From positions 62,001 to 126,000 of the forward strand of contig JABDIN010000029.1 of assembly GCA_013003715.1 (NCBI GenBank): a DNA stretch of 64,000 nt, read 5' to 3'. The stretch is from Desulfobacteraceae bacterium. GTDB taxonomy: Bacteria > Desulfobacterota > Desulfobacteria > Desulfobacterales > Desulfosarcinaceae. The notes below the pieces were generated by a model that was not told the DNA's origin, ran no database searches, and saw only the letters and a list, made by a program, of their open reading frames with translations. Below are positions 1 through 64,000 of this stretch, one piece after another. The position numbers and the translations under genes were made by a program. The number at the start of each line of letters is the position of its first letter. The stretch's first letter is position 1.

Positions 1-1011
1 GACAATCCCCATGTCTATGTACCCAAGGTGTACCGTGCCGCCAGCACCGCGCGTGTGCTCACGTGCGAATACATCGACGGCATTAAAATTTCCAATCTGG
101 ATCGTCTCGAAGCTTCCGGTCTGGACAGAAAGACGATTACGGACCGCGGTGCGGATGTGGTGCTGAGCCAGATCTTCGACCATGGTTTTTTTCACGCGGA
201 CCCCCACCCCGGCAACGTTTTCGTTTTACCCCACAACGTGATCTGCCTGCTTGATTTCGGCATGATGGGATCGGTGGACAGAGGTTTACGGGAGGATTTT
301 GTGGAGCTTGTGGACAGCGCCGTTCACCGCGATGAGAACCGTGCGGCGCATGTGCTTATCAAGATAACGGACTGGGATACGGACCAGGAACCCGATGAAC
401 GCGTCCTATCCCGTGATGTATCGGATTTTATGGGTCTCCACCTCTACAAACCGCTGAAGGACCTTGAAATAGGCCGGTTGCTCCAGCAGCTTCTCGAACT
501 CGCGTCAAAGCACCGGCTGCGCATCCGCCCCGAGCTTTTTCTCATGCTCAAAGCCCTTTCCACCGTGGAAGGCGTGGCCCGTCAGCTATACCCCGAATTC
601 GACATGATCTCCAAGGCCGAGCCCTTTATCCGCCGGATAAAAATGGCGCGCTTCTCACCCAAGCGGGTCAGTGGAGACCTCATCCGGTTCTTTTCCCACA
701 GCATGGAGTTCGTGCAGAATTTTCCGAAAGATCTTCTGGAAATTACCCGCTCCATGAGGGACAAAAAGCTCTCAATGATACTGGAACTCAAAGACCTGGA
801 TACCATGCTGGCCACCCACGATCAGATCAGCAACCGGATCTCCTTTTCCATTATCATCGCCGCCCTGATCATCGGGTCGGCCCTCATCGTCATCTCCAAA
901 ACCCCTCCCCTTCTCTACGGAATATCCCTTATCGGGATCATCGGTTTTCTCGCGGCCGCCATTATGGGCATCTGGCTGCTCGTGGCGATCTTGCGAAAGG
1001 GCAAGTTATAG
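1..1011 (+). CDS. ubiB: UbiB/ABC1 family atypical kinase, C-terminal part
   Basis: The frame is open from base 1, so the gene starts outside the window; about 336 residues are visible. The family is the ABC1/AarF/UbiB protein-kinase-like fold, linked to quinone biosynthesis and membrane lipid homeostasis. Visible signatures are a VP-VY..ST-RVL-EYIDG block at the left edge, the FFHADPHPGN motif near bases 190-225 and the metal-binding DFGMMG motif near 255. The C-terminus has two hydrophobic segments (about bases 838-897 and 912-1000) typical of the UbiB membrane anchor. The activity is inferred from the family; the nucleotide-binding N-terminus cannot be checked here. Confidence 0.9.
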   Translation, partial: DNPHVYVPKVYRAASTARVLTCEYIDGIKISNLDRLEASGLDRKTITDRGADVVLSQIFDHGFFHADPHPGNVFVLPHNVICLLDFGMMGSVDRGLREDFVELVDSAVHRDENRAAHVLIKITDWDTDQEPDERVLSRDVSDFMGLHLYKPLKDLEIGRLLQQLLELASKHRLRIRPELFLMLKALSTVEGVARQLYPEFDMISKAEPFIRRIKMARFSPKRVSGDLIRFFSHSMEFVQNFPKDLLEITRSMRDKKLSMILELKDLDTMLATHDQISNRISFSIIIAALIIGSALIVISKTPPLLYGISLIGIIGFLAAAIMGIWLLVAILRKGKL

Positions 1012-1098
1012 GGGAGTCCATCAGTGGCCGGCATATCCAACGGGATCAGATGAGGCATGTTACGACTTGTCATGCCCCCTTCTCCGGCCGTATCATCC

Positions 1099-1590
1099 TC
1101 ACTCGGCGGATCCGACGATGGGTTGCACAAATTGCGACTCCGTATCCCATGGGAACAGAATCCAGGTGTCCTGGCTGACCTCCGTAATATAGGTGTCCAC
1201 CAGCGGACGGCCTTCGGGTTTTGCATAAATCGTTGCAAAATGGGCGTTTGGCAACATGGATTTGACTATTCGGGCGGTCTTTCCCGTGTCCACCAGATCA
1301 TCCACCAACAGGCAGTTGGCACCGTCCTCCGACACGCTTTTTAAAATCTGCCCGTCACCCTGGCTCTGCCAGTCGTAACTCGATACGCATACCGTATCCA
1401 CCAGACGGATTTCCAGTTCCCGTGCCAAAATCGCCGCCGGCACCAGGCCACCCCGGGTGATGGCCACAATCTTGTCCCATTTGCCCATCTCCACCAGCCG
1501 CCAGGAAAGTGCCTTTGAATCCCGGTGCAACTGCTCCCAGGAGATTGGAAAAGTCTTTTTATACCGCTCGGATGTATCAGGTCCCCCCAT
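1099..1590 (-). CDS. gpt: xanthine/guanine phosphoribosyltransferase
   Basis: This 163-residue protein resembles E. coli Gpt in length and motifs: an [15 protein letters not shown]-like N-terminal block (here [16 protein letters not shown]), [10 protein letters not shown], the PRPP loop [13 protein letters not shown] and the C-terminal [18 protein letters not shown]. It salvages xanthine or guanine with PRPP to the nucleotide in the cytoplasm. The frame stays open to 1737, but I chose ATG at 1588-1590 because GGAGGCAGATA lies just before it and the extra residues match nothing in the family. It points toward the ubiB gene, which it faces tail to tail with an 87-base gap. Confidence 0.92.
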
Positions 1591-1666
1591 TATCTGCCTC
1601 CTTTTTTCCGTGGTAAATGTTCCGTATCGCTTTATACCACCTTGAACGAAAAATCCAGCAGGCAAT

Positions 1667-1812
1667 GTTATCGGTAATGTCAAATGACAAAGCTCAAATT
1701 TCAAATGAAGGTATTCTATCCATTTTACGGATCGCATTGATCATAAAGTGAACATTAAACGACAGCATTCCGCCATTTGACATTGGGATTTTGTCATTTG
1801 ACATTAACACCG
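1667..1812. repeat. composite dispersed repeat R, copy 1 (inverted relative to copy 2)
   Basis: The intergenic stretch between gpt and the aldo-keto reductase (1591-1897) has no gene. It holds two blocks rich in TCAAATG/CATTTGA: block R1 at about 1668-1720 and block R2 at about 1738-1800. The reverse complement reads R2 then R1 and matches 13768-14040 in the same order. In R1 the shared text runs from CGGTAATGTCAAATGA through GGTAT.CTATC. In R2 it includes GGAATGCTGTCGTTT and TCACTTT. Copy 1 is uninterrupted, whereas copy 2 carries about 155 extra bases between the blocks. Confidence 0.75.
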
Positions 1813-1897
1813 TACCTTGTATCAAGGCATGAGCAGAATTTTAAAATATCTGATACCATGCCGAATCCACATGCGATCACCCTGTGAGGTACTCGGG

Positions 1898-2902
1898 TTA
1901 TCGTTTGAATCGCTTGATAAATCCGTATGGGTATCGCGGTGTTTGCGGTTCACTGACGCTGCTCAACCGGTCTAGGTGGTCCTGGTCAAGGTTCCATTCG
2001 ATGGATTTGATATTGTCTTCAAATTGTTCAAAGGTGCGAACACCTATAATCGGGCAGGTGACAACGGATTGATTTAAAAGCCAATTGATGGCCACCTGGG
2101 AAGGAGTCCGGCCGGCTTCCCGGGCAATTTCAAGGAAGGTATCCAACACTTGCCAGGTTTGTTCTGTGTTGTAATTGCTCCAGGATTCGCTCCACCCTTC
2201 TTTTTCGGCTTCATTTACACGGCTGTTTTTGGGCGGTTTCGACATACCGCGGTGAAATTTTCCCGTCAGCCAGCCACCGCCCAACGGACTCCAGCAGAGC
2301 AGCCCTAAATCTTCATTTTCACATACCGGAATCAGTTCCCATTCCAGCAAACGGTCCAGAAGATTGTACATCGCTTGCAGGCATATAAATTTTTCCACCC
2401 CAAGCTGTCCGCTCAGATCGACGGCTTTCTGGAGCTGCCACGCCAGGAAGTTACTTGCCCCGATATATCGGACCTTGCCACTTGCCACCAGACGATCCAG
2501 GGTGGCCAGCGTCTCTTCCAGTGGAGTGCCGTCATCCCAGCAATGCACCTGATAGACATCGATGTGATCGGTCTTCAGCCTACGCAAACTATTTTCAACG
2601 GCCGTCAGTATATGTTTCCGGTTGAGCCCGGCGCCGTTAACATGATCATCGGTTTCAAAACGGACTTTTGTGGCAATGACCATTTTATCCCTTGACCGGT
2701 CTTTCATCCAACGGCCGATGATGGATTCGGATTCGCCATCCGCGTAAATATCGGCCGTATCGATGAAATTGCCACCGATATCGACAAATTTATCCAAAAG
2801 CCGTCGGCTTTCCGCTTCCGGTGTCCCCCATCCGAAAGTCATAGTACCCAGACAGAGTCTGCCCACCTTCAGTCCTGAATTACCAAGATTTCGATATTCC
2901 AT
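1898..2902 (-). CDS. aldo/keto reductase
   Basis: This 334-residue protein of the AKR superfamily is an NAD(P)H-dependent carbonyl reductase with a TIM barrel. The catalytic tetrad is visible: Asp and Tyr in [12 protein letters not shown], Lys in ATKVRF and His in [10 protein letters not shown]. The coenzyme end shows the usual [10 protein letters not shown] and [14 protein letters not shown] motifs. The frame extends to 3052, but the ATG at 2900-2902 is preceded by CAGGAG eight bases away and begins with the family's MEYRNLG-SGL-V. The physiological substrate cannot be read from sequence. It has its own candidate promoter and is separated from the operon upstream. Confidence 0.88.
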
Positions 2903-3071
2903 ACCGTATGCTCCTGTTGATCGTCTGTATTTTTTTTGTATTTTTATAAATAGATATAGAATTGGTCCGGCTCTTGATATTGCCGCAGACCATAAACAAA
3001 TAATACAACATATAGGATATGCTGATCTAAATGGCAAAACTATAAATTGCATTTTAATACAAATTTATGCA

Positions 3072-3100
3072 TTTATATACAACTGGCCTAGTGATGTAAA
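3072..3100 (-). promoter_or_regulatory. candidate sigma70-type promoter of the aldo/keto reductase
   Basis: On the minus strand TTTACA (3095-3100) and TATAAA (3072-3077) are separated by 17 bases. It lies in an AT-rich 204-base gap, giving a leader of roughly 165 bases before the ATG at 2902. It is a pattern match only. Confidence 0.5.
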
Positions 3101-3106
3101 GAATTT

Positions 3107-4720
3107 TCAGATGGTAATTTTTCTGAGGGCGGGATAGGGGGCTTTCTGAAATACAATTTCCCCGTTGACGATGGTCAGGTCCACCTCTATGTCATGCCAG
3201 CCTGCCGCTGGTACTTGAAAAAGGTTCTGATGAAAGACCGTCAGGTCTGCAAGTTTTCCCGGTTCAATGGTGCCCAGATCATTTTCCCTGTTCGATGTCC
3301 AGGCCGGTTGCAGGGTGCACGCGGAAATACATTCCGGCAAAGTCAGGCTGCCATGGGTCACCCAGTCATCGCTTTTCCGGCTTGAAACTGCGGATCGTTG
3401 AAGTTCGGCCTGAATGCCCAATAAGGGATTGATCGGTTCCACGGGGGCGTCGGAACCGAATTGAATGCGAATGCCATCGTCGAGGAGCGTCTTCCAGGCA
3501 TAGGCATACCGGCATCGTTGCCGTCCCCATTTCAGGGTCGCCACCTCTTTGTCCGACAATAAAAAAACCGGTTGCACCGATGCGGTGATCTCAAGCTTTC
3601 TGAACAACTCAAGGTCATCGGGACGGAACAGCTGAACATGTTCGATACGGTCCCGGTGGGGTCCGGGATATTTGGACCGTGCATTTCCGATGGCCTGCAA
3701 ACAATTGGTTACCGCCCTGTCTCCGATGGCATGTATGGCCACATTGCAATTCCGGCCATAGGCATATTCGATCTTTTCCTGGAGCTGGCTCAGGGACAAA
3801 AAGGGTATCCCGCAATTGTCGGGCTCCCCTTCATAGGGGGCGTGGAGGTAGGCCGTCCCGGACCCCAGGGATCCGTCGGCATATAATTTCACATGGTTGA
3901 ACCATAAATGATCCCGTGGGAAATCCGGATGAATGTCCCCGGCATCCGCCGCTTCAACATCTTCGGGATGCAAGAGATGGTACACCCTTATTTTAAGGTG
4001 TCCGTCCGTTTCCATTTGTGACAGCACCTGCCACTCCGGCAATCCCTCACAGGTGTGGACAGCGGTAATTCCCAGTGACAAGGCTTCTTTTTGTGCGGCC
4101 AGAGCGGCTTTACGCATATTTTCCGGTTTCATGCAGGGCAGGCAACTGGTGATCATCTCGAAAGATTCACGAATGATACCGGTGGGTTCATTGGTAGCTG
4201 GATCTTTCTCGATATATCCGCCAGGCGGATCCGGGGTATCTGCGGTAATGCCGGCAATGGAGAGCGCCAGGGAGTTTACCCATATGCTGTGGCCGCATAC
4301 CCGGGTCATCATTATTGGATGATCCGGTGTCAGGGCATCCAGATCCTTGGCGGTGGGTTCTCTGCCTTCCGGCCATCGATGCTGATCCCACCCCCGGCCG
4401 ACAATCCAGTCTCCGGGTGCGGTCGCTTTTACGGTCTGGCTGATTTTCTCCTGGCACGAACCCAGGGATACAGTGCCTCGCAGATCCACCCGTTGCAATA
4501 ACACCCCCTGGTTTACGAAATGACAATGGCCGTCAACCAGCCCCGGTGTGATCAATCTGCCCGGAAGCGACAAGAACCGGGTCCGGCTATCCATCAGCTG
4601 CTCGATATCGGCCGTGTTGCCCACAGCCGCAATTCTATTGTCTTCGATTAAAAGGGCTTCAGCCCAGAGGGAGTGTTGACTCCCTGTATAAATAGTCGCG
4701 GAAAAAAGAGCCAGTTTCAT
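3107..4720 (-). CDS. amidohydrolase family 3 (YtcJ-like) metal-dependent hydrolase
   Basis: This 537-residue protein has the YtcJ/amidohydrolase-3 architecture. It has an N-terminal beta-sandwich strand set, the metal motif PGLVDGHCHF (about residues 58-67), KLYADGSLGSGTAYL, the HAIGDRA histidine motif, EHVQLF, the metal-binding aspartate in FGSDAPVEPINPL and a C-terminal DLGTIEPGKLADLTVF sandwich. Such enzymes hydrolyse amide or related bonds, but substrates are mostly unknown. It is the last gene of a leftward operon whose upstream gene stops nine bases before its ATG, so translation is probably coupled. Context with a peptide transporter and an M20 hydrolase suggests action on an imported amide or N-acyl compound (inference). 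Confidence 0.85.
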   Translation of the reverse strand: MKLALFSATIYTGSQHSLWAEALLIEDNRIAAVGNTADIEQLMDSRTRFLSLPGRLITPGLVDGHCHFVNQGVLLQRVDLRGTVSLGSCQEKISQTVKATAPGDWIVGRGWDQHRWPEGREPTAKDLDALTPDHPIMMTRVCGHSIWVNSLALSIAGITADTPDPPGGYIEKDPATNEPTGIIRESFEMITSCLPCMKPENMRKAALAAQKEALSLGITAVHTCEGLPEWQVLSQMETDGHLKIRVYHLLHPEDVEAADAGDIHPDFPRDHLWFNHVKLYADGSLGSGTAYLHAPYEGEPDNCGIPFLSLSQLQEKIEYAYGRNCNVAIHAIGDRAVTNCLQAIGNARSKYPGPHRDRIEHVQLFRPDDLELFRKLEITASVQPVFLLSDKEVATLKWGRQRCRYAYAWKTLLDDGIRIQFGSDAPVEPINPLLGIQAELQRSAVSSRKSDDWVTHGSLTLPECISACTLQPAWTSNRENDLGTIEPGKLADLTVFHQNLFQVPAAGWHDIEVDLTIVNGEIVFQKAPYPALRKITI

Positions 4721-4729
4721 TGTCGCGTC

Positions 4730-5557
4730 TCATTTAAACCGATATGCCTTTGCCGGATACCCAAGATCGGACATCTCCCAGACAATCTGTTTTTGCGGAT
4801 TCACCTCGATCACCCGGAAATTGCCGCCATCGGCAATCAAGGTATTGTTGTTTTTTAATCGGACGGCTGAATATTGCTGTTTCAATATACGATTGTCGAT
4901 CTCCCACACGATACGGCCCGAGGCATCCAGCTCGACCACCCGGCTAAGACCGCGTATGGATACAAGGGTATTGTGGTCTGCCAGCCTCTGGCAGTATACC
5001 GGCCCCAAGGACTCCCACAACGCCGGACTTTCAGGTCCTAATCCGTCAACTTCCCAGACCGTTTCGCCGTTCATGTCAACTTCAAAGACACGACGGTTTC
5101 CGGCATCGGCGATCAGGGTATTTCCGGAGTCCAGACGCTCGGCCTTCCATGGCCATTTGAGATTTTCACAGCACCATTGCACATGCCCCCTGGAATCGAA
5201 TTGGCGGACAAAGCCGGGCAGGTCATAGTCCCATCCGGCGACCAGAATATCGCCAGTGGCCAGCAACTGAGTGCTGCAGGGGTATCCGCCAACGCTGATC
5301 CTGAGTATTCTTTGACCGTCACGGGCCACCTGCCATACTGATTTGTCCCTGATGATGTTCGCCAGGTAGGTCCCATCTTCCAGCGGGATGGCATCGTAGG
5401 GCATTTTGAGCACGGTTGTCTCCCACACCGTACGACCCGCAGCGTCAAGGTGCAGAATTCTACCGGGCGGATTCTCATCATCACCGTTGATTCTGCCGGG
5501 CATTTCATCCACGATCAATGTGGTACCGGCCAGTTGTTGGTTTATATTCAAGGCCAT
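4730..5557 (-). CDS. beta-propeller protein (arylsulfotransferase/NHL-like repeats)
   Basis: This 275-residue protein is built from repeats of the form NTLIADGGN-RV-EV...G-IVWE, seen at least four times (for example around residues 145-170, 195-220 and 235-265). This is the blade pattern of arylsulfotransferase-like and NHL/PQQ-like propellers. No signal peptide is visible, so it looks cytoplasmic. No catalytic histidine motif of arylsulfate sulfotransferases was recognised, so the enzymatic role is open. It lies between an M20 hydrolase and a YtcJ-type hydrolase in the same operon and may be a sensor, scaffold or non-hydrolytic partner for their substrate (inference). Confidence 0.7.
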   Translation of the reverse strand: MALNINQQLAGTTLIVDEMPGRINGDDENPPGRILHLDAAGRTVWETTVLKMPYDAIPLEDGTYLANIIRDKSVWQVARDGQRILRISVGGYPCSTQLLATGDILVAGWDYDLPGFVRQFDSRGHVQWCCENLKWPWKAERLDSGNTLIADAGNRRVFEVDMNGETVWEVDGLGPESPALWESLGPVYCQRLADHNTLVSIRGLSRVVELDASGRIVWEIDNRILKQQYSAVRLKNNNTLIADGGNFRVIEVNPQKQIVWEMSDLGYPAKAYRFK

Positions 5558-5588
5558 CGTGTTCAGCTTTTCTTTTTTTGGTCACGGA

Positions 5589-6809
5589 TTACGGGTAATT
5601 GAACGCGATATTCCCGAAGGTCCGCACACCGTGCATAAGTGCCGTTTCATCAATATCAAAGTCAGGGCTGTGCAGGAACGGAACAGAGGCGGTATCCACA
5701 TCCCCAGGTGTTACGCCAAGGAATATCATGGCACCCGGCACTTCTGTGAGCATAGAGGAGAAATCCTCGGATCCCAGCAGGGGCGGATAATCCGTCAGCA
5801 GATCCGGTTCATCCATACAGGCTGACAGAATTCCGGTGATATTCGATATGACCCCGGCATCATTAATCGTCTCGTCGTACCCATAGTGGTAATCCAGATC
5901 CACACGGCATCGGGGATGGATGGATTTTACACTGGCATCACAAATAGCGGGAAACTCATTTTTAATCAACTCACGAACCCCGGCGTCCAGTGTTCTGACG
6001 GTCCCCCCGAATTCCACGGCGGCCGGCATGATCGTTTTGGTCTCCCTGCTCCCGGCCGAAAGATAACAAACTGAAACCACCGCCGATGCCAGGGGATCGA
6101 TTCTCCGGGATACGATGGCCTGAAGGTTTTCAATTGTCCGGCAGAGGGCAAGCACCTGGTCGGTGGATGTGTGGGGCGAAGCACCATGGCCGCCCACACC
6201 TGTAATTTTACCCATAAACACATCCACGGCTGCCATGATACTTCCTGACCGATAACCAATCCGCCCCGTGTGCAACGCCGGATGGCAGTGCAGGGCAAAC
6301 ACCTGATCCACCTCCTCCAGATATCCTTTTTTCACCATCCGGATGGCGCCGTAATACCCTTCCTCACCGGGCTGGAACAGCAATCGTATGCGCCCTTTTA
6401 GTCGATCCCGGTTTGCGTGGGCAAGCCTTCCCAGACCCATCAAAATCGCCGTATGGGCATCATGGCCACAGGCATGCATGTAGTTCTCGATCGTCGATCG
6501 GAATCCCAGACGATTGGGCGTATGCAACGGATCTTTTGTTTCCGAAAGTTCAAGGGCATCCGTATCCGCCCGGAATCCCAGGGTTGGTCCGGGTTGATGG
6601 CCCACAATATCCACCACAAGCCCTACATGGTCCCCGCCATATGTCAGTTGTACATCCATCCCTTCGAATTGCTGGACCAGATACGCAACGGTCAGGGGTT
6701 GATCCGCACCGGCTTCAGGATAAGCGTGAATATGCCGGCGCACGTCCACCAGATAAGGCAGCAGTTTCCGAGCCTCTTTTGTCAAATCAATCTGTATTGT
6801 CTTCTTCAT
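5589..6809 (-). CDS. M20 family amidohydrolase (IAA-amino acid hydrolase/hippurate hydrolase-like)
   Basis: This 406-residue M20D peptidase-fold protein is a zinc or manganese-dependent amidohydrolase that releases an acyl group from an amino acid. Motifs are the metal site MHACGHDAHTAILMG, QPGEEGYYGAIRM with the catalytic Glu pair, ALHCHP, the dimerisation-domain VGGHGASPHTSTDQV and the C-terminal PLLGSEDFS. An in-frame ATG at 6848 would overlap dppF by four bases, but the ATG at 6809 has GGGAGA immediately upstream and begins MKKTIQIDL; I prefer it. Cotranscription with dppABCDF suggests that it cleaves an imported N-acyl amino acid or dipeptide (inference). Confidence 0.88.
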   Translation of the reverse strand: MKKTIQIDLTKEARKLLPYLVDVRRHIHAYPEAGADQPLTVAYLVQQFEGMDVQLTYGGDHVGLVVDIVGHQPGPTLGFRADTDALELSETKDPLHTPNRLGFRSTIENYMHACGHDAHTAILMGLGRLAHANRDRLKGRIRLLFQPGEEGYYGAIRMVKKGYLEEVDQVFALHCHPALHTGRIGYRSGSIMAAVDVFMGKITGVGGHGASPHTSTDQVLALCRTIENLQAIVSRRIDPLASAVVSVCYLSAGSRETKTIMPAAVEFGGTVRTLDAGVRELIKNEFPAICDASVKSIHPRCRVDLDYHYGYDETINDAGVISNITGILSACMDEPDLLTDYPPLLGSEDFSSMLTEVPGAMIFLGVTPGDVDTASVPFLHSPDFDIDETALMHGVRTFGNIAFNYP

Positions 6810-6844
6810 TGGTTCTCCCGGATGGAATACCGAATCACCGCCCG

Positions 6845-7819
6845 TCATGCATAGTGACAGGCCACGTAATGCTCTTTCCCCAAGCTCCTGAGTTCCGGCG
6901 GTTTGATATCGCAGTCAATGCTGCATTCCGGGCACCTTGGATGGAATCCGCACCCGGTGGGCGGGTGCCGGGGACTGGGGACATCCCCTTTAAGGATAAT
7001 CGGGTGTCGTCCGGCTCGCGGGTCAGCTATCGGCACTGCCGATAATAAGGCCCGGGTGTAGGGATGTTGCGGACGATGGTATATCTGTGCCACCGGGGCT
7101 GTCTCGATTATTTTTCCAAGGTACATGACGGCGATACGATTGGATATGTGCTCCACAACAGCCAGATCATGGGCAATGATAATGTATGAGAGGTTAAACT
7201 CCTCCTGAAGATCCACCATCAGATTGATGATCTGGGCCTGAATGGATACGTCCAGGGCGGATACGGGTTCGTCTCCGATGATGATCTGCGGGTCGAGGGA
7301 TAATGCCCGGGCAATGCCGATGCGCTGGCGCTGGCCACCGGAAAATTCATGGGGGTATTTTTTCCCTTGCTCCGGTGTGAGGCCCACTTTTTTGAGAATA
7401 AATTCGATGCGATCCTGTCTTTCGCTGCCGGGATACAAGCCATGAATTTTCATGGGGTCGTGAAGTATCTTGTTGAGGGTCATGCGCGGGTTCAAGGAAG
7501 AATAGGGATCCTGAAAAATGATCTGGAGCTCTTTTCTGATCCGCATTTGATCCGGAACCGGTAATCCGGCGATCTCGGATATATCGTTGCCCTTGAACCT
7601 TATTTTTCCTGACGTCGCCCGGACGAGATTAAGGATCGCCAGTCCGGTGGTCGTTTTCCCGCAACCGCTTTCGCCGACCACCCCAAGTGTCTCGCCTTTA
7701 TTGAGTTGAAAAGAAACACCGTCAACCGCGTACACAAAGGTTTGAGCCCGCTGAAACAGACCCTTGCGGACGGGGAAATGAACCTTCAGATCTTCTACTT
7801 CAAGCAGTGCATTGGTCAT
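6845..7819 (-). CDS. dppF: oligopeptide/dipeptide ABC transporter ATPase, DppF/OppF type
   Basis: This 324-residue ATPase has Walker A GESGCGKTT, Q-loop IIFQDPYSSLNPR, signature SGGQRQRIGIAR, Walker B IIGDEPVSALD and an H-loop in IIAHDLAVV. The C-terminal peptide-transporter extension with clustered cysteines (CGFHPRCPECSIDC), which binds a 4Fe-4S cluster in some OppD/DppD proteins, is present. It pairs with DppD to power uptake of peptides or similar solutes across the inner membrane. It is the fifth gene of the operon, with 76 bases to dppD. Confidence 0.93.
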   Translation of the reverse strand: MTNALLEVEDLKVHFPVRKGLFQRAQTFVYAVDGVSFQLNKGETLGVVGESGCGKTTTGLAILNLVRATSGKIRFKGNDISEIAGLPVPDQMRIRKELQIIFQDPYSSLNPRMTLNKILHDPMKIHGLYPGSERQDRIEFILKKVGLTPEQGKKYPHEFSGGQRQRIGIARALSLDPQIIIGDEPVSALDVSIQAQIINLMVDLQEEFNLSYIIIAHDLAVVEHISNRIAVMYLGKIIETAPVAQIYHRPQHPYTRALLSAVPIADPRAGRHPIILKGDVPSPRHPPTGCGFHPRCPECSIDCDIKPPELRSLGKEHYVACHYA

Positions 7820-7895
7820 TATGGCGTCGCTTCTTTACTGTTTTGCTATCAATGTTGTATTCCACCGAAGCATCTGTGAAATACCCGATTGTTGA

Positions 7896-8903
7896 TTACA
7901 GACCGGCATGCCGGATACAGCGCACACGGTGACCGACGGCCGGTTCCTCAAGGGCGATCTCGCCTTGACGGCATATCGGATCGGCATGCGGGCACCTGGG
8001 ATAAAAATGGCAGCCGGCCGGCAGATCGGCCAGACTGGGTACGATCCCCTTGATTTCCTGCAGCCGCTTGCGACCGTGGGTGGATGCATCCCCTAATTTG
8101 GGGATGGATTTCAATAGTGACCGGGTATAGGGGTGTCTCGGTTCCTCGAATATGGAGATCACATCGGCTTCCTCCACCACCTGGCCCGCATACATGACAA
8201 TCACCCGCCGGGCGATCTCCGCAATCACACCCAGATCGTGGGTGATCATCAATATGGCGGCCCCATAATCCTTCCGCAATTTCATCATGAGATCGACGAC
8301 CTGGGCCTGGATGGTGACATCCAGGGCCGTGGTGGGCTCATCCGCAATCAGTATTTCCGGGTCGCAGGCAAGGGCCATGGCAATCATCACCCGCTGGCGC
8401 ATACCGCCGGACATATGATGCGGAAATTCACGCGCCCGTTTACCGGGGGACGGAATCTGGACTTTCTCCAACATCTCCACCGACCGATTCCAGGCCTCCC
8501 TGCGGGTCAATCCCTGGTGACGGACAAACATTTCCGACATCTGGTTGCCGACGGAGAACAACGGGTTCAGCGATGTCATCGGCTCCTGGAAAATCATGGA
8601 GATCCGGTTGCCGCGAATATCCCGCATCCGGCTCATGGATATTTCCAGCAGATCGATTGAATCAAAAAGTATCCTGCCCTTTTCAATCCGGGCGGGAGGC
8701 GACTTCAAGAGCCGCATGATGGACAAGGCAGTGACGCTTTTCCCGGATCCGGATTCCCCGACGATGCCAAGGGTTTCACGCGTGTTCATGGCAAAGGATA
8801 CATCATTGACTGCCTTTACCACACCATCAAAGGTGTGAAAGGACGTGTGCAGGTGATCCACTTCCAGAAGCGGGCGTTTCGTTCTATTTGAGAGCTCTGT
8901 CAT
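7896..8903 (-). CDS. dppD: oligopeptide/dipeptide ABC transporter ATPase, DppD/OppD type
   Basis: This 335-residue ATPase has Walker [11 protein letters not shown]-loop [12 protein letters not shown], signature [12 protein letters not shown], Walker [12 protein letters not shown] and switch histidine MITHDLGV. The C-terminus carries the [14 protein letters not shown] cysteine motif of the family. A TTG at 8939 would extend the protein 12 residues into dppC; I chose ATG at 8901-8903, which lies seven bases after the dppC stop. It is a partner of DppF in the same transporter. Confidence 0.92.
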
Positions 8904-8910
8904 GTACCGG

Positions 8911-9750
8911 TTACTTTTGCTGCGTAATGTGCGGATCAAGTAGATCTCTTAACCCATCGCCAAAAAGATTCAGCCCCAATACCGTAAGAAAGATAGCCAT
9001 ACCCGGATAAATGGAAATCCATGGTGCGGTGAACAACTTTTCCCTGGCGCCGGCCAGCATACCACCCCAACTCGGGGTGGGCGGCTGGACACCCAGTCCC
9101 AGGAAAGAGAGGGCGGCTTCCAGTAAAATGGCACCGGCAACCCCAAGGGTGGATATCACCAGAATCGGTCCCATGATATTGGGCAGGATCTGATTGAACA
9201 TGATTCGAAATTTGCCGTAACCCAAAGCACGGGCAGCCATCACGTAATTGAGGCGTTTTGCAGACAATACCTGTGAACGGGTTAACCGGCAGGTGTATGA
9301 CCAGTTGGTCACCCCCAGCGCGATAAATACATTGATCAGTCCGGGCCCCATCAAGGCCATCACGGCAAGGGCGAAAACCAGGGTGGGAATGGACAGCAGG
9401 ATATTGGTGATGCTCATGATCAGATCATCGATCCATTTCCCAAAATAACCCGCCATAAGCCCCATGAAGATACCGATCACGCTGTTCATGAATTGGGTGA
9501 ACAGCCCCACACTTAACGATATGCGTGAACCATAGATCACCCGCGAAAGAATGTCCCGTCCCTGGATGTCCGTACCGAACCAGAACTGCTCGCACGGCGG
9601 TTCTTCGGAGTAAAGGATATTGGCATCCTCGGTTGGATGATAAGGGGCCAGCAGCGGTGCGAAAACAGCCATGCCGGCCACAAACATGACGAGTGCCGAG
9701 CCGATCAGCAGATTTGTTCTTCTTTTGATATTTTTCCAGGAGAATGACAA
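8911..9750 (-). CDS. dppC: oligopeptide/dipeptide ABC transporter permease, DppC type
   Basis: This 279-residue inner-membrane permease has an N-terminal membrane anchor (about residues 13-33), the periplasmic FGTDIQGRDILSRVIYGSRIS motif region and the cytoplasmic EAA coupling loop (AARALGYGKFRIMFNQILPN). The C-terminal SFLGLGVQPPTPSWG is diagnostic for DppC/OppC. It forms the translocation pore with DppB. The spacing to dppB is about 11 bases and to dppD about 7 bases, consistent with one transcript. Confidence 0.94.
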   Translation of the reverse strand: MSFSWKNIKRRTNLLIGSALVMFVAGMAVFAPLLAPYHPTEDANILYSEEPPCEQFWFGTDIQGRDILSRVIYGSRISLSVGLFTQFMNSVIGIFMGLMAGYFGKWIDDLIMSITNILLSIPTLVFALAVMALMGPGLINVFIALGVTNWSYTCRLTRSQVLSAKRLNYVMAARALGYGKFRIMFNQILPNIMGPILVISTLGVAGAILLEAALSFLGLGVQPPTPSWGGMLAGAREKLFTAPWISIYPGMAIFLTVLGLNLFGDGLRDLLDPHITQQK

Positions 9751-9761
9751 GTTGCGCTTCC

Positions 9762-10691
9762 TTAATCGTAACGAATTCTGGGATCTACAACTGAGTAAAG
9801 AATATCCACGCTCAGATTCACCGACATAAAAACAAAAATGATCAGCATGATGCAGCCCTGGGTTACCGGTGTATCCCGGAGGAAGATGGAATCCACCATC
9901 AACGATCCGATACCCGGCCAGGAGAAGACCGTTTCCACCACAACGGTTTCTCCCATGAGTGAACCAAACTGCATACCGATGGTGGTCAGGATGAGAACCA
10001 TCGTATTTCTGAAAACATGCTTTCCATTGATGAAGAGTACGGACAACCCCTTGGCATGGGCGGTGCGGATATAATCCTGTGAGAGGACTTCCACTACGGC
10101 GGCCCTTGTGGTGCGGGCCAGAAGGGCCATATAGCCGATACCGAGGGTCACCGCCGGCAAAATCAGGTTTTTAAGGTCTCCGTTCCCGTATCCAAAGGTG
10201 GGCAACCACCTTAAAACCACTGAGAACAGATACATGAGCAACAGGGCGGACCAGAATTGAGGCATGGAGACACCTGACACCGCGCCCACCATGGTAACCG
10301 TATCCACCCATGTCCCCTGCTTAACGGCTGAATAAAAACCCAAGGGGATTCCGATAAAACAGGCGATGGCCAATGCGGCGACGGCCAGTTTCAGGGTCGG
10401 CCATAAACGGTTGCCGATGATGTCACGGACCTTGTCACCCCGTATAAATGATGTTCCCAGATCACCTTTGGCAAGGCCGACCATGTAGTTTAAATAGCGG
10501 ACATGGAATGGTTTATCCAGACCCCATTTTTTTTCAAGCTTTTTGACGATTTCAGGGGAGAGTATTTCTTTTCCGCCGGTCATGAGAGCAGCACTGCCGG
10601 GAAGCACGTTCAGCAACACGAACATGATAAAGGAAATGCCAATGACCGTGGGGATAAACTGGAGAATGCGGCGTATGATGAATGCGAACAT
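9762..10691 (-). CDS. dppB: oligopeptide/dipeptide ABC transporter permease, DppB type
   Basis: This 309-residue permease starts with the classical MFAFIIRRILQFIPT-like helix, followed by the IMFVLLNVLPG segment and the lobe-forming LGLDKP-like motif (here WGLDKPFHVRYLNY). The EAA loop is AHAKGLSVLFINGKHVFRN and the end is FSWPGIGSLMVDSI...DPRIRYD. A TTG at 10700 gives three more residues; I chose ATG at 10689-10691. Between dppA and dppB there is a strong stem-loop, often used to keep more binding protein than permease. Confidence 0.93.
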   Translation of the reverse strand: MFAFIIRRILQFIPTVIGISFIMFVLLNVLPGSAALMTGGKEILSPEIVKKLEKKWGLDKPFHVRYLNYMVGLAKGDLGTSFIRGDKVRDIIGNRLWPTLKLAVAALAIACFIGIPLGFYSAVKQGTWVDTVTMVGAVSGVSMPQFWSALLLMYLFSVVLRWLPTFGYGNGDLKNLILPAVTLGIGYMALLARTTRAAVVEVLSQDYIRTAHAKGLSVLFINGKHVFRNTMVLILTTIGMQFGSLMGETVVVETVFSWPGIGSLMVDSIFLRDTPVTQGCIMLIIFVFMSVNLSVDILYSVVDPRIRYD

Positions 10692-10737
10692 GTTTTCCAA
10701 CTATGAGATGGCGTTTACATCACTGCAAATACGAGTA

Positions 10738-10781
10738 TGCACTTTCCCGGATACTATTCACATACATACCGGGAAAGTGCA
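10738..10781 (-). promoter_or_regulatory. intercistronic stem-loop between dppA and dppB
   Basis: Arms TGCACTTTCCCGG (10738-10750) and CCGGGAAAGTGCA (10769-10781) are perfectly complementary over 13 bases around an 18-base loop, with no T-run behind. Position between a solute-binding protein gene and its permease genes fits an mRNA-stabilising or attenuating element (inference). Confidence 0.6.
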
Positions 10782-10873
10782 ATACGATACAACAGGATAC
10801 CCTGCTGATAACATTGGAAGCTCTCTTAAAAATGTCTTTCTTTTGAGATCACTTCTATTGTGACAGGCATCGG

Positions 10874-12490
10874 CTACTTCTGGTTGGCCCGCGGTGATGT
10901 CTCATCCACCCATACGTTATCCATGTGCTGGTACATCATTTCCACACCGACGGGTTCCATATCATGAACCCAGGGCTGATAAGCAATTACCGCTTTGTTG
11001 TAATTATAAAACCAAAGAACCGCTTCTTCCGTCAATATGTCATTGGCTATTTTTACAAGTTCCAGTCTCATGGCCGGATCTCTTGTGGCCGCTGCCAAAT
11101 CGATGATCTGTTCGAAACTGTCGATTTTCTGGGAAGTCTCGCCGCGCTGTTTAAACCGCGGGCTGTTTGAATGGAACCGGTACATGATACTGATGGGATC
11201 AGGGCCTGAGCTATGAGAGGCAATGGCTGCATCAAATTCGCCATCGGAGTATTTTTGATACAATACCGCATTTTCCATTTTGTCGATGGTCACCTTGATA
11301 CCGATTTCTTTCAGAAACGGTGTGGCGGCTTCCACGACACCTGCACCATACGCCGTGCTGGTCCCGGCAATTACCGTCAGATCGAATCCCTTGGCATAAC
11401 CGGCTTCTTTCATTAATTGCTTTGCTTTTTCCGGATTGTATTCGTAGCTCATGCAATCCGGATCAAAACCCGGTGTGGTGGGCGCCAGAAAGCCTCTGGC
11501 AGGGTATGCTTTTCCCTTTGCATATTTTTCTACGATCAGCTCGCGATTGATGGCATAATTGACGGCCTGCCGAACCCGTTTATCACTGAAAGGCTTTCGG
11601 CCGTCAGCCAACGTAAAATTCGGATTAAAACGCACGGCACGGGTGAACATTTCCGGCACCTCCATCATGTGTTTGGAGAGTTTCGGATCATTTTTGAATT
11701 TTTCATATTGTGCGGCATACAACAGATTGGCGTCCAGCTCACCGGCCTGGAAGGCCATGTCGCGGGCGGCGGCATCCGCCATAATTTTGTAAATAAGCTT
11801 ATCGAGATAAGGTTTTCGCGGTTCGTAGAATTCCGGATTTTTCACCAGAACGATTTCAACGCCCTTGGTCCACTTTTGTAATTTGAAAGGTCCGCATCCG
11901 ATGGGATTCGAGCCGAAATCCTCATTTTCCGCCGCCTCTTTGGGAACAATGGCGGTACCGTAACGCCACAATTGGAAACCGGGGTCCACCGGGTTTCTGA
12001 ACTTGATCCGGACGGTCTTGTCGTCTATTTTTTCCAGACCGGAAATATGGTCCGCTTTTCCATCCAGGTAGGCCTGAGCCCCATCAATTTCAACCAGAAG
12101 GTGGGATGAGGCGAACGATTTTTTAGGGTCCGCGAGCCGGTTATAGGAGTATATCACATCATCAGCCGTTATCGTCCGGCCATTGTGAAATTTGGCATCC
12201 TTGAGCTTGATGACGTAGGTCAACCCATCGTCATCGGCTGTCATGCTTTCGGCAAGGTCGAGTTTATAGGTGCTGTTTTTCGCATCCCAACCGAATAAAC
12301 CGCGGTGAATATTGAGAATGACAAGGATATTCTTGTCGTCACTGGTGGCTGCCGGATCCAGTGTATCGATGGAGATACCATACGGTGCGATCCACTGAAA
12401 GGTGCCTCCGTTCCTTACGGCTAAAGCATCTGCTGAATAAAATCCCAACACCAGTGCCAGAACTACCAATCCCAAACCCATTCTTTTCAT
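10874..12490 (-). CDS. dppA: ABC transporter substrate-binding protein, family 5 (DppA/OppA-like)
   Basis: This 538-residue periplasmic binding protein has a signal peptide (MKRMGLGLVVLALVLGFYSA, cleavage likely after ADALA) and the SBP-bac-5 fold. The family blocks are LDPAATSDDKNI, LAESMTADDDGLTYVIKLKD, KFHNGRTITADDVIYSYNR, NPIGCGPFKLQKW and VRQAVNYAINRELIV. ATG at 12488-12490 was chosen because AGGAGGGAAAAGC precedes it; the frame extends 13 residues further. It is the first gene of the operon. Substrate identity is not readable; the downstream hydrolases suggest an N-acylated or amide-bearing molecule rather than a general peptide (inference). Confidence 0.93.
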   Translation of the reverse strand: MKRMGLGLVVLALVLGFYSADALAVRNGGTFQWIAPYGISIDTLDPAATSDDKNILVILNIHRGLFGWDAKNSTYKLDLAESMTADDDGLTYVIKLKDAKFHNGRTITADDVIYSYNRLADPKKSFASSHLLVEIDGAQAYLDGKADHISGLEKIDDKTVRIKFRNPVDPGFQLWRYGTAIVPKEAAENEDFGSNPIGCGPFKLQKWTKGVEIVLVKNPEFYEPRKPYLDKLIYKIMADAAARDMAFQAGELDANLLYAAQYEKFKNDPKLSKHMMEVPEMFTRAVRFNPNFTLADGRKPFSDKRVRQAVNYAINRELIVEKYAKGKAYPARGFLAPTTPGFDPDCMSYEYNPEKAKQLMKEAGYAKGFDLTVIAGTSTAYGAGVVEAATPFLKEIGIKVTIDKMENAVLYQKYSDGEFDAAIASHSSGPDPISIMYRFHSNSPRFKQRGETSQKIDSFEQIIDLAAATRDPAMRLELVKIANDILTEEAVLWFYNYNKAVIAYQPWVHDMEPVGVEMMYQHMDNVWVDETSPRANQK

Positions 12491-13100
12491 GCTTTTCCCT
12501 CCTGAAATCTGTTTGGCCATCCGTGTCACACCCTGGGGGCTATATTTCGCTCCAGACCGTACACCACAAGAGTTCCCAATAGTTCAGCCCGGTTCTTGAT
12601 AAAACGCCGAATGCGAACATCGGACGTCCGTACCACCAGCATTCTCTATTGGATTTTCGAGACAGCTATGTTAACCCGGCAACGAAAACAGGCAAAGTGA
12701 CGTATATCTGATTTGCATTAGGCCTTTCCGGCGAAATGTACTGGGGGACACCCTTCCAGCATCCACCGTCTGCCATAAACCAGAAATTCGAATTCTGCGA
12801 ATCTATCCGCCGGAGCAAAAACCTGCCATACCAATGTGACGAATCCGGCCAACGGCCGGGACTGATGAGCACTGCAGAGAACCGTTTGTATAAAAATACA
12901 TATTCCTGCATTAATATACAAAAAGTTTGGTTTTGTAAAGTGCTTTATTCAGCGATGAACTTCTTCCTTTTTAGTTCGGTAGACGTTTGCAGGTGGCCGG
13001 AAATTGCAGGCCTGGGTTAAATTTGAGAAGTGGAATGTCTATCATTGAGACTAATCCATGCTGTATCGTTATGGCAGATTTAGGTGATACACATAATAAC
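12491..13100. other. intergenic region upstream of dppA, carries repeat A
   Basis: About 610 bases without a convincing gene. The left part is the dppA leader. Bases 12671-12832 are repeat A copy 1. Open frames on the minus strand here (for example 12718-12921) coincide with the repeat and are not called as genes. I saw no promoter I would trust for dppA. Confidence 0.6.
12671..12832 (-). repeat. dispersed repeat A, copy 1
   Basis: It matches 44150-44304 in the same orientation over about 155-160 bases. Shared blocks are CCGGCAAC, AAAGTGACGTAT, TACTGGGGGACA, CCACCGTCT, AACCAGA and ATCCGCCGGAGC. On the minus strand both copies share the peptide pattern VPQYxxPxxxxANQxYVTLP. The ends of the central part are complementary (CTCCGGCG against CGCCGGAA). 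Confidence 0.75.
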
Positions 13101-13574
13101 TTAAGGTTCCCGGGTAAGGATATCGTTGAATTCCTTCTGCAGCTTGATACGGTTTTCTTCCGAATCCACTATCACCAGGATGGTATCGAGGCCGGCAATG
13201 GTACCCAGAATTTCATTGCGCTCCATCTGGTCCAGCAGCATGGCCACGGTACCGGCGGTTCCCGGAATATTTTTAATCACGATCTGGTTGCCGGCACCTT
13301 TAATTTCGTTGACAAAATTGTAAAAGAAAACACCCAGTTGATGTATCAGATTGGAATAAATGGTACTCTCGAAAATGGAATACTTATAGATGCCCGGTTT
13401 GATGCGCGCTTTGACCACCTTCAGCTCTTGCAGATCCCTGGAGATAGTCGCCTGGGTTGTCTTCAGACCCTCATGGCTCAAGGCCTCCAACAATTGAATT
13501 TGATCGGAGATTTCCTTTTCATGGATAATCTTGCGAATCAGATCCCATCTTTGTTTTTTATTAAACTTGCGCAT
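13101..13574 (-). CDS. argR: arginine repressor family regulator
   Basis: This 157-residue protein has the two-domain ArgR/AhrC layout. The N-terminal winged helix contains TTQATISRDLQELKVVK (about residues 39-55). The C-terminal oligomerisation and arginine-binding domain contains GTAGTVAMLLDQ and ILGTIAGLDTILVI. It represses arginine synthesis or activates catabolism in response to L-arginine. No arginine genes are adjacent, so targets are elsewhere. GTG (13575-13577) directly precedes ATG (13572-13574); I use the ATG. A good promoter lies upstream. Confidence 0.9.
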   Translation of the reverse strand: MRKFNKKQRWDLIRKIIHEKEISDQIQLLEALSHEGLKTTQATISRDLQELKVVKARIKPGIYKYSIFESTIYSNLIHQLGVFFYNFVNEIKGAGNQIVIKNIPGTAGTVAMLLDQMERNEILGTIAGLDTILVIVDSEENRIKLQKEFNDILTREP

Positions 13575-13640
13575 CACAGAACCTGCCTCACCCGGATGTT
13601 ACCATTTGATTTTAAAACCAATCCGTAATCATTTGATTTT

Positions 13641-13669
13641 TTTATACCAATTTGAAAGTCGGAATGCAA
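13641..13669 (-). promoter_or_regulatory. candidate sigma70-type promoter of argR
   Basis: On the minus strand TTGCAT (13664-13669) and TATAAA (13641-13646) are separated by 17 bases, about 65 bases before the argR start. I did not see a clear ARG-box palindrome overlapping it. Confidence 0.55.
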
Positions 13670-13767
13670 GATACAATAAGGAACCGATCGGGGTGATCGC
13701 GTGTGGATTTGGCAAGCCGTCAGATACCATAAATTATTATCCATGTTGTGATATGAGGCATGCCTAT

Positions 13768-14040
13768 AATGTCAAATGAAGGAATGCTGTCGTTTTTACC
13801 CTCACTTTGTTGTCAAAGCGGTCCTTTAAATATGGATGAGGGGTCGGGGCGTTTTTCCTATAGAGCCGCGAGCTGGATAATTTTTCATTCCGTTGTGCAA
13901 ACTCATGCTTAAGGACTCGTAACTAAAAAACAGTATTTGTGTTTTATTAACAAATAGTTATTGGAATTAGGGGACACACTGGTAATTAGATAGCATACCC
14001 TCATTTGCAATTTGAGTTTTATCATTTGACATTACCGGTG
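13768..14040. repeat. composite dispersed repeat R, copy 2, interrupted by a segment holding repeat B
   Basis: Block R2 (about 13768-13828) and block R1 in reverse (about 13984-14036) match the reverse complement of 1667-1812 in the same order. In copy 1 the blocks are nearly adjacent; here about 155 bases separate them, including repeat B (13838-13912) and an AT-rich stretch. The whole gap 13575-14091 has no gene apart from the argR promoter. Confidence 0.75.
13838..13912 (-). repeat. dispersed repeat B, copy 1
   Basis: It matches 41273-41350 nearly base for base (GAGGGGTCGGGG, AGCCGCGAGCTGGATAAT, TTGTGCAAACTCATGCT) and 58103-58159 in reverse, with a diverged relative at 26152-26205. On the minus strand it reads a peptide with NGMKNYPARGS followed by a stop. 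Confidence 0.8.
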
Positions 14041-14091
14041 TCGGCCCTTGAGGAACAGGCCGGGGTCTGCCATCCGCCGGTGTCGATTACA

Positions 14092-14544
14092 TCAGGAAGC
14101 TTGCTTGATCAGGGTGTTCCGGATGGCGGATATCCATTGGGGTGGATACGGGACTTTAAATGCGGCGGTGTCCTGCCGGTGGTCAACGGTCAGGAAGTCG
14201 ATCTTCATCACGGATTGATGCAGATCAACCCCTTTGTGGTCGGAACCGTGATATACGCGTTGGATGCTTTTGGCGGGAATGTCCAGTTCCAACCGCGCCA
14301 GGCGGCTTCGGAAGAAAAGCCGGTCGGACAGCAGCAGTAGAAAACCGCTGCTTTTCCGCGGCGCTCCCTTTTCAGTGGCCCTGCCGAAGTAATTGACACC
14401 AAAACTCATGGCCCTAACGGTATCACTGCCGAAACGTTTGTCGATCCAGCGCTTATCCCGGTAACGGATCAGGGATATGTAAAAAACAATCCCGAAAAAA
14501 ACAATCCCGATGATCAGCCACTGCTGTTGTATAATTGTGTTCAT
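14092..14544 (-). CDS. hypothetical membrane-anchored protein
   Basis: This 150-residue protein is not recognised. An N-terminal hydrophobic segment (about residues 9-25, WLIIGIVFFGIVFYISL) is followed by a basic stretch and a soluble domain of about 110 residues. That domain has strand-rich text such as GFLLLLSDRLFFRSRL and LDIPAKSIQRVYHG, resembling PH-like or GRAM-like folds, though this is only an impression. It lies 11 bases downstream of another small membrane protein and is probably cotranscribed with it. Confidence 0.6.
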   Translation of the reverse strand: MNTIIQQQWLIIGIVFFGIVFYISLIRYRDKRWIDKRFGSDTVRAMSFGVNYFGRATEKGAPRKSSGFLLLLSDRLFFRSRLARLELDIPAKSIQRVYHGSDHKGVDLHQSVMKIDFLTVDHRQDTAAFKVPYPPQWISAIRNTLIKQAS

Positions 14545-14555
14545 AGGCGTTGGAT

Positions 14556-14936
14556 TTATTGAAATTCGGACAGGGCGATGATCAGTTTGCGGCGTGCCAG
14601 ATTGTGCCGGTATCCCTTTATACTGCCCATTGCCGCCAGGATCTCGTCGGCGATGGTATCATCCGAAACCCCTCCCGATCTCAGCTCACGGATCTTTTCC
14701 CTGTTCAGGTCGACGAGATTTCGAAACCCCTCCCGGTCCCTTGAGTAGAACACGAAAAACCCCAGAACGAAAACAATAAAGGAAGATCCCATGGCAACGT
14801 AGACATCCAGGGCAGGGTCACCCACATAGGGCCGCATGAAGCTGTCAGGATTGCCGGCGTTGAGGATGGTATACATGGCCACAAGGCCGATGCTGACCAT
14901 GGCGGTATATATAAAATAAAGAACCGGTTTAGGCAT
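14556..14936 (-). CDS. hypothetical small membrane protein
   Basis: This 126-residue protein has two predicted membrane segments (about residues 5-26 and 44-64) and a charged C-terminal helix-rich tail containing RNLVDLNREKIRELRSGGVSDDTIADEILAAMGS. I do not recognise a family. The tail looks like a short helical cytoplasmic domain. It is the first gene of a pair with the membrane-anchored protein that ends at 14092; no function is inferred. Confidence 0.6.
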   Translation of the reverse strand: MPKPVLYFIYTAMVSIGLVAMYTILNAGNPDSFMRPYVGDPALDVYVAMGSSFIVFVLGFFVFYSRDREGFRNLVDLNREKIRELRSGGVSDDTIADEILAAMGSIKGYRHNLARRKLIIALSEFQ

Positions 14937-15054
14937 GGTGTGAGAATCTTCCGCCGGGAGCGGGCATCCAACCGCGATAGGAACCTTGAGGGATCAAATC
15001 GCGGCCGGATGCCATCCCTGCATTATAATGGATTCAGGTTGAATCCACTTTATT

Positions 15055-16599
15055 TCAGATCGGGCGCATTTCCCCTTCTTTCATACCCGCCCAGGAGGCC
15101 TCGGCATTTTCCCAGGCTTCTTCAGAAGCTTCCTTTTCCCATACTTCGAGTCCACGCTCCGCGCGTGTCGCACCAGGCAACAGGTTATCCAGCACGATGC
15201 CGGTGATGGCCGTAACGGCCATCCCGGTGGTCAGGATAGCCTGCAGGATGTTTCCCAGCACCTGCAAGAAGTTCCCATCTGCGCCCCAGGCAATGGGGAC
15301 GGCATTGGCGGACAGCATGGGATTAAAATGGTACGGAACCGTCAGGCCGGCAAAAAAGGAGAGGCCGATGATGAACAGGTTACGTGAGTTGTTCATATTG
15401 ACTATCTGAAGATTAGATAGGCCAACCGAGGCGATCATGCCGAAAAGCCCTACAAACATGGAACCCACTACAGGTTGGGGCAGTGTCGCCAGAACAGCAC
15501 CGAACTTGCCGACAACCGGGATAAACAACATGACCAGGGCTCCCGCACGGATAACCCGGCGGCTGGCCACCTTGGTCAGGCCGATTGACCCGATATTTTC
15601 CGAATAGGTGGTGGTGCCGTTGCAGGTCTGCATAATCCCGGCAATAAAACATCCCAGCCCTTCCGCGCCAAGACCCCTGGAGATCATCCGGGATGTGGGC
15701 ACGGGTGCTTCCGAGATACGGGCGCAGGCATAGTAGTCTCCGATGGACTCGATCATGGACGCCAGGTAACCGGCGAGCATTCCGAATACGCCGGCCCACA
15801 GGGTCGAGCTGCCCAGATCCGGAAAACCCCATTTAAACGGCACCATGGGCATGAAGCTGAACCAGGGAGCACTGGCGATCAGGTCGGTTTTCAAATAGGC
15901 GGCGTTGTCCGGTGAGATCATGCCGGTCACCGTGCCGATCAATGCGCAAATCCAGCCGGTGGCGATGGCCAGGAGCACCGGAAAAAGCATGAACACTTTT
16001 GATTTGGCCGACAGGACCTGGGAGTAGATGATCAGCGCACCCAGTGTAATCAGGGAGATAATCCAGTTGCTGGCCATCCACGGTGCGCCGATGCTGAACA
16101 GTGCCAGGCCGATCATGGCAATGGTGGGGCCGATGACGATGGGGCTGATGAGCTTGCGAACATGCCCCATGATCCCGGTGTAGCCGAGAATGATCTCGAC
16201 GACCGATGCGATCATGATGGCACCGGCGACCTCCTGGATCTGAATCTGCCACATGGGTTCGGTGCCGGTCAATTGTTTGGCAGCCACCATGCCGATAATG
16301 GCGAACGTGGGGCCTAAAAATGAGAAGGTCCCCCCCTGGATCACCGGCAGCCGGTTTCCCAGAGGCGACTGCTGGATCAAGGTGCAGAGTCCGGAAGTGA
16401 AGAAAATGGTGGATATCATCAGGGCCAACTGATCCTGGGGTAATTTCATGGCCCCCCCGACAATGAATGGAATCAAAACCGTGGCGCCGAACATGGTTAG
16501 ATATTGCTGAATGCCTAACAGCACCGCCAGGGGCCACTTGGGTTTACTTCCGATGGGATATACAATCCAGTGTTTACTCTCTCTCGTTTCTTCAACCAT
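15055..16599 (-). CDS. uracil/xanthine permease, NCS2 family
   Basis: This 514-residue NCS2 (nucleobase:cation symporter-2) transporter has many membrane segments from residue 23 onward. It carries the VIQGGTFSFLGPTFAI block, the half-helix QTCNGTTTYSENIGSIGLTK corresponding to the NAT signature, and a conserved acidic residue in MIESIGDYYACARI. It imports uracil, xanthine or a related base by proton symport. It is transcribed leftward behind the nitrilase gene and lies beside the dihydropyrimidine pathway, which favours a pyrimidine substrate, although xanthine cannot be excluded. AAAGGAGG lies ten bases before the ATG. Confidence 0.9.
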   Translation of the reverse strand: MVEETRESKHWIVYPIGSKPKWPLAVLLGIQQYLTMFGATVLIPFIVGGAMKLPQDQLALMISTIFFTSGLCTLIQQSPLGNRLPVIQGGTFSFLGPTFAIIGMVAAKQLTGTEPMWQIQIQEVAGAIMIASVVEIILGYTGIMGHVRKLISPIVIGPTIAMIGLALFSIGAPWMASNWIISLITLGALIIYSQVLSAKSKVFMLFPVLLAIATGWICALIGTVTGMISPDNAAYLKTDLIASAPWFSFMPMVPFKWGFPDLGSSTLWAGVFGMLAGYLASMIESIGDYYACARISEAPVPTSRMISRGLGAEGLGCFIAGIMQTCNGTTTYSENIGSIGLTKVASRRVIRAGALVMLFIPVVGKFGAVLATLPQPVVGSMFVGLFGMIASVGLSNLQIVNMNNSRNLFIIGLSFFAGLTVPYHFNPMLSANAVPIAWGADGNFLQVLGNILQAILTTGMAVTAITGIVLDNLLPGATRAERGLEVWEKEASEEAWENAEASWAGMKEGEMRPI

Positions 16600-16758
16600 T
16601 TGTCTGTTGCCTCCTTTGCCGGTTTTCCCTCCGGTCTCAGACGATAACCGGATGAAATTTGAAAACGATTGGCTCTATCCTGTGATGATCTCTCTCTTAC
16701 CCCCTTTTCAATTACACTGCGTTGTTGTTGTTGGGCATCAGGGCAGATATCTGCTTAT

Positions 16759-17628
16759 TTATGGCAGATGCCTGCAAATCTCCGGATACATTTCCGGCCG
16801 CCGGTCACGGAAGAACTGCCACCCATCGCGGACCTCCCGGATGATCTCCAGATCGAGGTCGGCGACAACCACTTCATCCCGGTCTTCACTGCCCTTGGCA
16901 AGCATTTCCCCCCTGGGATCGACAAAATAGCTGGTGCCGTAGAAAGTGCCGAATTCCCATGGCTTCTCGGTGCCGACCCTGTTGTTGGCGCCGATAAAAA
17001 CGCCGTTGGCAACGGCCTGGGCGGGCTGCTCCAACTCCCACAAATACTGGGATTTTCCCGTGGTCGTGGCCGACGGATTGAAAAGGATCTCGGCGCCGTT
17101 GAGCGCCAGAATGCGTGCGCATTCAGGAAAATGGCGGTCATAGCAGATAAAGATGCCGATCTTGGCATAAGCGGTTTCAAAAATGGGGAACCCCAAATTC
17201 CCCGGCTTGAAATAGAACTTCTCCCAGAACCCGGGCCAGGTGTGGGGAATATGGATTTTCCGGAATTTACCAAGATATTTACCATCGGCATCGATGACGG
17301 CGGCGGTATTGTAATATACCCCGTCAAGGGCCTCCTCATAAACCGGAATGATCATGACCATCTTGTATTTTTTAGCATACGGGGAAAGACGTTCGGTGAT
17401 GGGGCCGGGAACCGTCTCGGCGGTTGCGTACCATTTGCTATCCTGTTCGGCGCAAAAATAAGGTCCATGAAAAATTTCCTGCAGACACAGGATGTGAACA
17501 CCTTTTTTGCCGGCTTCCTCGATCATTGGGATGTGCTTTTGAATCATGGCTTCCTTTATCTCAGCCGGTGTTCCATCATCTCGCGCATTGGAGGCCTGGA
17601 TATGCGCACATTTAACGATTCTCGACAT
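16759..17628 (-). CDS. nitrilase-superfamily amidohydrolase, probable beta-ureidopropionase
   Basis: This 289-residue carbon-nitrogen hydrolase has the Glu-Lys-Cys triad visible in LCLQEIFHGPYF, GKFRKIHIPH and IFICYDRHFPE, plus the family ending YFVDPRGEMLA. The HTWPGFWEKFYFKPG and RHFPECARILALNGA blocks are typical of N-carbamoyl-beta-alanine or N-carbamoylputrescine amidohydrolases. In this setting the expected reaction is N-carbamoyl-beta-alanine to beta-alanine, CO2 and ammonia. It is divergent from the GntR regulator and is followed by the permease 159 bases downstream. A second, M20-type carbamoylase is encoded in the rightward operon. Confidence 0.85.
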   Translation of the reverse strand: MSRIVKCAHIQASNARDDGTPAEIKEAMIQKHIPMIEEAGKKGVHILCLQEIFHGPYFCAEQDSKWYATAETVPGPITERLSPYAKKYKMVMIIPVYEEALDGVYYNTAAVIDADGKYLGKFRKIHIPHTWPGFWEKFYFKPGNLGFPIFETAYAKIGIFICYDRHFPECARILALNGAEILFNPSATTTGKSQYLWELEQPAQAVANGVFIGANNRVGTEKPWEFGTFYGTSYFVDPRGEMLAKGSEDRDEVVVADLDLEIIREVRDGWQFFRDRRPEMYPEICRHLP

Positions 17629-17726
17629 CTTCTCATCCCCCTTTTTTCACAGGTTGATACATGGAGCCGTTGGAAGGCGTGTTGATTGAAAAACAAATAC
17701 AATCCATTGCACTGAATATGATTTCT

Positions 17727-17753
17727 ATAATTAAGGCAAGTTAACTTAATTAT
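17727..17753. promoter_or_regulatory. inverted repeat in the divergent control region
   Basis: ATAATTAAG (17727-17735) and CTTAATTAT (17745-17753) are perfect inverted arms around nine bases. They lie about 100 bases before the nitrilase start and 127 before the regulator start. It is a possible operator or promoter-associated element for the leftward genes. Confidence 0.45.
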
Positions 17754-17833
17754 CGGATTCGGGTCAAGCCCTATTTATAACAATTATAATGTTAATAAAT
17801 ATTATGATATTTATAATAATACCAAAGTATATC

Positions 17834-17856
17834 TTGACATGGTATATCAAATATAC
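17834..17856 (+). promoter_or_regulatory. candidate -35 box and palindromic operator upstream of the GntR gene
   Basis: TTGACA (17834-17839) is followed by the perfect palindrome GTATAT-CAA-ATATAC (17842-17856), 24 bases before the regulator's start. FadR-type regulators bind short palindromes of this size and often control their own gene, so autoregulation is plausible (inference). The -10 box is not convincing. Confidence 0.5.
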
Positions 17857-17879
17857 TAATGCTCTGAAAAAACACATAA

Positions 17880-18635
17880 ATGACTAATAATCACATGTTT
17901 AAAGAAGTCCGTCCAAGTAAAATCACACAGAAGATTATCGCCCAGGTCAGGACCGCTATCCTCGAGGGCAAGCTCAAACCCGGGGAAAAACTGCCACCGG
18001 AAAAAGACCTGGTGGACCTGTTTCAGGTGAGCAAACAAACCCTGCGCGAATCCCTGCGCGCCCTTGAACACATGGGATTGATCGATGTCCGGAAGGGGAT
18101 CGGCGGAGGCCCCTTTATCGTCGAAGTGGATATCGAGGTGACCAAGGAAAGCCTGGCAAACTACCTCTATTTCAAAAACCTGACCCTGGACAACATCACT
18201 GAATTTCGGAAGCTGATTGAACCCTATGCGGCCGGCAGGGCAGCCGAGACCATATCCACCGCGGATTTGGCCCACCTCAAGGAACTCAATGATTCAGCCC
18301 GCAAAAACCTTGGAGAAAATAATGTGCCGGCGGCCAAAAAGGATGAAATCAACTTTCACAAAACCATTGCGGAGCAGACCAACAACCCGATATTGATTCT
18401 GGTCCTGGATTTTGTCGAGAGCCTGGTGGTGGATTTCAAGCGGATGTTCGGTCCGGATCAAAAGTTTTTTGAAGATGTCCTGGACGCCCATGACCGGATC
18501 TACAAGGCCATCGGCGACCGCGATGCGAAAAGAGCAGCAGCGGAGATGCACGACCATATCGTGGCCATCGAAGAAAACCTGATGAAGCTCAGGGAAGACA
18601 CCGTGATCACCCGGGTCTATTCCGACTCGGAATAA
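17880..18635 (+). CDS. GntR family regulator, FadR subfamily (FCD domain)
   Basis: This 251-residue protein has an N-terminal winged helix-turn-helix (about residues 12-75, with LKPGEKLPPEKDLVDLFQVS and TLRESLRALEHMGLIDVRKG) and a C-terminal all-helical FCD ligand-binding domain. The metal/ligand residues are Asp/His in KDEINFHKTIAEQTNN and the later DAHDRI and MHDHI motifs. It is expected to sense a pathway intermediate and repress the neighbouring pyrimidine genes on both sides. Two starts are possible (ATG 17880 or ATG 17895) and neither has a clear Shine-Dalgarno. The gap to the dehydrogenase gene is 124 bases. Confidence 0.88.
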   Translation: MTNNHMFKEVRPSKITQKIIAQVRTAILEGKLKPGEKLPPEKDLVDLFQVSKQTLRESLRALEHMGLIDVRKGIGGGPFIVEVDIEVTKESLANYLYFKNLTLDNITEFRKLIEPYAAGRAAETISTADLAHLKELNDSARKNLGENNVPAAKKDEINFHKTIAEQTNNPILILVLDFVESLVVDFKRMFGPDQKFFEDVLDAHDRIYKAIGDRDAKRAAAEMHDHIVAIEENLMKLREDTVITRVYSDSE

Positions 18636-18759
18636 ACGGCCGTCATCCTACTGCAACACCAGTTCCTGTTCGATCCCGAATGCCGGGCGGCATGACCGGA
18701 TGTCCTTATCGGCCGGCAGCATATCAAAACAACGAGACTGTATTTAAGGAGGCACACCA

Positions 18760-20214
18760 ATGTCATTGTCTGTCGTAAATAATTACATCAATGGTGAATT
18801 CGTCCAGTCCGATTCAGCACAATTCGGCGATGTATGGAATCCGGCAACAGGTGAAAAAATAGCCACGGTTCCCTATGGCACCAAAGCGGATGTGGACCGG
18901 GCCGTCAAGGCCGCCCGGGATGCCTACCCGGAATGGCGCGAAACGCCGCCGCTCACCCGTGCCCGCTATCTGTTCCGTCTCAAGGACGCCTTTGAGGAGA
19001 ACTTCGAAGAGATCGCCGAAACCCTCACCATCGAGCAGGGAAAGGTCATCGATGAAGCCCGCGGCGAAGTCCGGCGTATGATCGAAAATGTGGAGCATGC
19101 CACCGGTGTAACCACCCTCATGTGCGGTTATACCCTGGAGGATATCGCCAAAGGAATTGACTGCTACGGCCACCGGCAGCCCATGGGTGTCTTCGCCGCC
19201 ATCGTACCTTACAATTTCCCGGGGATGGTTGCCTGGTGGTTTCTGCCTTATGCCCTGGTCACCGGCAACACCTTCATCGTCAAACCCTCGGAGCAGGTGC
19301 CCATGACCCAGACCAAGATATTCGAAATCATCGACGACATCGGATTTCCCGAAGGGGTTGTCAATATGGTTCACGGCGCTAAAGACGTGGTCAACGGGCT
19401 ATTGGATCACCCCGACATCAAGGGGATATCCTTTGTGGGATCCACACCAACGGCCCAATATATCTACAAGCGCTGCGGGGAGACTGGTAAACGGGTACAG
19501 GCCCTGGGCGGTGCCAAGAACATTGTCGCTGTCATGCCCGATGCGGACCTGGACCAAGGGCTGCCCTCCCTGGTGTCCTCTTTTTACGGCTGTGCCGGCC
19601 AGCGGTGCCTCGCCGGCGCCGTATTGGCACCCGTGGGGGATATCGCAGATGAATTGAAGGACAAATTCGTGGCCTCGGCCAAACAGATCAAGGTCGGTAA
19701 TGGCCTCGACGAGCAGACGGCAATGGGACCCCTGGGCAATGCCGGTCACAAAGAACGCGTCCTGGGGTTCATCGAAAAGGGCATCGCCGAAGGTGCCGAC
19801 CTGGTACTCGATGGACGCGATTGCATTGTCGAGGATTATCCGAACGGTTTTTTTGTTGGCCCCACTTTTTTCGACAAGGTCACCCCTGACATGAGTATCG
19901 CCGGCGAGGAAATTTTCGGCCCGGTGGTGAGCATGGTAAGGGCCAAGGACCTGGATGATGTCATTGATCTGGTCAATACGCGCAGATATGCCAACGCCTC
20001 ATGCATCTATACCTCCAGCGGCCGTGCGGCCAGGGAATTCAAATACCGGGTCAATCCGAGCATGGTCGGCATCAATATCGGTGTCGCCGCACCCATGAGC
20101 TTTTTCCCGTTCGGCGGATACGGCAATTCCATGTTCGGCGATATCAAGGCCCATGGACAGGAGATTTTCCAATTCTTCACCGACACCAAGGTTGTTATCG
20201 AGCGTTGGTTTTAA
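18760..20214 (+). CDS. mmsA: CoA-acylating (methyl)malonate-semialdehyde dehydrogenase
   Basis: This 484-residue aldehyde dehydrogenase is of the MmsA/IolA type: VPYNFPGMVAWWFLPYALV, SFVGSTPTAQYIYKR, GAKNIVAVMPDADLD, the catalytic cysteine in YGCAGQRCLAGAVLAP and EIFGPVVSMV. Family members convert malonate or methylmalonate semialdehyde with CoA and NAD to acetyl- or propionyl-CoA and CO2. In this operon it would finish breakdown of beta-alanine (from uracil) or beta-aminoisobutyrate (from thymine). AAGGAGGCACACC precedes the ATG. The aminotransferase that would supply the semialdehyde is not in the window. Confidence 0.9.
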   Translation: MSLSVVNNYINGEFVQSDSAQFGDVWNPATGEKIATVPYGTKADVDRAVKAARDAYPEWRETPPLTRARYLFRLKDAFEENFEEIAETLTIEQGKVIDEARGEVRRMIENVEHATGVTTLMCGYTLEDIAKGIDCYGHRQPMGVFAAIVPYNFPGMVAWWFLPYALVTGNTFIVKPSEQVPMTQTKIFEIIDDIGFPEGVVNMVHGAKDVVNGLLDHPDIKGISFVGSTPTAQYIYKRCGETGKRVQALGGAKNIVAVMPDADLDQGLPSLVSSFYGCAGQRCLAGAVLAPVGDIADELKDKFVASAKQIKVGNGLDEQTAMGPLGNAGHKERVLGFIEKGIAEGADLVLDGRDCIVEDYPNGFFVGPTFFDKVTPDMSIAGEEIFGPVVSMVRAKDLDDVIDLVNTRRYANASCIYTSSGRAAREFKYRVNPSMVGINIGVAAPMSFFPFGGYGNSMFGDIKAHGQEIFQFFTDTKVVIERWF

Positions 20215-20297
20215 TGCGCCACTAACCACTTACCACTTACCACTTGCCCATTGTACCCGGCTGCAATGCACCGGGCACCATGTTAAGGAGGGGAAAA

Positions 20298-20744
20298 ATG
20301 CCGCTGGTTAATTTCGGAGCCATCATGAATTTTGCCGAAGAGATCGAAACTTTGGATATGGCCTACTATCAGGCAGCTGCAGGAAACCCTGCTTGTGAAG
20401 TGAACAAGGCGCTGTTTGAGCAGTTCGCCAAGGATGCCGGGAAAAACATACAAACGGTCAAGCGCACCCGCCGCGAGAATGTCACCGAGATGATCCTGGA
20501 GGGAATCCAGAATTTCACCCGGGAGCCGTTTCAGCTGAATATGGAAATCAAAAGCGCCGACGCATGCCACACCTGTGCGCTTGGAGAAACCATAGATACG
20601 ATAAAAACGCTGGAGGAACGGGCCGAACGCTATTATCAGGCGGCTGCCGACAAAATGAAGGCGCTTCCCGAGGTGGCACGGGCGCTGAAGCTCATGGGGA
20701 AAAAGCGAAGTGCGCATTTGAAAATGCTCGATCAATTGTCTTGA
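20298..20744 (+). CDS. ferritin-like/rubrerythrin-like helical protein
   Basis: This 148-residue, wholly helical-looking protein begins with LVNFGAIMNFAEEIETLDMAYYQAAA and ends with a second Glu/Tyr/His-bearing helix (ERAERYYQAAADKM ... KKRSAHLKML), the pattern of rubrerythrin-type four-helix bundles. A central ADACHTCALGE segment carries two cysteines. A full set of diiron ligands cannot be confirmed by eye. The frame is open from 20244, but AAGGAGGGG lies just before ATG 20298. It lies between mmsA and the M20 carbamoylase and is surely cotranscribed; its role in pyrimidine breakdown is unknown. Confidence 0.65.
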   Translation: MPLVNFGAIMNFAEEIETLDMAYYQAAAGNPACEVNKALFEQFAKDAGKNIQTVKRTRRENVTEMILEGIQNFTREPFQLNMEIKSADACHTCALGETIDTIKTLEERAERYYQAAADKMKALPEVARALKLMGKKRSAHLKMLDQLS

Positions 20745-20779
20745 ATGGAACTGAGAGCGCCTATCCGGAGGAGGTAATT

Positions 20780-22021
20780 ATGGAAACCAAAGATTTACGC
20801 ATAAGCGGTTCGCGCCTGAGAAAAAGCCTTGAGGAGATGGCCGCAATCGGCGCAACCCCCGGTGGGGGCGTGCAGCGGCTGACCTTGTCCGACGAGGACA
20901 AAGTGGCCAGGGATCTGTTCGTCAAATGGCTCCGCGAACTCGACCTGGACGTCACCATCGACGACATGGGCAACATCTTCGGCCGGCGGGCCGGTGCCGA
21001 CAACCGCCTTGCGCCGGTGATGAGCGGCTCCCATATCGACTCCCAACCCAAAGGGGGGCGTTTTGACGGTATACTGGGGGTAATGGGTCCTCTGGAAGTG
21101 CTGCGCACCCTGCACGAGAACAAGGTCGAAACCCACCGGCCCATCGACATCGTCGACTGGACCAACGAAGAGGGATCCCGGTTCGCACCGGCCATGGTCG
21201 CCTCCGGTGTGTGGGCCGGCGCCCTTGAAAAAGAGTGGGCCTACAACCGCACCGATATCAACGGCAAACGCTTCGAAGACGAACTTATCCGCATCGGCTA
21301 CAAAGGGGAGATCCCCTGCCGGCAACACCCCCTGCACGCCTATTTCGAATACCATATCGAGCAGGGACCCATTCTCGAACGGAAGGGCAAGCTCATCGGC
21401 GCTCCCAAGGGCATCCTGTGCCTCCACTGGTACGACATCTACCTGGAAGGAACCGCCAACCAGGTGGGGCCCACCCCCATGAAAGGGCGCAACGACGCCT
21501 TGTGTGCCGCCGCAGAAATGATATTGAAGGTCAACCAACTGCCCACCAAAATGGGCGGGGACATGGTGGCCACCGTTGGAGAGATCCAAAATTACCCGAA
21601 TTCGCGGAACATCATCCCCGATAAGGTCCACTTCACCGTGGATATCCGCTCCTGGGACGACGATCTGGCCATTGCCGCCTGGGAGGATGTCCGAAAGGCA
21701 TTCGAGGAAATCGCCGGTCAAAGAGGTTGTCCCATCCGCATCGAGGAGACATGGCGCGTGGCACACTCGCCCTTTGATGAGCGATTGGTTCAACGCGTAC
21801 TGCAGTCTGCGGAAAACCTGGGTTATCCGGCCCTTCACATGGTCAGTGGCGCGGGGCATGATGCCAGTTATATGAATCAGATTACCTCCACCGCAATGAT
21901 TTTCGTTCCCAGTATCGGTGGCCGCAGCCATGTGGAGGTGGAAAACACCACCTGGGAAGACTGTGAAGCCGGTGCCAATGTATTGCTTCAATGCATGTTG
22001 GCATCCGCCAATGAAAAATAA
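20780..22021 (+). CDS. M20 family N-carbamoyl-amino acid/N-carbamoyl-beta-alanine amidohydrolase
   Basis: This 413-residue Zn-dependent hydantoinase/carbamoylase family member has SGSHIDSQPKGGRFDGILGV (metal His and Asp), DWTNEEGSRFAPAM with the catalytic and metal Glu, the YHIEQGPILE motif, VGPTPMKGRNDAL in the dimerisation domain and GAGHDASYM near the C-terminus. It hydrolyses the ureido group of N-carbamoyl-beta-alanine or N-carbamoyl amino acids. I chose ATG 20780 after GGAGGAGG; the frame is open far upstream into the ferritin-like gene. It lies directly before PreT/PreA and dihydropyrimidinase. It duplicates the presumed job of the divergent nitrilase. Confidence 0.9.
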   Translation: METKDLRISGSRLRKSLEEMAAIGATPGGGVQRLTLSDEDKVARDLFVKWLRELDLDVTIDDMGNIFGRRAGADNRLAPVMSGSHIDSQPKGGRFDGILGVMGPLEVLRTLHENKVETHRPIDIVDWTNEEGSRFAPAMVASGVWAGALEKEWAYNRTDINGKRFEDELIRIGYKGEIPCRQHPLHAYFEYHIEQGPILERKGKLIGAPKGILCLHWYDIYLEGTANQVGPTPMKGRNDALCAAAEMILKVNQLPTKMGGDMVATVGEIQNYPNSRNIIPDKVHFTVDIRSWDDDLAIAAWEDVRKAFEEIAGQRGCPIRIEETWRVAHSPFDERLVQRVLQSAENLGYPALHMVSGAGHDASYMNQITSTAMIFVPSIGGRSHVEVENTTWEDCEAGANVLLQCMLASANEK

Positions 22022-22081
22022 GGGCCTATGATTTTTCTTGCTCAACCGTAAAAAAAATTAATCAAAAGAGGGAGGAGAATT

Positions 22082-23410
22082 GTGAGCTACGCCGACAATT
22101 TTAAAAAAATGAAACCGGGATTGGACTTCGGGCAGGCAGTGGCCGAGGCCGACCGGTGCCTTCTCTGCCACGAACCACCCTGTTCAACCGCGTGTCCGGC
22201 CAATACCCAGCCGGGAACCTTTATCCGTAAACTCAGAATGAAGAATATCACGGGCGCCATCCGGACCATCAAGGAGAACAACATCCTCGGTGGTGCCTGC
22301 GGTGTCTTATGCCCCACGGCACGTCTTTGTGAAAAAGAATGCAGCGCCACCGGTATCGGCCGCCCTATTGAAATAGGAAAGATCCAACGATTTCTCGTCG
22401 AGCAGTCCTGGGAACGCAACCTCAATCTGTTCGACACCCCGAATCCCCGGAATGAGAAGATTGCCGTTGTGGGCTCTGGACCGGGAGGTTTGAGCTGTGC
22501 CGCCGAACTGGCCAAAAAAGGTTTCCCGGTGACGGTCTTCGAGGCCCGTCCGGAGCCGGGTGGTGTCCTGCGCTATGGTGTGGTTTCCTATCGGTTTGAC
22601 CTTGATTTCCTGGAAAAAGAACTCGGGGATGTGAAATCGCTTGGCGTGGAATTCAAATGCAATACCCGGATCGAAGGCGATCGCGGGGCTGAGAAATTGC
22701 TCGAAAACGGCTACAGTGCAGTGTTTCTGGCACCGGGGCTTTGGGGTGCCATGCGCCTCGCCCCTGAAAAGGAGCCTTCTGAGGGCCTGTTCACATCGGT
22801 GGAATATCTTGCAGCCCTGAGGGACGGGCGATTGGAAGAGATCGCCTCACAGGTGGAGGGGAAAACCGTGGCGGTAATCGGCGGCGGGTCTGTAGCCATG
22901 GACTGCATAGAATCGGCAGCCAAATTGGGAGCCGAAGACGTCTACCTGGTCTACCGCCGCTCCTGGATGCAGATGCCGGCGGAAGAGGATGAACGCATAG
23001 AGTCCCTTGAGGCCGGTGTTCACTATCTTCTGCTGAATCAGCCCACCGGCTATCGCACCGATGAGAAAAATCGCCTCACCGGCCTGAAAATGGTACGAAC
23101 CCGCCTGGGTGAATCCGATGATTCCGGCCGCCGGCGTCCTGAAGTGATCCCTGAATCGGAATGGACATTGGATGCGGTCATGGTCATCGAAGCCATCGGC
23201 AACCGGGCGGAATCGGATTCCTCACGATGGTACCCGAATGTGGACGTGGATGACAAGCTGCTCATAAAAGCGGATCCGGAAACCGGCACCACCTCCACAC
23301 CGGGCATCTTCGCGGGTGGAGATATCGTCAGAGGCCCGGCACTGGTGGTCAATGCCGTCCAGGACGGCAAGCTTGCCGCCAAGGCTATCCAGGAATACTT
23401 AAAGGAATAG
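22082..23410 (+). CDS. preT: NAD-dependent dihydropyrimidine dehydrogenase, PreT-type flavoprotein subunit
   Basis: This 442-residue flavoprotein resembles PreT and the GltD small subunit of glutamate synthase. The N-terminal region has cysteine clusters CLLCHEPPCSTACPA and CGVLCPTARLCEKEC for two 4Fe-4S centres. The FAD site is VVGSGPGGLSCAAELA, the NAD(P) site VAVIGGGSVAMDCIESA, and the C-terminal FAD motif GIFAGGDIVRGPALV. It passes electrons from NADH to PreA for reduction of uracil or thymine. It starts with GTG (22082) after GGGAGGAGAATT. PreA follows 12 bases later. Confidence 0.9.
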   Translation: MSYADNFKKMKPGLDFGQAVAEADRCLLCHEPPCSTACPANTQPGTFIRKLRMKNITGAIRTIKENNILGGACGVLCPTARLCEKECSATGIGRPIEIGKIQRFLVEQSWERNLNLFDTPNPRNEKIAVVGSGPGGLSCAAELAKKGFPVTVFEARPEPGGVLRYGVVSYRFDLDFLEKELGDVKSLGVEFKCNTRIEGDRGAEKLLENGYSAVFLAPGLWGAMRLAPEKEPSEGLFTSVEYLAALRDGRLEEIASQVEGKTVAVIGGGSVAMDCIESAAKLGAEDVYLVYRRSWMQMPAEEDERIESLEAGVHYLLLNQPTGYRTDEKNRLTGLKMVRTRLGESDDSGRRRPEVIPESEWTLDAVMVIEAIGNRAESDSSRWYPNVDVDDKLLIKADPETGTTSTPGIFAGGDIVRGPALVVNAVQDGKLAAKAIQEYLKE

Positions 23411-23422
23411 GAGGGCCATGAT

Positions 23423-24745
23423 ATGCCCGGAAAAGATATCGATCTGTCCATAGAATTTCTCGGAAAAACATTTAAAAACCCCTTCCTGCTCTCATCCTCG
23501 CCCGTCTCAAACAGCGCCGAAATGGTGGCGCGTTCCTTTGACGCGGGGTGGAGCGGGGTGGTCTTCAAAACCCTGAATTCGGATCGCTTACCGATCATTC
23601 ACCCCTCCCCCCGGATGAACTCCTACCATTACGGAGACAAACGGCTGGTGGGATTGCAGAATGTCGAACAGATATCCGACCGACCGTTGAAAGACAACCT
23701 GGTGGATTTCCTTTACCTGAAAAAACACTACCCCGATCATATTCTCATCTCCAGCATCATGGGATTCTCCAACGATGAATGGGCCTATCTGGCCAAAGCC
23801 TCCGAAGACAACGGCGCGGATATGCTGGAACTGAACTTCTCATGCCCCCACATGTGCATCGAGGGCACCGGCCACCATGTGGGAAAGGCGTTTGATCTCA
23901 TCGAAAAGTTCACTGCCACCGTAAAAAGTACGGTTTCCATACCCATCATCGCCAAAATGACCCCCAACATCACCGACATGAACGAACCGGCCATGTATGC
24001 CAAAAACGGCGGGGCGGACGCCATATCGGCCATCAACACGGTCAGCGGCATATCGGAAATCGGTCTGGACGACCTGGTGCCCAAACCCAATGTTTTCGGT
24101 GTGGGAGCTGTCAGCGGCACGTCCGGACCGGCCATCAAACCCATCGGATTGCACTTCATTGCCGATATGGCCAAGTGCGACGACCTGGCCCTGCCCCTGT
24201 CCGGCATCGGCGGTATCGAAACCTGGGTGGATGCGCTGGAATATATTCTTCTGGGATCGTCAACCATCCAGGTCACCACCGGCATCATTCACTACGGTTA
24301 CCGGATCGTAGAGGATATGATCGAGGGCTTGTCCGATTTCATGAGGGAAAAAGGTATTGCCCGGGTGCAGGATCTGGTGGGGCGTGCCCTTGAAAATGTG
24401 AAGACCACCAATCATTTTGACCTCGACCGACAGGGCATTTCACAGTACGACCTGGATCGGTGCGTGGGCTGCGGTCAATGTTACACGGTCTGCATGGATG
24501 CAGCCGGCCAGGCATTGGAATGGGACGCGAAGAACCGCCGCCCCAGACTCATCGAAGAAAAATGCCTGAGTTGCATGATCTGCAGCTTTGTCTGCCCGGT
24601 ACCGGACCTGATCACTTTCAAGGAGATGCCACAGACTTGGAACCGGAAAGAGACAGCAGTTATGGATCCGGATCTTGAAAAAGAGATCGCCCATGAACCC
24701 TTTATTGCCACATCAACCGAAGGAGGTAACGAATGTCTGTGCTAA
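23423..24745 (+). CDS. preA: NAD-dependent dihydropyrimidine dehydrogenase, PreA-type subunit
   Basis: This 440-residue protein has a dihydroorotate-dehydrogenase-like FMN barrel. The catalytic loop is ELNFSCPH, whose cysteine is the expected general acid; NTVSGI and the FMN phosphate loop LSGIGGIETW follow. A two-cluster ferredoxin domain follows (CVGCGQCYTVCMDA and CLSCMICSFVCPVPDL). It reduces uracil/thymine to the 5,6-dihydro form, together with PreT. The last codons run past the start of the dihydropyrimidinase gene by 13 bases, placing the latter's Shine-Dalgarno inside preA and coupling translation. Confidence 0.91.
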   Translation: MPGKDIDLSIEFLGKTFKNPFLLSSSPVSNSAEMVARSFDAGWSGVVFKTLNSDRLPIIHPSPRMNSYHYGDKRLVGLQNVEQISDRPLKDNLVDFLYLKKHYPDHILISSIMGFSNDEWAYLAKASEDNGADMLELNFSCPHMCIEGTGHHVGKAFDLIEKFTATVKSTVSIPIIAKMTPNITDMNEPAMYAKNGGADAISAINTVSGISEIGLDDLVPKPNVFGVGAVSGTSGPAIKPIGLHFIADMAKCDDLALPLSGIGGIETWVDALEYILLGSSTIQVTTGIIHYGYRIVEDMIEGLSDFMREKGIARVQDLVGRALENVKTTNHFDLDRQGISQYDLDRCVGCGQCYTVCMDAAGQALEWDAKNRRPRLIEEKCLSCMICSFVCPVPDLITFKEMPQTWNRKETAVMDPDLEKEIAHEPFIATSTEGGNECLC

Positions 24746-26124
24746 TCAAAGGCGGCCTGATCGTCACGTCAACCGGCCGGTATACCGCAGATCTGTTTGT
24801 CGAAGGCGACACCATCAAAACCATCGGAACCCATCTGGATGTGGTTGCGGATGAAGTGGTGGATGCTTCAGGCAAGTACGTTCTCCCAGGGGCAATCGAT
24901 CCCCACACCCACCTGAGCATGCCGTTCATGGGTACCCATGCCCAGGATGATTATGAAACCGGCACCATTGCCGCTGCCTGCGGCGGTGTGACCACCGTGG
25001 TGGACTTCGACCTGCAGCAGGCCGGCGAATCCCTCCTGGACGCCATTGAGCGGAAAAAATCATGGGCCGAAGGAAAAGTAGCCGTGGATTACTCCCTGCA
25101 CCCGGCCATAATGGACCCGCGCCCGGAAGTCATTGCGGAAGTCAAGAATGCCATACGCGACTACGGCACCCCCAGCTTCAAAATTTTCATGGTATATGAT
25201 TTCAGGGTGGACGACGCCACCATGATTAAACTCCTCGAAGAAACCAAGAAATACGGCGGCCTTGTCCAGGTCCATGCGGAAAACGTCTACATGATCCAGC
25301 ACATGAACGAAGTGCTTGAAAAAGAGGGCAAGCTCGCCCCGTACTACCACGCTATGAGCCGTCCCAATATCGCGGAAGAAGAAGCCGTGGCCCGTGCCGC
25401 CAAAATGGTGGAGCTGACCGGATCGCGGATCTACATCGTCCACCTCTCCTCCAAAGAGGGGCTCTTCAGGGTCAAGGAAGCGCGCAACCGGGGCGTCAAC
25501 GTCTATGCCGAAACCTGTCCCCAATACCTGCTCCTGGATGATGAGCGGTACAACGAGGCGGACTGGGGCGGCGCCAAATACGTCATGTCGCCGCCGCTGC
25601 GCACCAAAGAGAGCAACGACGCCCTATGGGGCGGCATCAACAGCGGAGATGTCCAGGTATTGGCCACGGACCACTGTCCCTTCGACTTCAAGGGCAAAAA
25701 AGACATGTTCGGCAAGAAAGACTACAAAAAAATCCCCAACGGCGCACCGGGCATCGAAACCCTGCTGATGATCCTCCACTCCGAGGGCGTGGCCAAGGGA
25801 CGCATCAGCCTCGAAAAGATGGTCGATATTCTCTCCACCGCTACCGCGCGTATGTTCGGCCTCAAGGACAAGGGGGAGATCATCGCGGGTAAAGACGCCG
25901 ACATCGTCCTCTTCGATCCCGGTCAGAAATTCACCATCACCCAGAGCAAACTGCACATGAACGTGGACTACACCCCCTTCGAAGGCTGGGAAGTCCAGGG
26001 CATGCCGGTCGCCGTATACTCCCGTGGCAAAAAAGTCGCCCAATGGAATGGTGAAAAAATGGATTTTATCGGGGAGATCGGCCGGGGGAAATTTATTAAA
26101 CGGGAGGCGTTTGAGGGGTTTTAA
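24733..26124 (+). CDS. hydA: dihydropyrimidinase (D-hydantoinase)
   Basis: This 463-residue cyclic amidohydrolase has the first metal motif IDPHTHLSMPFMG, the lysine that becomes carboxylated in TPSFKIFMVYDF, metal histidines in VQVHAENV and IYIVHLSSKEG, and the catalytic Asp in ATDHCPFDFKGK. It opens dihydrouracil or dihydrothymine to the N-carbamoyl beta-amino acid, the substrate of the two amidohydrolases in this locus. GAAGGAGGTAACGA just before the ATG is an almost perfect ribosome-binding site. It is the last gene of the rightward operon; no terminator hairpin was seen. Confidence 0.93.
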   Translation: MSVLIKGGLIVTSTGRYTADLFVEGDTIKTIGTHLDVVADEVVDASGKYVLPGAIDPHTHLSMPFMGTHAQDDYETGTIAAACGGVTTVVDFDLQQAGESLLDAIERKKSWAEGKVAVDYSLHPAIMDPRPEVIAEVKNAIRDYGTPSFKIFMVYDFRVDDATMIKLLEETKKYGGLVQVHAENVYMIQHMNEVLEKEGKLAPYYHAMSRPNIAEEEAVARAAKMVELTGSRIYIVHLSSKEGLFRVKEARNRGVNVYAETCPQYLLLDDERYNEADWGGAKYVMSPPLRTKESNDALWGGINSGDVQVLATDHCPFDFKGKKDMFGKKDYKKIPNGAPGIETLLMILHSEGVAKGRISLEKMVDILSTATARMFGLKDKGEIIAGKDADIVLFDPGQKFTITQSKLHMNVDYTPFEGWEVQGMPVAVYSRGKKVAQWNGEKMDFIGEIGRGKFIKREAFEGF

Positions 26125-26151
26125 TTGCCTTTGGAGTATGGGAATTGAATG

Positions 26152-26205
26152 ATAGTCGCGGACTGGATGATTTTTCAATCCATTGTACAAGCTGTTCAAA
26201 CTCAA
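26152..26205 (-). repeat. dispersed repeat B, copy 3 (diverged)
   Basis: It resembles repeat B with TAGTCGCGGACTGGATGAT, TTTTTCAATCCATTGTACAA and CAAACTCA, with about seven extra bases before the last block. On the minus strand it reads NGLKNHPVR where other copies read NGMKNYPAR. It lies between hydA and the AAA ATPase gene, just beyond the latter's stop. Confidence 0.55.
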
Positions 26206-26210
26206 TCTAT

Positions 26211-27542
26211 TCACAAATATGGGCGTGTTGTAAAATAATTGATACGATTAAGTTTTGATACAGCATACAAAGGCAAATTCAAAATCTTCCCATTTTGCTT
26301 CAAGTTTAACAGGTTCGTGCGAATCAGCGTTTGCGGATTGAATTGCGAGTCATAGGAGGTCAGGCTTTTGCTTTTCGGGTTGATACCGGCCTTGACCTCA
26401 AGCGGATAAACCTGGGTATCGCCTTCTATGAGAAAATCCAATTCCGCCCTTCCCCCTTTGCTTCGCCAGTAGAATAATGGCTTTTCACAATGAGCTACGA
26501 GCTGCTGGGTTGCGTAGTTTTCCGTCAGCGCACCCTGGAGTTCATTGAATAGCTGTTTGCCCTGCACCATCAATTCCACGGGTAAACCGGCCATGGCGCC
26601 AAGCAAACCGATATCGAGGGCATAGACCTTAAAACACGAACGATCCGCATAAAATTTCAGGGGATGTTCCGCTTTTGCAACCGCATGAACCCTGTGAATC
26701 AATCCCGCATCTTCCAACCAGACAATTGCGTTTTCATAAGTTTTGCCGCGAGCACCTTTTTTAAGGGCCGAAAAAATGAATTTTTTATTCTCTCTGGCCA
26801 AATGACCGGGGATGGAGTCCCATATAAGGAAAAGCTTGGATACCTCTGCCGATGGTGCATGTTTAACAAAATCCAGCACGTACGATTTTATGATTTCATT
26901 TTGTATCCGGCGGGTTTCGCTTACATTTTTTGTTTCGATATACTGCTGCACAGCCTCAGGCATCCCACCAACAACAAAATATTGCCGCAGCAAGTCAATC
27001 AGGTGTTCGTGAAATAGCGCATTGAACGGGATGGGCTTTTTTGCGCTGTCAATTAATTGTACATAGCGCTGCTCACCCACGGCTTCCAGATATTCAAGAA
27101 ACGTCATGGGATACAAGTGCAGATAATTAACTTTTCCAACAGGAAATGAGCCGGGCTGTGAGAGTTTGATACCCAGAAGCGAGCCGGCAGCCGCAATGTG
27201 AATATCATTTCTTTTTTCACAAAAATATTTGAGAGAATTCAACGCCGAATTTGATATTTGGATCTCATCAAAAATCAGAAGATCCTTTTGGGGTCTGATG
27301 GGGTGGCCAAGAAATAGTGATAGGTCAGCAAGAATCCGGTCCGGGTTTAAATCCTGAGAGAACAATTGATCCAATCCGGATGTTTCCTCAAAGTTACAAT
27401 AGATGACAGTTTCATATTCACGACGACCAAATTCCTGCAACAGGTATGTTTTACCGGTTTGACGCGCCCCTTGCATCAACATTGGCTTTCTTGCGGTCGA
27501 TTTTTTCCATTGAACCAATTTTTCGTATATATGCCGTTTCAT
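26211..27542 (-). CDS. AAA ATPase with C-terminal DUF4143 domain
   Basis: This 443-residue protein is of the AAA_14/DUF4143 family. Walker A is MLMQGARQTGKTYLL, Walker B LLIFDEIQ, sensor IAAAGSLLG, and the C-terminal DUF4143 region ends in a nuclease-like pattern (AELDFLIEG..VYPLEVKAG, resembling the ELDFl..g......EvK motif of the PD-(D/E)XK fold). The family is widespread, often mobile, and its cellular role is not established. Base composition is more AT-rich than neighbours, suggesting acquisition. Its 5' end and leader carry repeated TTTTCGT motifs. It stands alone between two rightward units. Confidence 0.85.
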   Translation of the reverse strand: MKRHIYEKLVQWKKSTARKPMLMQGARQTGKTYLLQEFGRREYETVIYCNFEETSGLDQLFSQDLNPDRILADLSLFLGHPIRPQKDLLIFDEIQISNSALNSLKYFCEKRNDIHIAAAGSLLGIKLSQPGSFPVGKVNYLHLYPMTFLEYLEAVGEQRYVQLIDSAKKPIPFNALFHEHLIDLLRQYFVVGGMPEAVQQYIETKNVSETRRIQNEIIKSYVLDFVKHAPSAEVSKLFLIWDSIPGHLARENKKFIFSALKKGARGKTYENAIVWLEDAGLIHRVHAVAKAEHPLKFYADRSCFKVYALDIGLLGAMAGLPVELMVQGKQLFNELQGALTENYATQQLVAHCEKPLFYWRSKGGRAELDFLIEGDTQVYPLEVKAGINPKSKSLTSYDSQFNPQTLIRTNLLNLKQNGKILNLPLYAVSKLNRINYFTTRPYL

Positions 27543-27624
27543 GTACGAAACTATGGCATAAAATGGTAATCATGTCAAATTTTCGTACATACTTTTGTAC
27601 TATGGACCATTTTTTCGTGTATAT
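27519..27624. promoter_or_regulatory. repeated TTTTCGTxxATA motifs at the start of the AAA ATPase gene
   Basis: Three direct copies read TTTTCGTATATAT (27520 region), TTTTCGTACATAC (27580 region) and TTTTCGTGTATAT (27612 region). An inverted copy ATGTACGAAA (27541-27550) begins at the start codon and pairs perfectly with TTTCGTACAT (27581-27590). Spacing is 30-60 bases. It could be an operator array for autoregulation (inference). Confidence 0.45.
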
Positions 27625-27924
27625 TTTTGTCGATAACTACATTTTCATGCTCGATAAATGGTATGCATAAAAATGGAAGGCAATCGAAAACTTGTAAACA
27701 TACCAATTCCGGGTAGAATAGAAATCGGTGCCCCCCCTTCATGAAGAAAACGAATTTCGCATCTGCTTTATCAATAGATCCGGGGCAACATTGCAAGGTG
27801 TATTCTATGCACCATTGTGTATTCCAGCTTAATGTTTTTGATGCGTAAAACGCACCCTACCTTGAGATGCCTGTTCTTTTCCAATCGATTTCCGTATCCC
27901 CGCAACTTGTGATATACCCGGCCC
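27625..27924. other. AT-rich intergenic stretch without recognised features
   Basis: This 300-base part of the divergent gap between the AAA ATPase and the NusG-II gene shows no gene, hairpin or promoter that I would defend. Confidence 0.5.
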
Positions 27925-28320
27925 ATGACACCTGCCACCGCCAAACCACCGAAACGCTCCCTATCCCCAATGGATGTTCTGATCGGAATATCCGTTATCC
28001 TGTTCGGTTGTTATTGGCTGATGATAAGGGATCATGGGGAAGCTGTTGAAAGAAAAGCGATGATTTTCAAGGATGATGTTATCATCCGGCAGGTGCCAAT
28101 GGATTCGGAGGGACTTATCGATCTGGAATCCCATGGCGTTTCCATGGTTCTGGAAATCCGTGATGGGAAGATACGGGTGGTATCCTCCTCCTGCCGCCAG
28201 CAGATCTGTGTGCGCAAGGGATGGACCGGACAGGTTCATGACCCCATTGTATGCGTCCCAAACAATATAATCGTAGATATTACAGGAAACGATGCGGAAT
28301 ATGACGCCATCAGCCGCTGA
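27925..28320 (+). CDS. NusG domain II-containing membrane-anchored protein
   Basis: This 131-residue protein has one N-terminal membrane segment (about residues 18-35, VLIGISVILFGCYWLM) and a NusG domain II-like soluble domain. The characteristic end is SSSCRQQICVRKGW, then PIVCVPNNIIVDI, with three conserved cysteines. Proteins of this type are regularly encoded directly before Gx-transporter genes, as here, where the next gene starts 29 bases before this stop. The function is unknown; the pairing suggests a membrane complex, in some genomes near flavin-linked electron-transport genes. The alternative ATG at 27970 is just before the membrane segment. Confidence 0.75.
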   Translation: MTPATAKPPKRSLSPMDVLIGISVILFGCYWLMIRDHGEAVERKAMIFKDDVIIRQVPMDSEGLIDLESHGVSMVLEIRDGKIRVVSSSCRQQICVRKGWTGQVHDPIVCVPNNIIVDITGNDAEYDAISR

Positions 28321-29494
28321 CAGGGCCGACATTTCGGGGAAGATACCGCTTCTGGTGGCCACGGCTTCCATTCTTCAGATATCGGAATCCATGCTTCCCC
28401 ACCCGGTTCCGGGACTCCGATTCGGACTGGCCAACATCGTTTCCCTGATCATCCTGGTTCAATATGGATTTAAACCGGCGCTCACCGTGACGCTGCTGCG
28501 TATCGTGGTCAGCTCCTTTATTATTGGCACCTTTCTATCCCCGGGATTCATGCTCAGCTTTGCCGGCGGGCTTGCGAGTATTTCGGTGGCAGGCATTTTG
28601 AGCCGGATCTCAGACAGATTTCCCGTGTTCAGGATCAGTCCCGTGGGGCTGAGCATTGCGGGCGCATTCATCCATAATATGGTTCAGCTTTATCTGGCCT
28701 ACCTCATGCTGATCAAGCATCCGGGAATTTTCTTTCTCATTCCCTGGCTGGCATTCGGTTCCGTCATATTGGGAGCGGTTTCCGGATTTATTGCATCGGG
28801 AGTCATAAAGCAGCTGACGGCGAATGGAGAGGCTGTATCGGTATCAGTGCAATCGAAACCGGCCTATAAAAACAGGACATATCAACCTGGCACCTCATGG
28901 CTTCATACCTGCCGCCCTGAAATCAAATTCACCGCTATTCTGGGTGTCACACTGATGATCGTGCTGATTGAATCACTGGTACTTTACGGTGCCCTGTTTA
29001 TCATCATCCTGATACTTGTTCCCACAACAGGGCTCCGGTATAAAACCACGTTTCATGTGATAAAACGAATCAGCCTGATCGTACTCAGCTCTTTTCTTCT
29101 ACCCGTTTATTTCAATTCAGGAACCCGGATTTTAGTTGAAACCGCATACTATACCCTACACCAGGAGGCGTTTATCACGGGATGTGTATTTGCCACACGT
29201 ATCGTCATTCTCGCCCTGATATCCTCAATATTGGCACAAACCACCCGGCCCGATGCGATAACAGCAGGCATCCGAACATTTATCAGGCCATTTGACCGGG
29301 TCGGTATGAACAGCAGCACCATTGCCCAAATCCTTTCCGACTCACTCCGGGACCTGCCGAAAGTCTGGCATGAAATTCGGTCTGCCATGGCCGCCCTGTT
29401 AAAAGGCAGAAAGCGCAATATTAAAACGCTGAAACTCGTGGTTACAGAATTATTTGTTTATGTTTTTTCAACCAAAAACGGCAGACCCCGATAA
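28292..29494 (+). CDS. Gx transporter (Hpre_diP_synt_I) fused to an EcfT/CbiQ-like membrane domain
   Basis: This 400-residue protein joins two membrane modules. Residues about 15-175 match the Gx transporter family, an S-component-like protein once named heptaprenyl diphosphate synthase component I (LPHPVPGLRFGLANIVSLI, LLRIVVSSFIIGTFLSPGF, GAFIHNMVQL). Residues about 205-390 resemble the EcfT/CbiQ transmembrane coupling protein (RPEIKFTAILG, then several helices, then SSTIAQILSDSLRDLP). The Ala-Arg-Gly coupling motifs of EcfT are not seen. AGGAAACG precedes the ATG, which overlaps the NusG-II gene. No ECF ATPase is nearby. The transported compound is unknown. Confidence 0.78.
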   Translation: MRNMTPSAADRADISGKIPLLVATASILQISESMLPHPVPGLRFGLANIVSLIILVQYGFKPALTVTLLRIVVSSFIIGTFLSPGFMLSFAGGLASISVAGILSRISDRFPVFRISPVGLSIAGAFIHNMVQLYLAYLMLIKHPGIFFLIPWLAFGSVILGAVSGFIASGVIKQLTANGEAVSVSVQSKPAYKNRTYQPGTSWLHTCRPEIKFTAILGVTLMIVLIESLVLYGALFIIILILVPTTGLRYKTTFHVIKRISLIVLSSFLLPVYFNSGTRILVETAYYTLHQEAFITGCVFATRIVILALISSILAQTTRPDAITAGIRTFIRPFDRVGMNSSTIAQILSDSLRDLPKVWHEIRSAMAALLKGRKRNIKTLKLVVTELFVYVFSTKNGRPR

Positions 29495-29509
29495 CAGTGT
29501 CTGCCGTTT
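29476..29509. terminator. bidirectional terminator hairpin
   Basis: AAACGGCAGAC (29476-29486) and GTCTGCCGTTT (29499-29509) form an 11-base-pair stem with a 12-base loop that contains the stop codon of the Gx-EcfT gene. It lies between two convergent genes and has A/T runs on both sides. Confidence 0.75.
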
Positions 29510-29528
29510 GGAATTGATGAGTAAATAC

Positions 29529-31130
29529 CTATTTAATGGTGATCCTGCCAAACGTCTTTGGTGATATATTCCCGCCGACACTCACAACATAATCAATGAA
29601 GGCGTCTCTTTGCATCATCGATGAATCATAAAAATCCCCGCCATTTTTAAATATTTTATATCCGTCACCACCTGCCGCCAGGTACGAATTCAGGGCAATG
29701 GTATAGGTCTTGGACGGATCAACCGGACTGCCGCCGATCTGCAGGTTTTCCACCTTACCGGTGCTCTTATTGATGGTGAACGTCACCCCATCGGAAACCT
29801 GGGGCATGGCGCCCTGACCGACATTTGCGGGGGTCTGGTTGAAAAGGGCGATCACATCATCGCCTTTCAGGGAGACCACGCAGATCGAATTGTCAAAGGG
29901 CAATACCTCATAAACCGTTTTCTTCTGAATATCCCCCGATCCCAGTGTCGCCCGGATACCGCCGCCGTTCTGGAAAGCAAAATCGATGTCAAATCCCATT
30001 TTTTTCATGTACCACAGTTGGGAATCCGCCACGATGTCTCCCAGGGCCGTCTCCTGCTCCCTGGTCTTGTCATTGATAAACGCCTGGTCCGCGGATCCGA
30101 TGACTTCGCTTAAAACCTTTTCCACCTCATCCTCATACGGTTTCAGCATCGCCAGAAGAGTTTCATCCTCCTTGAGTTCCTTGTCCACAAAATGGTAGAT
30201 GGACTTACCGTCTTTTTTATCTCTCCGTTTCAAGTTTACCGGAACGGAGGACCAGTCAAGGCCGGTCACATCACCATCTTTGAAACGGAGCACTGCTTTA
30301 CCCATGTAAAGCCCCCAATGCTTGGCCTGGACAATCCTCACCGGTTTACCCGTGATGATATTTCTTACAATTTCCGGTTCATCCAGTTTGGTATGGGTAT
30401 GGCCGTCGATCACAAGGGCTATGTCGGGGACTTGAGTGGCAAGCCGTTTCGACCCCATATCAGGATCGTCATAGATCCCCATATGAACCACGGCAACGAC
30501 GATATCCGCTTTTTTCTTTAATTCCGGAACCAGCTCCATGGCGACCTTGACTTCGTCTTCAAAAACAATGCCCTTAATATTCTCCGGATTTCCGGTGAGG
30601 GCGGTTTTGGAGGACACCAGTCCGAATACGGCAACCTTGAAACCATCATACTTTTTAATGATATAGGGTTTGACATTGTCCAGATATTTGCCGTCTATTT
30701 TCGCATTGGCGCACAACCACGGAAACGCCGACGCTTCGATCTGTGCCTGCATACCCGCCATATTCAGATCGAACTCATGATTACCAAGGGCAAGGGCATC
30801 ATATTTAATATAGTTGTACCCTTTGATATCCGGCAGCGCCTTGAAAAAATTGGATTCCGGCCTTCCGGTATTCATGTCACCCGCATCAACCACCAGCACA
30901 TTCGGATATTCGGCCCGGACATCGTTCACCAGTGTTGCACGGGCCGGAAGCCCGCCCTGCCCCGGACTGGGATAATCATAAAAGGCCAGCGGGTGGCCGT
31001 GATGGTCATTGGTGTGTAAAACAACCAGTTCATTTTCAACGTCACTGGGTGTATAACCCGACAAACCCGCACATCCGGCCATCACCAAAACCGCCAGAAA
31101 CATTACCGATAAACATCGAAATTTTGTCAT
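29529..31130 (-). CDS. 5'-nucleotidase/2',3'-cyclic phosphodiesterase lipoprotein (UshA-like)
   Basis: This 533-residue secreted metallophosphatase has a lipoprotein signal (lipobox VMAGC near residue 19). The catalytic domain shows HTNDHHGH, VVDAGDMNTG, GNHEFD, VVAVVHMG and VIDGHTHTKL. The C-terminal substrate domain has the nucleotide-binding FQNGGGIRATL and LAAGGDGYK. It is expected to dephosphorylate extracytoplasmic nucleotides, feeding nucleoside and base uptake, which would fit the base permease and pyrimidine genes elsewhere in the window (inference). AAAGGAAAG precedes the ATG. Confidence 0.9.
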   Translation of the reverse strand: MTKFRCLSVMFLAVLVMAGCAGLSGYTPSDVENELVVLHTNDHHGHPLAFYDYPSPGQGGLPARATLVNDVRAEYPNVLVVDAGDMNTGRPESNFFKALPDIKGYNYIKYDALALGNHEFDLNMAGMQAQIEASAFPWLCANAKIDGKYLDNVKPYIIKKYDGFKVAVFGLVSSKTALTGNPENIKGIVFEDEVKVAMELVPELKKKADIVVAVVHMGIYDDPDMGSKRLATQVPDIALVIDGHTHTKLDEPEIVRNIITGKPVRIVQAKHWGLYMGKAVLRFKDGDVTGLDWSSVPVNLKRRDKKDGKSIYHFVDKELKEDETLLAMLKPYEDEVEKVLSEVIGSADQAFINDKTREQETALGDIVADSQLWYMKKMGFDIDFAFQNGGGIRATLGSGDIQKKTVYEVLPFDNSICVVSLKGDDVIALFNQTPANVGQGAMPQVSDGVTFTINKSTGKVENLQIGGSPVDPSKTYTIALNSYLAAGGDGYKIFKNGGDFYDSSMMQRDAFIDYVVSVGGNISPKTFGRITIK

Positions 31131-31265
31131 GTTCTTTCCTTTCAGTTCTATGTTTTCAATGGGCGTGAAGAAATTCCCTTAGATAAATGCTTCAGACCAC
31201 CATTCGGGGTCTTTGTTCATAATTCACCGTTGTCCCGGATAGCGGCGAAACAAAGGTCCGGCAGG

Positions 31266-31628
31266 TCACTCATCCCGGTGAACGGTTTCCGGTGTAAACG
31301 CCGGACGGCAAACCGCTATATATTCCGCCCCCTCCGCTGAAGGGGTGCTGTATTGCACCCATTCGTTCGCGTTGACGACGATGGCTTGTCCGGCAAGTAC
31401 ATCAACAACACCACTTTTTGACCTTACCTGCAAGCTACCTTTCAGCACGATGGTATACTCTTCAAATTCGGGCGTTTGCCCAGGTTCCTGCCATCCCGGC
31501 GGGCTTGTCATCCTGGCGATGCTCAGCGCCGTCGTTCGTGTATTTACACAACCGACGAATTCTTCGATTATTTTCGGTTTGTTGCCGGCGGATTCGATTA
31601 TGGTTGGTTTTTCAATCAGTGTCACCAT
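31266..31628 (-). CDS. cupin domain protein
   Basis: This 120-residue protein has a single cupin fold. The first motif region is PGWQEPGQTPEFEEYTIVLKGSLQV and the second AGQAIVVNANEWVQYSTPSAEGAEYIAV; glutamates are visible, but only weak metal-histidine content, so metal binding is uncertain. I chose the ATG at 31628, preceded by GGAGG at an 11-base distance; an ATG at 31652 is possible. It resembles small cupins that bind a metabolite or act as isomerases. No partner gene is evident. Confidence 0.72.
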   Translation of the reverse strand: MVTLIEKPTIIESAGNKPKIIEEFVGCVNTRTTALSIARMTSPPGWQEPGQTPEFEEYTIVLKGSLQVRSKSGVVDVLAGQAIVVNANEWVQYSTPSAEGAEYIAVCRPAFTPETVHRDE

Positions 31629-31842
31629 AACAGATTTGTCCTCCTTTTCCATATGACGCGCTCGGCGGCGCATGGATGTTTATTAAGGTCGAAAAGGAAT
31701 CGCTATGATTAATCGGGTGATGAAAAGTCGTCGATGGATTCAATTGAGCAGTATAGCCTGTATTTGATTAGTCGCTAAAGACACCGAAAGTCAAGTGAAG
31801 ACTTGCCAATATCACAGGGAGATCCTGTCTTTTAGCGGATGC

Positions 31843-32262
31843 TCAATCTCTTTCTGCCGGCTGCATTAAGTGAGCTACGGCACCTGTCGGATCGGATACG
31901 ACACAAATACGGCCGGCATCAGGAACATCATGGGGCGGCACCAGAACCTTTCCGCCCAGCTCTAATGCCTTCTTCGCACAATTATCCGCATCCGTAACAG
32001 CTATATAGGAATGCCATCTATGGTTTGGTGGAACAAAGTACGGCTGTTTATAATCGGAATTTTGCCAACTTCTTAAACCCGGGTCCACATGGCCAAAGAG
32101 GTTCAATTTTTTTCGATCCGAGGGAGGGGAATACACTCTTTTCAACATGATTCGAAATATCCGGAGCGTCCGCAACAGGTAAGGCAAACTTCTCCATCGT
32201 TCGCATGCTGTCCTTGATTTGTCAATATCAGAAATATGGCGGAACACGGCCTTGAACATCAA
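31843..32262 (-). pseudogene. remnant of a VOC (glyoxalase/bleomycin-resistance) family gene
   Basis: The open frame encodes 139 residues, but only the last 68 (bases 31843-32049) look like a protein family. PPNHRWHSYIAVTDAD, ALELGGKVLVPPHDVPDAGR and SDPTGAVAHLMQP are the C-terminal half of a vicinal-oxygen-chelate module. The first 70 residues are Arg- and Ser-rich text with no family resemblance, and no start with a ribosome-binding site precedes the good part. I read it as a gene that lost its 5' part. The adjacent stretches 31629-31842 and 32263-32390 hold nothing recognised. Confidence 0.6.
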
Positions 32263-32390
32263 CGCGTAATAAACGGACAGGCGTTGGATAAGGGCAAATA
32301 AGGTTTGACATTTAACTCAATTTTTTCCAACCTGGATGGTGTGGGAAAAATTGTAAACAATCATTTGACCGAGCAACAGGGGGGGCAACC

Positions 32391-33476
32391 ATGATCCAGG
32401 CATGCTATGAGAAACTGGCGGAGGTATTGGATACTTTACCCAATGGATTCCCGGCAACAAAAGACGGCGTGGAAATGAAAATACTGGAAAAGATATTCAC
32501 GCCTGAAGATGCGGAGCTGTTTTGCGAGCTGAAACTGACCTGGGAAACCGCAAAGCAGATCAGTGAACGCACGGGACAGGCATCGGAGGACCTGGAACCG
32601 CGTCTGGCCATCATGGCCGAACGGGGTCAGATTTTTTCTGTGGAGCTGGGGGGCACGAGGATTTATAAAATGATGCCGTGGATCTTCGGTATTTACGAAT
32701 TGCAACTGCCCCGCATGGACGAGGAACTGGCCCTGCTGGCACGGAAATACAACCCGGTTTTCGCACAACAATTCCTGGATAAAAAACCGCAATTGATGTC
32801 CGTGGTGCCGGTGGAAAAAACCATCGGCGCTGAACAAACGGCGCTTCCCTATGAGCAGGTGTCCCATATCATCGAAAACGGCCGGGATTTTCAGGTCAGC
32901 CAGTGCATCTGCCGAAAGGAAAACCGGTTGGTGGGCGAGCCCTGCGAAAAAACACCCGAAGGGTGCCTGGCCATCGCCCCGGTTCCCGGCATTTTCAAGG
33001 ACAGTGACGTCAGCCGGGTGATCACCAAGACGGAGGCTTACGATATCATTCGCCGGGCCGAAGAGGAAGCCCTGGTGCACATGACCTATAATGTTCAGGA
33101 GGGACAGCATTTTATCTGCAATTGCTGCGGGTGCTCCTGCGGTGTTCTGCAGGGAATTAACAAGCTTGGCATTCCGGCCGGACAAGTGGTCCGGTCGGCT
33201 TACCACGCCCGGATCGATACGGATAGCTGCGAAGCCTGCGGTATCTGCAAGGAGGAACGATGCCAGGTGTCCGCCATCAGTGAAACAGACGATGTCTACA
33301 CCGTCCATCCTGAGCAGTGCATCGGTTGCGGCCTTTGCATCTCCTCCTGCCCCACCGACGCCATCGAACTGGTCCGCCGCGAAAACGCCCAAGAGATGCT
33401 TCCACCTCAAAATGAATCGGAGTGGTACAAGGAGAGGGGCCGGATCCGGGGCGTGGCCTACGAGAAATACATGTAG
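32391..33476 (+). CDS. 4Fe-4S ferredoxin-type iron-sulphur protein
   Basis: This 361-residue protein is of a type common in sulphate-reducing Desulfobacterota. The N-terminal third is helical and wHTH-like (TWETAKQISERTGQ). The middle holds a cysteine-rich unit (QCICRKEN...CEKTPEGCLAI, then FICNCCGCSCGVLQ). The C-terminus is a two-cluster ferredoxin (CEACGICKEERC, CIGCGLCISSCPTDAIEL). It probably works as a cytoplasmic electron carrier or redox sensor; no partner is proven. It sits before a strong terminator and faces the ETF-QO gene tail to tail, which may or may not be functional linkage. Confidence 0.85.
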   Translation: MIQACYEKLAEVLDTLPNGFPATKDGVEMKILEKIFTPEDAELFCELKLTWETAKQISERTGQASEDLEPRLAIMAERGQIFSVELGGTRIYKMMPWIFGIYELQLPRMDEELALLARKYNPVFAQQFLDKKPQLMSVVPVEKTIGAEQTALPYEQVSHIIENGRDFQVSQCICRKENRLVGEPCEKTPEGCLAIAPVPGIFKDSDVSRVITKTEAYDIIRRAEEEALVHMTYNVQEGQHFICNCCGCSCGVLQGINKLGIPAGQVVRSAYHARIDTDSCEACGICKEERCQVSAISETDDVYTVHPEQCIGCGLCISSCPTDAIELVRRENAQEMLPPQNESEWYKERGRIRGVAYEKYM

Positions 33477-33485
33477 ATCTCAAAT

Positions 33486-33518
33486 CTAAAGGGCCGCCGG
33501 CAACCGGCGGCCCTTTAG
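33486..33518. terminator. strong intrinsic terminator hairpin
   Basis: CTAAAGGGCCGCCGG (33486-33500) and CCGGCGGCCCTTTAG (33504-33518) form a perfect 15-base-pair stem with a 3-base loop, ten bases after the iron-sulphur protein stop. The following 256 bases up to the ETF-QO stop hold nothing recognised. Confidence 0.85.
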
Positions 33519-33774
33519 TCACAATAGTGTGTTACTCAGGGCAGATGCCGCTTTCGCTTGACGAAAATATGCGGCCATCCGTCGGTAAACTCCTCAAACG
33601 CCACATACAGGTTCCATTATCAACAGCATGAACGAGATTGGGTGGTGTTATTTACAAAGCGCTATAATCCTACCATTTTGACAGATAAAACCGGACAGTT
33701 GAAATAGCCCTGATACGTGAGGTCAAAACCACCTCCGGCGCATCCTCACCCTGCGGACACCAACCCTTCCCGAC

Positions 33775-35445
33775 CTAAACAATATTGTATCCCGGTCCAT
33801 CACCACCTTCGGGGCAGACCCAGGTGATGTTGCGGTAAGGGTCTTTAATATCGCAGGTTTTACAATGAAAACAATTGGAGGGATTGAGTTTCAGTTTGCG
33901 TTGGCCGGTGGTGCCGTCCGTTTCGATTTCATAGACATTTCCGGGACAAAATCGGGTGCACGGACTCTTGTAGGTCTCATAACAGGTGGTCACACAGAGA
34001 TCCGTATCGTGAACGAGGAGATGGGACGGCTGATCTTCACGGTGTAAGGTTTTGGAGAGGTAGACACCGGTGAGCTTATCGATATAAAGTTCTCCGTCGT
34101 ATGGACCGGCCTTGCTGTCAGGCATATCGGCATCGGCATTCTTGAGTGGTTTGAGGGTAAGGCAATCCTCCTCGAGCCCGAGCCGTTCTACAATTCCCCT
34201 CCCCTTTGAGACATATTGCGCACCGAGGTGGACAAATTTGGTGGGGACTTTTCTGGCGAGAGCGGCGGCGAAATTCCGGCCTTCGTAAATCTCCTCACCG
34301 GCCCAGCTGGTTCTGAATCGCCGGGCATAATCGTCCAGAAGGGTCTGGGACAATTCTTCGCCGGCCAAGGCCTCCTGAATGGTATCCGCTGCCACCAGTC
34401 CGGATTTCATGGCGACATGAATGCCTTTCAAGGCCGGTGTATTATGAATTGAGGCACCGCCGCCGACAAAAACGGCGCCGTTCACGGTCAGTCTGGGAAA
34501 GGTGTAGAATCCGCCGGTGGAAACGGTCCGTGCGCCCTGCTCCACCACTTTGCCGCCCTTGATGATTCCGGCGATGAACGGGTGGTGTTTGAATTTGATG
34601 AACTCCTCGTAGGGGTCCAGGGCTGGATCTTCATAACACAGGCCGGTCAGGTACCCGATGGCGATTTTATTGTCCTTCATCTGGTAGATAAAACCGCCGC
34701 CGGGAATGTTCAGTCCCAGAGGGTAGCCCAGTACATGGACCACATTGCCCTGGCTGGTGTTGAAGTAATTGTGTTCCGGCAGTTGAATGACTTCCTTGAT
34801 CCCGGTTTCGTATACGGGCGGCAATTGCTCATCGTACAGATCGAGATGGGCATCGATCTCCTTGGTCAGGTTGCCCCGCGCCCCTTCTCCGAAAACAGTG
34901 ACCCTGGCCAGGATATCATAACCGGGTTCGAAATTGGCTTTTGCCTCGCCGTCCCTGCCCAGGCCTTTGTCGCCGGTGCGTACTCCGATGATGGATTTCC
35001 CATCGTCGGCATAGAGCACTTTTTTACCGGTAAATCCGGGGAAAATATTCACTCCCATGTCTTCGGCGATACTCCCCAGCCATCGGCATAGTTTGGACTG
35101 GCTCACGACATGAAACCCCTCGTTGTGCAGATACCTGGGCACCATGGGCATTTTATAGTGGCCCTTTTCCGTCAGAAAATAGAATTCATCGCCCCGGATG
35201 TCCGCTTCCAACGGAAAATTCTTCTCCAGGTAATCGGGGATAAGCGCCTTCAAAGCCCTGGGATTTAAAATAGCGCCGCTCACGGCATGGGAGCCGATTT
35301 CTGCGCCTTTTTCGATGAGCGCCACTTCGATCTCACGTTTCTGTTCTTTCGCGGTCTGCATCAACCGGATGGCACCGGCAAGGCAAGCCGGACCGCCGCC
35401 CACAAATAAGACATCAAATTCTATGGTTTCATATTCAGTTGTCAT
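33775..35445 (-). CDS. electron transfer flavoprotein-ubiquinone oxidoreductase
   Basis: This 556-residue ETF-QO passes electrons from ETF to the quinone pool at the membrane. The N-terminal FAD site is VLFVGGGPACLAGAIRL, with GSHAVSGAILNPRAL and the FAD-binding GEGARGNLTKEI. Quinone-domain text is FIYQMKDNKIAIGYLTGL and the ferredoxin end RFCPGNVYE followed by NCFHCKTCDIKDPYRNITW..PEGGDGPGY. The four 4Fe-4S cysteines of the family are present. Extra cysteines (LCVTTCYETYKSPC) precede them. No etfAB genes are in the window. The likely role is in beta-oxidation together with acyl-CoA dehydrogenases such as the one at 54382. Confidence 0.93.
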   Translation of the reverse strand: MTTEYETIEFDVLFVGGGPACLAGAIRLMQTAKEQKREIEVALIEKGAEIGSHAVSGAILNPRALKALIPDYLEKNFPLEADIRGDEFYFLTEKGHYKMPMVPRYLHNEGFHVVSQSKLCRWLGSIAEDMGVNIFPGFTGKKVLYADDGKSIIGVRTGDKGLGRDGEAKANFEPGYDILARVTVFGEGARGNLTKEIDAHLDLYDEQLPPVYETGIKEVIQLPEHNYFNTSQGNVVHVLGYPLGLNIPGGGFIYQMKDNKIAIGYLTGLCYEDPALDPYEEFIKFKHHPFIAGIIKGGKVVEQGARTVSTGGFYTFPRLTVNGAVFVGGGASIHNTPALKGIHVAMKSGLVAADTIQEALAGEELSQTLLDDYARRFRTSWAGEEIYEGRNFAAALARKVPTKFVHLGAQYVSKGRGIVERLGLEEDCLTLKPLKNADADMPDSKAGPYDGELYIDKLTGVYLSKTLHREDQPSHLLVHDTDLCVTTCYETYKSPCTRFCPGNVYEIETDGTTGQRKLKLNPSNCFHCKTCDIKDPYRNITWVCPEGGDGPGYNIV

Positions 35446-35514
35446 GGGAATTACCTCTCAGTAGTTTTCATTAGAGCGTGAGCCTGCATTACCATGAATC
35501 GTGTTTGATGTAAA

Positions 35515-35547
35515 TAAAGCCGCGCCAAATGTCCGGACGCGGCTTTA
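35515..35547 (-). terminator. intrinsic terminator of the molybdenum hydroxylase operon
   Basis: On the minus strand TAAAGCCGCG (35547-35538) and CGCGGCTTTA (35524-35515) form a 10-base-pair stem with a 13-base loop followed by TTTATTT, 29 bases after the stop of the large subunit gene. Confidence 0.8.
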
Positions 35548-35575
35548 ATTGTGGTGGGGTGAATTTGATTTAGAA

Positions 35576-37852
35576 TTAATCTTCCAGCTTTCCCAATCCC
35601 TTGAGAATCTTCTCCGGTGTGATGGGGAGGTCCTTGCACCGGTATCCGGTGGCGTGGAATACCGCTTCGGCAATGGCCGGTGCCGTGGGTGACGCCAGGC
35701 CCTCACCGGCCTCCTTCGCGCCCATTGGACCTTCCGGTTCATAGGTTTCGATGCAGGCGGATTCGCCCGGAGGCATATCCATGGCATGGGGCATCTTGTA
35801 GTCCAGGAAGGTGGTATTCAGGGTTCTGCCGTTGTCCATGACGAATTGCTCGGATAGCGCATACCCCAATCCCATCTGGATCGATCCTTCCAACTGGCCT
35901 TCCACGGCCATATGGTTGAGTACGGTTCCGCAGTCATGGGCCGTCCACATCTTATTTACCTTCACATTACCGGTTTCCTTGTCCACATCCACTTCGGCCA
36001 CCTGGGCACCGAAGCTGAAGGCTGGAGATACCAGGCCCTTTCCACGGGGAGTATAAGAACCGCGGGCCACCAGGGGTTCGCCCCGGTTTGTTTTCTGGAC
36101 GAAGGCAACGGCGTCGCCGAAACTCATTCCCCGATCCGGTTTGCCGGCGGCATGGACACGGCCGTCCCTGCATTCCATGTCAAAAATGACATTGAGATTG
36201 AATTTGGCGGATACAGCTCCAAACAACTGCTCCTTGATTTTACGGGCCGCATCGATGACGGCGTTTCCGGCCATGAGCGTTACCCGGCTGCCCCAGGTCC
36301 CGAGATCGGCCTGGGGGGTCATGGCGGTATCGGCGGCGGTGAGTCTGATATCCGCCATCTTCAGGCCCAGCTCTTCGGCCAGAATCTGTTTGAGGGCGGT
36401 ATCCGACCCTTGACCGATGTCCGAGGCCATGGTGAGCAGATGCACGGTGCCATCGGCAAAAGCGCGAATCTCCGCGGATGAAAACGGGTATTGGGTATTG
36501 AACCAGTTGAACACACCGCCGGAGATAAAAGAATAGCATCCGACGCCGAGGCCCTTTCCATTCTTCAGGTTCTTGCGTTTTTTCTTCCAGTCGCACATCT
36601 TTGCCACTTCTTCCAGGGATTCAATGAATCCGCAACTGGATATGGTGGCCACATCCGGTATTTCATCGCCGGTGACCATGGCGTTTTTAATCCGGATATC
36701 AATGGGGTCGATGCCCAGTTCCTTGGCGGCGATATTCATCTGGGTTTCAGCGGCAAACAAGGACTGCGGTGCGCCGAAACCGCGCATGGCGCCGGCCGGC
36801 GGCTTGTTGGTATACACATGCTGTCCAAAAAACCGATAGTTCGGGTAGCGATACAGCATGGCCCCGAAATTTCCGCACAGGAAGGTTGCGGTGGGGCCCA
36901 TGCTGTTATAGGCGCCACCGTCCAGCAGAATCTTCAGGTCTTTGGCCACGAGCGTGCCGTCTTTTTTGAATCCCACTTTGGAGTGGAGCTTCATGGCGTG
37001 GCGGCGGCGGCCGCAGGCCAGCTCTTCCTCACGCGTCAGGGTGAACTTGACGGGACGGCCGGTTTTCCTGGCCATGAATGCCGCGCAGAACTCCCAGGGC
37101 CGGAGCTCCATCTTTCCGCCGAATCCACCGCCGACGTAAGGTTTGATCACCCGGACATCGTTCTCGCGCAACCCCAGTGTGGCAGCCAGGAGGCATTGGA
37201 CAATATACGGGGTCTGCGTTGACGTCCACAAGGTGATTCGGCCGTCGATATCGGCCTGGGCCACGGAGGAACACGGCTCCAGGTAGGCATGGCTCACGGC
37301 ATGAACCGTGAACACATCCTCATGCATATAATCGGACTCAGCGAATCCTTTTTCGATGTCACCGTACTGAATCTTCCGGTCGATACTGATATTGGAGGGG
37401 GAGTTCTCATGAAGGACCGGGGCGCCCTTTGCCGTGGCGCTGTCCACATCGAAAACTGCCGGCAGTTCCTCGTATTCCACCTTGATCAGTTCCAGGGCCT
37501 CCCGGGCGGTCTCCCGGTCGATGGCGGCCACGGCGGCCACTTCATCCCCGATGAACCGCACCCGGTCAACGGCCAGGGGAAACTCATCCTGGGTGGCGGG
37601 GAACAATCGCCAATTGCCGAATTTTATTTTCGGTGTATCCGCTCCGGTGATAATGCATTTGACACCGGGAAGGGCACGGGCTTTTCTCACATCGATGTTG
37701 ACGATTCTGGCATGGGCCACGGGACTCCTCAAAAGCTTGCCGTGAAGCATACCCGGCAGCTTGATATCGTCGGTATAAATCGCCTCGCCGGTTGCCTTGA
37801 CACGTCCGTCGGTTCTGGGGATATCTTTTCCGATGATGGTATTATCTTCCAT
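35576..37852 (-). CDS. xanthine dehydrogenase family protein, molybdopterin-binding subunit
   Basis: This 758-residue large subunit of a molybdenum hydroxylase has the N-terminal a/b hammerhead (TGEAIYTDDIKLPGMLHGK) and the molybdopterin blocks GGGFGGKMELRPWE, AMRGFGAPQS and SDIGQGSDTALKQILAEELG. The catalytic Glu is in GAKEAGEGLASPTAPAI. It hydroxylates an aromatic or heterocyclic substrate using water as the oxygen source, or as 4-hydroxybenzoyl-CoA reductase-like enzymes removes a hydroxyl. Nothing nearby fixes the substrate. It is the third gene of a three-gene operon and ends at a clear terminator. Confidence 0.9.
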   Translation of the reverse strand: MEDNTIIGKDIPRTDGRVKATGEAIYTDDIKLPGMLHGKLLRSPVAHARIVNIDVRKARALPGVKCIITGADTPKIKFGNWRLFPATQDEFPLAVDRVRFIGDEVAAVAAIDRETAREALELIKVEYEELPAVFDVDSATAKGAPVLHENSPSNISIDRKIQYGDIEKGFAESDYMHEDVFTVHAVSHAYLEPCSSVAQADIDGRITLWTSTQTPYIVQCLLAATLGLRENDVRVIKPYVGGGFGGKMELRPWEFCAAFMARKTGRPVKFTLTREEELACGRRRHAMKLHSKVGFKKDGTLVAKDLKILLDGGAYNSMGPTATFLCGNFGAMLYRYPNYRFFGQHVYTNKPPAGAMRGFGAPQSLFAAETQMNIAAKELGIDPIDIRIKNAMVTGDEIPDVATISSCGFIESLEEVAKMCDWKKKRKNLKNGKGLGVGCYSFISGGVFNWFNTQYPFSSAEIRAFADGTVHLLTMASDIGQGSDTALKQILAEELGLKMADIRLTAADTAMTPQADLGTWGSRVTLMAGNAVIDAARKIKEQLFGAVSAKFNLNVIFDMECRDGRVHAAGKPDRGMSFGDAVAFVQKTNRGEPLVARGSYTPRGKGLVSPAFSFGAQVAEVDVDKETGNVKVNKMWTAHDCGTVLNHMAVEGQLEGSIQMGLGYALSEQFVMDNGRTLNTTFLDYKMPHAMDMPPGESACIETYEPEGPMGAKEAGEGLASPTAPAIAEAVFHATGYRCKDLPITPEKILKGLGKLED

Positions 37853-37873
37853 GGGAATTCCTCATCTGTATGG

Positions 37874-38749
37874 CTATTGTTTCCTTGCGTTCTTCTGGGC
37901 TTCTATGAGCGCCCGAATGGTCAACACGGCAACCATTTTCCATCGGTATGCAGCGCTGGCCCGGACATCGGTAATCGGTTTGGTTTCTTTGGAAGCACGA
38001 ACAGCGGCCGCTTCGATGGCCTTATGGGTCAACGGCTTACCGATAAGCATTTTTTCAGCAGCCGTGGTCCGCATGGGGATGGGGGCACAGGCGCCGACGG
38101 CAATCCTGGCATCCTTACACTTGTTTTTATCCATTACCACCATGGCCGCGACCCCCACCGCCGAGCAATCCAACTGACCGCGCTGGGACAAGGAGAGGTA
38201 TGCGGTTCCGGTGTGGGTCTCCGGAACTGGCACATTCAACGATGTCACGAACTGTCCCGGCTTGAGGGCTGAAATGCCCGGACCCAGAAAAAAGTCAGCC
38301 AGCGGCATCCGGGTCTCACCGTCCGGACCGGCAATGTTTACACGGCTTCCCAGGACCAGCAGTGTCGGTATATTATCGGCCGATGGTGAGGCATTGCAGA
38401 TATTTCCCACCACGGTTCCCTTGTTGCGCACCTGGACATTGGCCGTGCTCGCGGCCGCGTGGGCGACGGACGGAAAATGTTTCTTGATTTTAGGGTGAGC
38501 GGCGACATCGGCGAGTGATGCCATGGCACCGATGGTCAGCCCGGATTTCAGGCTGAAGGAGATCCGCTTTAACTCTTTTATTTTACCTAATCCGACAAGC
38601 ACCTTGGGATGGGTCACCCGATGCTGTATTTTCACCAGAAGATCCGTACCCCCGGCCATCACATGACAGCCCTCCCCGTGCGCCTGGAGCAGTGCGACAG
38701 TTTCTTCAATGGTTTCCGGTGCAAAGTACTCGAACTGTATCTTCGACAT
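37874..38749 (-). CDS. xanthine dehydrogenase family protein, FAD-binding subunit
   Basis: This 291-residue FAD subunit has the CO-dehydrogenase flavoprotein fold: VMAGGTDLLVKIQ (FAD pyrophosphate loop) and GTVVGNICNASPSADNIPTLL near residues 110-130. It carries electrons from the molybdenum centre via the 2Fe-2S subunit to the acceptor. GGGAGAATGAAAG precedes the ATG. It is the middle gene, 21 bases from the large subunit and 15 from the 2Fe-2S subunit. Confidence 0.92.
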   Translation of the reverse strand: MSKIQFEYFAPETIEETVALLQAHGEGCHVMAGGTDLLVKIQHRVTHPKVLVGLGKIKELKRISFSLKSGLTIGAMASLADVAAHPKIKKHFPSVAHAAASTANVQVRNKGTVVGNICNASPSADNIPTLLVLGSRVNIAGPDGETRMPLADFFLGPGISALKPGQFVTSLNVPVPETHTGTAYLSLSQRGQLDCSAVGVAAMVVMDKNKCKDARIAVGACAPIPMRTTAAEKMLIGKPLTHKAIEAAAVRASKETKPITDVRASAAYRWKMVAVLTIRALIEAQKNARKQ

Positions 38750-38764
38750 CTTTCATTCTCCCGA

Positions 38765-39238
38765 TTATTTTTTCATCTTTTTACCCGTTTCGGCAATGGC
38801 GTCGACAATTTTATTGTACCCCGTACACCGGCAAAGATTACCGGAGAGTGCCGTGCGGATTTCGGATTCAGTGGGTGTTTTTTTCCCGTTCAACAGAAAT
38901 AAACCGGACATTTCCATGCCGGGAGTGCAGAAACCACACTGAATGGCGCCTTTCTCGATAAAAGTCTCCTGAATCGGATGCAGCTCTTCGCCGGACGGGG
39001 CAAGCCCTTCCACCGTTGTGACCTCCCTGCGGTCCACTTCCACCGCCAGGGTGAGGCAGGAATTGATGGTTTTACCGTCCAGCATTACCGTACACGCCCC
39101 GCAATCACCTGTTCCGCAGCCGAATTTGGTTCCGGTCAGGTTGAGGTCCTCCCTCAGCAAATCGTTCAGGGTGCGCCAAGGATCCACGGCAAGGTCGTAT
39201 TGATCGCCGTTTACCTTAAAGCGAATGTGGTGTTTCAT
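38765..39238 (-). CDS. xanthine dehydrogenase family protein, 2Fe-2S subunit
   Basis: This 157-residue small subunit binds two 2Fe-2S clusters. The plant-ferredoxin-like motif is FGCGTGDCGACTVMLDG...INSC and the helical-domain motif QCGFCTPGM..LCRCTGY. It is the first gene of the operon, with AAAAGGAGCCGCGAT before the ATG and a sigma70-type promoter upstream. Subunit order (2Fe-2S, FAD, Mo) follows from the transcription direction. Confidence 0.94.
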   Translation of the reverse strand: MKHHIRFKVNGDQYDLAVDPWRTLNDLLREDLNLTGTKFGCGTGDCGACTVMLDGKTINSCLTLAVEVDRREVTTVEGLAPSGEELHPIQETFIEKGAIQCGFCTPGMEMSGLFLLNGKKTPTESEIRTALSGNLCRCTGYNKIVDAIAETGKKMKK

Positions 39239-39310
39239 ATCGCGGCTCCTTTTATTGTTATCCGATCAAACCATAAAACAATTCATTCTGGCGAACACAT
39301 TACCCCTGCT

Positions 39311-39358
39311 ATACTACACCTGCCATATACCGAGTCAAGTTATAATTGAAAGCGCTTT
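39311..39358 (-). promoter_or_regulatory. candidate promoter and palindrome of the molybdenum hydroxylase operon
   Basis: On the minus strand TTGACT (39333-39338) and TAGTAT (39311-39316) are 16 bases apart, about 75 bases before the start at 39238. The 10-base palindrome AAAGCGCTTT (39349-39358) lies just upstream of the -35 box and could bind an activator. The rest of the gap to 39468 holds nothing recognised. Confidence 0.5.
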
Positions 39359-39468
39359 ACGGTAATCTATAGGGGGTAGATTTCCGTTCAGCCCGATGGA
39401 CATTTATTGTGTTAGCGTGATTGTGGAATGAAGCACCGCTCAACATAAACAAGGATGGTGCAGAACGT

Positions 39469-40116
39469 TCAGCCCGTGGCTGCGGTTTTTTCAGGGTACG
39501 GGCAATGATCCGCAAGCGGGCAAACCGGGCACCTCGGTTTCCGTGCCTGGCAGATATCCCTTCCGAAGTATACGAGGCGAAGGGAAAAAATCGACCACTG
39601 GCGCCGGGGGATGACCTTCATCAAATCGAGTTCGATTTTATGCGGATTCTTATGGCCGGTCAGCCCAAGCCGCCGGCTGATGCGTGCCACATGGGTATCC
39701 ACCACCATGCCGGGGACGCCGAAAGCCGCCCCCAACACCACATTGGCCGTTTTTCGCCCCACCCCGGGAAGGCGCACGAGGTCGTTGATATTCGACGGCA
39801 CAATCCCATTGAATTCCGCCAACAAGGTACCGGCGCAAGCCTTTATGTTTCTGCTCTTGTTCCGGTAAAAGCCGGTGGAATGGATCAGTTTTTCCAACGT
39901 CTTCACGGGTACGGCTGCAAAATCCGCAGGTGTCTTCAGTTTTTGAAACAAGGCAGGGGTCACCGCATTTACCTGCCGGTCCGTGCACTGGGCCGATAAA
40001 ATGGTCGCCACCAGTAGCTGAAAAGGGGAATTGTGCTTTAGCTGCGTCTTGACATCGGTATAGCGACTCTTTAGTATTTTCTGAACCTTATCTGCACGAT
40101 GGGTGTTGTTGTTCAT
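39469..40116 (-). CDS. nth: endonuclease III
   Basis: This 215-residue DNA glycosylase/AP lyase for oxidised pyrimidines has the helix-hairpin-helix LPGVGRKTANVVLG with the catalytic Lys, the catalytic Asp in VVDTHVARIS and the 4Fe-4S loop CQARKPRCPVCPLADHC (C-x6-C-x2-C-x5-C). The length matches E. coli Nth. It is divergent from the PP-loop gene, whose chosen start is only 52 bases away, so their promoters must overlap. Confidence 0.95.
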   Translation of the reverse strand: MNNNTHRADKVQKILKSRYTDVKTQLKHNSPFQLLVATILSAQCTDRQVNAVTPALFQKLKTPADFAAVPVKTLEKLIHSTGFYRNKSRNIKACAGTLLAEFNGIVPSNINDLVRLPGVGRKTANVVLGAAFGVPGMVVDTHVARISRRLGLTGHKNPHKIELDLMKVIPRRQWSIFSLRLVYFGRDICQARKPRCPVCPLADHCPYPEKTAATG

Positions 40117-40168
40117 GCGTTGTCATCACCTGATCATAATGTGTATAAACCCTATAGATGTTATTACC

Positions 40169-41164
40169 ATGGAATCTTCAGAAAAAAAAGTTCGCGCCCT
40201 GGGTCTGTGTTCCGGCGGCCTGGACAGTATTTTGTCCGCCCTGATTTTACAAAAACAGGGCATCGATGTGGAATGGATATCATTTGAAACCCCCTTTTTC
40301 CCATCAATCAATGCGCGAAAAGCGTCCGGGATGACAGGCATCCCCCTGCATACCCGGAACATCACGCCGACCTACCTGGAAATGCTGAAAAATCCACGTT
40401 GCGGGTATGGCAAACACATGAACCCGTGCATGGATTGCCACACGCTCATGTTCCGGCAGGCAGGTTTATTCATGGTGGAAAACGGATTTAATTTCCTTTT
40501 CAGCGGTGAGGTGCTGGGACAACGCCCCATGAGCCAGACCATGTCATCATTGCGCTATGTGGAGAAACACTCGGGGTATGACGGATTGATCCTGCGCCCC
40601 CTGAGCGCGAAAAAGCTGCCGGAAACAGAGGCTGAAAAGACAGGACTGGTGGACAGGGATCAACTGCTGGACCTGTCCGGTCGCTCCCGGAAGCCACAAA
40701 TGGCACTTGCCAGGGAGTTCGGCATCACTGAATATCCATCCCCGGCGGGCGGCTGCCTGCTGACGGACAAGGGGTTTTCCGATCGCCTGAAGGATCTGTT
40801 CAGCCATCAGGGCAGCTATACGGAAAGGGAGCTCAACCTGCTTAAACTGGGGCGGCATTTCCGTTTGAACGATACCACCAAAATTGTCATCGGCCGGACC
40901 AAACAGGAAAATGACGGATTGATGGCTCTATACGATCCCCAGAGCGATGTCCTGATAAAGGTGACACGCTCGCCCGGCCCAACGGTGATCATGCCCCATG
41001 GCGGCCCCAAAGAGATGGTGTTCCTGGCCGCGTCCATCTGTACCGGTTACAGCAAGGCACCCAGGGAGATGCCCGTCCAGGTCAACATCACCCATGACGG
41101 CCGGACAAAACCCATCACCGTAATCGGCCTGCTGCCGAAGGATGTGAAGAATTTCCTCATATAA
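40169..41164 (+). CDS. PP-loop ATPase, tRNA thiolation-like (MnmA/ThiI-related)
   Basis: This 331-residue protein has an N-terminal PP-loop GLCSGGLDSILSALIL (about residues 12-27), a conserved CGYGKHMNPCMDCHTLMF cysteine cluster and FSGEVLGQRPMSQ. These are features of tRNA 2-thiouridine or 4-thiouridine synthases and related ATP-pyrophosphatases. The last 100 residues contain KIVIGRTKQENDGLMAL, resembling the NFACT-R/DUF814 RNA-binding module. It probably adenylates and thiolates a tRNA base, but the exact target is unknown. Start choice (ATG 40169) is uncertain: no ribosome-binding site is visible and earlier ATGs exist in frame. Confidence 0.75.
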   Translation: MESSEKKVRALGLCSGGLDSILSALILQKQGIDVEWISFETPFFPSINARKASGMTGIPLHTRNITPTYLEMLKNPRCGYGKHMNPCMDCHTLMFRQAGLFMVENGFNFLFSGEVLGQRPMSQTMSSLRYVEKHSGYDGLILRPLSAKKLPETEAEKTGLVDRDQLLDLSGRSRKPQMALAREFGITEYPSPAGGCLLTDKGFSDRLKDLFSHQGSYTERELNLLKLGRHFRLNDTTKIVIGRTKQENDGLMALYDPQSDVLIKVTRSPGPTVIMPHGGPKEMVFLAASICTGYSKAPREMPVQVNITHDGRTKPITVIGLLPKDVKNFLI

Positions 41165-41272
41165 CACCTGTCTCTGAAACGGTTCGCCAATGCATCCCAA
41201 TAGACCGGCATGGGCATGGGCCCAGGTCGGCGCCGGGAACGGATATTAACCACACCATATATCTTAATCGTC

Positions 41273-41350
41273 GAGGGGTCGGGGAGTTCTTCCAATTGAG
41301 CCGCGAGCTGGATAATTTTTTATTCCGTTGTGCAAACTCATGCTCAAGCG
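41273..41350 (-). repeat. dispersed repeat B, copy 2
   Basis: It is nearly identical to 13838-13912 (shared blocks GAGGGGTCGGGG, GAGCCGCGAGCTGGATAAT, TATTCCGTTGTGCAAACTCA/ATTCCGTTG). On the minus strand it reads NGIKNYPARGSIGRTPRP then a stop. It lies between the PP-loop gene and the end of rlmN. Confidence 0.8.
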
Positions 41351-41361
41351 CGGCTGAAAAA

Positions 41362-42438
41362 TCACCCAACCCGCTTGCCCTCTGCTTCATACACGGATCC
41401 GGCACCGGCCGCCAGTTGACCGCAGGCGGCTGAAATATCCTGCCCCTTGCTCCGGCGGATGATGGCGGTGTAATTATGATCGAGAAGATATTGAAAAAAT
41501 GCATCAATCCGGCCCTCGGAGGGCCGGGCAAATGCCGTCTTGTCATGGGCGTTGAAGGGGATCAGGTTCACCTTGGCTTTTACCGGGCGAAGAAGTTTGA
41601 CCAGTTTTCCGGCATCCGCCAGTGAATCATTGATATCCTTTATGAGGATATACTCGAAGGTAATCCGGCGTCCCTTGGGCAGCGGATATCTCCGGCAGGC
41701 ATCAATGAGCTGCTCAAGCGGATACTTCCGGTTGATGGGCATCAGCTTGTCGCGTATCCGGTTGTCCGCCGCATTCAGCGACACGGCTAAATTAACCGTG
41801 GTATCGTTTCCCAGTTTTACGATCTCCGGCACCAGTCCGGCCGTGGACACGGTTATTTTACGGGCGGAAAGACGCATTCCGCTCTCATTATCCACAAAGG
41901 TATGGATGGCGGAGACCACATTATCATAATTGGCAAGCGGTTCTCCCATCCCCATGAAGACAATGTTGGTCAACCGCATACCTTCCCCCAGGTCCCTCGT
42001 GATATCCCGCACCTGGGCCACGATCTCGCCCCGGGTAAGATCCCGCACACGGCCGATTCTTGCCGTCCGGCAGAAACGGCATCCCAAGGCACATCCCACC
42101 TGACTGGAGATGCACAAGGTGTAGTGATTCTTTTCAGGGATCAGCACACTTTCAATATGATTGCCGTCGCTTAATTCAAATAGATATTTGCGGGTGCCGT
42201 CCGAGGATGTTTCAACGGCTTTATTTTTCAACCGTTCTATGGTAAACGCAGCGTCGAGCGATGAACGGGTGTCTCTTTTCAAATCGGTCATCTCGTCAAA
42301 CGTGTCCACCTGCCTGATGTAGATCCATTTTAAAATCTGGGCGGCACGGAAAGAACGGATCCCCTGATCGTCCAGATAACGGACCAACTGATCCCGGTCG
42401 AAATTTTTAATATCCTGTTGCGGAGGCGAAGATGTCAT
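41362..42438 (-). CDS. rlmN: 23S rRNA (adenine(2503)-C(2))-methyltransferase
   Basis: This 358-residue radical SAM enzyme carries the CxxxCxxC cluster motif in GCALGCRFCRTARIG, the family's VFMGMGEPLANYDNV and the C-terminal GQDISAACGQL with the methyl-carrying cysteine. It methylates A2503 of 23S rRNA and A37 of some tRNAs. It diverges from ffh; the 95-base gap holds the ffh promoter. No strong Shine-Dalgarno precedes its ATG. Confidence 0.95.
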   Translation of the reverse strand: MTSSPPQQDIKNFDRDQLVRYLDDQGIRSFRAAQILKWIYIRQVDTFDEMTDLKRDTRSSLDAAFTIERLKNKAVETSSDGTRKYLFELSDGNHIESVLIPEKNHYTLCISSQVGCALGCRFCRTARIGRVRDLTRGEIVAQVRDITRDLGEGMRLTNIVFMGMGEPLANYDNVVSAIHTFVDNESGMRLSARKITVSTAGLVPEIVKLGNDTTVNLAVSLNAADNRIRDKLMPINRKYPLEQLIDACRRYPLPKGRRITFEYILIKDINDSLADAGKLVKLLRPVKAKVNLIPFNAHDKTAFARPSEGRIDAFFQYLLDHNYTAIIRRSKGQDISAACGQLAAGAGSVYEAEGKRVG

Positions 42439-42472
42439 ATAATTCAGTTACCCTTACGATTTTTGATTTAGC

Positions 42473-42501
42473 TTGACATAGCATCGGCAACGGTCTATTT
42501 T
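42473..42501 (+). promoter_or_regulatory. candidate sigma70-type promoter of the ffh operon
   Basis: TTGACA (42473-42478) and TATTTT (42496-42501) are separated by exactly 17 bases, 32 bases before the ffh ATG. This is the best promoter match in the window. Confidence 0.7.
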
Positions 42502-42533
42502 CAAGGATTTAGTTTTGGAGAAACCGGATTGAT

Positions 42534-43865
42534 ATGTTTGATAATCTTACCGACAAGCTGAACAACGTATTCAAGCAACTGAAAGGGCACGGCAAATTGT
42601 CCGAAAAGAACATTGCCGATGGCCTTCGGGAAGTCAGGATGGCGCTTCTTGAGGCCGATGTCCACTATAAGGTTGTCAAAAAGCTCATTGCCGACATCAA
42701 AGAGCGCTCGTTGGGCCGGGAAGTCATGGCTAGCCTCACGCCGGGCCAGCAGGTGGTAAAGATTGTCAATGATGAACTGACCCGCCTCATGGGATCGGAA
42801 CATGAAGAACTCAACCTTTCCGGCACCCATCCCGTTTCCATTATGCTGGTGGGTTTGCAGGGTTCGGGTAAAACCACCACAGCGGGAAAACTCGCTGTTT
42901 TTTTACGCAAGAGCGGCAAAAATCCGTATCTGGTGCCGGCAGATGTGTACCGGCCGGCCGCCATTGACCAACTCCGGAAACTGGGAACGCAACTGACCGT
43001 TCCGGTGTTCGCCTCCACGCCGGATATGGATCCCGTTGAAATTTGCCGGCAGGCCAGGGTTGCCGCCCTGAAGGAAGGATGCGACACCTTGATCCTGGAT
43101 ACCGCCGGGAGACTCCATATCGACGAGGAATTGATGGGTGAACTGGGGCGTATCTCCTCAGCCGTCGCACCGTCGGACATTCTACTGGTGGCCGATGCAA
43201 TGACCGGTCAGGATGCCGTGAACATCGCTCAATCCTTTAACGAGCGGCTCGATATCGGTGGTGTGGTGTTGACCAAATTGGATGGCGATGCCCGCGGCGG
43301 CGCCGCAATTTCCATCAAATCCATTACCGACAAACCGATTAAATTTGTGGGTGTGGGGGAAAAGCTCAGCGATCTGGAGGCGTTTCACCCGGATCGAATG
43401 GCGTCCCGCATTCTTGGCATGGGCGATGTACTGACCATCATTGAAAAAGCCCAGGCGGTTGTCGATGAGAAACAGGCCGTCGAACTGGAGAAAAAACTCC
43501 GAAAAAATCAGTTCACACTTGAAGACTTCAAAGATCAAATGGTCCAGATCCGCAAGATGGGATCCCTCACCGATCTGTTGAACATGATTCCCGGAATGGG
43601 AAAAATGAAGCAAATGAAAAATTTCCAGGTGGACGAAAAAGAGTTTGTCAGAATTGAAGCCATCATCAACTCGATGACCCCGAAAGAACGCCGAACACAT
43701 AATATTATCAACGGCAGCCGAAGAAAAAGGATTGCTAAAGGCAGCGGAACCAGTGTACAGGATGTCAATAAACTTATTAAAAATTACGCTCAAGTCATGA
43801 AAATGATGAAGAAGCTGAACAAAGGCGGCATGCGTGGAATGGGCCGTGGCATGCTGCCCTTTTAA
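42534..43865 (+). CDS. ffh: signal recognition particle protein Ffh
   Basis: This 443-residue SRP GTPase has an N-domain helical bundle (residues 1-85), a G-domain with GLQGSGKTTTAGKLA, the DTAGRLHID and TKLDGDARGGAA motifs, and a C-terminal M-domain rich in methionine (MKMMKKLNKGGMRGMGRGM) that binds 4.5S RNA and signal sequences. It targets membrane proteins to the translocon. It leads the operon with rpsP 15 bases later. Confidence 0.97.
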   Translation: MFDNLTDKLNNVFKQLKGHGKLSEKNIADGLREVRMALLEADVHYKVVKKLIADIKERSLGREVMASLTPGQQVVKIVNDELTRLMGSEHEELNLSGTHPVSIMLVGLQGSGKTTTAGKLAVFLRKSGKNPYLVPADVYRPAAIDQLRKLGTQLTVPVFASTPDMDPVEICRQARVAALKEGCDTLILDTAGRLHIDEELMGELGRISSAVAPSDILLVADAMTGQDAVNIAQSFNERLDIGGVVLTKLDGDARGGAAISIKSITDKPIKFVGVGEKLSDLEAFHPDRMASRILGMGDVLTIIEKAQAVVDEKQAVELEKKLRKNQFTLEDFKDQMVQIRKMGSLTDLLNMIPGMGKMKQMKNFQVDEKEFVRIEAIINSMTPKERRTHNIINGSRRKRIAKGSGTSVQDVNKLIKNYAQVMKMMKKLNKGGMRGMGRGMLPF

Positions 43866-43880
43866 AGGAGACGGAATTAT

Positions 43881-44138
43881 ATGTCAGTGAAGATCAGATT
43901 AGCCAGACACGGTGCGAAAAAACGCCCCTTTTACCGCATTGTAGTGGCAGACAACGAGAGTCCGCGCGACGGCAGATTTTTAGAGAAAATCGGAACTTAC
44001 AACCCACTTCAGGATCCGGTTGCAGTCAGCCTGGACGAAGACCGCGCCAGGTATTGGCTCGACCAGGGGGCTATCCCCACCGATACGGTAAAAGGAATTT
44101 TTAAGACCAAAGGTCTTTTTAGCGCCCCGGCAGCATAA
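43881..44138 (+). CDS. rpsP: 30S ribosomal protein S16
   Basis: This 85-residue ribosomal protein has the family start [20 protein letters not shown] followed by [31 protein letters not shown] precedes the ATG. It lies between ffh and the KH-domain gene, though repeat A (44150-44304) is wedged in between. Confidence 0.97.
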
Positions 44139-44149
44139 CCAGCGTATTA

Positions 44150-44304
44150 TTAATCCGGCAACTAAATAGGTAAAGTGACGTATCGCTGATTAGCGTAATG
44201 AGTATCCGGCGGAACGTACTGGGGGACAAGCCTTCGCGCAGCCACCGTCTCCCAAAAACCAGACATACGAGTTTTGCGTGTTTATCCGCCGGAGCGATAT
44301 ACCA
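44150..44304 (-). repeat. dispersed repeat A, copy 2, inside the ffh-rpsP operon
   Basis: It matches 12671-12832 in the same orientation. It fills the 200-base gap between rpsP and khpA, so it is transcribed in the antisense sense as part of the operon mRNA. Here the arms TCCGGCGGA and TCCGCCGGA are perfectly complementary over nine bases. On the minus strand the pattern VPQYxxPxxxxANQxYVTLP recurs, then a stop. Confidence 0.75.
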
Positions 44305-44338
44305 GATCCTCAACCACCCAACGCAAGGAGATGGAGCG

Positions 44339-44569
44339 ATGAAAGAATTGATCAGCTACATTGCCCGGGTACTGGTGGACAACCCTGATCAAGTCCGGGT
44401 TGAAGTCGTTGAAGGCAACCAGACGCTTGTCCTTGAACTGAGTGTGGCAAAAGAGGATTTGGGTAAAGTGATCGGCAAGGAAGGTAAAACCGCCAGAGCG
44501 ATGCGTACGATTCTCAACGCCGCTTCTGCGAAAATAAAGAAACGAGCGGTGCTTGAGATCATTGAATAG
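44339..44569 (+). CDS. khpA: KH domain RNA-binding protein KhpA
   Basis: This 76-residue YlqC/KhpA family protein consists of one KH domain with the GxxG loop in [19 protein letters not shown]. It binds RNA, usually with KhpB, and influences cell elongation or translation. I use ATG 44339, preceded by AAGGAGATGGAGCG; an upstream in-frame extension runs through repeat A and is not credible. Its end overlaps the presumed start of rimM by 17 bases. Confidence 0.92.
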
Positions 44570-45098
44570 CCGGGAGGACATACGGCACTATATCCTGATC
44601 GCTAAAATTTCGGGTGTGCATGGCATAAAGGGCGTCCTTAAAATTACGTCCTATGCACAATCCGTTGAAACATTTACTCCGGGGCTTCGTCTACACGGCA
44701 AAGCCCCGGATGGTTGTGAAAATGAATTTATCGTGCAATGGGCGCAACAGCATTCGCGGACGGTTCGGCTCGCACTGGCGGATGTAACAGATCGTAACCA
44801 AGCGGAAACCTTGATCGGAACCGAACTTTTCATGCCACGGTCCCTGCTTCCCGAATTGGAAGCGGGCACCTACTATTGGTGTGATATTGTCGGCCTTTCG
44901 GTTTTCACCACGAATGGAGATTTTCTCGGAGAAGTCCATTCGGTTTTACCGACGGGAAGCAACGACGTCTATGTTGTGAAACCGACGGAAAAAGATCGGG
45001 AAACGGAAATTCTCATCCCCGGTACGGCGTCTGTGGTGGTTGATATTGATCTCAACGAAAAAACCATGACGGTAGAGTTACCTGACGGCTTGATGTGA
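44553..45098 (+). CDS. rimM: ribosome maturation factor RimM
   Basis: This protein of about 181 residues has the RimM N-terminal barrel ([37 protein letters not shown]) and the C-terminal PRC-barrel ([27 protein letters not shown]). It helps 30S head assembly by binding S19. The start is ambiguous: TTG 44553 and TTG 44562 overlap khpA, and a GGGAGG at 44572-44577 has no ATG, GTG or TTG behind it at good spacing. The coordinate given is the longest option. Confidence 0.9.
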
Positions 45099-45147
45099 GC
45101 TACGACCACAGCTTCACCGTAGTAATGAATATCCGGGAGTGAACGGG

Positions 45148-45936
45148 ATGAATATAGCGGTCCTGACAATTTTTCCTGATTTATTTGAACCGTTCTGGAG
45201 TTATGGTATCGTCCGGCGGGCCATTGACAAAAACAGAATCGCCCAGCAGACTATCAACATCAGGGATTTCGCCCCGGGCAGGCATCGGGTCACCGATGAC
45301 AGACCCTACGGCGGTGGTTGCGGGATGGTGATGAAGCCTGAACCTTTGGCCGGTGCCATTCGGGCGGCCAAAGAAAAATCACCAACATCCAAAGCCATCC
45401 TGCTAACTCCCCAGGGCAAAGTTTTCAATCAGCAAATGGCCCGTGATCTGGCAGCATGTGATGGGATGGTGATGGTCTGCGGCAGGTATGAAGGGATCGA
45501 CGAGCGGATCTGCCACCGCTATATAGATGACGAGGTCTCCATCGGTGATTTTGTCATGACCGGCGGAGAATTGGCCGCCATGGTGATCATCGATGCGGTG
45601 ATCCGGCTGTTGCCGGATGTGCTGGGAAACGAGGATTCGGCGGATAACGATTCTTTTTCCAATGGTTTGCTGGAACACGCACACTTTACACGACCGCCTG
45701 AATTTGAAGGCATGGATGTACCGGACGTATTAATGTCGGGGAACCATGGCCGCATCGACCGGTGGCGGCTGGAATCGGCACTCATGCGCACATTTTTGAA
45801 ACGGCCGGACCTATTGATGTCAAAACAATTGAGCGCGGAAGAAATCGATATTCTAAAATCATGGTATCAGCAGATTGAAAGGATTATTCAAGCCAAATCT
45901 TTACCTGGCTCTGGTGCATTGCCCGGTAAAGGATAA
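45148..45936 (+). CDS. trmD: tRNA (guanine(37)-N(1))-methyltransferase TrmD
   Basis: This 262-residue SPOUT methyltransferase has TDDRPYGGGCGMVMKPEPL, the trefoil-knot motif CGRYEGIDERI and SIGDFVMTGGELAAM, with HFTRPPEFEG. It makes m1G37 to prevent frameshifting. A GTG at 45139 would add three residues; ATG 45148 has GGGAG eight bases before it. The last 62 bases overlap the next gene. Confidence 0.96.
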   Translation: MNIAVLTIFPDLFEPFWSYGIVRRAIDKNRIAQQTINIRDFAPGRHRVTDDRPYGGGCGMVMKPEPLAGAIRAAKEKSPTSKAILLTPQGKVFNQQMARDLAACDGMVMVCGRYEGIDERICHRYIDDEVSIGDFVMTGGELAAMVIIDAVIRLLPDVLGNEDSADNDSFSNGLLEHAHFTRPPEFEGMDVPDVLMSGNHGRIDRWRLESALMRTFLKRPDLLMSKQLSAEEIDILKSWYQQIERIIQAKSLPGSGALPGKG

Positions 45937-46456
45937 AAATGGTGAAACCATCGCTTCGGCGGTGACAAATCTCGATCTTCATGATATTGCAAGGGCGGCC
46001 AGAACATATGGCGTGAAATCATATTATGTTGTCACGCCGTTATTAGATCAACAGGAACTGGTCCGCACCATTATCGATCACTGGGTGACCGGCTACGGGG
46101 CCACATACAATCCGAAGCGCCGGGAAGCACTGGAATTGCTGCAAGTTGCCGGCACCATAGCGGAAACGGTGGATCGGATTGGCAACATCGAAGGTACCAA
46201 GCCCAGGTTGATCGGCACGAGCGCACGGCATGATAGCCGCAATATCGGGTTCAAAGAGCTGCGGGAGCGGTTTTCAGATGAAAAACCATATCTGTTGACC
46301 CTCGGGACAGCCTGGGGATTGACAGCTGAATTCATGGAAGATGTCGAATATATACTTGAACCGGTGCAAGGAGCGGGATCATACAACCATTTGTCCGTGA
46401 GAGCGGCGGCGGCGATTATCCTGGACAGACTGCTGGGACGTGATGATATAAGCTGA
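45875..46456 (+). CDS. SAM-dependent RNA methyltransferase (Methyltrn_RNA_4 family)
   Basis: This 193-residue SPOUT-like protein is regularly found behind trmD in Desulfobacterota and relatives. Recognisable text is [49 protein letters not shown] and the knot-like [18 protein letters not shown]. The RNA target is not known to me. It starts with TTG at 45875, inside trmD; the family usually begins just before NLYLALVH, so the overlap is real or nearly so. Confidence 0.85.
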
Positions 46457-46547
46457 GCGGTGTTGCCGGACGTTTTGCAGGTACACACATGCCACAGATA
46501 TTACGGAATACAGAAGATTTAACAGACTATTTTTTGGGGGGTACAAA

Positions 46548-46895
46548 ATGGAAATTATCAAAAACCTTGAGAGAGAGAACATGCGGCTGGATCTGCCCGA
46601 TTTCGCTGCCGGTGATACGGTCAGAGTTCATGTGAAAATCCGAGAGGGTGAAAAGGAAAGAATTCAGGCGTTCCAGGGTGTGGTCATCAGCAAGCGAAAG
46701 GGCGCCACCAACGCGACATTCACTGTTCGCAAGGTCTCTTACGGCATAGGTGTCGAACGTATTTTCCCGCTCCACTCGCCGGCAATCGATAAAATCGAAG
46801 TATTGGCACAGGGCCGCGTCCGCAGATCAAAAATATACTATCTGCGGAAACTTCGCGGAAAAGCCGCCCGTATCAAGGAACGACGCTATAATTAA
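46548..46895 (+). CDS. rplS: 50S ribosomal protein L19
   Basis: This 115-residue protein shows the L19 signature: [33 protein letters not shown] and VEIFPLHSP-like [17 protein letters not shown], with the basic tail [13 protein letters not shown]. It lies at the 30S-50S interface. A G-rich GGGGGG precedes the ATG. It is part of the trmD-rplS unit. Confidence 0.97.
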
Positions 46896-46962
46896 CGGTG
46901 GGGCCATTGCCGGACCGGGGTTTTGGTGGTGGCCGGCAACGCATTCAGGATCGGTATAGCTC

Positions 46963-47571
46963 ATGGCATTGGATCTTTGGGCGTACGAAAACGAGACCGT
47001 TGATAGCGGATTCACTAAAATTGCGGGGATTGACGAGGCGGGTCGGGGTCCGTTGGCCGGTCCCGTTGTTTCCGCTTCGGTGGTGCTGCCCCGCTCTTTC
47101 CCGGTGGCGTCGGTGAACGATTCCAAAAAATTAACCCCTCGAAAAAGAGACCGCCTCTACGATCATATCTACGAGAATGCCGTTTCCATCGGAATTGGTA
47201 TCGTTGACCCCGTGGAAATCGACCGCATCAACATCCTGCAGGCATCATTGTTGTCAATGGTCCTGTCGGTCCGTAACCTGTCACCGGTCCCGGAGTATCT
47301 CCTTATCGACGGTATTTTCGAAATCCCCGTCGATCTTCCGCAAAAACCGATTCCGAAAGGTGACGCACTATCCATCTCCATTGCGGCGGCATCGATTGTG
47401 GCAAAAGTCACAAGGGATCGATTGATGCGGCGTTATCACCTGGATTACCCGGAATACGGTTTCGAGAAGCATAAGGGATACCCGACCAAGGCTCACAAGG
47501 CGGCCATTGAGAGACATGGATGCTGCCCCATACACCGTCACAGTTTCAGGGGCGTCAAAGAATATATCTGA
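46963..47571 (+). CDS. rnhB: ribonuclease HII
   Basis: This 202-residue enzyme removes RNA, including single ribonucleotides, from DNA. Catalytic acidic residues are in AGIDEAGRGPLAGPV, then VNDSKKLTPRKRD, the central LLIDGIFE and AAASIVAKVTRDRLM. AGGATCGG precedes the ATG. The C-terminal end lies 31 bases before the YraN start. Confidence 0.95.
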   Translation: MALDLWAYENETVDSGFTKIAGIDEAGRGPLAGPVVSASVVLPRSFPVASVNDSKKLTPRKRDRLYDHIYENAVSIGIGIVDPVEIDRINILQASLLSMVLSVRNLSPVPEYLLIDGIFEIPVDLPQKPIPKGDALSISIAAASIVAKVTRDRLMRRYHLDYPEYGFEKHKGYPTKAHKAAIERHGCCPIHRHSFRGVKEYI

Positions 47572-47602
47572 TCTCCCTTTACAGACAGATCCGATACTGA
47601 CA

Positions 47603-47974
47603 ATGAAAAACCACCGACAGGAATTTGGAAAAAGCAGCGAAGAGATTGCCACCCGATTCCTCAAAAAAAAGGGTTATAAAATCCTGGAGCGCAATTATCG
47701 TACCCGGATCGGTGAAATAGATATCATTGCCCGGGACAAACAGACCATCGCATTTGTGGAGGTAAAGGCCCGGAAATCGAACCAGTACGGGAATCCAAAA
47801 TGGGCGGTCACTCCTAAAAAACAAAAGACAATTTCAATGGTCGCGCTTCAATACCTGAAATCGTCGAACCGGATAGACAGCAAAGCCCGGTTTGACGTCG
47901 TCTCCATCCAATCTTTGGATCAAGCCCCGGAAATAGAGCTTATCCGAAATGCCTTCGATCTTGCATATGGATGA
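47603..47974 (+). CDS. YraN/UPF0102 family endonuclease-like protein
   Basis: This 123-residue protein has the restriction-endonuclease-like fold of the UPF0102 family: GKSSEEIATRFLKKKGYKILERNYR, then GEIDIIARDKQTIAFVEVKAR, holding the Asp and Glu-x-Lys of a PD-(D/E)XK site. The biological role is unknown, though a Holliday-junction-related function has been proposed for the family. It overlaps rsmI by 26 bases. ATG 47603 is the only reasonable start; the frame is open upstream. Confidence 0.9.
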   Translation: MKNHRQEFGKSSEEIATRFLKKKGYKILERNYRTRIGEIDIIARDKQTIAFVEVKARKSNQYGNPKWAVTPKKQKTISMVALQYLKSSNRIDSKARFDVVSIQSLDQAPEIELIRNAFDLAYG

Positions 47975-48839
47975 TTCAAGTCCCATTGTGGCGCCAGGGT
48001 GTCTTTATGTGGTGGCCCTGCCCATAGGCAACCGTGATGACATCACCCTGCGCGCGCTGAAAATTCTGGAAGGTGTCGACCTTATCGCCGCAGAGGATAC
48101 ACGCACTGCAAAACTGATGCTGAGTGAATACGGGATAAAAAACCGGCTGACCGCCTACCATGAGCATAACGAATCCGAAAAAACATCCGAACTTGTGACA
48201 CATTTAGTGGGAAAAAACTCCCTGGCGCTCGTATCCGATGCCGGAACACCATTGGTTTCCGATCCGGGATACCGGCTCGTCAGCGCCGCATCGGAAAAGG
48301 GGATACGGGTGGTGCCGATACCCGGGGCATCCGCCGCAATTGCAGCCTTGAGCGTTTCCGGCCTGCCGACAAATGCATTCACGTTTGCGGGTTTCATGCC
48401 GAAAAAGAAAGGGAAGCGCGTGGAACTATTGCACACATATGCCGCATCCAACGGGACCGTCATTTTTTATGAATCTCCTAAACGGGTACTATCGTTGATG
48501 AAAGAGCTGGTGGCGGTATTCGGCGATCGTCCGGCATTTTTTTCCAGGGAAATGACAAAAAAATTTGAAGAGTTTTTAAGGGGCAGGCTCTCCGGCATAT
48601 TGGCCACCCTCAGCGAACGCCGGAGCATCAAAGGCGAATGCACGCTGATTGTATCGGCGGGTGGCCACAGGGTCGCAACGGGAATAGATGAGATCAGGGC
48701 GGCACTCATCGATGAGATGAAAACCACCGGTGCTAGACCCTCTGAAGTTGCCGGTGCCGTGGCCCGGCGTTATGGCCTGCCCAAAGGCAGGGTTTATGAT
48801 GAACTGTTAAATTTGAAAAAAAGCACCCCCGGACCATAG
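47949..48839 (+). CDS. rsmI: 16S rRNA (cytidine(1402)-2'-O)-methyltransferase
   Basis: This 296-residue tetrapyrrole-methylase-fold enzyme has LYVVALPIGNRDDITLRAL, the AEDTRTAKLM motif, YHEHNESEK, VSDAGTPLVSDPG, PIPGASAAIAALSVSGL and FYESPKRV. It methylates C1402 of 16S rRNA with RsmH. The extreme C-terminus (ARRYGLPKGRVYDELL) matches the family. ATG 47949 lies within yraN; ATG 47967 is an alternative. Confidence 0.95.
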   Translation: MPSILHMDDSSPIVAPGCLYVVALPIGNRDDITLRALKILEGVDLIAAEDTRTAKLMLSEYGIKNRLTAYHEHNESEKTSELVTHLVGKNSLALVSDAGTPLVSDPGYRLVSAASEKGIRVVPIPGASAAIAALSVSGLPTNAFTFAGFMPKKKGKRVELLHTYAASNGTVIFYESPKRVLSLMKELVAVFGDRPAFFSREMTKKFEEFLRGRLSGILATLSERRSIKGECTLIVSAGGHRVATGIDEIRAALIDEMKTTGARPSEVAGAVARRYGLPKGRVYDELLNLKKSTPGP

Positions 48840-48874
48840 TAGGGGATCGGGATCGCTTGAAAAGAGGTTTTTAC

Positions 48875-51028
48875 ATGGATAAACTAGATGCAATTTTCTC
48901 ACCGAAATCCGTTGCCGTGGTCGGCGCTTCCACCACAAAAGGAAAGGTCGGCCACGATATTTTCGTCAACATACTCAAAGGCGAGTATACCGGCACCCTA
49001 TACCCGGTCAACCCCAAGGCCCATTCGATTTCAAGTGTCAAGGCGTATCCGGATATCACCGCTATCGACGACGAAATCGACCTTTCAATGATAATCCTGC
49101 CGCCCATGGCCGCCCTGGGAGCGGTGGAATCCTCAATCAGAAAAGGGGTCAAGGGCATCGTCATCGTATCTGCGGGCTTTCGTGAAGTGGGCGAAGAGGG
49201 CCGGAAGATCGAGGATCGCATCATTGATATGTGCCGTGAAGCCGAAGTCCGCGTCGTGGGTCCCAATTGCCTCGGTGTGATCAACCCGCTATCGTCGGTT
49301 AAATTGAATGCCAGCTTCTCCGCCCGCATGCCCAAACCCGGAAACATCTCCTTTATTTCCCAAAGCGGTGCATTGTGCACGGCGGTGCTGGATTTCGCCG
49401 CGGACCGTGATTTTGGATTCTCGAAGTTCATCTCCATCGGGAATAAAGCGGATGTGGATGAGCTCGACCTGTTGCGCTATTTTCATCAGGACCTGGATAC
49501 CGAAGTGATCATGATTTATCTGGAAGAACTCCGCCGGGGTCCGGAATTTATCGAGGCGGTAAAGGAAATTACCTGCGGAGAAATCCGCCCGAAGCCCGTA
49601 CTGGTTATCAAATCCGGCCGGACCAGTGCCGGTGCCCTGGCGGCCGCTTCACATACCGGTGCGCTGGCAGGCACCGAGGCGGTGTATGACGCCATCTTTC
49701 AGCAATCCGGCATTATCCGGGTGGACAATATCAATGAATTGTTCGATTTTGCCAGTGCTTTTGCCTACAAAAATGAGAGTGAACTGGGGAAGTTGCGCCG
49801 GAAAGTGCCCAACGGCAACCGGGTGGCCATTGTTACCAATGCCGGCGGCCCGGGAATTGTCGCCACGGACATGACCGTCTCTTCAGGTCTGCAACTGGCG
49901 AAGTTTTCGGAAGAAACCGTTGATTCCCTGGAAAGCCACCTACCGATGACGGCCAATGTTCATAACCCGGTGGACGTCATCGGGGACGCCGCTCAAGACA
50001 GATATGAAAATGCCTTGTCCGCTGTTATCCGGGATGAGGGGGTTGACGGCGCCCTGGTCATTCTGACCCCCCAATCCATGACCAATGCCCTGGGCACCGC
50101 ACAGGCCATTGCCAAGATCGCGCGCCGGTCACACAAACCCATTCTATGCTGTTTCATGGGAATCATCGATGTTTCCGCCGGTGTGAAATATCTCCAGGAA
50201 CACGGTATACCGGTGTTCAAGTTCCCCGAAAATGCGGCCAAGGCCTTCGGAGCGATTTATCAATATTCCCAGTGGCTCAACCGGCAGCATATGGCGCAGT
50301 TCAAGCTTGATTACGATACGGAAAAAGCATCTGCTATCATCGAGGCGTGCCTGTCGGAAGGGAAAACGCGATTGGGTGAATTGGACGGCCTGGAGCTGCT
50401 CAAATGCTATGGATTCAAGATCCTTCCCACGACCTTGGCCACCAAGGCCGATGAGGCTACTGCCATCGCGGAAAAAATGGGGTATCCGGTGGTCATGAAA
50501 ATCGTGTCCCCGGACATCCTTCACAAATCGGATGCAGGCGGTGTCATGATTAAATTGAAAAATCAGGCCGCCGTAAAGGATGCATTTGAAACCATCATGA
50601 AAAACGCCGCGGCATATGATCCGGATGCAGACATTAAAGGCGTTCTGGTACAAAAAATGGCCGATCCGGGTGAAGAGCTCATTTTGGGCATGAACCGCTA
50701 TCCGGTATTCGGCCCGCTGCTGATGTTCGGTATCGGCGGGATTTATGTCGAGGTATTCCAGGATGTGGTTTTCCGCCTGGCCCCGGTTTTTCGCAATGAA
50801 GCGCGTCGTATGATCCGCAATATAAAAGGCATCAAGTTATTGAAGGGATTTCGGGGAAAACCCAAGACCGATATAAAGGAGATCGAAAAAAGTATCGTAC
50901 GATTATCCGAAATGGTCATGGCACATCCGGAAATACTTGAACTGGATATCAACCCCCTCCTGGCTCACGCGGAAGGAGACGGGGTCACCGTTGCCGATTG
51001 CCGGATGATTCTGGAAAAAACCAGTTAA
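48875..51028 (+). CDS. acyl-CoA/acetyl-CoA synthetase, NDP-forming (fused alpha-beta)
   Basis: This 717-residue enzyme interconverts acyl-CoA, ADP and phosphate with the acid, CoA and ATP. The N-terminal CoA-binding domain is SVAVVGASTTKGKVGHDIF. The phosphohistidine is in AASHTGALAGTEAVYD, and the C-terminal ATP-grasp domain shows PVVMKIVSPDILHKSDAGGV and ELILGMNRYPVFGPLLMFG. ATG 48875 after AGAGG was chosen; a TTG at 48857 is possible. It would conserve energy from acetate or acyl formation in an anaerobe, or activate acids. Its last codons and a good AAGGAG lead into the sfp-type gene. Confidence 0.92.
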   Translation: MDKLDAIFSPKSVAVVGASTTKGKVGHDIFVNILKGEYTGTLYPVNPKAHSISSVKAYPDITAIDDEIDLSMIILPPMAALGAVESSIRKGVKGIVIVSAGFREVGEEGRKIEDRIIDMCREAEVRVVGPNCLGVINPLSSVKLNASFSARMPKPGNISFISQSGALCTAVLDFAADRDFGFSKFISIGNKADVDELDLLRYFHQDLDTEVIMIYLEELRRGPEFIEAVKEITCGEIRPKPVLVIKSGRTSAGALAAASHTGALAGTEAVYDAIFQQSGIIRVDNINELFDFASAFAYKNESELGKLRRKVPNGNRVAIVTNAGGPGIVATDMTVSSGLQLAKFSEETVDSLESHLPMTANVHNPVDVIGDAAQDRYENALSAVIRDEGVDGALVILTPQSMTNALGTAQAIAKIARRSHKPILCCFMGIIDVSAGVKYLQEHGIPVFKFPENAAKAFGAIYQYSQWLNRQHMAQFKLDYDTEKASAIIEACLSEGKTRLGELDGLELLKCYGFKILPTTLATKADEATAIAEKMGYPVVMKIVSPDILHKSDAGGVMIKLKNQAAVKDAFETIMKNAAAYDPDADIKGVLVQKMADPGEELILGMNRYPVFGPLLMFGIGGIYVEVFQDVVFRLAPVFRNEARRMIRNIKGIKLLKGFRGKPKTDIKEIEKSIVRLSEMVMAHPEILELDINPLLAHAEGDGVTVADCRMILEKTS

Positions 51029-51039
51029 GGAGACAGCCA

Positions 51040-51618
51040 ATCCCTCAGATATCCATTTACCCCGTATGCATGCCCATACCAGAGGATGTAAGGATACTGA
51101 AAGGCAAGGAGAAAGTGTCCGCACTATCCGTGAACGCACGGGTCGCCCTAAACCTCTCAGCATCAAAAATCGGATATTCATTCCACCGGTTTCCCAAATC
51201 GGATGACGGTGTTCCCCTGCCGGAAAACGGGATCTACTGGTCCATCGCCCACAAAACGGAGATGGTGGCGGCGGTGGCCTCCCCGGCTCCGGTGGGCATC
51301 GACATTGAAAAAATGGGGCCTTACAACGAAAAAATCGAAGTCAAAATCGCCGGGCCGGACGAGTGGAATCTCGGACGGGGTATGAATCGCCGGTTGTTAT
51401 TCTATCGTTTCTGGACAGCAAAAGAGGCGGTATTGAAAGCCACCGGTGATGGCTTTAAGGGTATTTCCCGATGCCGGATTGCCGGAATCGTCGATGACAA
51501 CCGCTTGAACATTACCTATAAAGAAAAATTATGGCCCATCGTGCAATTTTGCCATCAGGACCATATCATCGCCGTTACACGAGGTGATGAACGGATTATA
51601 TGGACACCAGTGGAGTGA
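51040..51618 (+). CDS. 4'-phosphopantetheinyl transferase superfamily protein
   Basis: This Sfp/AcpS-type protein has YWSIAHKTEMVAAVASPAPVGIDIEKM, with the metal Asp and Glu in GIDIE, and the second metal motif FYRFWTAKEAVLKATG. It attaches phosphopantetheine to carrier proteins. The start is unclear. AAGGAG (51027-51032) is followed at 7-base spacing by ATC (51040) in the right frame, and the encoded PQISIYPV resembles the usual first strand of the family. The first ATG is at 51070, without a ribosome-binding site. If ATC is real the protein has 192 residues, otherwise 182. Confidence 0.8.
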   Translation: MPQISIYPVCMPIPEDVRILKGKEKVSALSVNARVALNLSASKIGYSFHRFPKSDDGVPLPENGIYWSIAHKTEMVAAVASPAPVGIDIEKMGPYNEKIEVKIAGPDEWNLGRGMNRRLLFYRFWTAKEAVLKATGDGFKGISRCRIAGIVDDNRLNITYKEKLWPIVQFCHQDHIIAVTRGDERIIWTPVE

Positions 51619-51811
51619 TTGCAACTCGTTGAAGGGTTAACTTGTGTATTGGTCAAATCGTGAGCGAAATTTTATGCCGATTTAACCTGCCATCACCCCA
51701 AGTTGAGTCCGTCCTGTACGAAACAAGGATTGTGTGGTAATAACCGATAATAAAATTCCGTACGAACAACTCATATTCATACGCGATTTACACCCGGAAA
51801 GGAGAGTCCTC

Positions 51812-53389
51812 ATGTTCCTCACAAGCTACGGCGCTGCCAGGGAAGTCACCGGTTCCATGCATCTTTTATCCACAGACAACGACCGGATTCTGCTCGACTG
51901 CGGATTGTTTCAGGGTCGCCGAAAAGATGCCGACCGTAAAAACCGGGTCCTGCCATTTGATCCGGGAATTTTGAACAATATTATTCTGTCCCATGCGCAT
52001 ATCGATCATTCAGGTAGAATTCCCTTGTTGACGCGGAATGGATTCACCGGCCGCATACTCTCCACCCGGGCCACCAACGACGCCTGCGACTACCTGCTGC
52101 CGGATTCAGCGCACATCCAGGAAACGGATGCATTGTATCTGAACTATAAGATGGTCCGTGCTGCGCTGTCGGATTCAACCAGCGGCGGGCGCAGCAACCT
52201 TTCGAAACGAAAAAAAAAGGAAATCAAAAAACTGCTGAAAAAAAACGGGCACCGGCTGGATGAAGAGGCCATAAACACCTGGGCGACCAAACTTCACCTG
52301 GACGCGGTATCACCGCTGTACACATCAAAGGATGCAGAGGACGCGCTTGACTGCTTCGACGGCCGTCCCTACCGGACCCCGTTCACCGTTGGAACCGATA
52401 TGACCTGCACCCTCTACGAAGCCGGCCATATCCTGGGTTCGGCCATCAGCATCATTCACGCGAAGGAAAACGGCAGGGATTACACGGTATGTTATACCGG
52501 TGACCTTGGGCGCTTCAGCAAACCCATCATCAGGGACCCGAATATCAAATTTGCCGAGGCGGATCAGAACATCGACCTTCTGATCATGGAAAGTACTTAC
52601 GGCGATCGTGAACACGAACCGGTCATCGATCTCAAACCAAGAATGAAAAAAGTGTTGCTGGATACCATCGACCGCAATGGTACGGTCCTGATTCCCTCGT
52701 TTGCCTATGGGCGGACACAGGAATTATTGTATGTCATCCACGAACTTTACAACGAAGGAAGCGTACCGCGTATCCCTGTGTATGTGGATAGCCCTCTGGC
52801 CACGAATATCACAAAAGTGTTCGGTGAACATCCGGAAGTATATGACGCCGAAACCCATGACACCTTTTTACAAAAAGGCAAGAACCCTTTTCTGTTCAGT
52901 CAGGTGGAATTTGTGAGTTCCGTTGAGGCCTCCATGCAACTGATGAAAGAGAAAAAATCGCATATTGTCATTTCCGCGTCCGGTATGTGTGAAGCGGGCC
53001 GGATACTTCATCACTTGCGCTATAAAATTCACGATCCGAACAATACGATTCTCATCGTCGGATACATGGCGAACAACACACTCGGCCGACGTATCCTCGA
53101 ACAGGGAGAGGCGTATGAAGCGGCGGACAGGCACGGTGATCCCCCTTTGCTTAAATTCCTGAACAAGGAATATCCATTGAAAGCCCGAGTGGTGAAAATC
53201 GGCGGGTTCAGCGCCCATGCGGATAAAAATGAAATGCTCCAGTTTCTGAAAACATCTGACCTGAAAGTCAAAAAAATCGCCCTTGTTCACGGTGAGGAGG
53301 ATCAAAGCCTGGCCTTCGCCGATACCTTGAAAAAGGAGGGATACCCGGTGATCGTTCCGCGCGCTGGTGAGACGGTGAGTATTAAATAG
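51812..53389 (+). CDS. MBL-fold beta-CASP RNA/nucleic-acid hydrolase
   Basis: This 525-residue metallo-beta-lactamase protein has the zinc motif SHAHIDHSGRIP, YEAGHILGSA, the CYTGDLG aspartate motif, LIMESTYGDR, the beta-CASP motif B region PSFAYGRTQE and motif C SASGMCEAGRIL, with the RMMBL-type end GGFSAHADKNEML. Such enzymes cleave RNA (CPSF-73/RNase J-like). The frame is open from 51734, but AAAGGAGAG precedes ATG 51812 and the family begins MFLTSYG-AREVTGS. It stands alone behind a 190-base gap. Confidence 0.92.
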   Translation: MFLTSYGAAREVTGSMHLLSTDNDRILLDCGLFQGRRKDADRKNRVLPFDPGILNNIILSHAHIDHSGRIPLLTRNGFTGRILSTRATNDACDYLLPDSAHIQETDALYLNYKMVRAALSDSTSGGRSNLSKRKKKEIKKLLKKNGHRLDEEAINTWATKLHLDAVSPLYTSKDAEDALDCFDGRPYRTPFTVGTDMTCTLYEAGHILGSAISIIHAKENGRDYTVCYTGDLGRFSKPIIRDPNIKFAEADQNIDLLIMESTYGDREHEPVIDLKPRMKKVLLDTIDRNGTVLIPSFAYGRTQELLYVIHELYNEGSVPRIPVYVDSPLATNITKVFGEHPEVYDAETHDTFLQKGKNPFLFSQVEFVSSVEASMQLMKEKKSHIVISASGMCEAGRILHHLRYKIHDPNNTILIVGYMANNTLGRRILEQGEAYEAADRHGDPPLLKFLNKEYPLKARVVKIGGFSAHADKNEMLQFLKTSDLKVKKIALVHGEEDQSLAFADTLKKEGYPVIVPRAGETVSIK

Positions 53390-53460
53390 GCCATGCATTG
53401 GGGAACTGAAATAAAACTGAGATCATCACTTTTTATCCCCCATTTCCCATGGAACCGGAT

Positions 53461-54033
53461 TCATCCGCTCCAGAGTGCATCGTCAATGCTTTCGGAGTGA
53501 TTGAGATACCGTGCGAGGATAAACAGGTAGTCCGAGAGACGGTTCAGAAAGGTGATGATATGGGCGTTGGGATGATCGTCGCCGACTTGAAGTTTTTCTT
53601 GATGGATCAGGGTGATAACCCGTCGTTCGGCACGGCGGCAGACGGTTCTGGCAACATGGGCCATTGCCGCGCTGGGGTGGCCGCCGGGAAGAATAAAGTT
53701 GCTGAGTTTGGGCACCCTGCCCTGCATCCGGTCAATCGCCGTTTCCACATTCACGATCTCACCCGGATCAAGCGTCTTCAGCTGTTGTTGCGCATGTGAT
53801 CCGTCGGTGGTCGCCAGCCATGCCCCCACATGCAACAGATGGGACTGAATGAGCAGCAATTCTCGCTTCACGTCCCGGGACCCGGCGGGCAGGAAGGAGA
53901 TAACGGCGCCGATAACCGAGTTAAGCTCATCCACCTCGCCATATGCCTCGATTCTATCAATACTCTTTTTAACCCGTTCTCCGCTGAACAGGCTGGTTTT
54001 CCCGCGATCGCCGGTTCCGGTGTATAATTTCAT
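53461..54033 (-). CDS. cob(I)alamin adenosyltransferase, PduO type
   Basis: This 190-residue ATP:cob(I)alamin adenosyltransferase begins with the P-loop-like YTGTGDRGKTSLFSGERV and contains RIEAYGEVDELNSVIGAV, FILPGGHPSAAMAHVARTVCRRAERRV and LNRLSDYLFILARYLN. It makes adenosylcobalamin for B12 enzymes such as mutases. No B12-dependent enzyme is adjacent. It runs leftward with the rubredoxin-like gene 62 bases upstream. Confidence 0.94.
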   Translation of the reverse strand: MKLYTGTGDRGKTSLFSGERVKKSIDRIEAYGEVDELNSVIGAVISFLPAGSRDVKRELLLIQSHLLHVGAWLATTDGSHAQQQLKTLDPGEIVNVETAIDRMQGRVPKLSNFILPGGHPSAAMAHVARTVCRRAERRVITLIHQEKLQVGDDHPNAHIITFLNRLSDYLFILARYLNHSESIDDALWSG

Positions 54034-54095
54034 CTTTCTCCGTTTTCATAATAACTGATGCGGCCAGTGGACATCCCAGGACCTATCAGGCCAAC

Positions 54096-54257
54096 CTATG
54101 ATAATCGTGAACGATGGGTCGAGGCGCTATCATCCGCATTATCCGGTACCACAATTTTTTCGAACATGTCCGAATACGCACCGCAAACCGGGCATTGATA
54201 GGGTGGTTCTTTACCCTCATGAATGTAACCGCATATGAGACATCGCCATTTGGTCAT
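54096..54257 (-). CDS. rubredoxin-like protein (rubrerythrin-type iron domain)
   Basis: This 53-residue protein consists of MTKWRCLICGYIHEGKEPPY followed by QCPVCGAYSDMFE, a complete FeCys4 site with the short spacing of rubrerythrin C-terminal domains. It probably transfers single electrons. I chose ATG 54257 over an upstream ATG at 54311 since family members begin a few residues before the first cysteine pair. No partner is certain; the leftward acyl-CoA dehydrogenase lies further upstream. Confidence 0.8.
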   Translation of the reverse strand: MTKWRCLICGYIHEGKEPPYQCPVCGAYSDMFEKIVVPDNADDSASTHRSRLS

Positions 54258-54381
54258 GGAAATTAAATACCCTGAAACCCTTTTGATGAGGTCATCACCG
54301 CCAACCGTCACAAGAAAGGCCTATTTGAACCTGGCACCGGTTTTTTTTAAATATCACCGACCGCCGGTCGCCGCAACTCTT

Positions 54382-55542
54382 TTAGGCCTTAATCTCAGGA
54401 AACGCCTGTTTCAGCATCTGCCTGAAGATGACCAGTTTTTGTACATCCTGGGTGCCCTCCCCCAGGGAGGCCGCCCAGGCATCCATGGGGAATTTATGGA
54501 TGGGGTGGTCCTGAATGACAGAAGCCGCGCCAAAGAGGTCGGCTGCCCAGGTGGAAACAGTCCGTGCAATATCTACACTCAAGTATTTTGCCATGGATGC
54601 TTGAAGACCGAAATCCAGGCCTTTATCCATCGATTCGCAGGCTGAGTAAATCATCAACCGCGCGGCTTCCATACGCGCATAATAATCGGCCATTTCAAAC
54701 GCCTTGGACTGGAAGTCCATCAGCCGGCTACCGAACATTTTTCGCTTTGATGACCGGTGAACAGCCATGTCGAACGCGCCGGCAGCGGTTCCCAGGGTCA
54801 GCGCACTGATGGAGACACGGCTATGGGTAAAAATATCGAGCACCTGTTGCAATCCATGGCCAAGGTGTCCCATGATATCAGCGTCCGGCACAAACACATC
54901 GGTGAACTGCAACCGCGTCAGATCCGACGGAAGCCAAACCCCTTTATTCAGCTTTGTCCGCCGGATGCCGGGATGGGAAAGCGCCACAAGGAACATGGAT
55001 AACCGATCGCTGCGGGATGCCTTTGGATCGGACACGGCAGTGACCACCGCCAGGTCCGCCACACTGCCGTTGGTGACATATGCTTTGCTTCCGTTCAACA
55101 CCCACCCACCATCGGCTCTTGTGGCCGACATGCCTATCCCGGCCACATCGCTGCCGGCGATATTCTCGGTGTTGCCAATGCACATGATGGTTTCACCATC
55201 CACGGCGGATTTGCCGAACCTGGCTTTATGGTCATCTGTGCCATACAAGTAAAGCCCCATCAAGCCCAGATCCACATGTGCCAGGGCGGCAACGGCCATA
55301 CCCGGAGACACACGGGCAAGTGCTTCGGTGATCAGCGCTTCCCGTATTGCAGGCAACTTGACGAGGGATTTTTTTTCATATGTGAACCCGTACCACCGCT
55401 GACGGCCCATCAGTTGGAAAAACGCCGATGGCAAGGCATTGCGTTTGAGCCAGGTAGGTACTTCCGGAATCAGCCGTTCTTTTAAAAACAGTTTGAATTC
55501 AGTAAGATCCGCTTCAATATGTTGGGGAATTCGAAAATCCAT
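54382..55542 (-). CDS. acyl-CoA dehydrogenase family protein
   Basis: This 386-residue flavoprotein has the acyl-CoA dehydrogenase fold. The middle-domain flavin and substrate blocks are MCIGNTENIAGSDVAGIGMSA and GWVLNGSKAYVTNGSVADLAVV, with the helix RKMFGSRLMDFQSKAFEMAD. The catalytic base lies in ASLGEGTQDVQKLVI. It oxidises an acyl-CoA and gives electrons to ETF, then to ETF-QO as encoded at 33775. Some motifs are looser than in the fatty-acid enzymes, so the substrate is unclear. GGAGGCAAT precedes ATG 55542; the frame extends to 55644. Confidence 0.9.
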   Translation of the reverse strand: MDFRIPQHIEADLTEFKLFLKERLIPEVPTWLKRNALPSAFFQLMGRQRWYGFTYEKKSLVKLPAIREALITEALARVSPGMAVAALAHVDLGLMGLYLYGTDDHKARFGKSAVDGETIMCIGNTENIAGSDVAGIGMSATRADGGWVLNGSKAYVTNGSVADLAVVTAVSDPKASRSDRLSMFLVALSHPGIRRTKLNKGVWLPSDLTRLQFTDVFVPDADIMGHLGHGLQQVLDIFTHSRVSISALTLGTAAGAFDMAVHRSSKRKMFGSRLMDFQSKAFEMADYYARMEAARLMIYSACESMDKGLDFGLQASMAKYLSVDIARTVSTWAADLFGAASVIQDHPIHKFPMDAWAASLGEGTQDVQKLVIFRQMLKQAFPEIKA

Positions 55543-55779
55543 ATTGCCTCCTTGATGATTTTTTTTCAAACCGTTCTCCCCTTCCGGGCGGGAACGTGAT
55601 GGCATAAAAGTAATACCCATTTCCCTAAATTCAAACCGGGTCACAGCCCGTCACTATCACGAGAATTGCAACTTATCTTGAAAATTGGAGATTACCGGTG
55701 TAATTCAGTGGATATCGCTTTATGCAAAATCGTGCGCCGCTGCCGCTGCCGGCGGCCGGCATAATAGCTGAATCTTGCA

Positions 55780-55875
55780 CGTGTTGGAGGCTTTCATATG
55801 CAAGGCATTAAGGGTGAAGCTGTAGTGGGTTACCGCGATCCCTTAATAACGCAGCAAATGAAAGCCTCCGACACG
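55780..55875. repeat. large nested inverted repeat
   Basis: Outer arms CGTGTTGGAGGCTTTCAT (55780-55797) and ATGAAAGCCTCCGACACG (55858-55875) are complementary over 18 bases with one G-T mismatch. Inside, ATTAAGGG (55807-55814) and CCCTTAAT (55840-55847) form a second stem. It lies in a 507-base gap (55543-56049) that otherwise holds nothing recognised. It could be a small non-autonomous mobile element or a structured RNA. Confidence 0.65.
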
Positions 55876-56049
55876 CCTTTAGGTGAAAATTAATGAGAAA
55901 ATCAGACCACAATCCATTTTAACCATATGGGTTAAACCGAAGATTTCAAAAATTTTGTATTATCCCGCTATTCACAAGGTTATTTCTCTTTCTCATTTAT
56001 TTTCATGCAAGATTCAGGTAATATACGGACCCTACCAAAGGAGGCAGGC

Positions 56050-56532
56050 ATGGAATTATCAACCGTCACCATCGTAAACCCGGACGCCTTGAATTTAATC
56101 CTGGGACACTCGCATTTTATCAAGACCGTCGAAGACATCTATGAAGCCATGGTGAATACAGTACCGGGGGTAAAATTCGGATTGGCTTTCTGTGAGGCCT
56201 CGGATAAATGCCTGGTTCGACATGCCGGGACGGATGACGAATTGATCGAACTGGCCACCAACAACGCCCTGAACCTATCCACCGGCCACACCTTCATTTT
56301 GTTTATGAGAGATATTTTTCCGATCAACGTGCTGAACACCATACAGGCTGTCCCCGAAGTCTGCGGAATCTATACCGCCACCGCCAATCCGTTGCAGGTC
56401 GTTGTAGCCCAAACCGGCCAAGGACGGGGGATACTCGGAATCATCGACGGCTATGCTTCAAAAGGTATTGAAACTGAAAAAGATATCGGCGATCGCAAAT
56501 CCCTGCTGCGGGCGATCGGGTATAAACTCTAG
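56050..56532 (+). CDS. adenosine-specific kinase family protein
   Basis: This 160-residue protein of the small adenosine-specific kinase family (PF04008-like) shows LILGHSHFIKTVEDIYEAMV, GVKFGLAFCEASDKCLVR, GHTFILFMRDIFPINVLN and QGRGILGIIDGYASKGIE. The enzymatic activity of the family rests on few reports. AAAGGAGGCAGGC precedes ATG 56050. It is monocistronic, with a hairpin shortly after the stop. Confidence 0.88.
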   Translation: MELSTVTIVNPDALNLILGHSHFIKTVEDIYEAMVNTVPGVKFGLAFCEASDKCLVRHAGTDDELIELATNNALNLSTGHTFILFMRDIFPINVLNTIQAVPEVCGIYTATANPLQVVVAQTGQGRGILGIIDGYASKGIETEKDIGDRKSLLRAIGYKL

Positions 56533-56543
56533 TCGCAAAGCCG

Positions 56544-56568
56544 ACCCGGAGCCGCGTTCAGTCCGGGT
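56544..56568 (+). terminator. possible terminator hairpin after the adenosine kinase gene
   Basis: ACCCGGA (56544-56550) and TCCGGGT (56562-56568) form a 7-base-pair stem with an 11-base loop. It has no strong T-run behind it. The remaining part of the 331-base gap up to 56863 holds nothing recognised. Confidence 0.5.
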
Positions 56569-56863
56569 GCTTACAGTTCGCGTTGGTCGATATACCGCCG
56601 ATGAAATTTGTTCAGTTTTTATCTAAAGTATCGTACGATTGTGGCGATCTATGTCCCTGTAGCGTCATTATTACAGAACTTGATCATAACGAAACAGTTA
56701 ATCTCGTAACTACGTACATCTTCTCGCTGCTTTATTATCATTCACAGACTTCACTGGGTTCATTTCTCCGATCAGCACACTGTAATCCATCATTTTTGGG
56801 ATGAACAACTTCAACCCGGCATCGTTCAATCCCAATTCCACAACTAGCGGATAGAAGTACCCC

Positions 56864-57418
56864 ATGGACACCGAAGTAACCGTAAGGGAAAAACGGCAAA
56901 AAATATCAGGTAAAAGGTGGGATATTGTGAAACAGGGAAAAATCAGTCCGGACAGTGTTGATTATCTATTCAAGGATATCTTCGTCGATAAGAAAATCGG
57001 ATTTCGGGAACTAACCTACGGTGGTTGGAAACCCATAGATGACATCTACCATCATCCAACGGATTATGCACACGGCTGGTTTACCGAAAACACCATGGTA
57101 TCAGACGGGAATGAAACAAGCGCTACAGATGAAGACAATGTGAAAATCGCCGAAACCGATAAAGGCATAACGATTAAAATCACGCTGCCAAACATTGTGA
57201 AGGACAGTATTTATTTGGAAGTCAGCGGTCAGATCTTGATATTGAGTTGCCGACAAATCAACGTGAACCGGGCTTCAGAGGGGATTCCACGGTTTGTTGA
57301 TGAAAAGACGCGCAATATCCAACGATTTGTGCTGCTACCGAAGGACACCGGCCCGGACCATATCAGGGCCCGATTGGTGGGCAATACGATCAACATCAAT
57401 ATTTTAAAACAAGCATAG
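56864..57418 (+). CDS. Hsp20/alpha-crystallin-like protein
   Basis: This 184-residue protein has an N-terminal unrecognised half (about 90 residues, rich in charged and aromatic residues) and a C-terminal beta-sandwich resembling the alpha-crystallin domain: GITIKITLPNIVKDSIYLEV, then LILSC, then RFVLLPKDTGPDHIRARLVG and the final ININIL with an I-x-I-type ending. Small heat-shock proteins bind unfolding clients. The N-terminal part is not typical, so it may be a divergent member. Its start lacks a clear ribosome-binding site. Confidence 0.6.
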   Translation: MDTEVTVREKRQKISGKRWDIVKQGKISPDSVDYLFKDIFVDKKIGFRELTYGGWKPIDDIYHHPTDYAHGWFTENTMVSDGNETSATDEDNVKIAETDKGITIKITLPNIVKDSIYLEVSGQILILSCRQINVNRASEGIPRFVDEKTRNIQRFVLLPKDTGPDHIRARLVGNTININILKQA

Positions 57419-57657
57419 TCGACATATCCAATCCCTGTTCCCTCACTAAATGTATACATATTATGTGTAATATTTTATACACCTCCAGCCATAACAGGGA
57501 GAAACCGCCCATCTAACACCGCCGGCAAACAGCATATAATCCCGTTATCATTGATAAAATACCACAATACGATTTTCATGGCCCATTTTTTGCATTATTA
57601 CTTGCAAAACGCGAGCATCCCCATCGGATGCTCACCATATTCAGGAAAGGGTGGACC

Positions 57658-57876
57658 ATGGCTTACTATGATAGTGCTAAAAATCCTCATGATATTGTGT
57701 CACGCCTCATCGAGTTGGTTGCCCAACTGCCGGAAGCCGATCAGCATTCATTGTTGCGGGAGTTAGAGACGAGAGATATGAATGCCGCTGCACCAAAAGT
57801 TGACGGGACCTTGATGACAGCCAGTGAATATTGTTCGAGCGATTATGTCTACTGGGACTTATTTAAGACGAATTAG
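57658..57876 (+). CDS. hypothetical short protein, possible PilZ-protein leader fragment
   Basis: This 72-residue protein has a good ribosome-binding site (AGGAAAGGGTGGACC before ATG 57658). The first part, IVSRLIELVAQLPEADQHSLLRELETR, resembles the helical leader found before PilZ domains in related bacteria, but no PilZ domain follows in any frame. The C-terminal 35 residues match nothing I know. It could be a real small protein or the remnant of a longer gene. Confidence 0.45.
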   Translation: MAYYDSAKNPHDIVSRLIELVAQLPEADQHSLLRELETRDMNAAAPKVDGTLMTASEYCSSDYVYWDLFKTN

Positions 57877-58102
57877 ACTGGGAAATAGGCCCATACGGCG
57901 GTATATCCGAAATTCAAAAATCACCTCACACGGCGATGAACCGCTCAGTGCACCCGCATCGATCGATCCCTATCAAAAGTTGTATGATCCAACTCCATTT
58001 CTTAATTTTTCCATCCACACATTTCGAAAGCGGACAATTGTTTTTTTAATGTGCCGCTAAACTTAATTCACCAACTGCCGATTAATTTTGTATAAAAATA
58101 GA

Positions 58103-58159
58103 AACGGAATGAACAATTATCCAACACGCGGCTCAATGGGAAAAACGCCTCGCCCCCCA
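58103..58159 (+). repeat. dispersed repeat B, copy 4 (opposite orientation)
   Basis: It matches the reverse complement of copies at 13838 and 41273 over about 57 bases (GGAATGAA, AATTATCCA, CGCGGCTCAAT and CC-CG-CCCC blocks). On the plus strand it reads NGMNNYPTRGS then GKTPRPP with no stop. It lies 12 bases before the next gene's ATG and inside a 294-base gap otherwise empty. Confidence 0.7.
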
Positions 58160-58170
58160 TATAATTTATC

Positions 58171-59013
58171 ATGGATAAAATTATGAAAACGCTTTGCTTG
58201 ATAGGTACCCTTTTACTGTTTCTCATTGGAACCACCGGCGCAGACACCGTCATTCTGAAATCCGGGGACAAGTTTACCACTAAAAAAGCATGGGAGGAAA
58301 ACGGGAAGATTAAATTCTATATGCAGGGCCTGGTGGTCAGTGTGCCCCAAAAGGACGTTCGGCAGATTGTGTCCGACACCCCAGGCAACACCCAGATCAA
58401 AGATGATCCACCTGTTGAACCCAGGGTAACGCCGGCGGCGTCCCAGCAGAATACCGCACCGGAAAAGTCAGGAGCTGGATCCCAGCCACTCATTGCAGAC
58501 CGGACAAGTGCGACGAAAGTCCCACCACCGGCATCCACAAAAAAACCCGCTGAACCCCAGCAACGGAATTCACCCAGGGATCCAGGGGCAGGTAAAAACG
58601 ACCGGATAGACTTTGGTGGTTTGCAGTGGGGGGTTCCGGTGGACAGCATAAAAGGATTGACGAAGCGGCGAACGGTGGACATCTATGGCGGCATAGATGA
58701 ATATTATCGCCCGGATGATCCGCTTACCCTGGGCAATACCTCCCTGGATGGTGTGATGCTCGGGTTCTGGCGGAACCGCTTATACACCATTACCCTGTGG
58801 ACGGATGGATACTCACAGTTCAATAGACTTAAAACCGAAGCCTTTAAGCGATATGGCAAGGCTATCCAGAACAATCCGGAAAAAGACAAATTTCTGTGGT
58901 ATGGCGAAACAACGGATAAGCTTTTGGAATTCGACGAAAAATCAAAAGCCGGCATCCTATGGATGCGGTCACGCCTACTGGACAAACAACGCCGGGAGAT
59001 CTACCCGGACTGA
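58171..59013 (+). CDS. hypothetical exported protein
   Basis: This 280-residue protein has an N-terminal signal peptide (KTLCLIGTLLLFLIGTTGADT). It is followed by a short SH3-like stretch (TVILKSGDKFTTKKAWEENGKIKFYM), a long Pro/Ser/Thr/Ala-rich low-complexity linker (about residues 70-135) and a C-terminal domain containing FGGLQWGVPVDSIKGLTKR and YYRPDDPLTLGN. The domain is not recognised. The layout suggests an envelope protein with a structured tail. ATG 58183 is an alternative start. It is transcribed alone. Confidence 0.72.
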   Translation: MDKIMKTLCLIGTLLLFLIGTTGADTVILKSGDKFTTKKAWEENGKIKFYMQGLVVSVPQKDVRQIVSDTPGNTQIKDDPPVEPRVTPAASQQNTAPEKSGAGSQPLIADRTSATKVPPPASTKKPAEPQQRNSPRDPGAGKNDRIDFGGLQWGVPVDSIKGLTKRRTVDIYGGIDEYYRPDDPLTLGNTSLDGVMLGFWRNRLYTITLWTDGYSQFNRLKTEAFKRYGKAIQNNPEKDKFLWYGETTDKLLEFDEKSKAGILWMRSRLLDKQRREIYPD

Positions 59014-59134
59014 ACCGGTGCTTGGCTGGATACCCTCCGGGTCATTCGCCGTTGTTATTCCGCTCTCCAGGCAGTTCGCCATCCGGAACCATCCGGAATA
59101 ACGGATGATCCTTCCCCTCCGTGTAGACAGACGT

Positions 59135-60127
59135 TCAAAATTGTGGTTGTAAAGCCTTTTCCACGCTTACCGGTGAAGATATCACTTTCTGAACTATCAT
59201 TACCTCTTCGGTCTGTTTCCACGCATCCACATCAATATAACCGATCTCAACGGCGGCATCTGGCTTTATGAGATCCCGGGTCAGATCAAGCTGCAGGGCC
59301 AGAATATCCGGCGGTGTGTTTTTATCATATTTTTTCAAGGTCTCCAGGACGATATCCCTATTGGCCGGATCAAGGGAGATCCGCCATCCGCTGAGCAGCG
59401 CCGTCGTAAACTTTTTTACGGTGTCCGGATTGTTTTCCAACATTTTTCGGGAAGTCACCACGGAATTGGCAACAAACTTGACACCAAAGTCCGAGGGGTT
59501 GAAAAAAGCCACGCCCTCACCGGCGTCGGCCAGTTTCTGCTTTAAAATGGGGCCCTGTGAATTGATGTAACACGGCCATATATCGACCTTTTTTGTAAAA
59601 AAGGGGGTAAAGTCGTAACGCACGCTGAACAGCTTGACATCGCTCTCCGTTATGTTCGATTTGGCAAGCAGGGTGCGCATGATGGTCTCATCATTACCAC
59701 CGTAGGTGATCCCGATGATTTTCCCTTTAAAGTCATCCAGCCGGTCGATTTTCATATTATCCGACCGGTAAATCCAGTGGAGTGGATTGATCTGAAACAA
59801 TTGGGCAACCACCACCACGGGTGATCCCTTGGACAGAGCACGTATCACCTGGTCGGCGGAGGCCACCCCGAACTGGGCTTGTCCCAGCTCCAACTCTTTA
59901 ATGGCATCACGTTCGGGTCCACCCTCTTTCACCAACACGTCAAGACCGGCCTCCGAAAACAAGCCCTGGTCAGTAGCCCAGATATCACCGACCACACTGG
60001 CGTTGAACAGCCACTTCAACCGGTAATTCAATTTTTCCGCCGCCGATGTCAGGGGCGGAGAAAGGAATTGGAGAATAAACATCAAAACGATTATAAAAAG
60101 GAATGGATTCAGTCGTCTGCGATTCAT
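59135..60127 (-). CDS. ABC transporter substrate-binding protein, NMT1/SsuA-like
   Basis: This 330-residue periplasmic protein has an N-terminal signal segment (LNPFLFIIVLMFILQFLSPP). The NMT1/THI5-like fold is seen in YRLKWLFNASVVGDIWATDQGLFSEAGL, ELELGQAQFGVASADQVIRAL and IIGITYGGNDETIMRTLLAK, with WPCYINSQGPIL. The family binds thiamine precursors, sulphonates, taurine or similar small compounds; the ligand is not clear here. GGGGGACATTATC precedes ATG 60127. It is the third gene of an operon with permease and ATPase. Confidence 0.88.
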   Translation of the reverse strand: MNRRRLNPFLFIIVLMFILQFLSPPLTSAAEKLNYRLKWLFNASVVGDIWATDQGLFSEAGLDVLVKEGGPERDAIKELELGQAQFGVASADQVIRALSKGSPVVVVAQLFQINPLHWIYRSDNMKIDRLDDFKGKIIGITYGGNDETIMRTLLAKSNITESDVKLFSVRYDFTPFFTKKVDIWPCYINSQGPILKQKLADAGEGVAFFNPSDFGVKFVANSVVTSRKMLENNPDTVKKFTTALLSGWRISLDPANRDIVLETLKKYDKNTPPDILALQLDLTRDLIKPDAAVEIGYIDVDAWKQTEEVMIVQKVISSPVSVEKALQPQF

Positions 60128-60223
60128 GATAATGTCCCCCTGTAAAGAGTACAATGGGTTTAATGCCTTTATGAATTAGGATACAATATATTCTTTTTTT
60201 ACTGTGGACAAGTGGGAAAAAGC

Positions 60224-60973
60224 TTAGGCGCTTGCCCAGGTTTTTTTTACCCAACTCCCTGAAAATTCAAGTAATCCCTGATAAACAGACAAGGAGATGC
60301 CGATCAGGAACAAGGCGACGATGATTCTCGACAAATCACTTTGATACAAGGCGATGCGTATGGAATAACCAATTCCGGCGTTGGCCGCCATGAACTCTGC
60401 GACAATGGTACCGGCCATGGCCAGTGTTGCACTCCCGGAAACAACGGTGGTGAGTTTATGTATGTTTTCAAACGCCCTTATTTTGATTTCCAATTGCCAG
60501 CGGATGCGACCGGTAATGCGATAAAAGTGTTCGACGTCGACCACCGGTTCGGACATAATCCCCAGGATCGACAGGAGCAACGGGAAATAGCAGATCATCG
60601 CCGCAATCAACAATCTGGACATGAATCCGTCTCCGAGCAGAATAAAAATGATAGGGGCGATGGCGACAATGGGATAAGCCTGCACATTGTATGCGGCGAC
60701 TTTGATAAAAGAACCGAACCATGTGGTTTGACGCCCCAGAACACCGACCAGTACCGCAAGACAGATGGACACCACCTGCCCGATGATAGCCACCAACAGT
60801 GTATCCATCACATCCCCGAAATATCTTGAGAACACCTGTTGGCTGGTATTGATGAGGCTTTCGGGGCTGGGGATAACGTAATCGGAGAGGTTCAGGAGGT
60901 ATTTGACAACCAGCAAAAGCGTAAGACCAAGGGTATAAATGATGAGGAATTGCAATACGCGTCTATGAAGCAT
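60224..60973 (-). CDS. ABC transporter permease, SsuC/TauC-like
   Basis: This 249-residue inner-membrane permease has about six hydrophobic helices, and the EAA-type coupling region is FYRITGRIRWQLEIKIRAFENIHKL. It forms the pore for the NMT1-type binding protein. Its start overlaps the ATPase stop by 11 bases (ATG 60973 against a stop at 60963), so translation is coupled. Confidence 0.86.
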   Translation of the reverse strand: MLHRRVLQFLIIYTLGLTLLLVVKYLLNLSDYVIPSPESLINTSQQVFSRYFGDVMDTLLVAIIGQVVSICLAVLVGVLGRQTTWFGSFIKVAAYNVQAYPIVAIAPIIFILLGDGFMSRLLIAAMICYFPLLLSILGIMSEPVVDVEHFYRITGRIRWQLEIKIRAFENIHKLTTVVSGSATLAMAGTIVAEFMAANAGIGYSIRIALYQSDLSRIIVALFLIGISLSVYQGLLEFSGSWVKKTWASA

Positions 60974-61655
60974 TCATTATCTCCAACATCGTTTTCTCAT
61001 AAGCATTCTTATCAAGCGGATGACCGTTACTGAAATTCTGTCCCTTGATAAGGTGTGCCTGCGGCTGTTTGTTGGCATCACGGATCACCACGATGTGTTC
61101 ACAAAATTTAGAAACCTCAAGCACATTATGGGAAATATAGAAAAAACAACGATCCGGAAAAAGGTCCTTAATCGTGAGAAGAATTTTCTCCCGGGTAATT
61201 TCATCAACATTGGCCAGGCTTTCATCCATTATCAATACCTGGAAATCCTGAACGAGGTATCGGATCAGGTTGATCCGGTTTTTCTGACCCAACGAGAGTT
61301 GGGAGAACCGTTGACTGCAAAACGACGCCAATCCGAAAGCGTTGACCATTTCATCCTTCAGATCCCTCTTTGCGGACGGCGTTATCCGGTCCAGATGGGT
61401 ACCGACGTTCGACCACCCCGGTAATCTCTCCATGTTGTAGGAATATAAAATACTCTGAATCCGCCGCTTGACAATCTCACCGTCATAATCGCTTATCGAA
61501 CCGATCAGAATCCTGGCCAGGGAGGTTTTGCCGACGCCGGATGGTCCGAACAGGGCGTGAAAGCCGGGTCCGTCGATTTCAAAACCAAAGTTCTTTAAAA
61601 CATATTTTTCAGATCCCGCATACTTGAGCGTGATATGTCGACATGCTAAGAGCAT
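60963..61655 (-). CDS. ABC transporter ATPase, divergent
   Basis: This 230-residue ATPase has Walker A FGPSGVGKTSLARI, signature LSLGQKNRINL, Walker B VLIMDESLANVDE and the switch histidine in FFYISHNVLEV. The Q-loop region reads SILYSYNMERLPGWSNVG, where the usual glutamine seems replaced by Asn or Tyr. AAAGGATTCAG precedes the ATG. It leads the operon with a permease and binding protein. Energy coupling could be altered if the Q-loop loss is real. Confidence 0.88.
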   Translation of the reverse strand: MLLACRHITLKYAGSEKYVLKNFGFEIDGPGFHALFGPSGVGKTSLARILIGSISDYDGEIVKRRIQSILYSYNMERLPGWSNVGTHLDRITPSAKRDLKDEMVNAFGLASFCSQRFSQLSLGQKNRINLIRYLVQDFQVLIMDESLANVDEITREKILLTIKDLFPDRCFFYISHNVLEVSKFCEHIVVIRDANKQPQAHLIKGQNFSNGHPLDKNAYEKTMLEIMNAS

Positions 61656-61828
61656 CTGAATCCTTTACAATGAGAGTCTCCGCATCAATAATCGGTTTTC
61701 TGGCCGGCCGTGTATCATAATAACGATCCACTTCAACCCGCCTGGGTCAGCTCCGATGACCCCATGAAGCCAACCGGGTTTTGTGACTGCGTATCTGTAG
61801 ATCTGCGTATACTTAGCGTCAAAAAGAT

Positions 61829-62821
61829 TTAGTCGCCATCGATAAGGTCTCCGAGCGAGCCCAATATCGAGCCCTCACCCTTTCCACCGCCGCGTTCCGG
61901 CGAGGCCTGGAGCATCCGTCCGGCCAAGCGTGAAAACGGCAGGGACTGGAGCCAGATCTGTCCCGGCCCCTTGATTGTCGCGAAGAACAACCCTTCCCCG
62001 CCGAACAGGGCGCTTTTAATATTTCCGGCCTGCTGGATGTCAAATTGAACCGTGGGCGCTATGGCCACCACACACCCGGTATCGACATGCAGCGTCTCAC
62101 CATCACTCAGCGTCCGGTTCACAATTGTTCCACCGGCGTGGATAAAAACCATCCCGTCGCCGTCGAGCCGCTGCATGATAAAACCTTCTCCGCCAAACAG
62201 TCCGGTCAGTATCTTTTTCTGGAAATGGATACCCACGGCCACCCCTTTGGCTGCGCACAGAAAACTATCCTTCTGGCAGATCAGGCTGCCGCCGACGCTT
62301 GGCAATGGGACAGGGATGATGTTGCCGGGATATGGGGCACCAAAGGCCACATGCGCTTTGCCTTGACCCGTGTGCGTGAATACCGTCATGAACAGGCTTT
62401 CACCGGTTAACAACCGTTTGCCGGCGCCAATAAGCTTATCCATAAATCTTCCACCGGTATCCGATCCGGAAGCATCTCCGAAAACAGTTTCCATCTGGAC
62501 CGACATATCCTTGTACATCATGGCACCGGCCTCGGCCACTACACTCTCACCGGGATCAAGCTCAACTTCGACAAACTGCATTTCCGCACCCATAATTTTA
62601 AAGTCAATCTCATCCGAGGTGGTCCTCCCGGTCATGGGTGGCGGAGCCTTTGAACCGGCAGATGATGAATTGAGTTCCTCTATTTGTGAGATCGGCATCC
62701 AATCGGTGAACCCGTCGCGCCATGCGAATCCGGCTGAATTCTGCCGGGCGTGGGCAATGGCCTGGCTTCGATCAAACGGACCGACTTGTTTTCCCTCAAA
62801 GCTCAAATACCATTGAGACAT
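61829..62821 (-). CDS. GYF_2-AIM24 (TIGR00266) family protein
   Basis: This 330-residue protein begins with a GYF_2-like domain (WYLSFEGKQVGPFDRSQA, GFAWRDGFTDWMPISQI; residues about 3-50), then a short Ser/Pro linker and the AIM24/TIGR00266 double-stranded fold (DPGESVVAEAGAMMYKD, LTGESLFMTVFTHTG, GLFGGEGFIMQRLDGDG, ALFGGEGLFFATI). The function of bacterial AIM24 proteins is not settled. GGTAAGGAGG precedes the ATG. The DUF533 gene lies upstream, 92 bases away, in the same direction. Confidence 0.86.
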   Translation of the reverse strand: MSQWYLSFEGKQVGPFDRSQAIAHARQNSAGFAWRDGFTDWMPISQIEELNSSSAGSKAPPPMTGRTTSDEIDFKIMGAEMQFVEVELDPGESVVAEAGAMMYKDMSVQMETVFGDASGSDTGGRFMDKLIGAGKRLLTGESLFMTVFTHTGQGKAHVAFGAPYPGNIIPVPLPSVGGSLICQKDSFLCAAKGVAVGIHFQKKILTGLFGGEGFIMQRLDGDGMVFIHAGGTIVNRTLSDGETLHVDTGCVVAIAPTVQFDIQQAGNIKSALFGGEGLFFATIKGPGQIWLQSLPFSRLAGRMLQASPERGGGKGEGSILGSLGDLIDGD

Positions 62822-62913
62822 AAAAATCCTCCTTACCTTTCATATCGGTTTTCATTTGAATACATATTTTCTGTTAATATGCCGAGATTCGCCGGCTTGT
62901 ATCCGCCGATCCG

Positions 62914-63594
62914 TTATAATGGTGCAATCCCGAGTTCAAGATGAATGGCATGGACGGTTTCATCGTCCATGCCAATCCTTTGGGTCAACGCCTTAAGATA
63001 CTCCCGCTCCGCATCGGTATCCACATCCATGGCCATCACTGAAACCGCATACACCTGTTTTGCAAGGTCAGGGGAGGTCACCTGCGCTGCGATGGTTTCA
63101 AGATCAGCGGGTTGCAACAATTCATGAACGATAAATTGATGCTCTTCTTCACTGAGATCGGTTGCCTTTAATTTCCCCAGGATACGCTGGCGCTCGTCCC
63201 CATCGATTACACCGTCGGCGTTGGCGGCCGCGATCATCGCCCGTATCAATAGAACGGCGCCGGCTTGCGCCGGCTTGTCGGTATCCACCGTTTCCGGTGA
63301 AACCGGGGGGGGTGGCGGTGCCGCTGCACTGCCGGGCGGTGGTGGTGGAGCACTCGCAGCAGATCCTGATACCGACCCGGTGCCGGGGGGCGGTGAAGGA
63401 GGCGCACCGCCCCCTGTATGAGAAGGCGAAGCGGTCCGGGGTTGATTCATAAAATGCTCGACGGCTTCCATGGCCACGCCCACAAGTCCAAGGGCCACAC
63501 CACCTTTCGCAATACCACCTAGTCCGCCGATACCACCTCGGCGGCGCATACCGCCCCGGATCAGTCCCCCCAATAATTTTTCAGGGTTAAACAT
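62914..63594 (-). CDS. DUF533 (YebE-like/TerB-fold) protein
   Basis: This 226-residue protein has a glycine-rich N-terminus (GGLIRGGMRRRGGIGGLG), a Pro/Ser/Ala low-complexity linker (about residues 50-105) and a C-terminal helical TerB-like domain: LLIRAMIAAANADGVIDGDERQRIL, with Asp/Glu-rich loops that may bind metal, then YLKALTQRIGMDDETVHAIH. The family is of unknown function, often near the membrane. Low-complexity content makes it look mobile or scaffold-like. AGGAGGTTTTGCG precedes the ATG. Confidence 0.84.
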   Translation of the reverse strand: MFNPEKLLGGLIRGGMRRRGGIGGLGGIAKGGVALGLVGVAMEAVEHFMNQPRTASPSHTGGGAPPSPPPGTGSVSGSAASAPPPPPGSAAAPPPPPVSPETVDTDKPAQAGAVLLIRAMIAAANADGVIDGDERQRILGKLKATDLSEEEHQFIVHELLQPADLETIAAQVTSPDLAKQVYAVSVMAMDVDTDAEREYLKALTQRIGMDDETVHAIHLELGIAPL

Positions 63595-63834
63595 CGCAAA
63601 ACCTCCTGTATTTTTAGTATAAACCTGATTGTCTGAATTGTCATTTCCACATCCACAATCGAAATTTTAGCCCCATCAGGGAATTCCTACCGGGCATTTC
63701 AACTTCCTGTTATCGTAGCAAAGTATCGTGTCTATTGAAATAATTTTCATCGTAAATTTACGGATCTCCCGCGCATGCCGTTCATCGTCGATTTCTTCTA
63801 TTTTTACGAGCGGGGGATATGGTATACATACTTC

Positions 63835-64000
63835 ATGGACTATTCATTCTCCCCCATCGGCAAAGTTCATTCGTGCTTTTCTGAGAAATTCGGGATACCC
63901 CGGCAGGCAGGTCTGGTCGCTGAAGCAAGCGCTTGCATTGAATTACTGCCGCCGTATGACAATTCCGATTGTGTCCGAGAACTGTCAGCCTTTACGCACA
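63835..64000 (+). CDS. trmO: tRNA (adenine(37)-N6)-methyltransferase TrmO, N-terminal part
   Basis: The frame from ATG 63835 runs off the window after 55 codons. It reads SFSPIGKVHS, then FSEKFGIPRQAGLV, and IELLPPYDN with CVRELSAFTH, the conserved N-terminus of TrmO (YaeB/TsaA family), which makes m6t6A37 in tRNA. No ribosome-binding site is obvious. It is divergent from the DUF533 gene. I saw no other feature in 63595-63834. Confidence 0.85.
   Translation, partial: MDYSFSPIGKVHSCFSEKFGIPRQAGLVAEASACIELLPPYDNSDCVRELSAFTH

Follow-up and report, generated by a model that had tools for sequence, protein, structure and literature searches.

The best described relative of the protein considered here is the flavin exporter of Listeria monocytogenes. 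In the passages of PMC9973259 available to us, Listeria EetB is described as binding FAD and resembling the S components of ECF transporters, and EetB, the T component FmnA and the ATPases EcfA and EcfA' are all needed for ApbE-type flavinylation when no FAD is added. FmnA shares EcfA/A' with RibU-EcfT, eetA adjoins EetB in 3,328 genomes, and deletion of EetA in Listeria gave no phenotype (PMC9973259). The same passages list proteins that carry EetB and ECF-T domains in a single chain, such as WP_021725833.1, and a fusion of EetB with a T component is therefore not new as such. RefSeq names the Listeria eetB product "flavinylation system FAD exporter subunit EetB" and that of fmnA "FAD export ECF transporter transmembrane subunit FmnA".

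Coupling between T component and ATPase has been described for BioN, where, according to the sections of PMC3246461 consulted, the ATPase is in contact with both Arg motifs; replacing one arginine lowers ATPase activity, and no complex forms once both are replaced. A 2025 review of ApbE, as far as its text was available (PMC12052999), calls the route by which FAD reaches the periplasmic flavin transferase still obscure, and notes that the ApbE reaction yields AMP.

A fused EetB and EcfT/CbiQ gene

The window (the whole 64,000-nucleotide stretch of DNA that was analysed) contains on its forward strand a single uninterrupted reading frame of 400 residues at 28292-29494. Its S half (28301-28810, forward) belongs to EetB/PF07456, a family of FAD-binding ECF S components: PF07456 matches residues 21-169 with 121.5 bits (3.7e-35; Pfam cut-off 30), and the stretches GL(A/S)N and HNxxQL are common to Listeria EetB. 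The T half (28889-29494, forward) is of the EcfT/CbiQ type, FmnA-like, and shortened in its coupling region. Residues 201-389 match PF02361 at 1.2e-11 and 45.1 bits (Pfam cut-off 25), and the C-terminal half exceeded the PF02361 cut-off again in a whole-genome profile search (47.6 bits); the NCBIfam equivalog threshold for ECF_T_CbiQ is not reached (21.9 vs 111.8). A phmmer search with the T half alone found the solved EcfT chains 5d3m_D (4.5e-10), 4hzu_T (1.7e-5) and 4huq_T (about 2e-5). These matches end at about residue 168 of 200, which is the start of the coupling region. A preliminary description of this DNA had read the frame as an S-component-like Gx transporter joined to an EcfT/CbiQ-like domain, a reading borne out by the profile searches on both halves, including the CbiQ kinship of the C-terminal one.

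The linker between the halves (28811-28888, forward) is poorly conserved, with 40% identity over 25 residues to the relative L020 (see below), and is probably cytosolic from its K/R content; the K/R pattern would place the C-terminal tail in the cytosol too. A structure model of the fusion made from two sequences had a mean pLDDT of 42.7 and was unusable.

The gene is preceded by EetA (27925-28320, forward), a NusG domain II membrane protein of 131 residues (PF07009 1.7e-21, 76.8 bits), as the preliminary description had it. The true start of the fusion is more likely the ATG at 28301, because L020 begins there (MTLSAAD) and overlaps its upstream gene to the same extent. Further upstream, an AAA_14/DUF4143 ATPase gene (26211-27542, reverse) has an amidohydrolase (dihydropyrimidinase-like) gene on one side and the EetA-fusion pair on the other. 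On the other side, a strong hairpin at 29468-29517, with no strand assigned, covers the stop codon of the fusion and the greater part of the 34 bases that separate it from a convergent gene, and is probably a shared terminator; its energy of -19.9 kcal/mol (z -4.1) was reached by none of 200 shuffles. The convergent gene (29529-31130, reverse) encodes a lipoprotein-like 5'-nucleotidase of the UshA type (PF02872 2.6e-36, PF00149 2.6e-17). An Rfam scan of 27000-31500 found no FMN riboswitch or other element, and promoter and terminator scans at the locus were at about chance level.

We then looked for relatives. PF07456 occurs in 11 of 389 genomes of the class, the window genome included, always in frames of 363 to 446 residues, and PF02361 recognises the T domain in nine of these 11 (the window and eight further genomes). 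Since the remaining 378 class genomes have no PF07456, the fusion is not a general route. The nine fusions come from eight genera of one order and share the same shortened form. A profile of their T halves, run against 389 genomes of the order, returned the same nine at 270-332 bits; below these, scores fall under 80 bits, where frame lengths of ordinary T proteins begin. A tree built from 41 EetB domains groups the nine in a single clade (support 98/94) and places three divergent EetB proteins (G063, G235 and G421) elsewhere on long branches. The first two of these are from the class, and G421, with a frame of 388 residues, is from elsewhere in the phylum. Their C-terminal halves were unrecognised by the PF02361 genome search, and a Pfam scan of one of the three did not recognise a T domain either. 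An hhalign comparison with the nine T halves gave a probability of 4%, with one block at E 0.0098; because of this low probability kinship to T is unproven, and the three were excluded from the motif counts given below. Across the phylum PF07456 is found in 47 of 395 genomes, where, in a comparison by frame length, only the window genome and G421 have frames above 360 residues, the next longest being 322. No relative of the fusion was found in viral contigs, and no PLSDB record covered 80% of the query.

The relative L020, on a Desulfosarcinaceae MAG contig, is 59% identical to the window fusion. Between the two, dN and dS are about 0.22 and 1.48 for the S half and about 0.43 and 1.82 for the T core, ratios that are rough because the dS values are high, and dS is not computable for the linker and tail; there is no stop codon or frameshift. 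The eight further class genomes, together with this constraint, indicate that the window fusion is more than a product of chance.

Loss of the ATPase-docking end

An alignment was made of the nine fused T halves, Listeria FmnA and the single PF02361 proteins of the 12 fusion genomes, 23 in all. Listeria FmnA has both Arg motifs (RARG and EARG); aligned to it, the window T half has KGR at the first site and lacks the second altogether, and the remark in the preliminary description that no Ala-Arg-Gly motifs were visible therefore stands. All 23 single T proteins have an Arg/Lys centre at site 1 and a basic centre at site 2, in each case followed by a small residue. In all nine fusions site 2 lacks its basic centre and site 1 its small third residue; six of the nine keep Lys or Arg at the centre of site 1 (LKK/FKK/FRK). 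From site 1 onwards the fusions have 29-58 residues, compared with at least 73 in the single T proteins; site 2, its helix end and the final hydrophobic TM helix are absent from all nine. Of the 23 single T genes, 21 have an ABC-like frame within 1.5 kb; of the nine fusions, none does. In short, the TM core is recognisable as that of Group I/II ECF T components (BioN, CbiQ, EcfT), but unlike in these the coupling region is shortened and the second Arg site gone.

Because the docking sites are degenerate or lost, and in view of the BioN mutants, tight coupling to an ATPase in the known way is unlikely. Judging by the retained basic centre, it is possible that some of the fusions still contact an ATPase at site 1. 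We found no report of the loss of the second Arg motif and last TM helix, or of the degenerate first motif, in open-licence PMC text, the published EetB+T fusions being compared here by domain make-up alone.

The window genome encodes two ECF ATPases, one beside CbiQ (contig C98) and one beside a BioN-type T component (contig C4), the latter with a BioY-like gene close by. The T units that adjoin these BioM- and CbiO-type ATPases keep both Arg motifs, and the ATPases are therefore fitted to full motifs. No third obvious ECF ATPase was seen among 85 ABC matches, which were not individually classified. The absence of an ATPase thus holds for the locus and for the docking motifs, and fails for the cell as a whole, where the suggested genome search for distant ECF ATPases found these two.

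In two of the genomes with an EetB-T fusion a PF02361 domain is also part of a frame of 527-536 residues (L100, L103), which has some 350 residues besides the domain. An ABC motif lies close by, and these frames are probably T-ATPase fusions.

Gene neighbourhoods and a possible role in flavinylation

EetA is beside 11 of the 12 fusion loci, the twelfth being broken off by a contig end, and ApbE beside seven, with two of the other five likewise broken off; the genomes are mostly drafts, so that a missing neighbour is weaker evidence at a contig end. A query for ECF ATPases gave no matches at the 12 loci. FMN_bind genes lie beside several of them, and neither ApbE nor FMN_bind is adjacent at the window locus. 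The window genome has one ApbE, on contig C68, and three FMN_bind genes, each found on reading the translations to lie in an Rnf/Nqr-like cluster. These three clusters (L063, L064, L065) each have an FMN_bind subunit, and the sole ApbE is elsewhere.

In four relatives (L021, L022, L023, L026) EetA and the fusion form a cluster with eight-heme-type, three-heme and b561-type cytochromes, a porin, ApbE, an FMN_bind protein and an OmcA/MtrC-like cytochrome. Parts of this OmcA-type cluster are present in L024, L025 and L028, up to the contig ends, and Pfam confirms its members in L023 and several of them in other loci. The FMN_bind proteins of the fusion clusters contain an SGATxS-like stretch, which we take to be the flavinylation site. 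Taken together, the genes suggest a flavinylated system for extracellular electron transfer; the literature passages seen contained no description of an EetB-T/OmcA cluster. In the phylum at large, ApbE is near 11 of 19 other PF07456 loci (from the 47 genomes), and a few of the 19 have EetB without EetA or ApbE.

The locus thus resembles the Listeria exporter in its PF07456 S component, ECF T domain and EetA neighbour and, at seven of the 12 fusion loci, in the ApbE context, and differs in that Listeria has S and T in separate genes, a T component with both ARG motifs, and a requirement for EcfA/A'. With the published single-chain proteins it has in common the joining of EetB and ECF-T domains. 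The suggestion in the preliminary description of an unrelated membrane complex can be dropped, the domains being EetB, an FmnA-like T and EetA, all of a known flavin-export system (PMC9973259).

Both halves, the EetA partner, the clade-wide conservation and the loss of the second docking motif and last TM helix can be read directly from the sequences. From these we propose, as a fairly probable reading, that the fusion is an FAD translocator of the EetB-FmnA type for periplasmic flavinylation, uncoupled from ATP or unusually coupled to it. It would deliver FAD beyond the cytoplasmic membrane, chiefly to ApbE, which would attach FMN to periplasmic redox proteins: the Rnf/Nqr-type subunits in the window genome, and the FMN_bind protein in the related clusters. 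By analogy with its family, the S half would bind FAD in the cytosol and carry it across the membrane, with the T half presumably serving as a tethered membrane platform. Tight coupling of the FAD step to ATP is improbable, given the missing or degenerate docking motifs and the lack of an ATPase gene in the vicinity; the step may instead be pulled by consumption of FAD outside, ApbE releasing AMP. Transport independent of ATP is an inference, and an uncertain one. A solitary S component, BioY without BioMN, was reportedly the subject of work by Finkenwirth in 2013 and Hebbeln in 2007. For solitary BioY, too, ATPase-independent function of an ECF membrane part has been proposed, and the fusion might operate in a comparable way, although BioY is a biotin importer and has no T half. 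The reference list of PMC4820897, a source seen in part, includes precedents for such ATPase-free membrane parts.

The 5'-nucleotidase could also cleave FAD outside and add to the pull. Cleavage of FAD after export is possible from the adjacency of the two genes; a partial relative of the nucleotidase lies upstream of EetA in L030, and nucleotidases of this kind are found at two of the 12 fusion loci in all. In Shewanella, according to parts of PMC8475336, Bfe exports FAD and UshA cleaves it, a parallel to the window arrangement that is suggestive only. The exporters themselves are unrelated. Bfe belongs to the MATE type.

The alternative that weighs most is that the fusion works as a normal EetB-FmnA exporter, driven by ATP, and borrows BioM or CbiO through the basic patch at site 1. 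Both types of ATPase are present in the window genome, six of the nine fusions keep the basic centre, and in Listeria EetB export does require EcfA/A', which FmnA and RibU-EcfT hold in common (PMC9973259, in part). Yet all nine fusions lack the last TM helix and site 2 with its helix end, the T units of BioM and CbiO have full motifs, and the 85 ABC matches, though not individually classified, offered no obvious third ATPase; we regard borrowing as unlikely. Less probable still is a protein that transports nothing and instead binds flavin as a membrane scaffold or sensor for the extracytosolic electron-transfer machinery. Such a role would agree with the lost ATPase docking, with the clustering with cytochrome b, OmcA and porin, and with the tight pairing with EetA, whose deletion in Listeria had no effect, but conservation is higher in the S half, which still has the family stretches, and flavin supply in Listeria requires EetB (PMC9973259, same passages).

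That the T half is a relic decaying after the fusion is very improbable: the shortened C-terminus and the unrecognised C-terminal halves of the three divergent proteins would suit it, but the T core shows constraint against L020 with its frame intact, and nine genomes of eight genera have kept the same shortened form. The finding came from one assembly, and the preliminary description had allowed for a sequencing error separating two normal genes. A missing stop codon or an indel that joined two such genes has a negligible probability, the same fusion being present in independent genomes, and sequencing error was rejected on the long frame carried by 11 of 11 class genomes with PF07456.

On the reading we prefer, that of an FAD translocator with loosened or altered ATP coupling, the fusion is a candidate route for FAD in Gram-negative bacteria related to sulfate reducers, and it links EetA/EetB to OmcA-porin clusters outside the Firmicutes. 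It is also an experiment of nature on the ATP requirement of ECF-type export, because the docking end of T is gone and the rest is under constraint; the motif-testable fusions number nine, all from one order. More tentatively, a Desulfobacterota clade may have made an ECF flavin exporter once driven by ATP into a self-contained, ATPase-independent FAD exporter by fusing S and T and shedding the docking end, with FAD consumption at the periplasmic flavin transferase of an OmcA-type extracellular electron transfer cluster as the driving force.

The three divergent, long-tailed EetB proteins (L017/L029, L018/L030 and L079) are possibly a second, more degraded T fusion; that of G063 adjoins ApbE and an FMN_bind protein.
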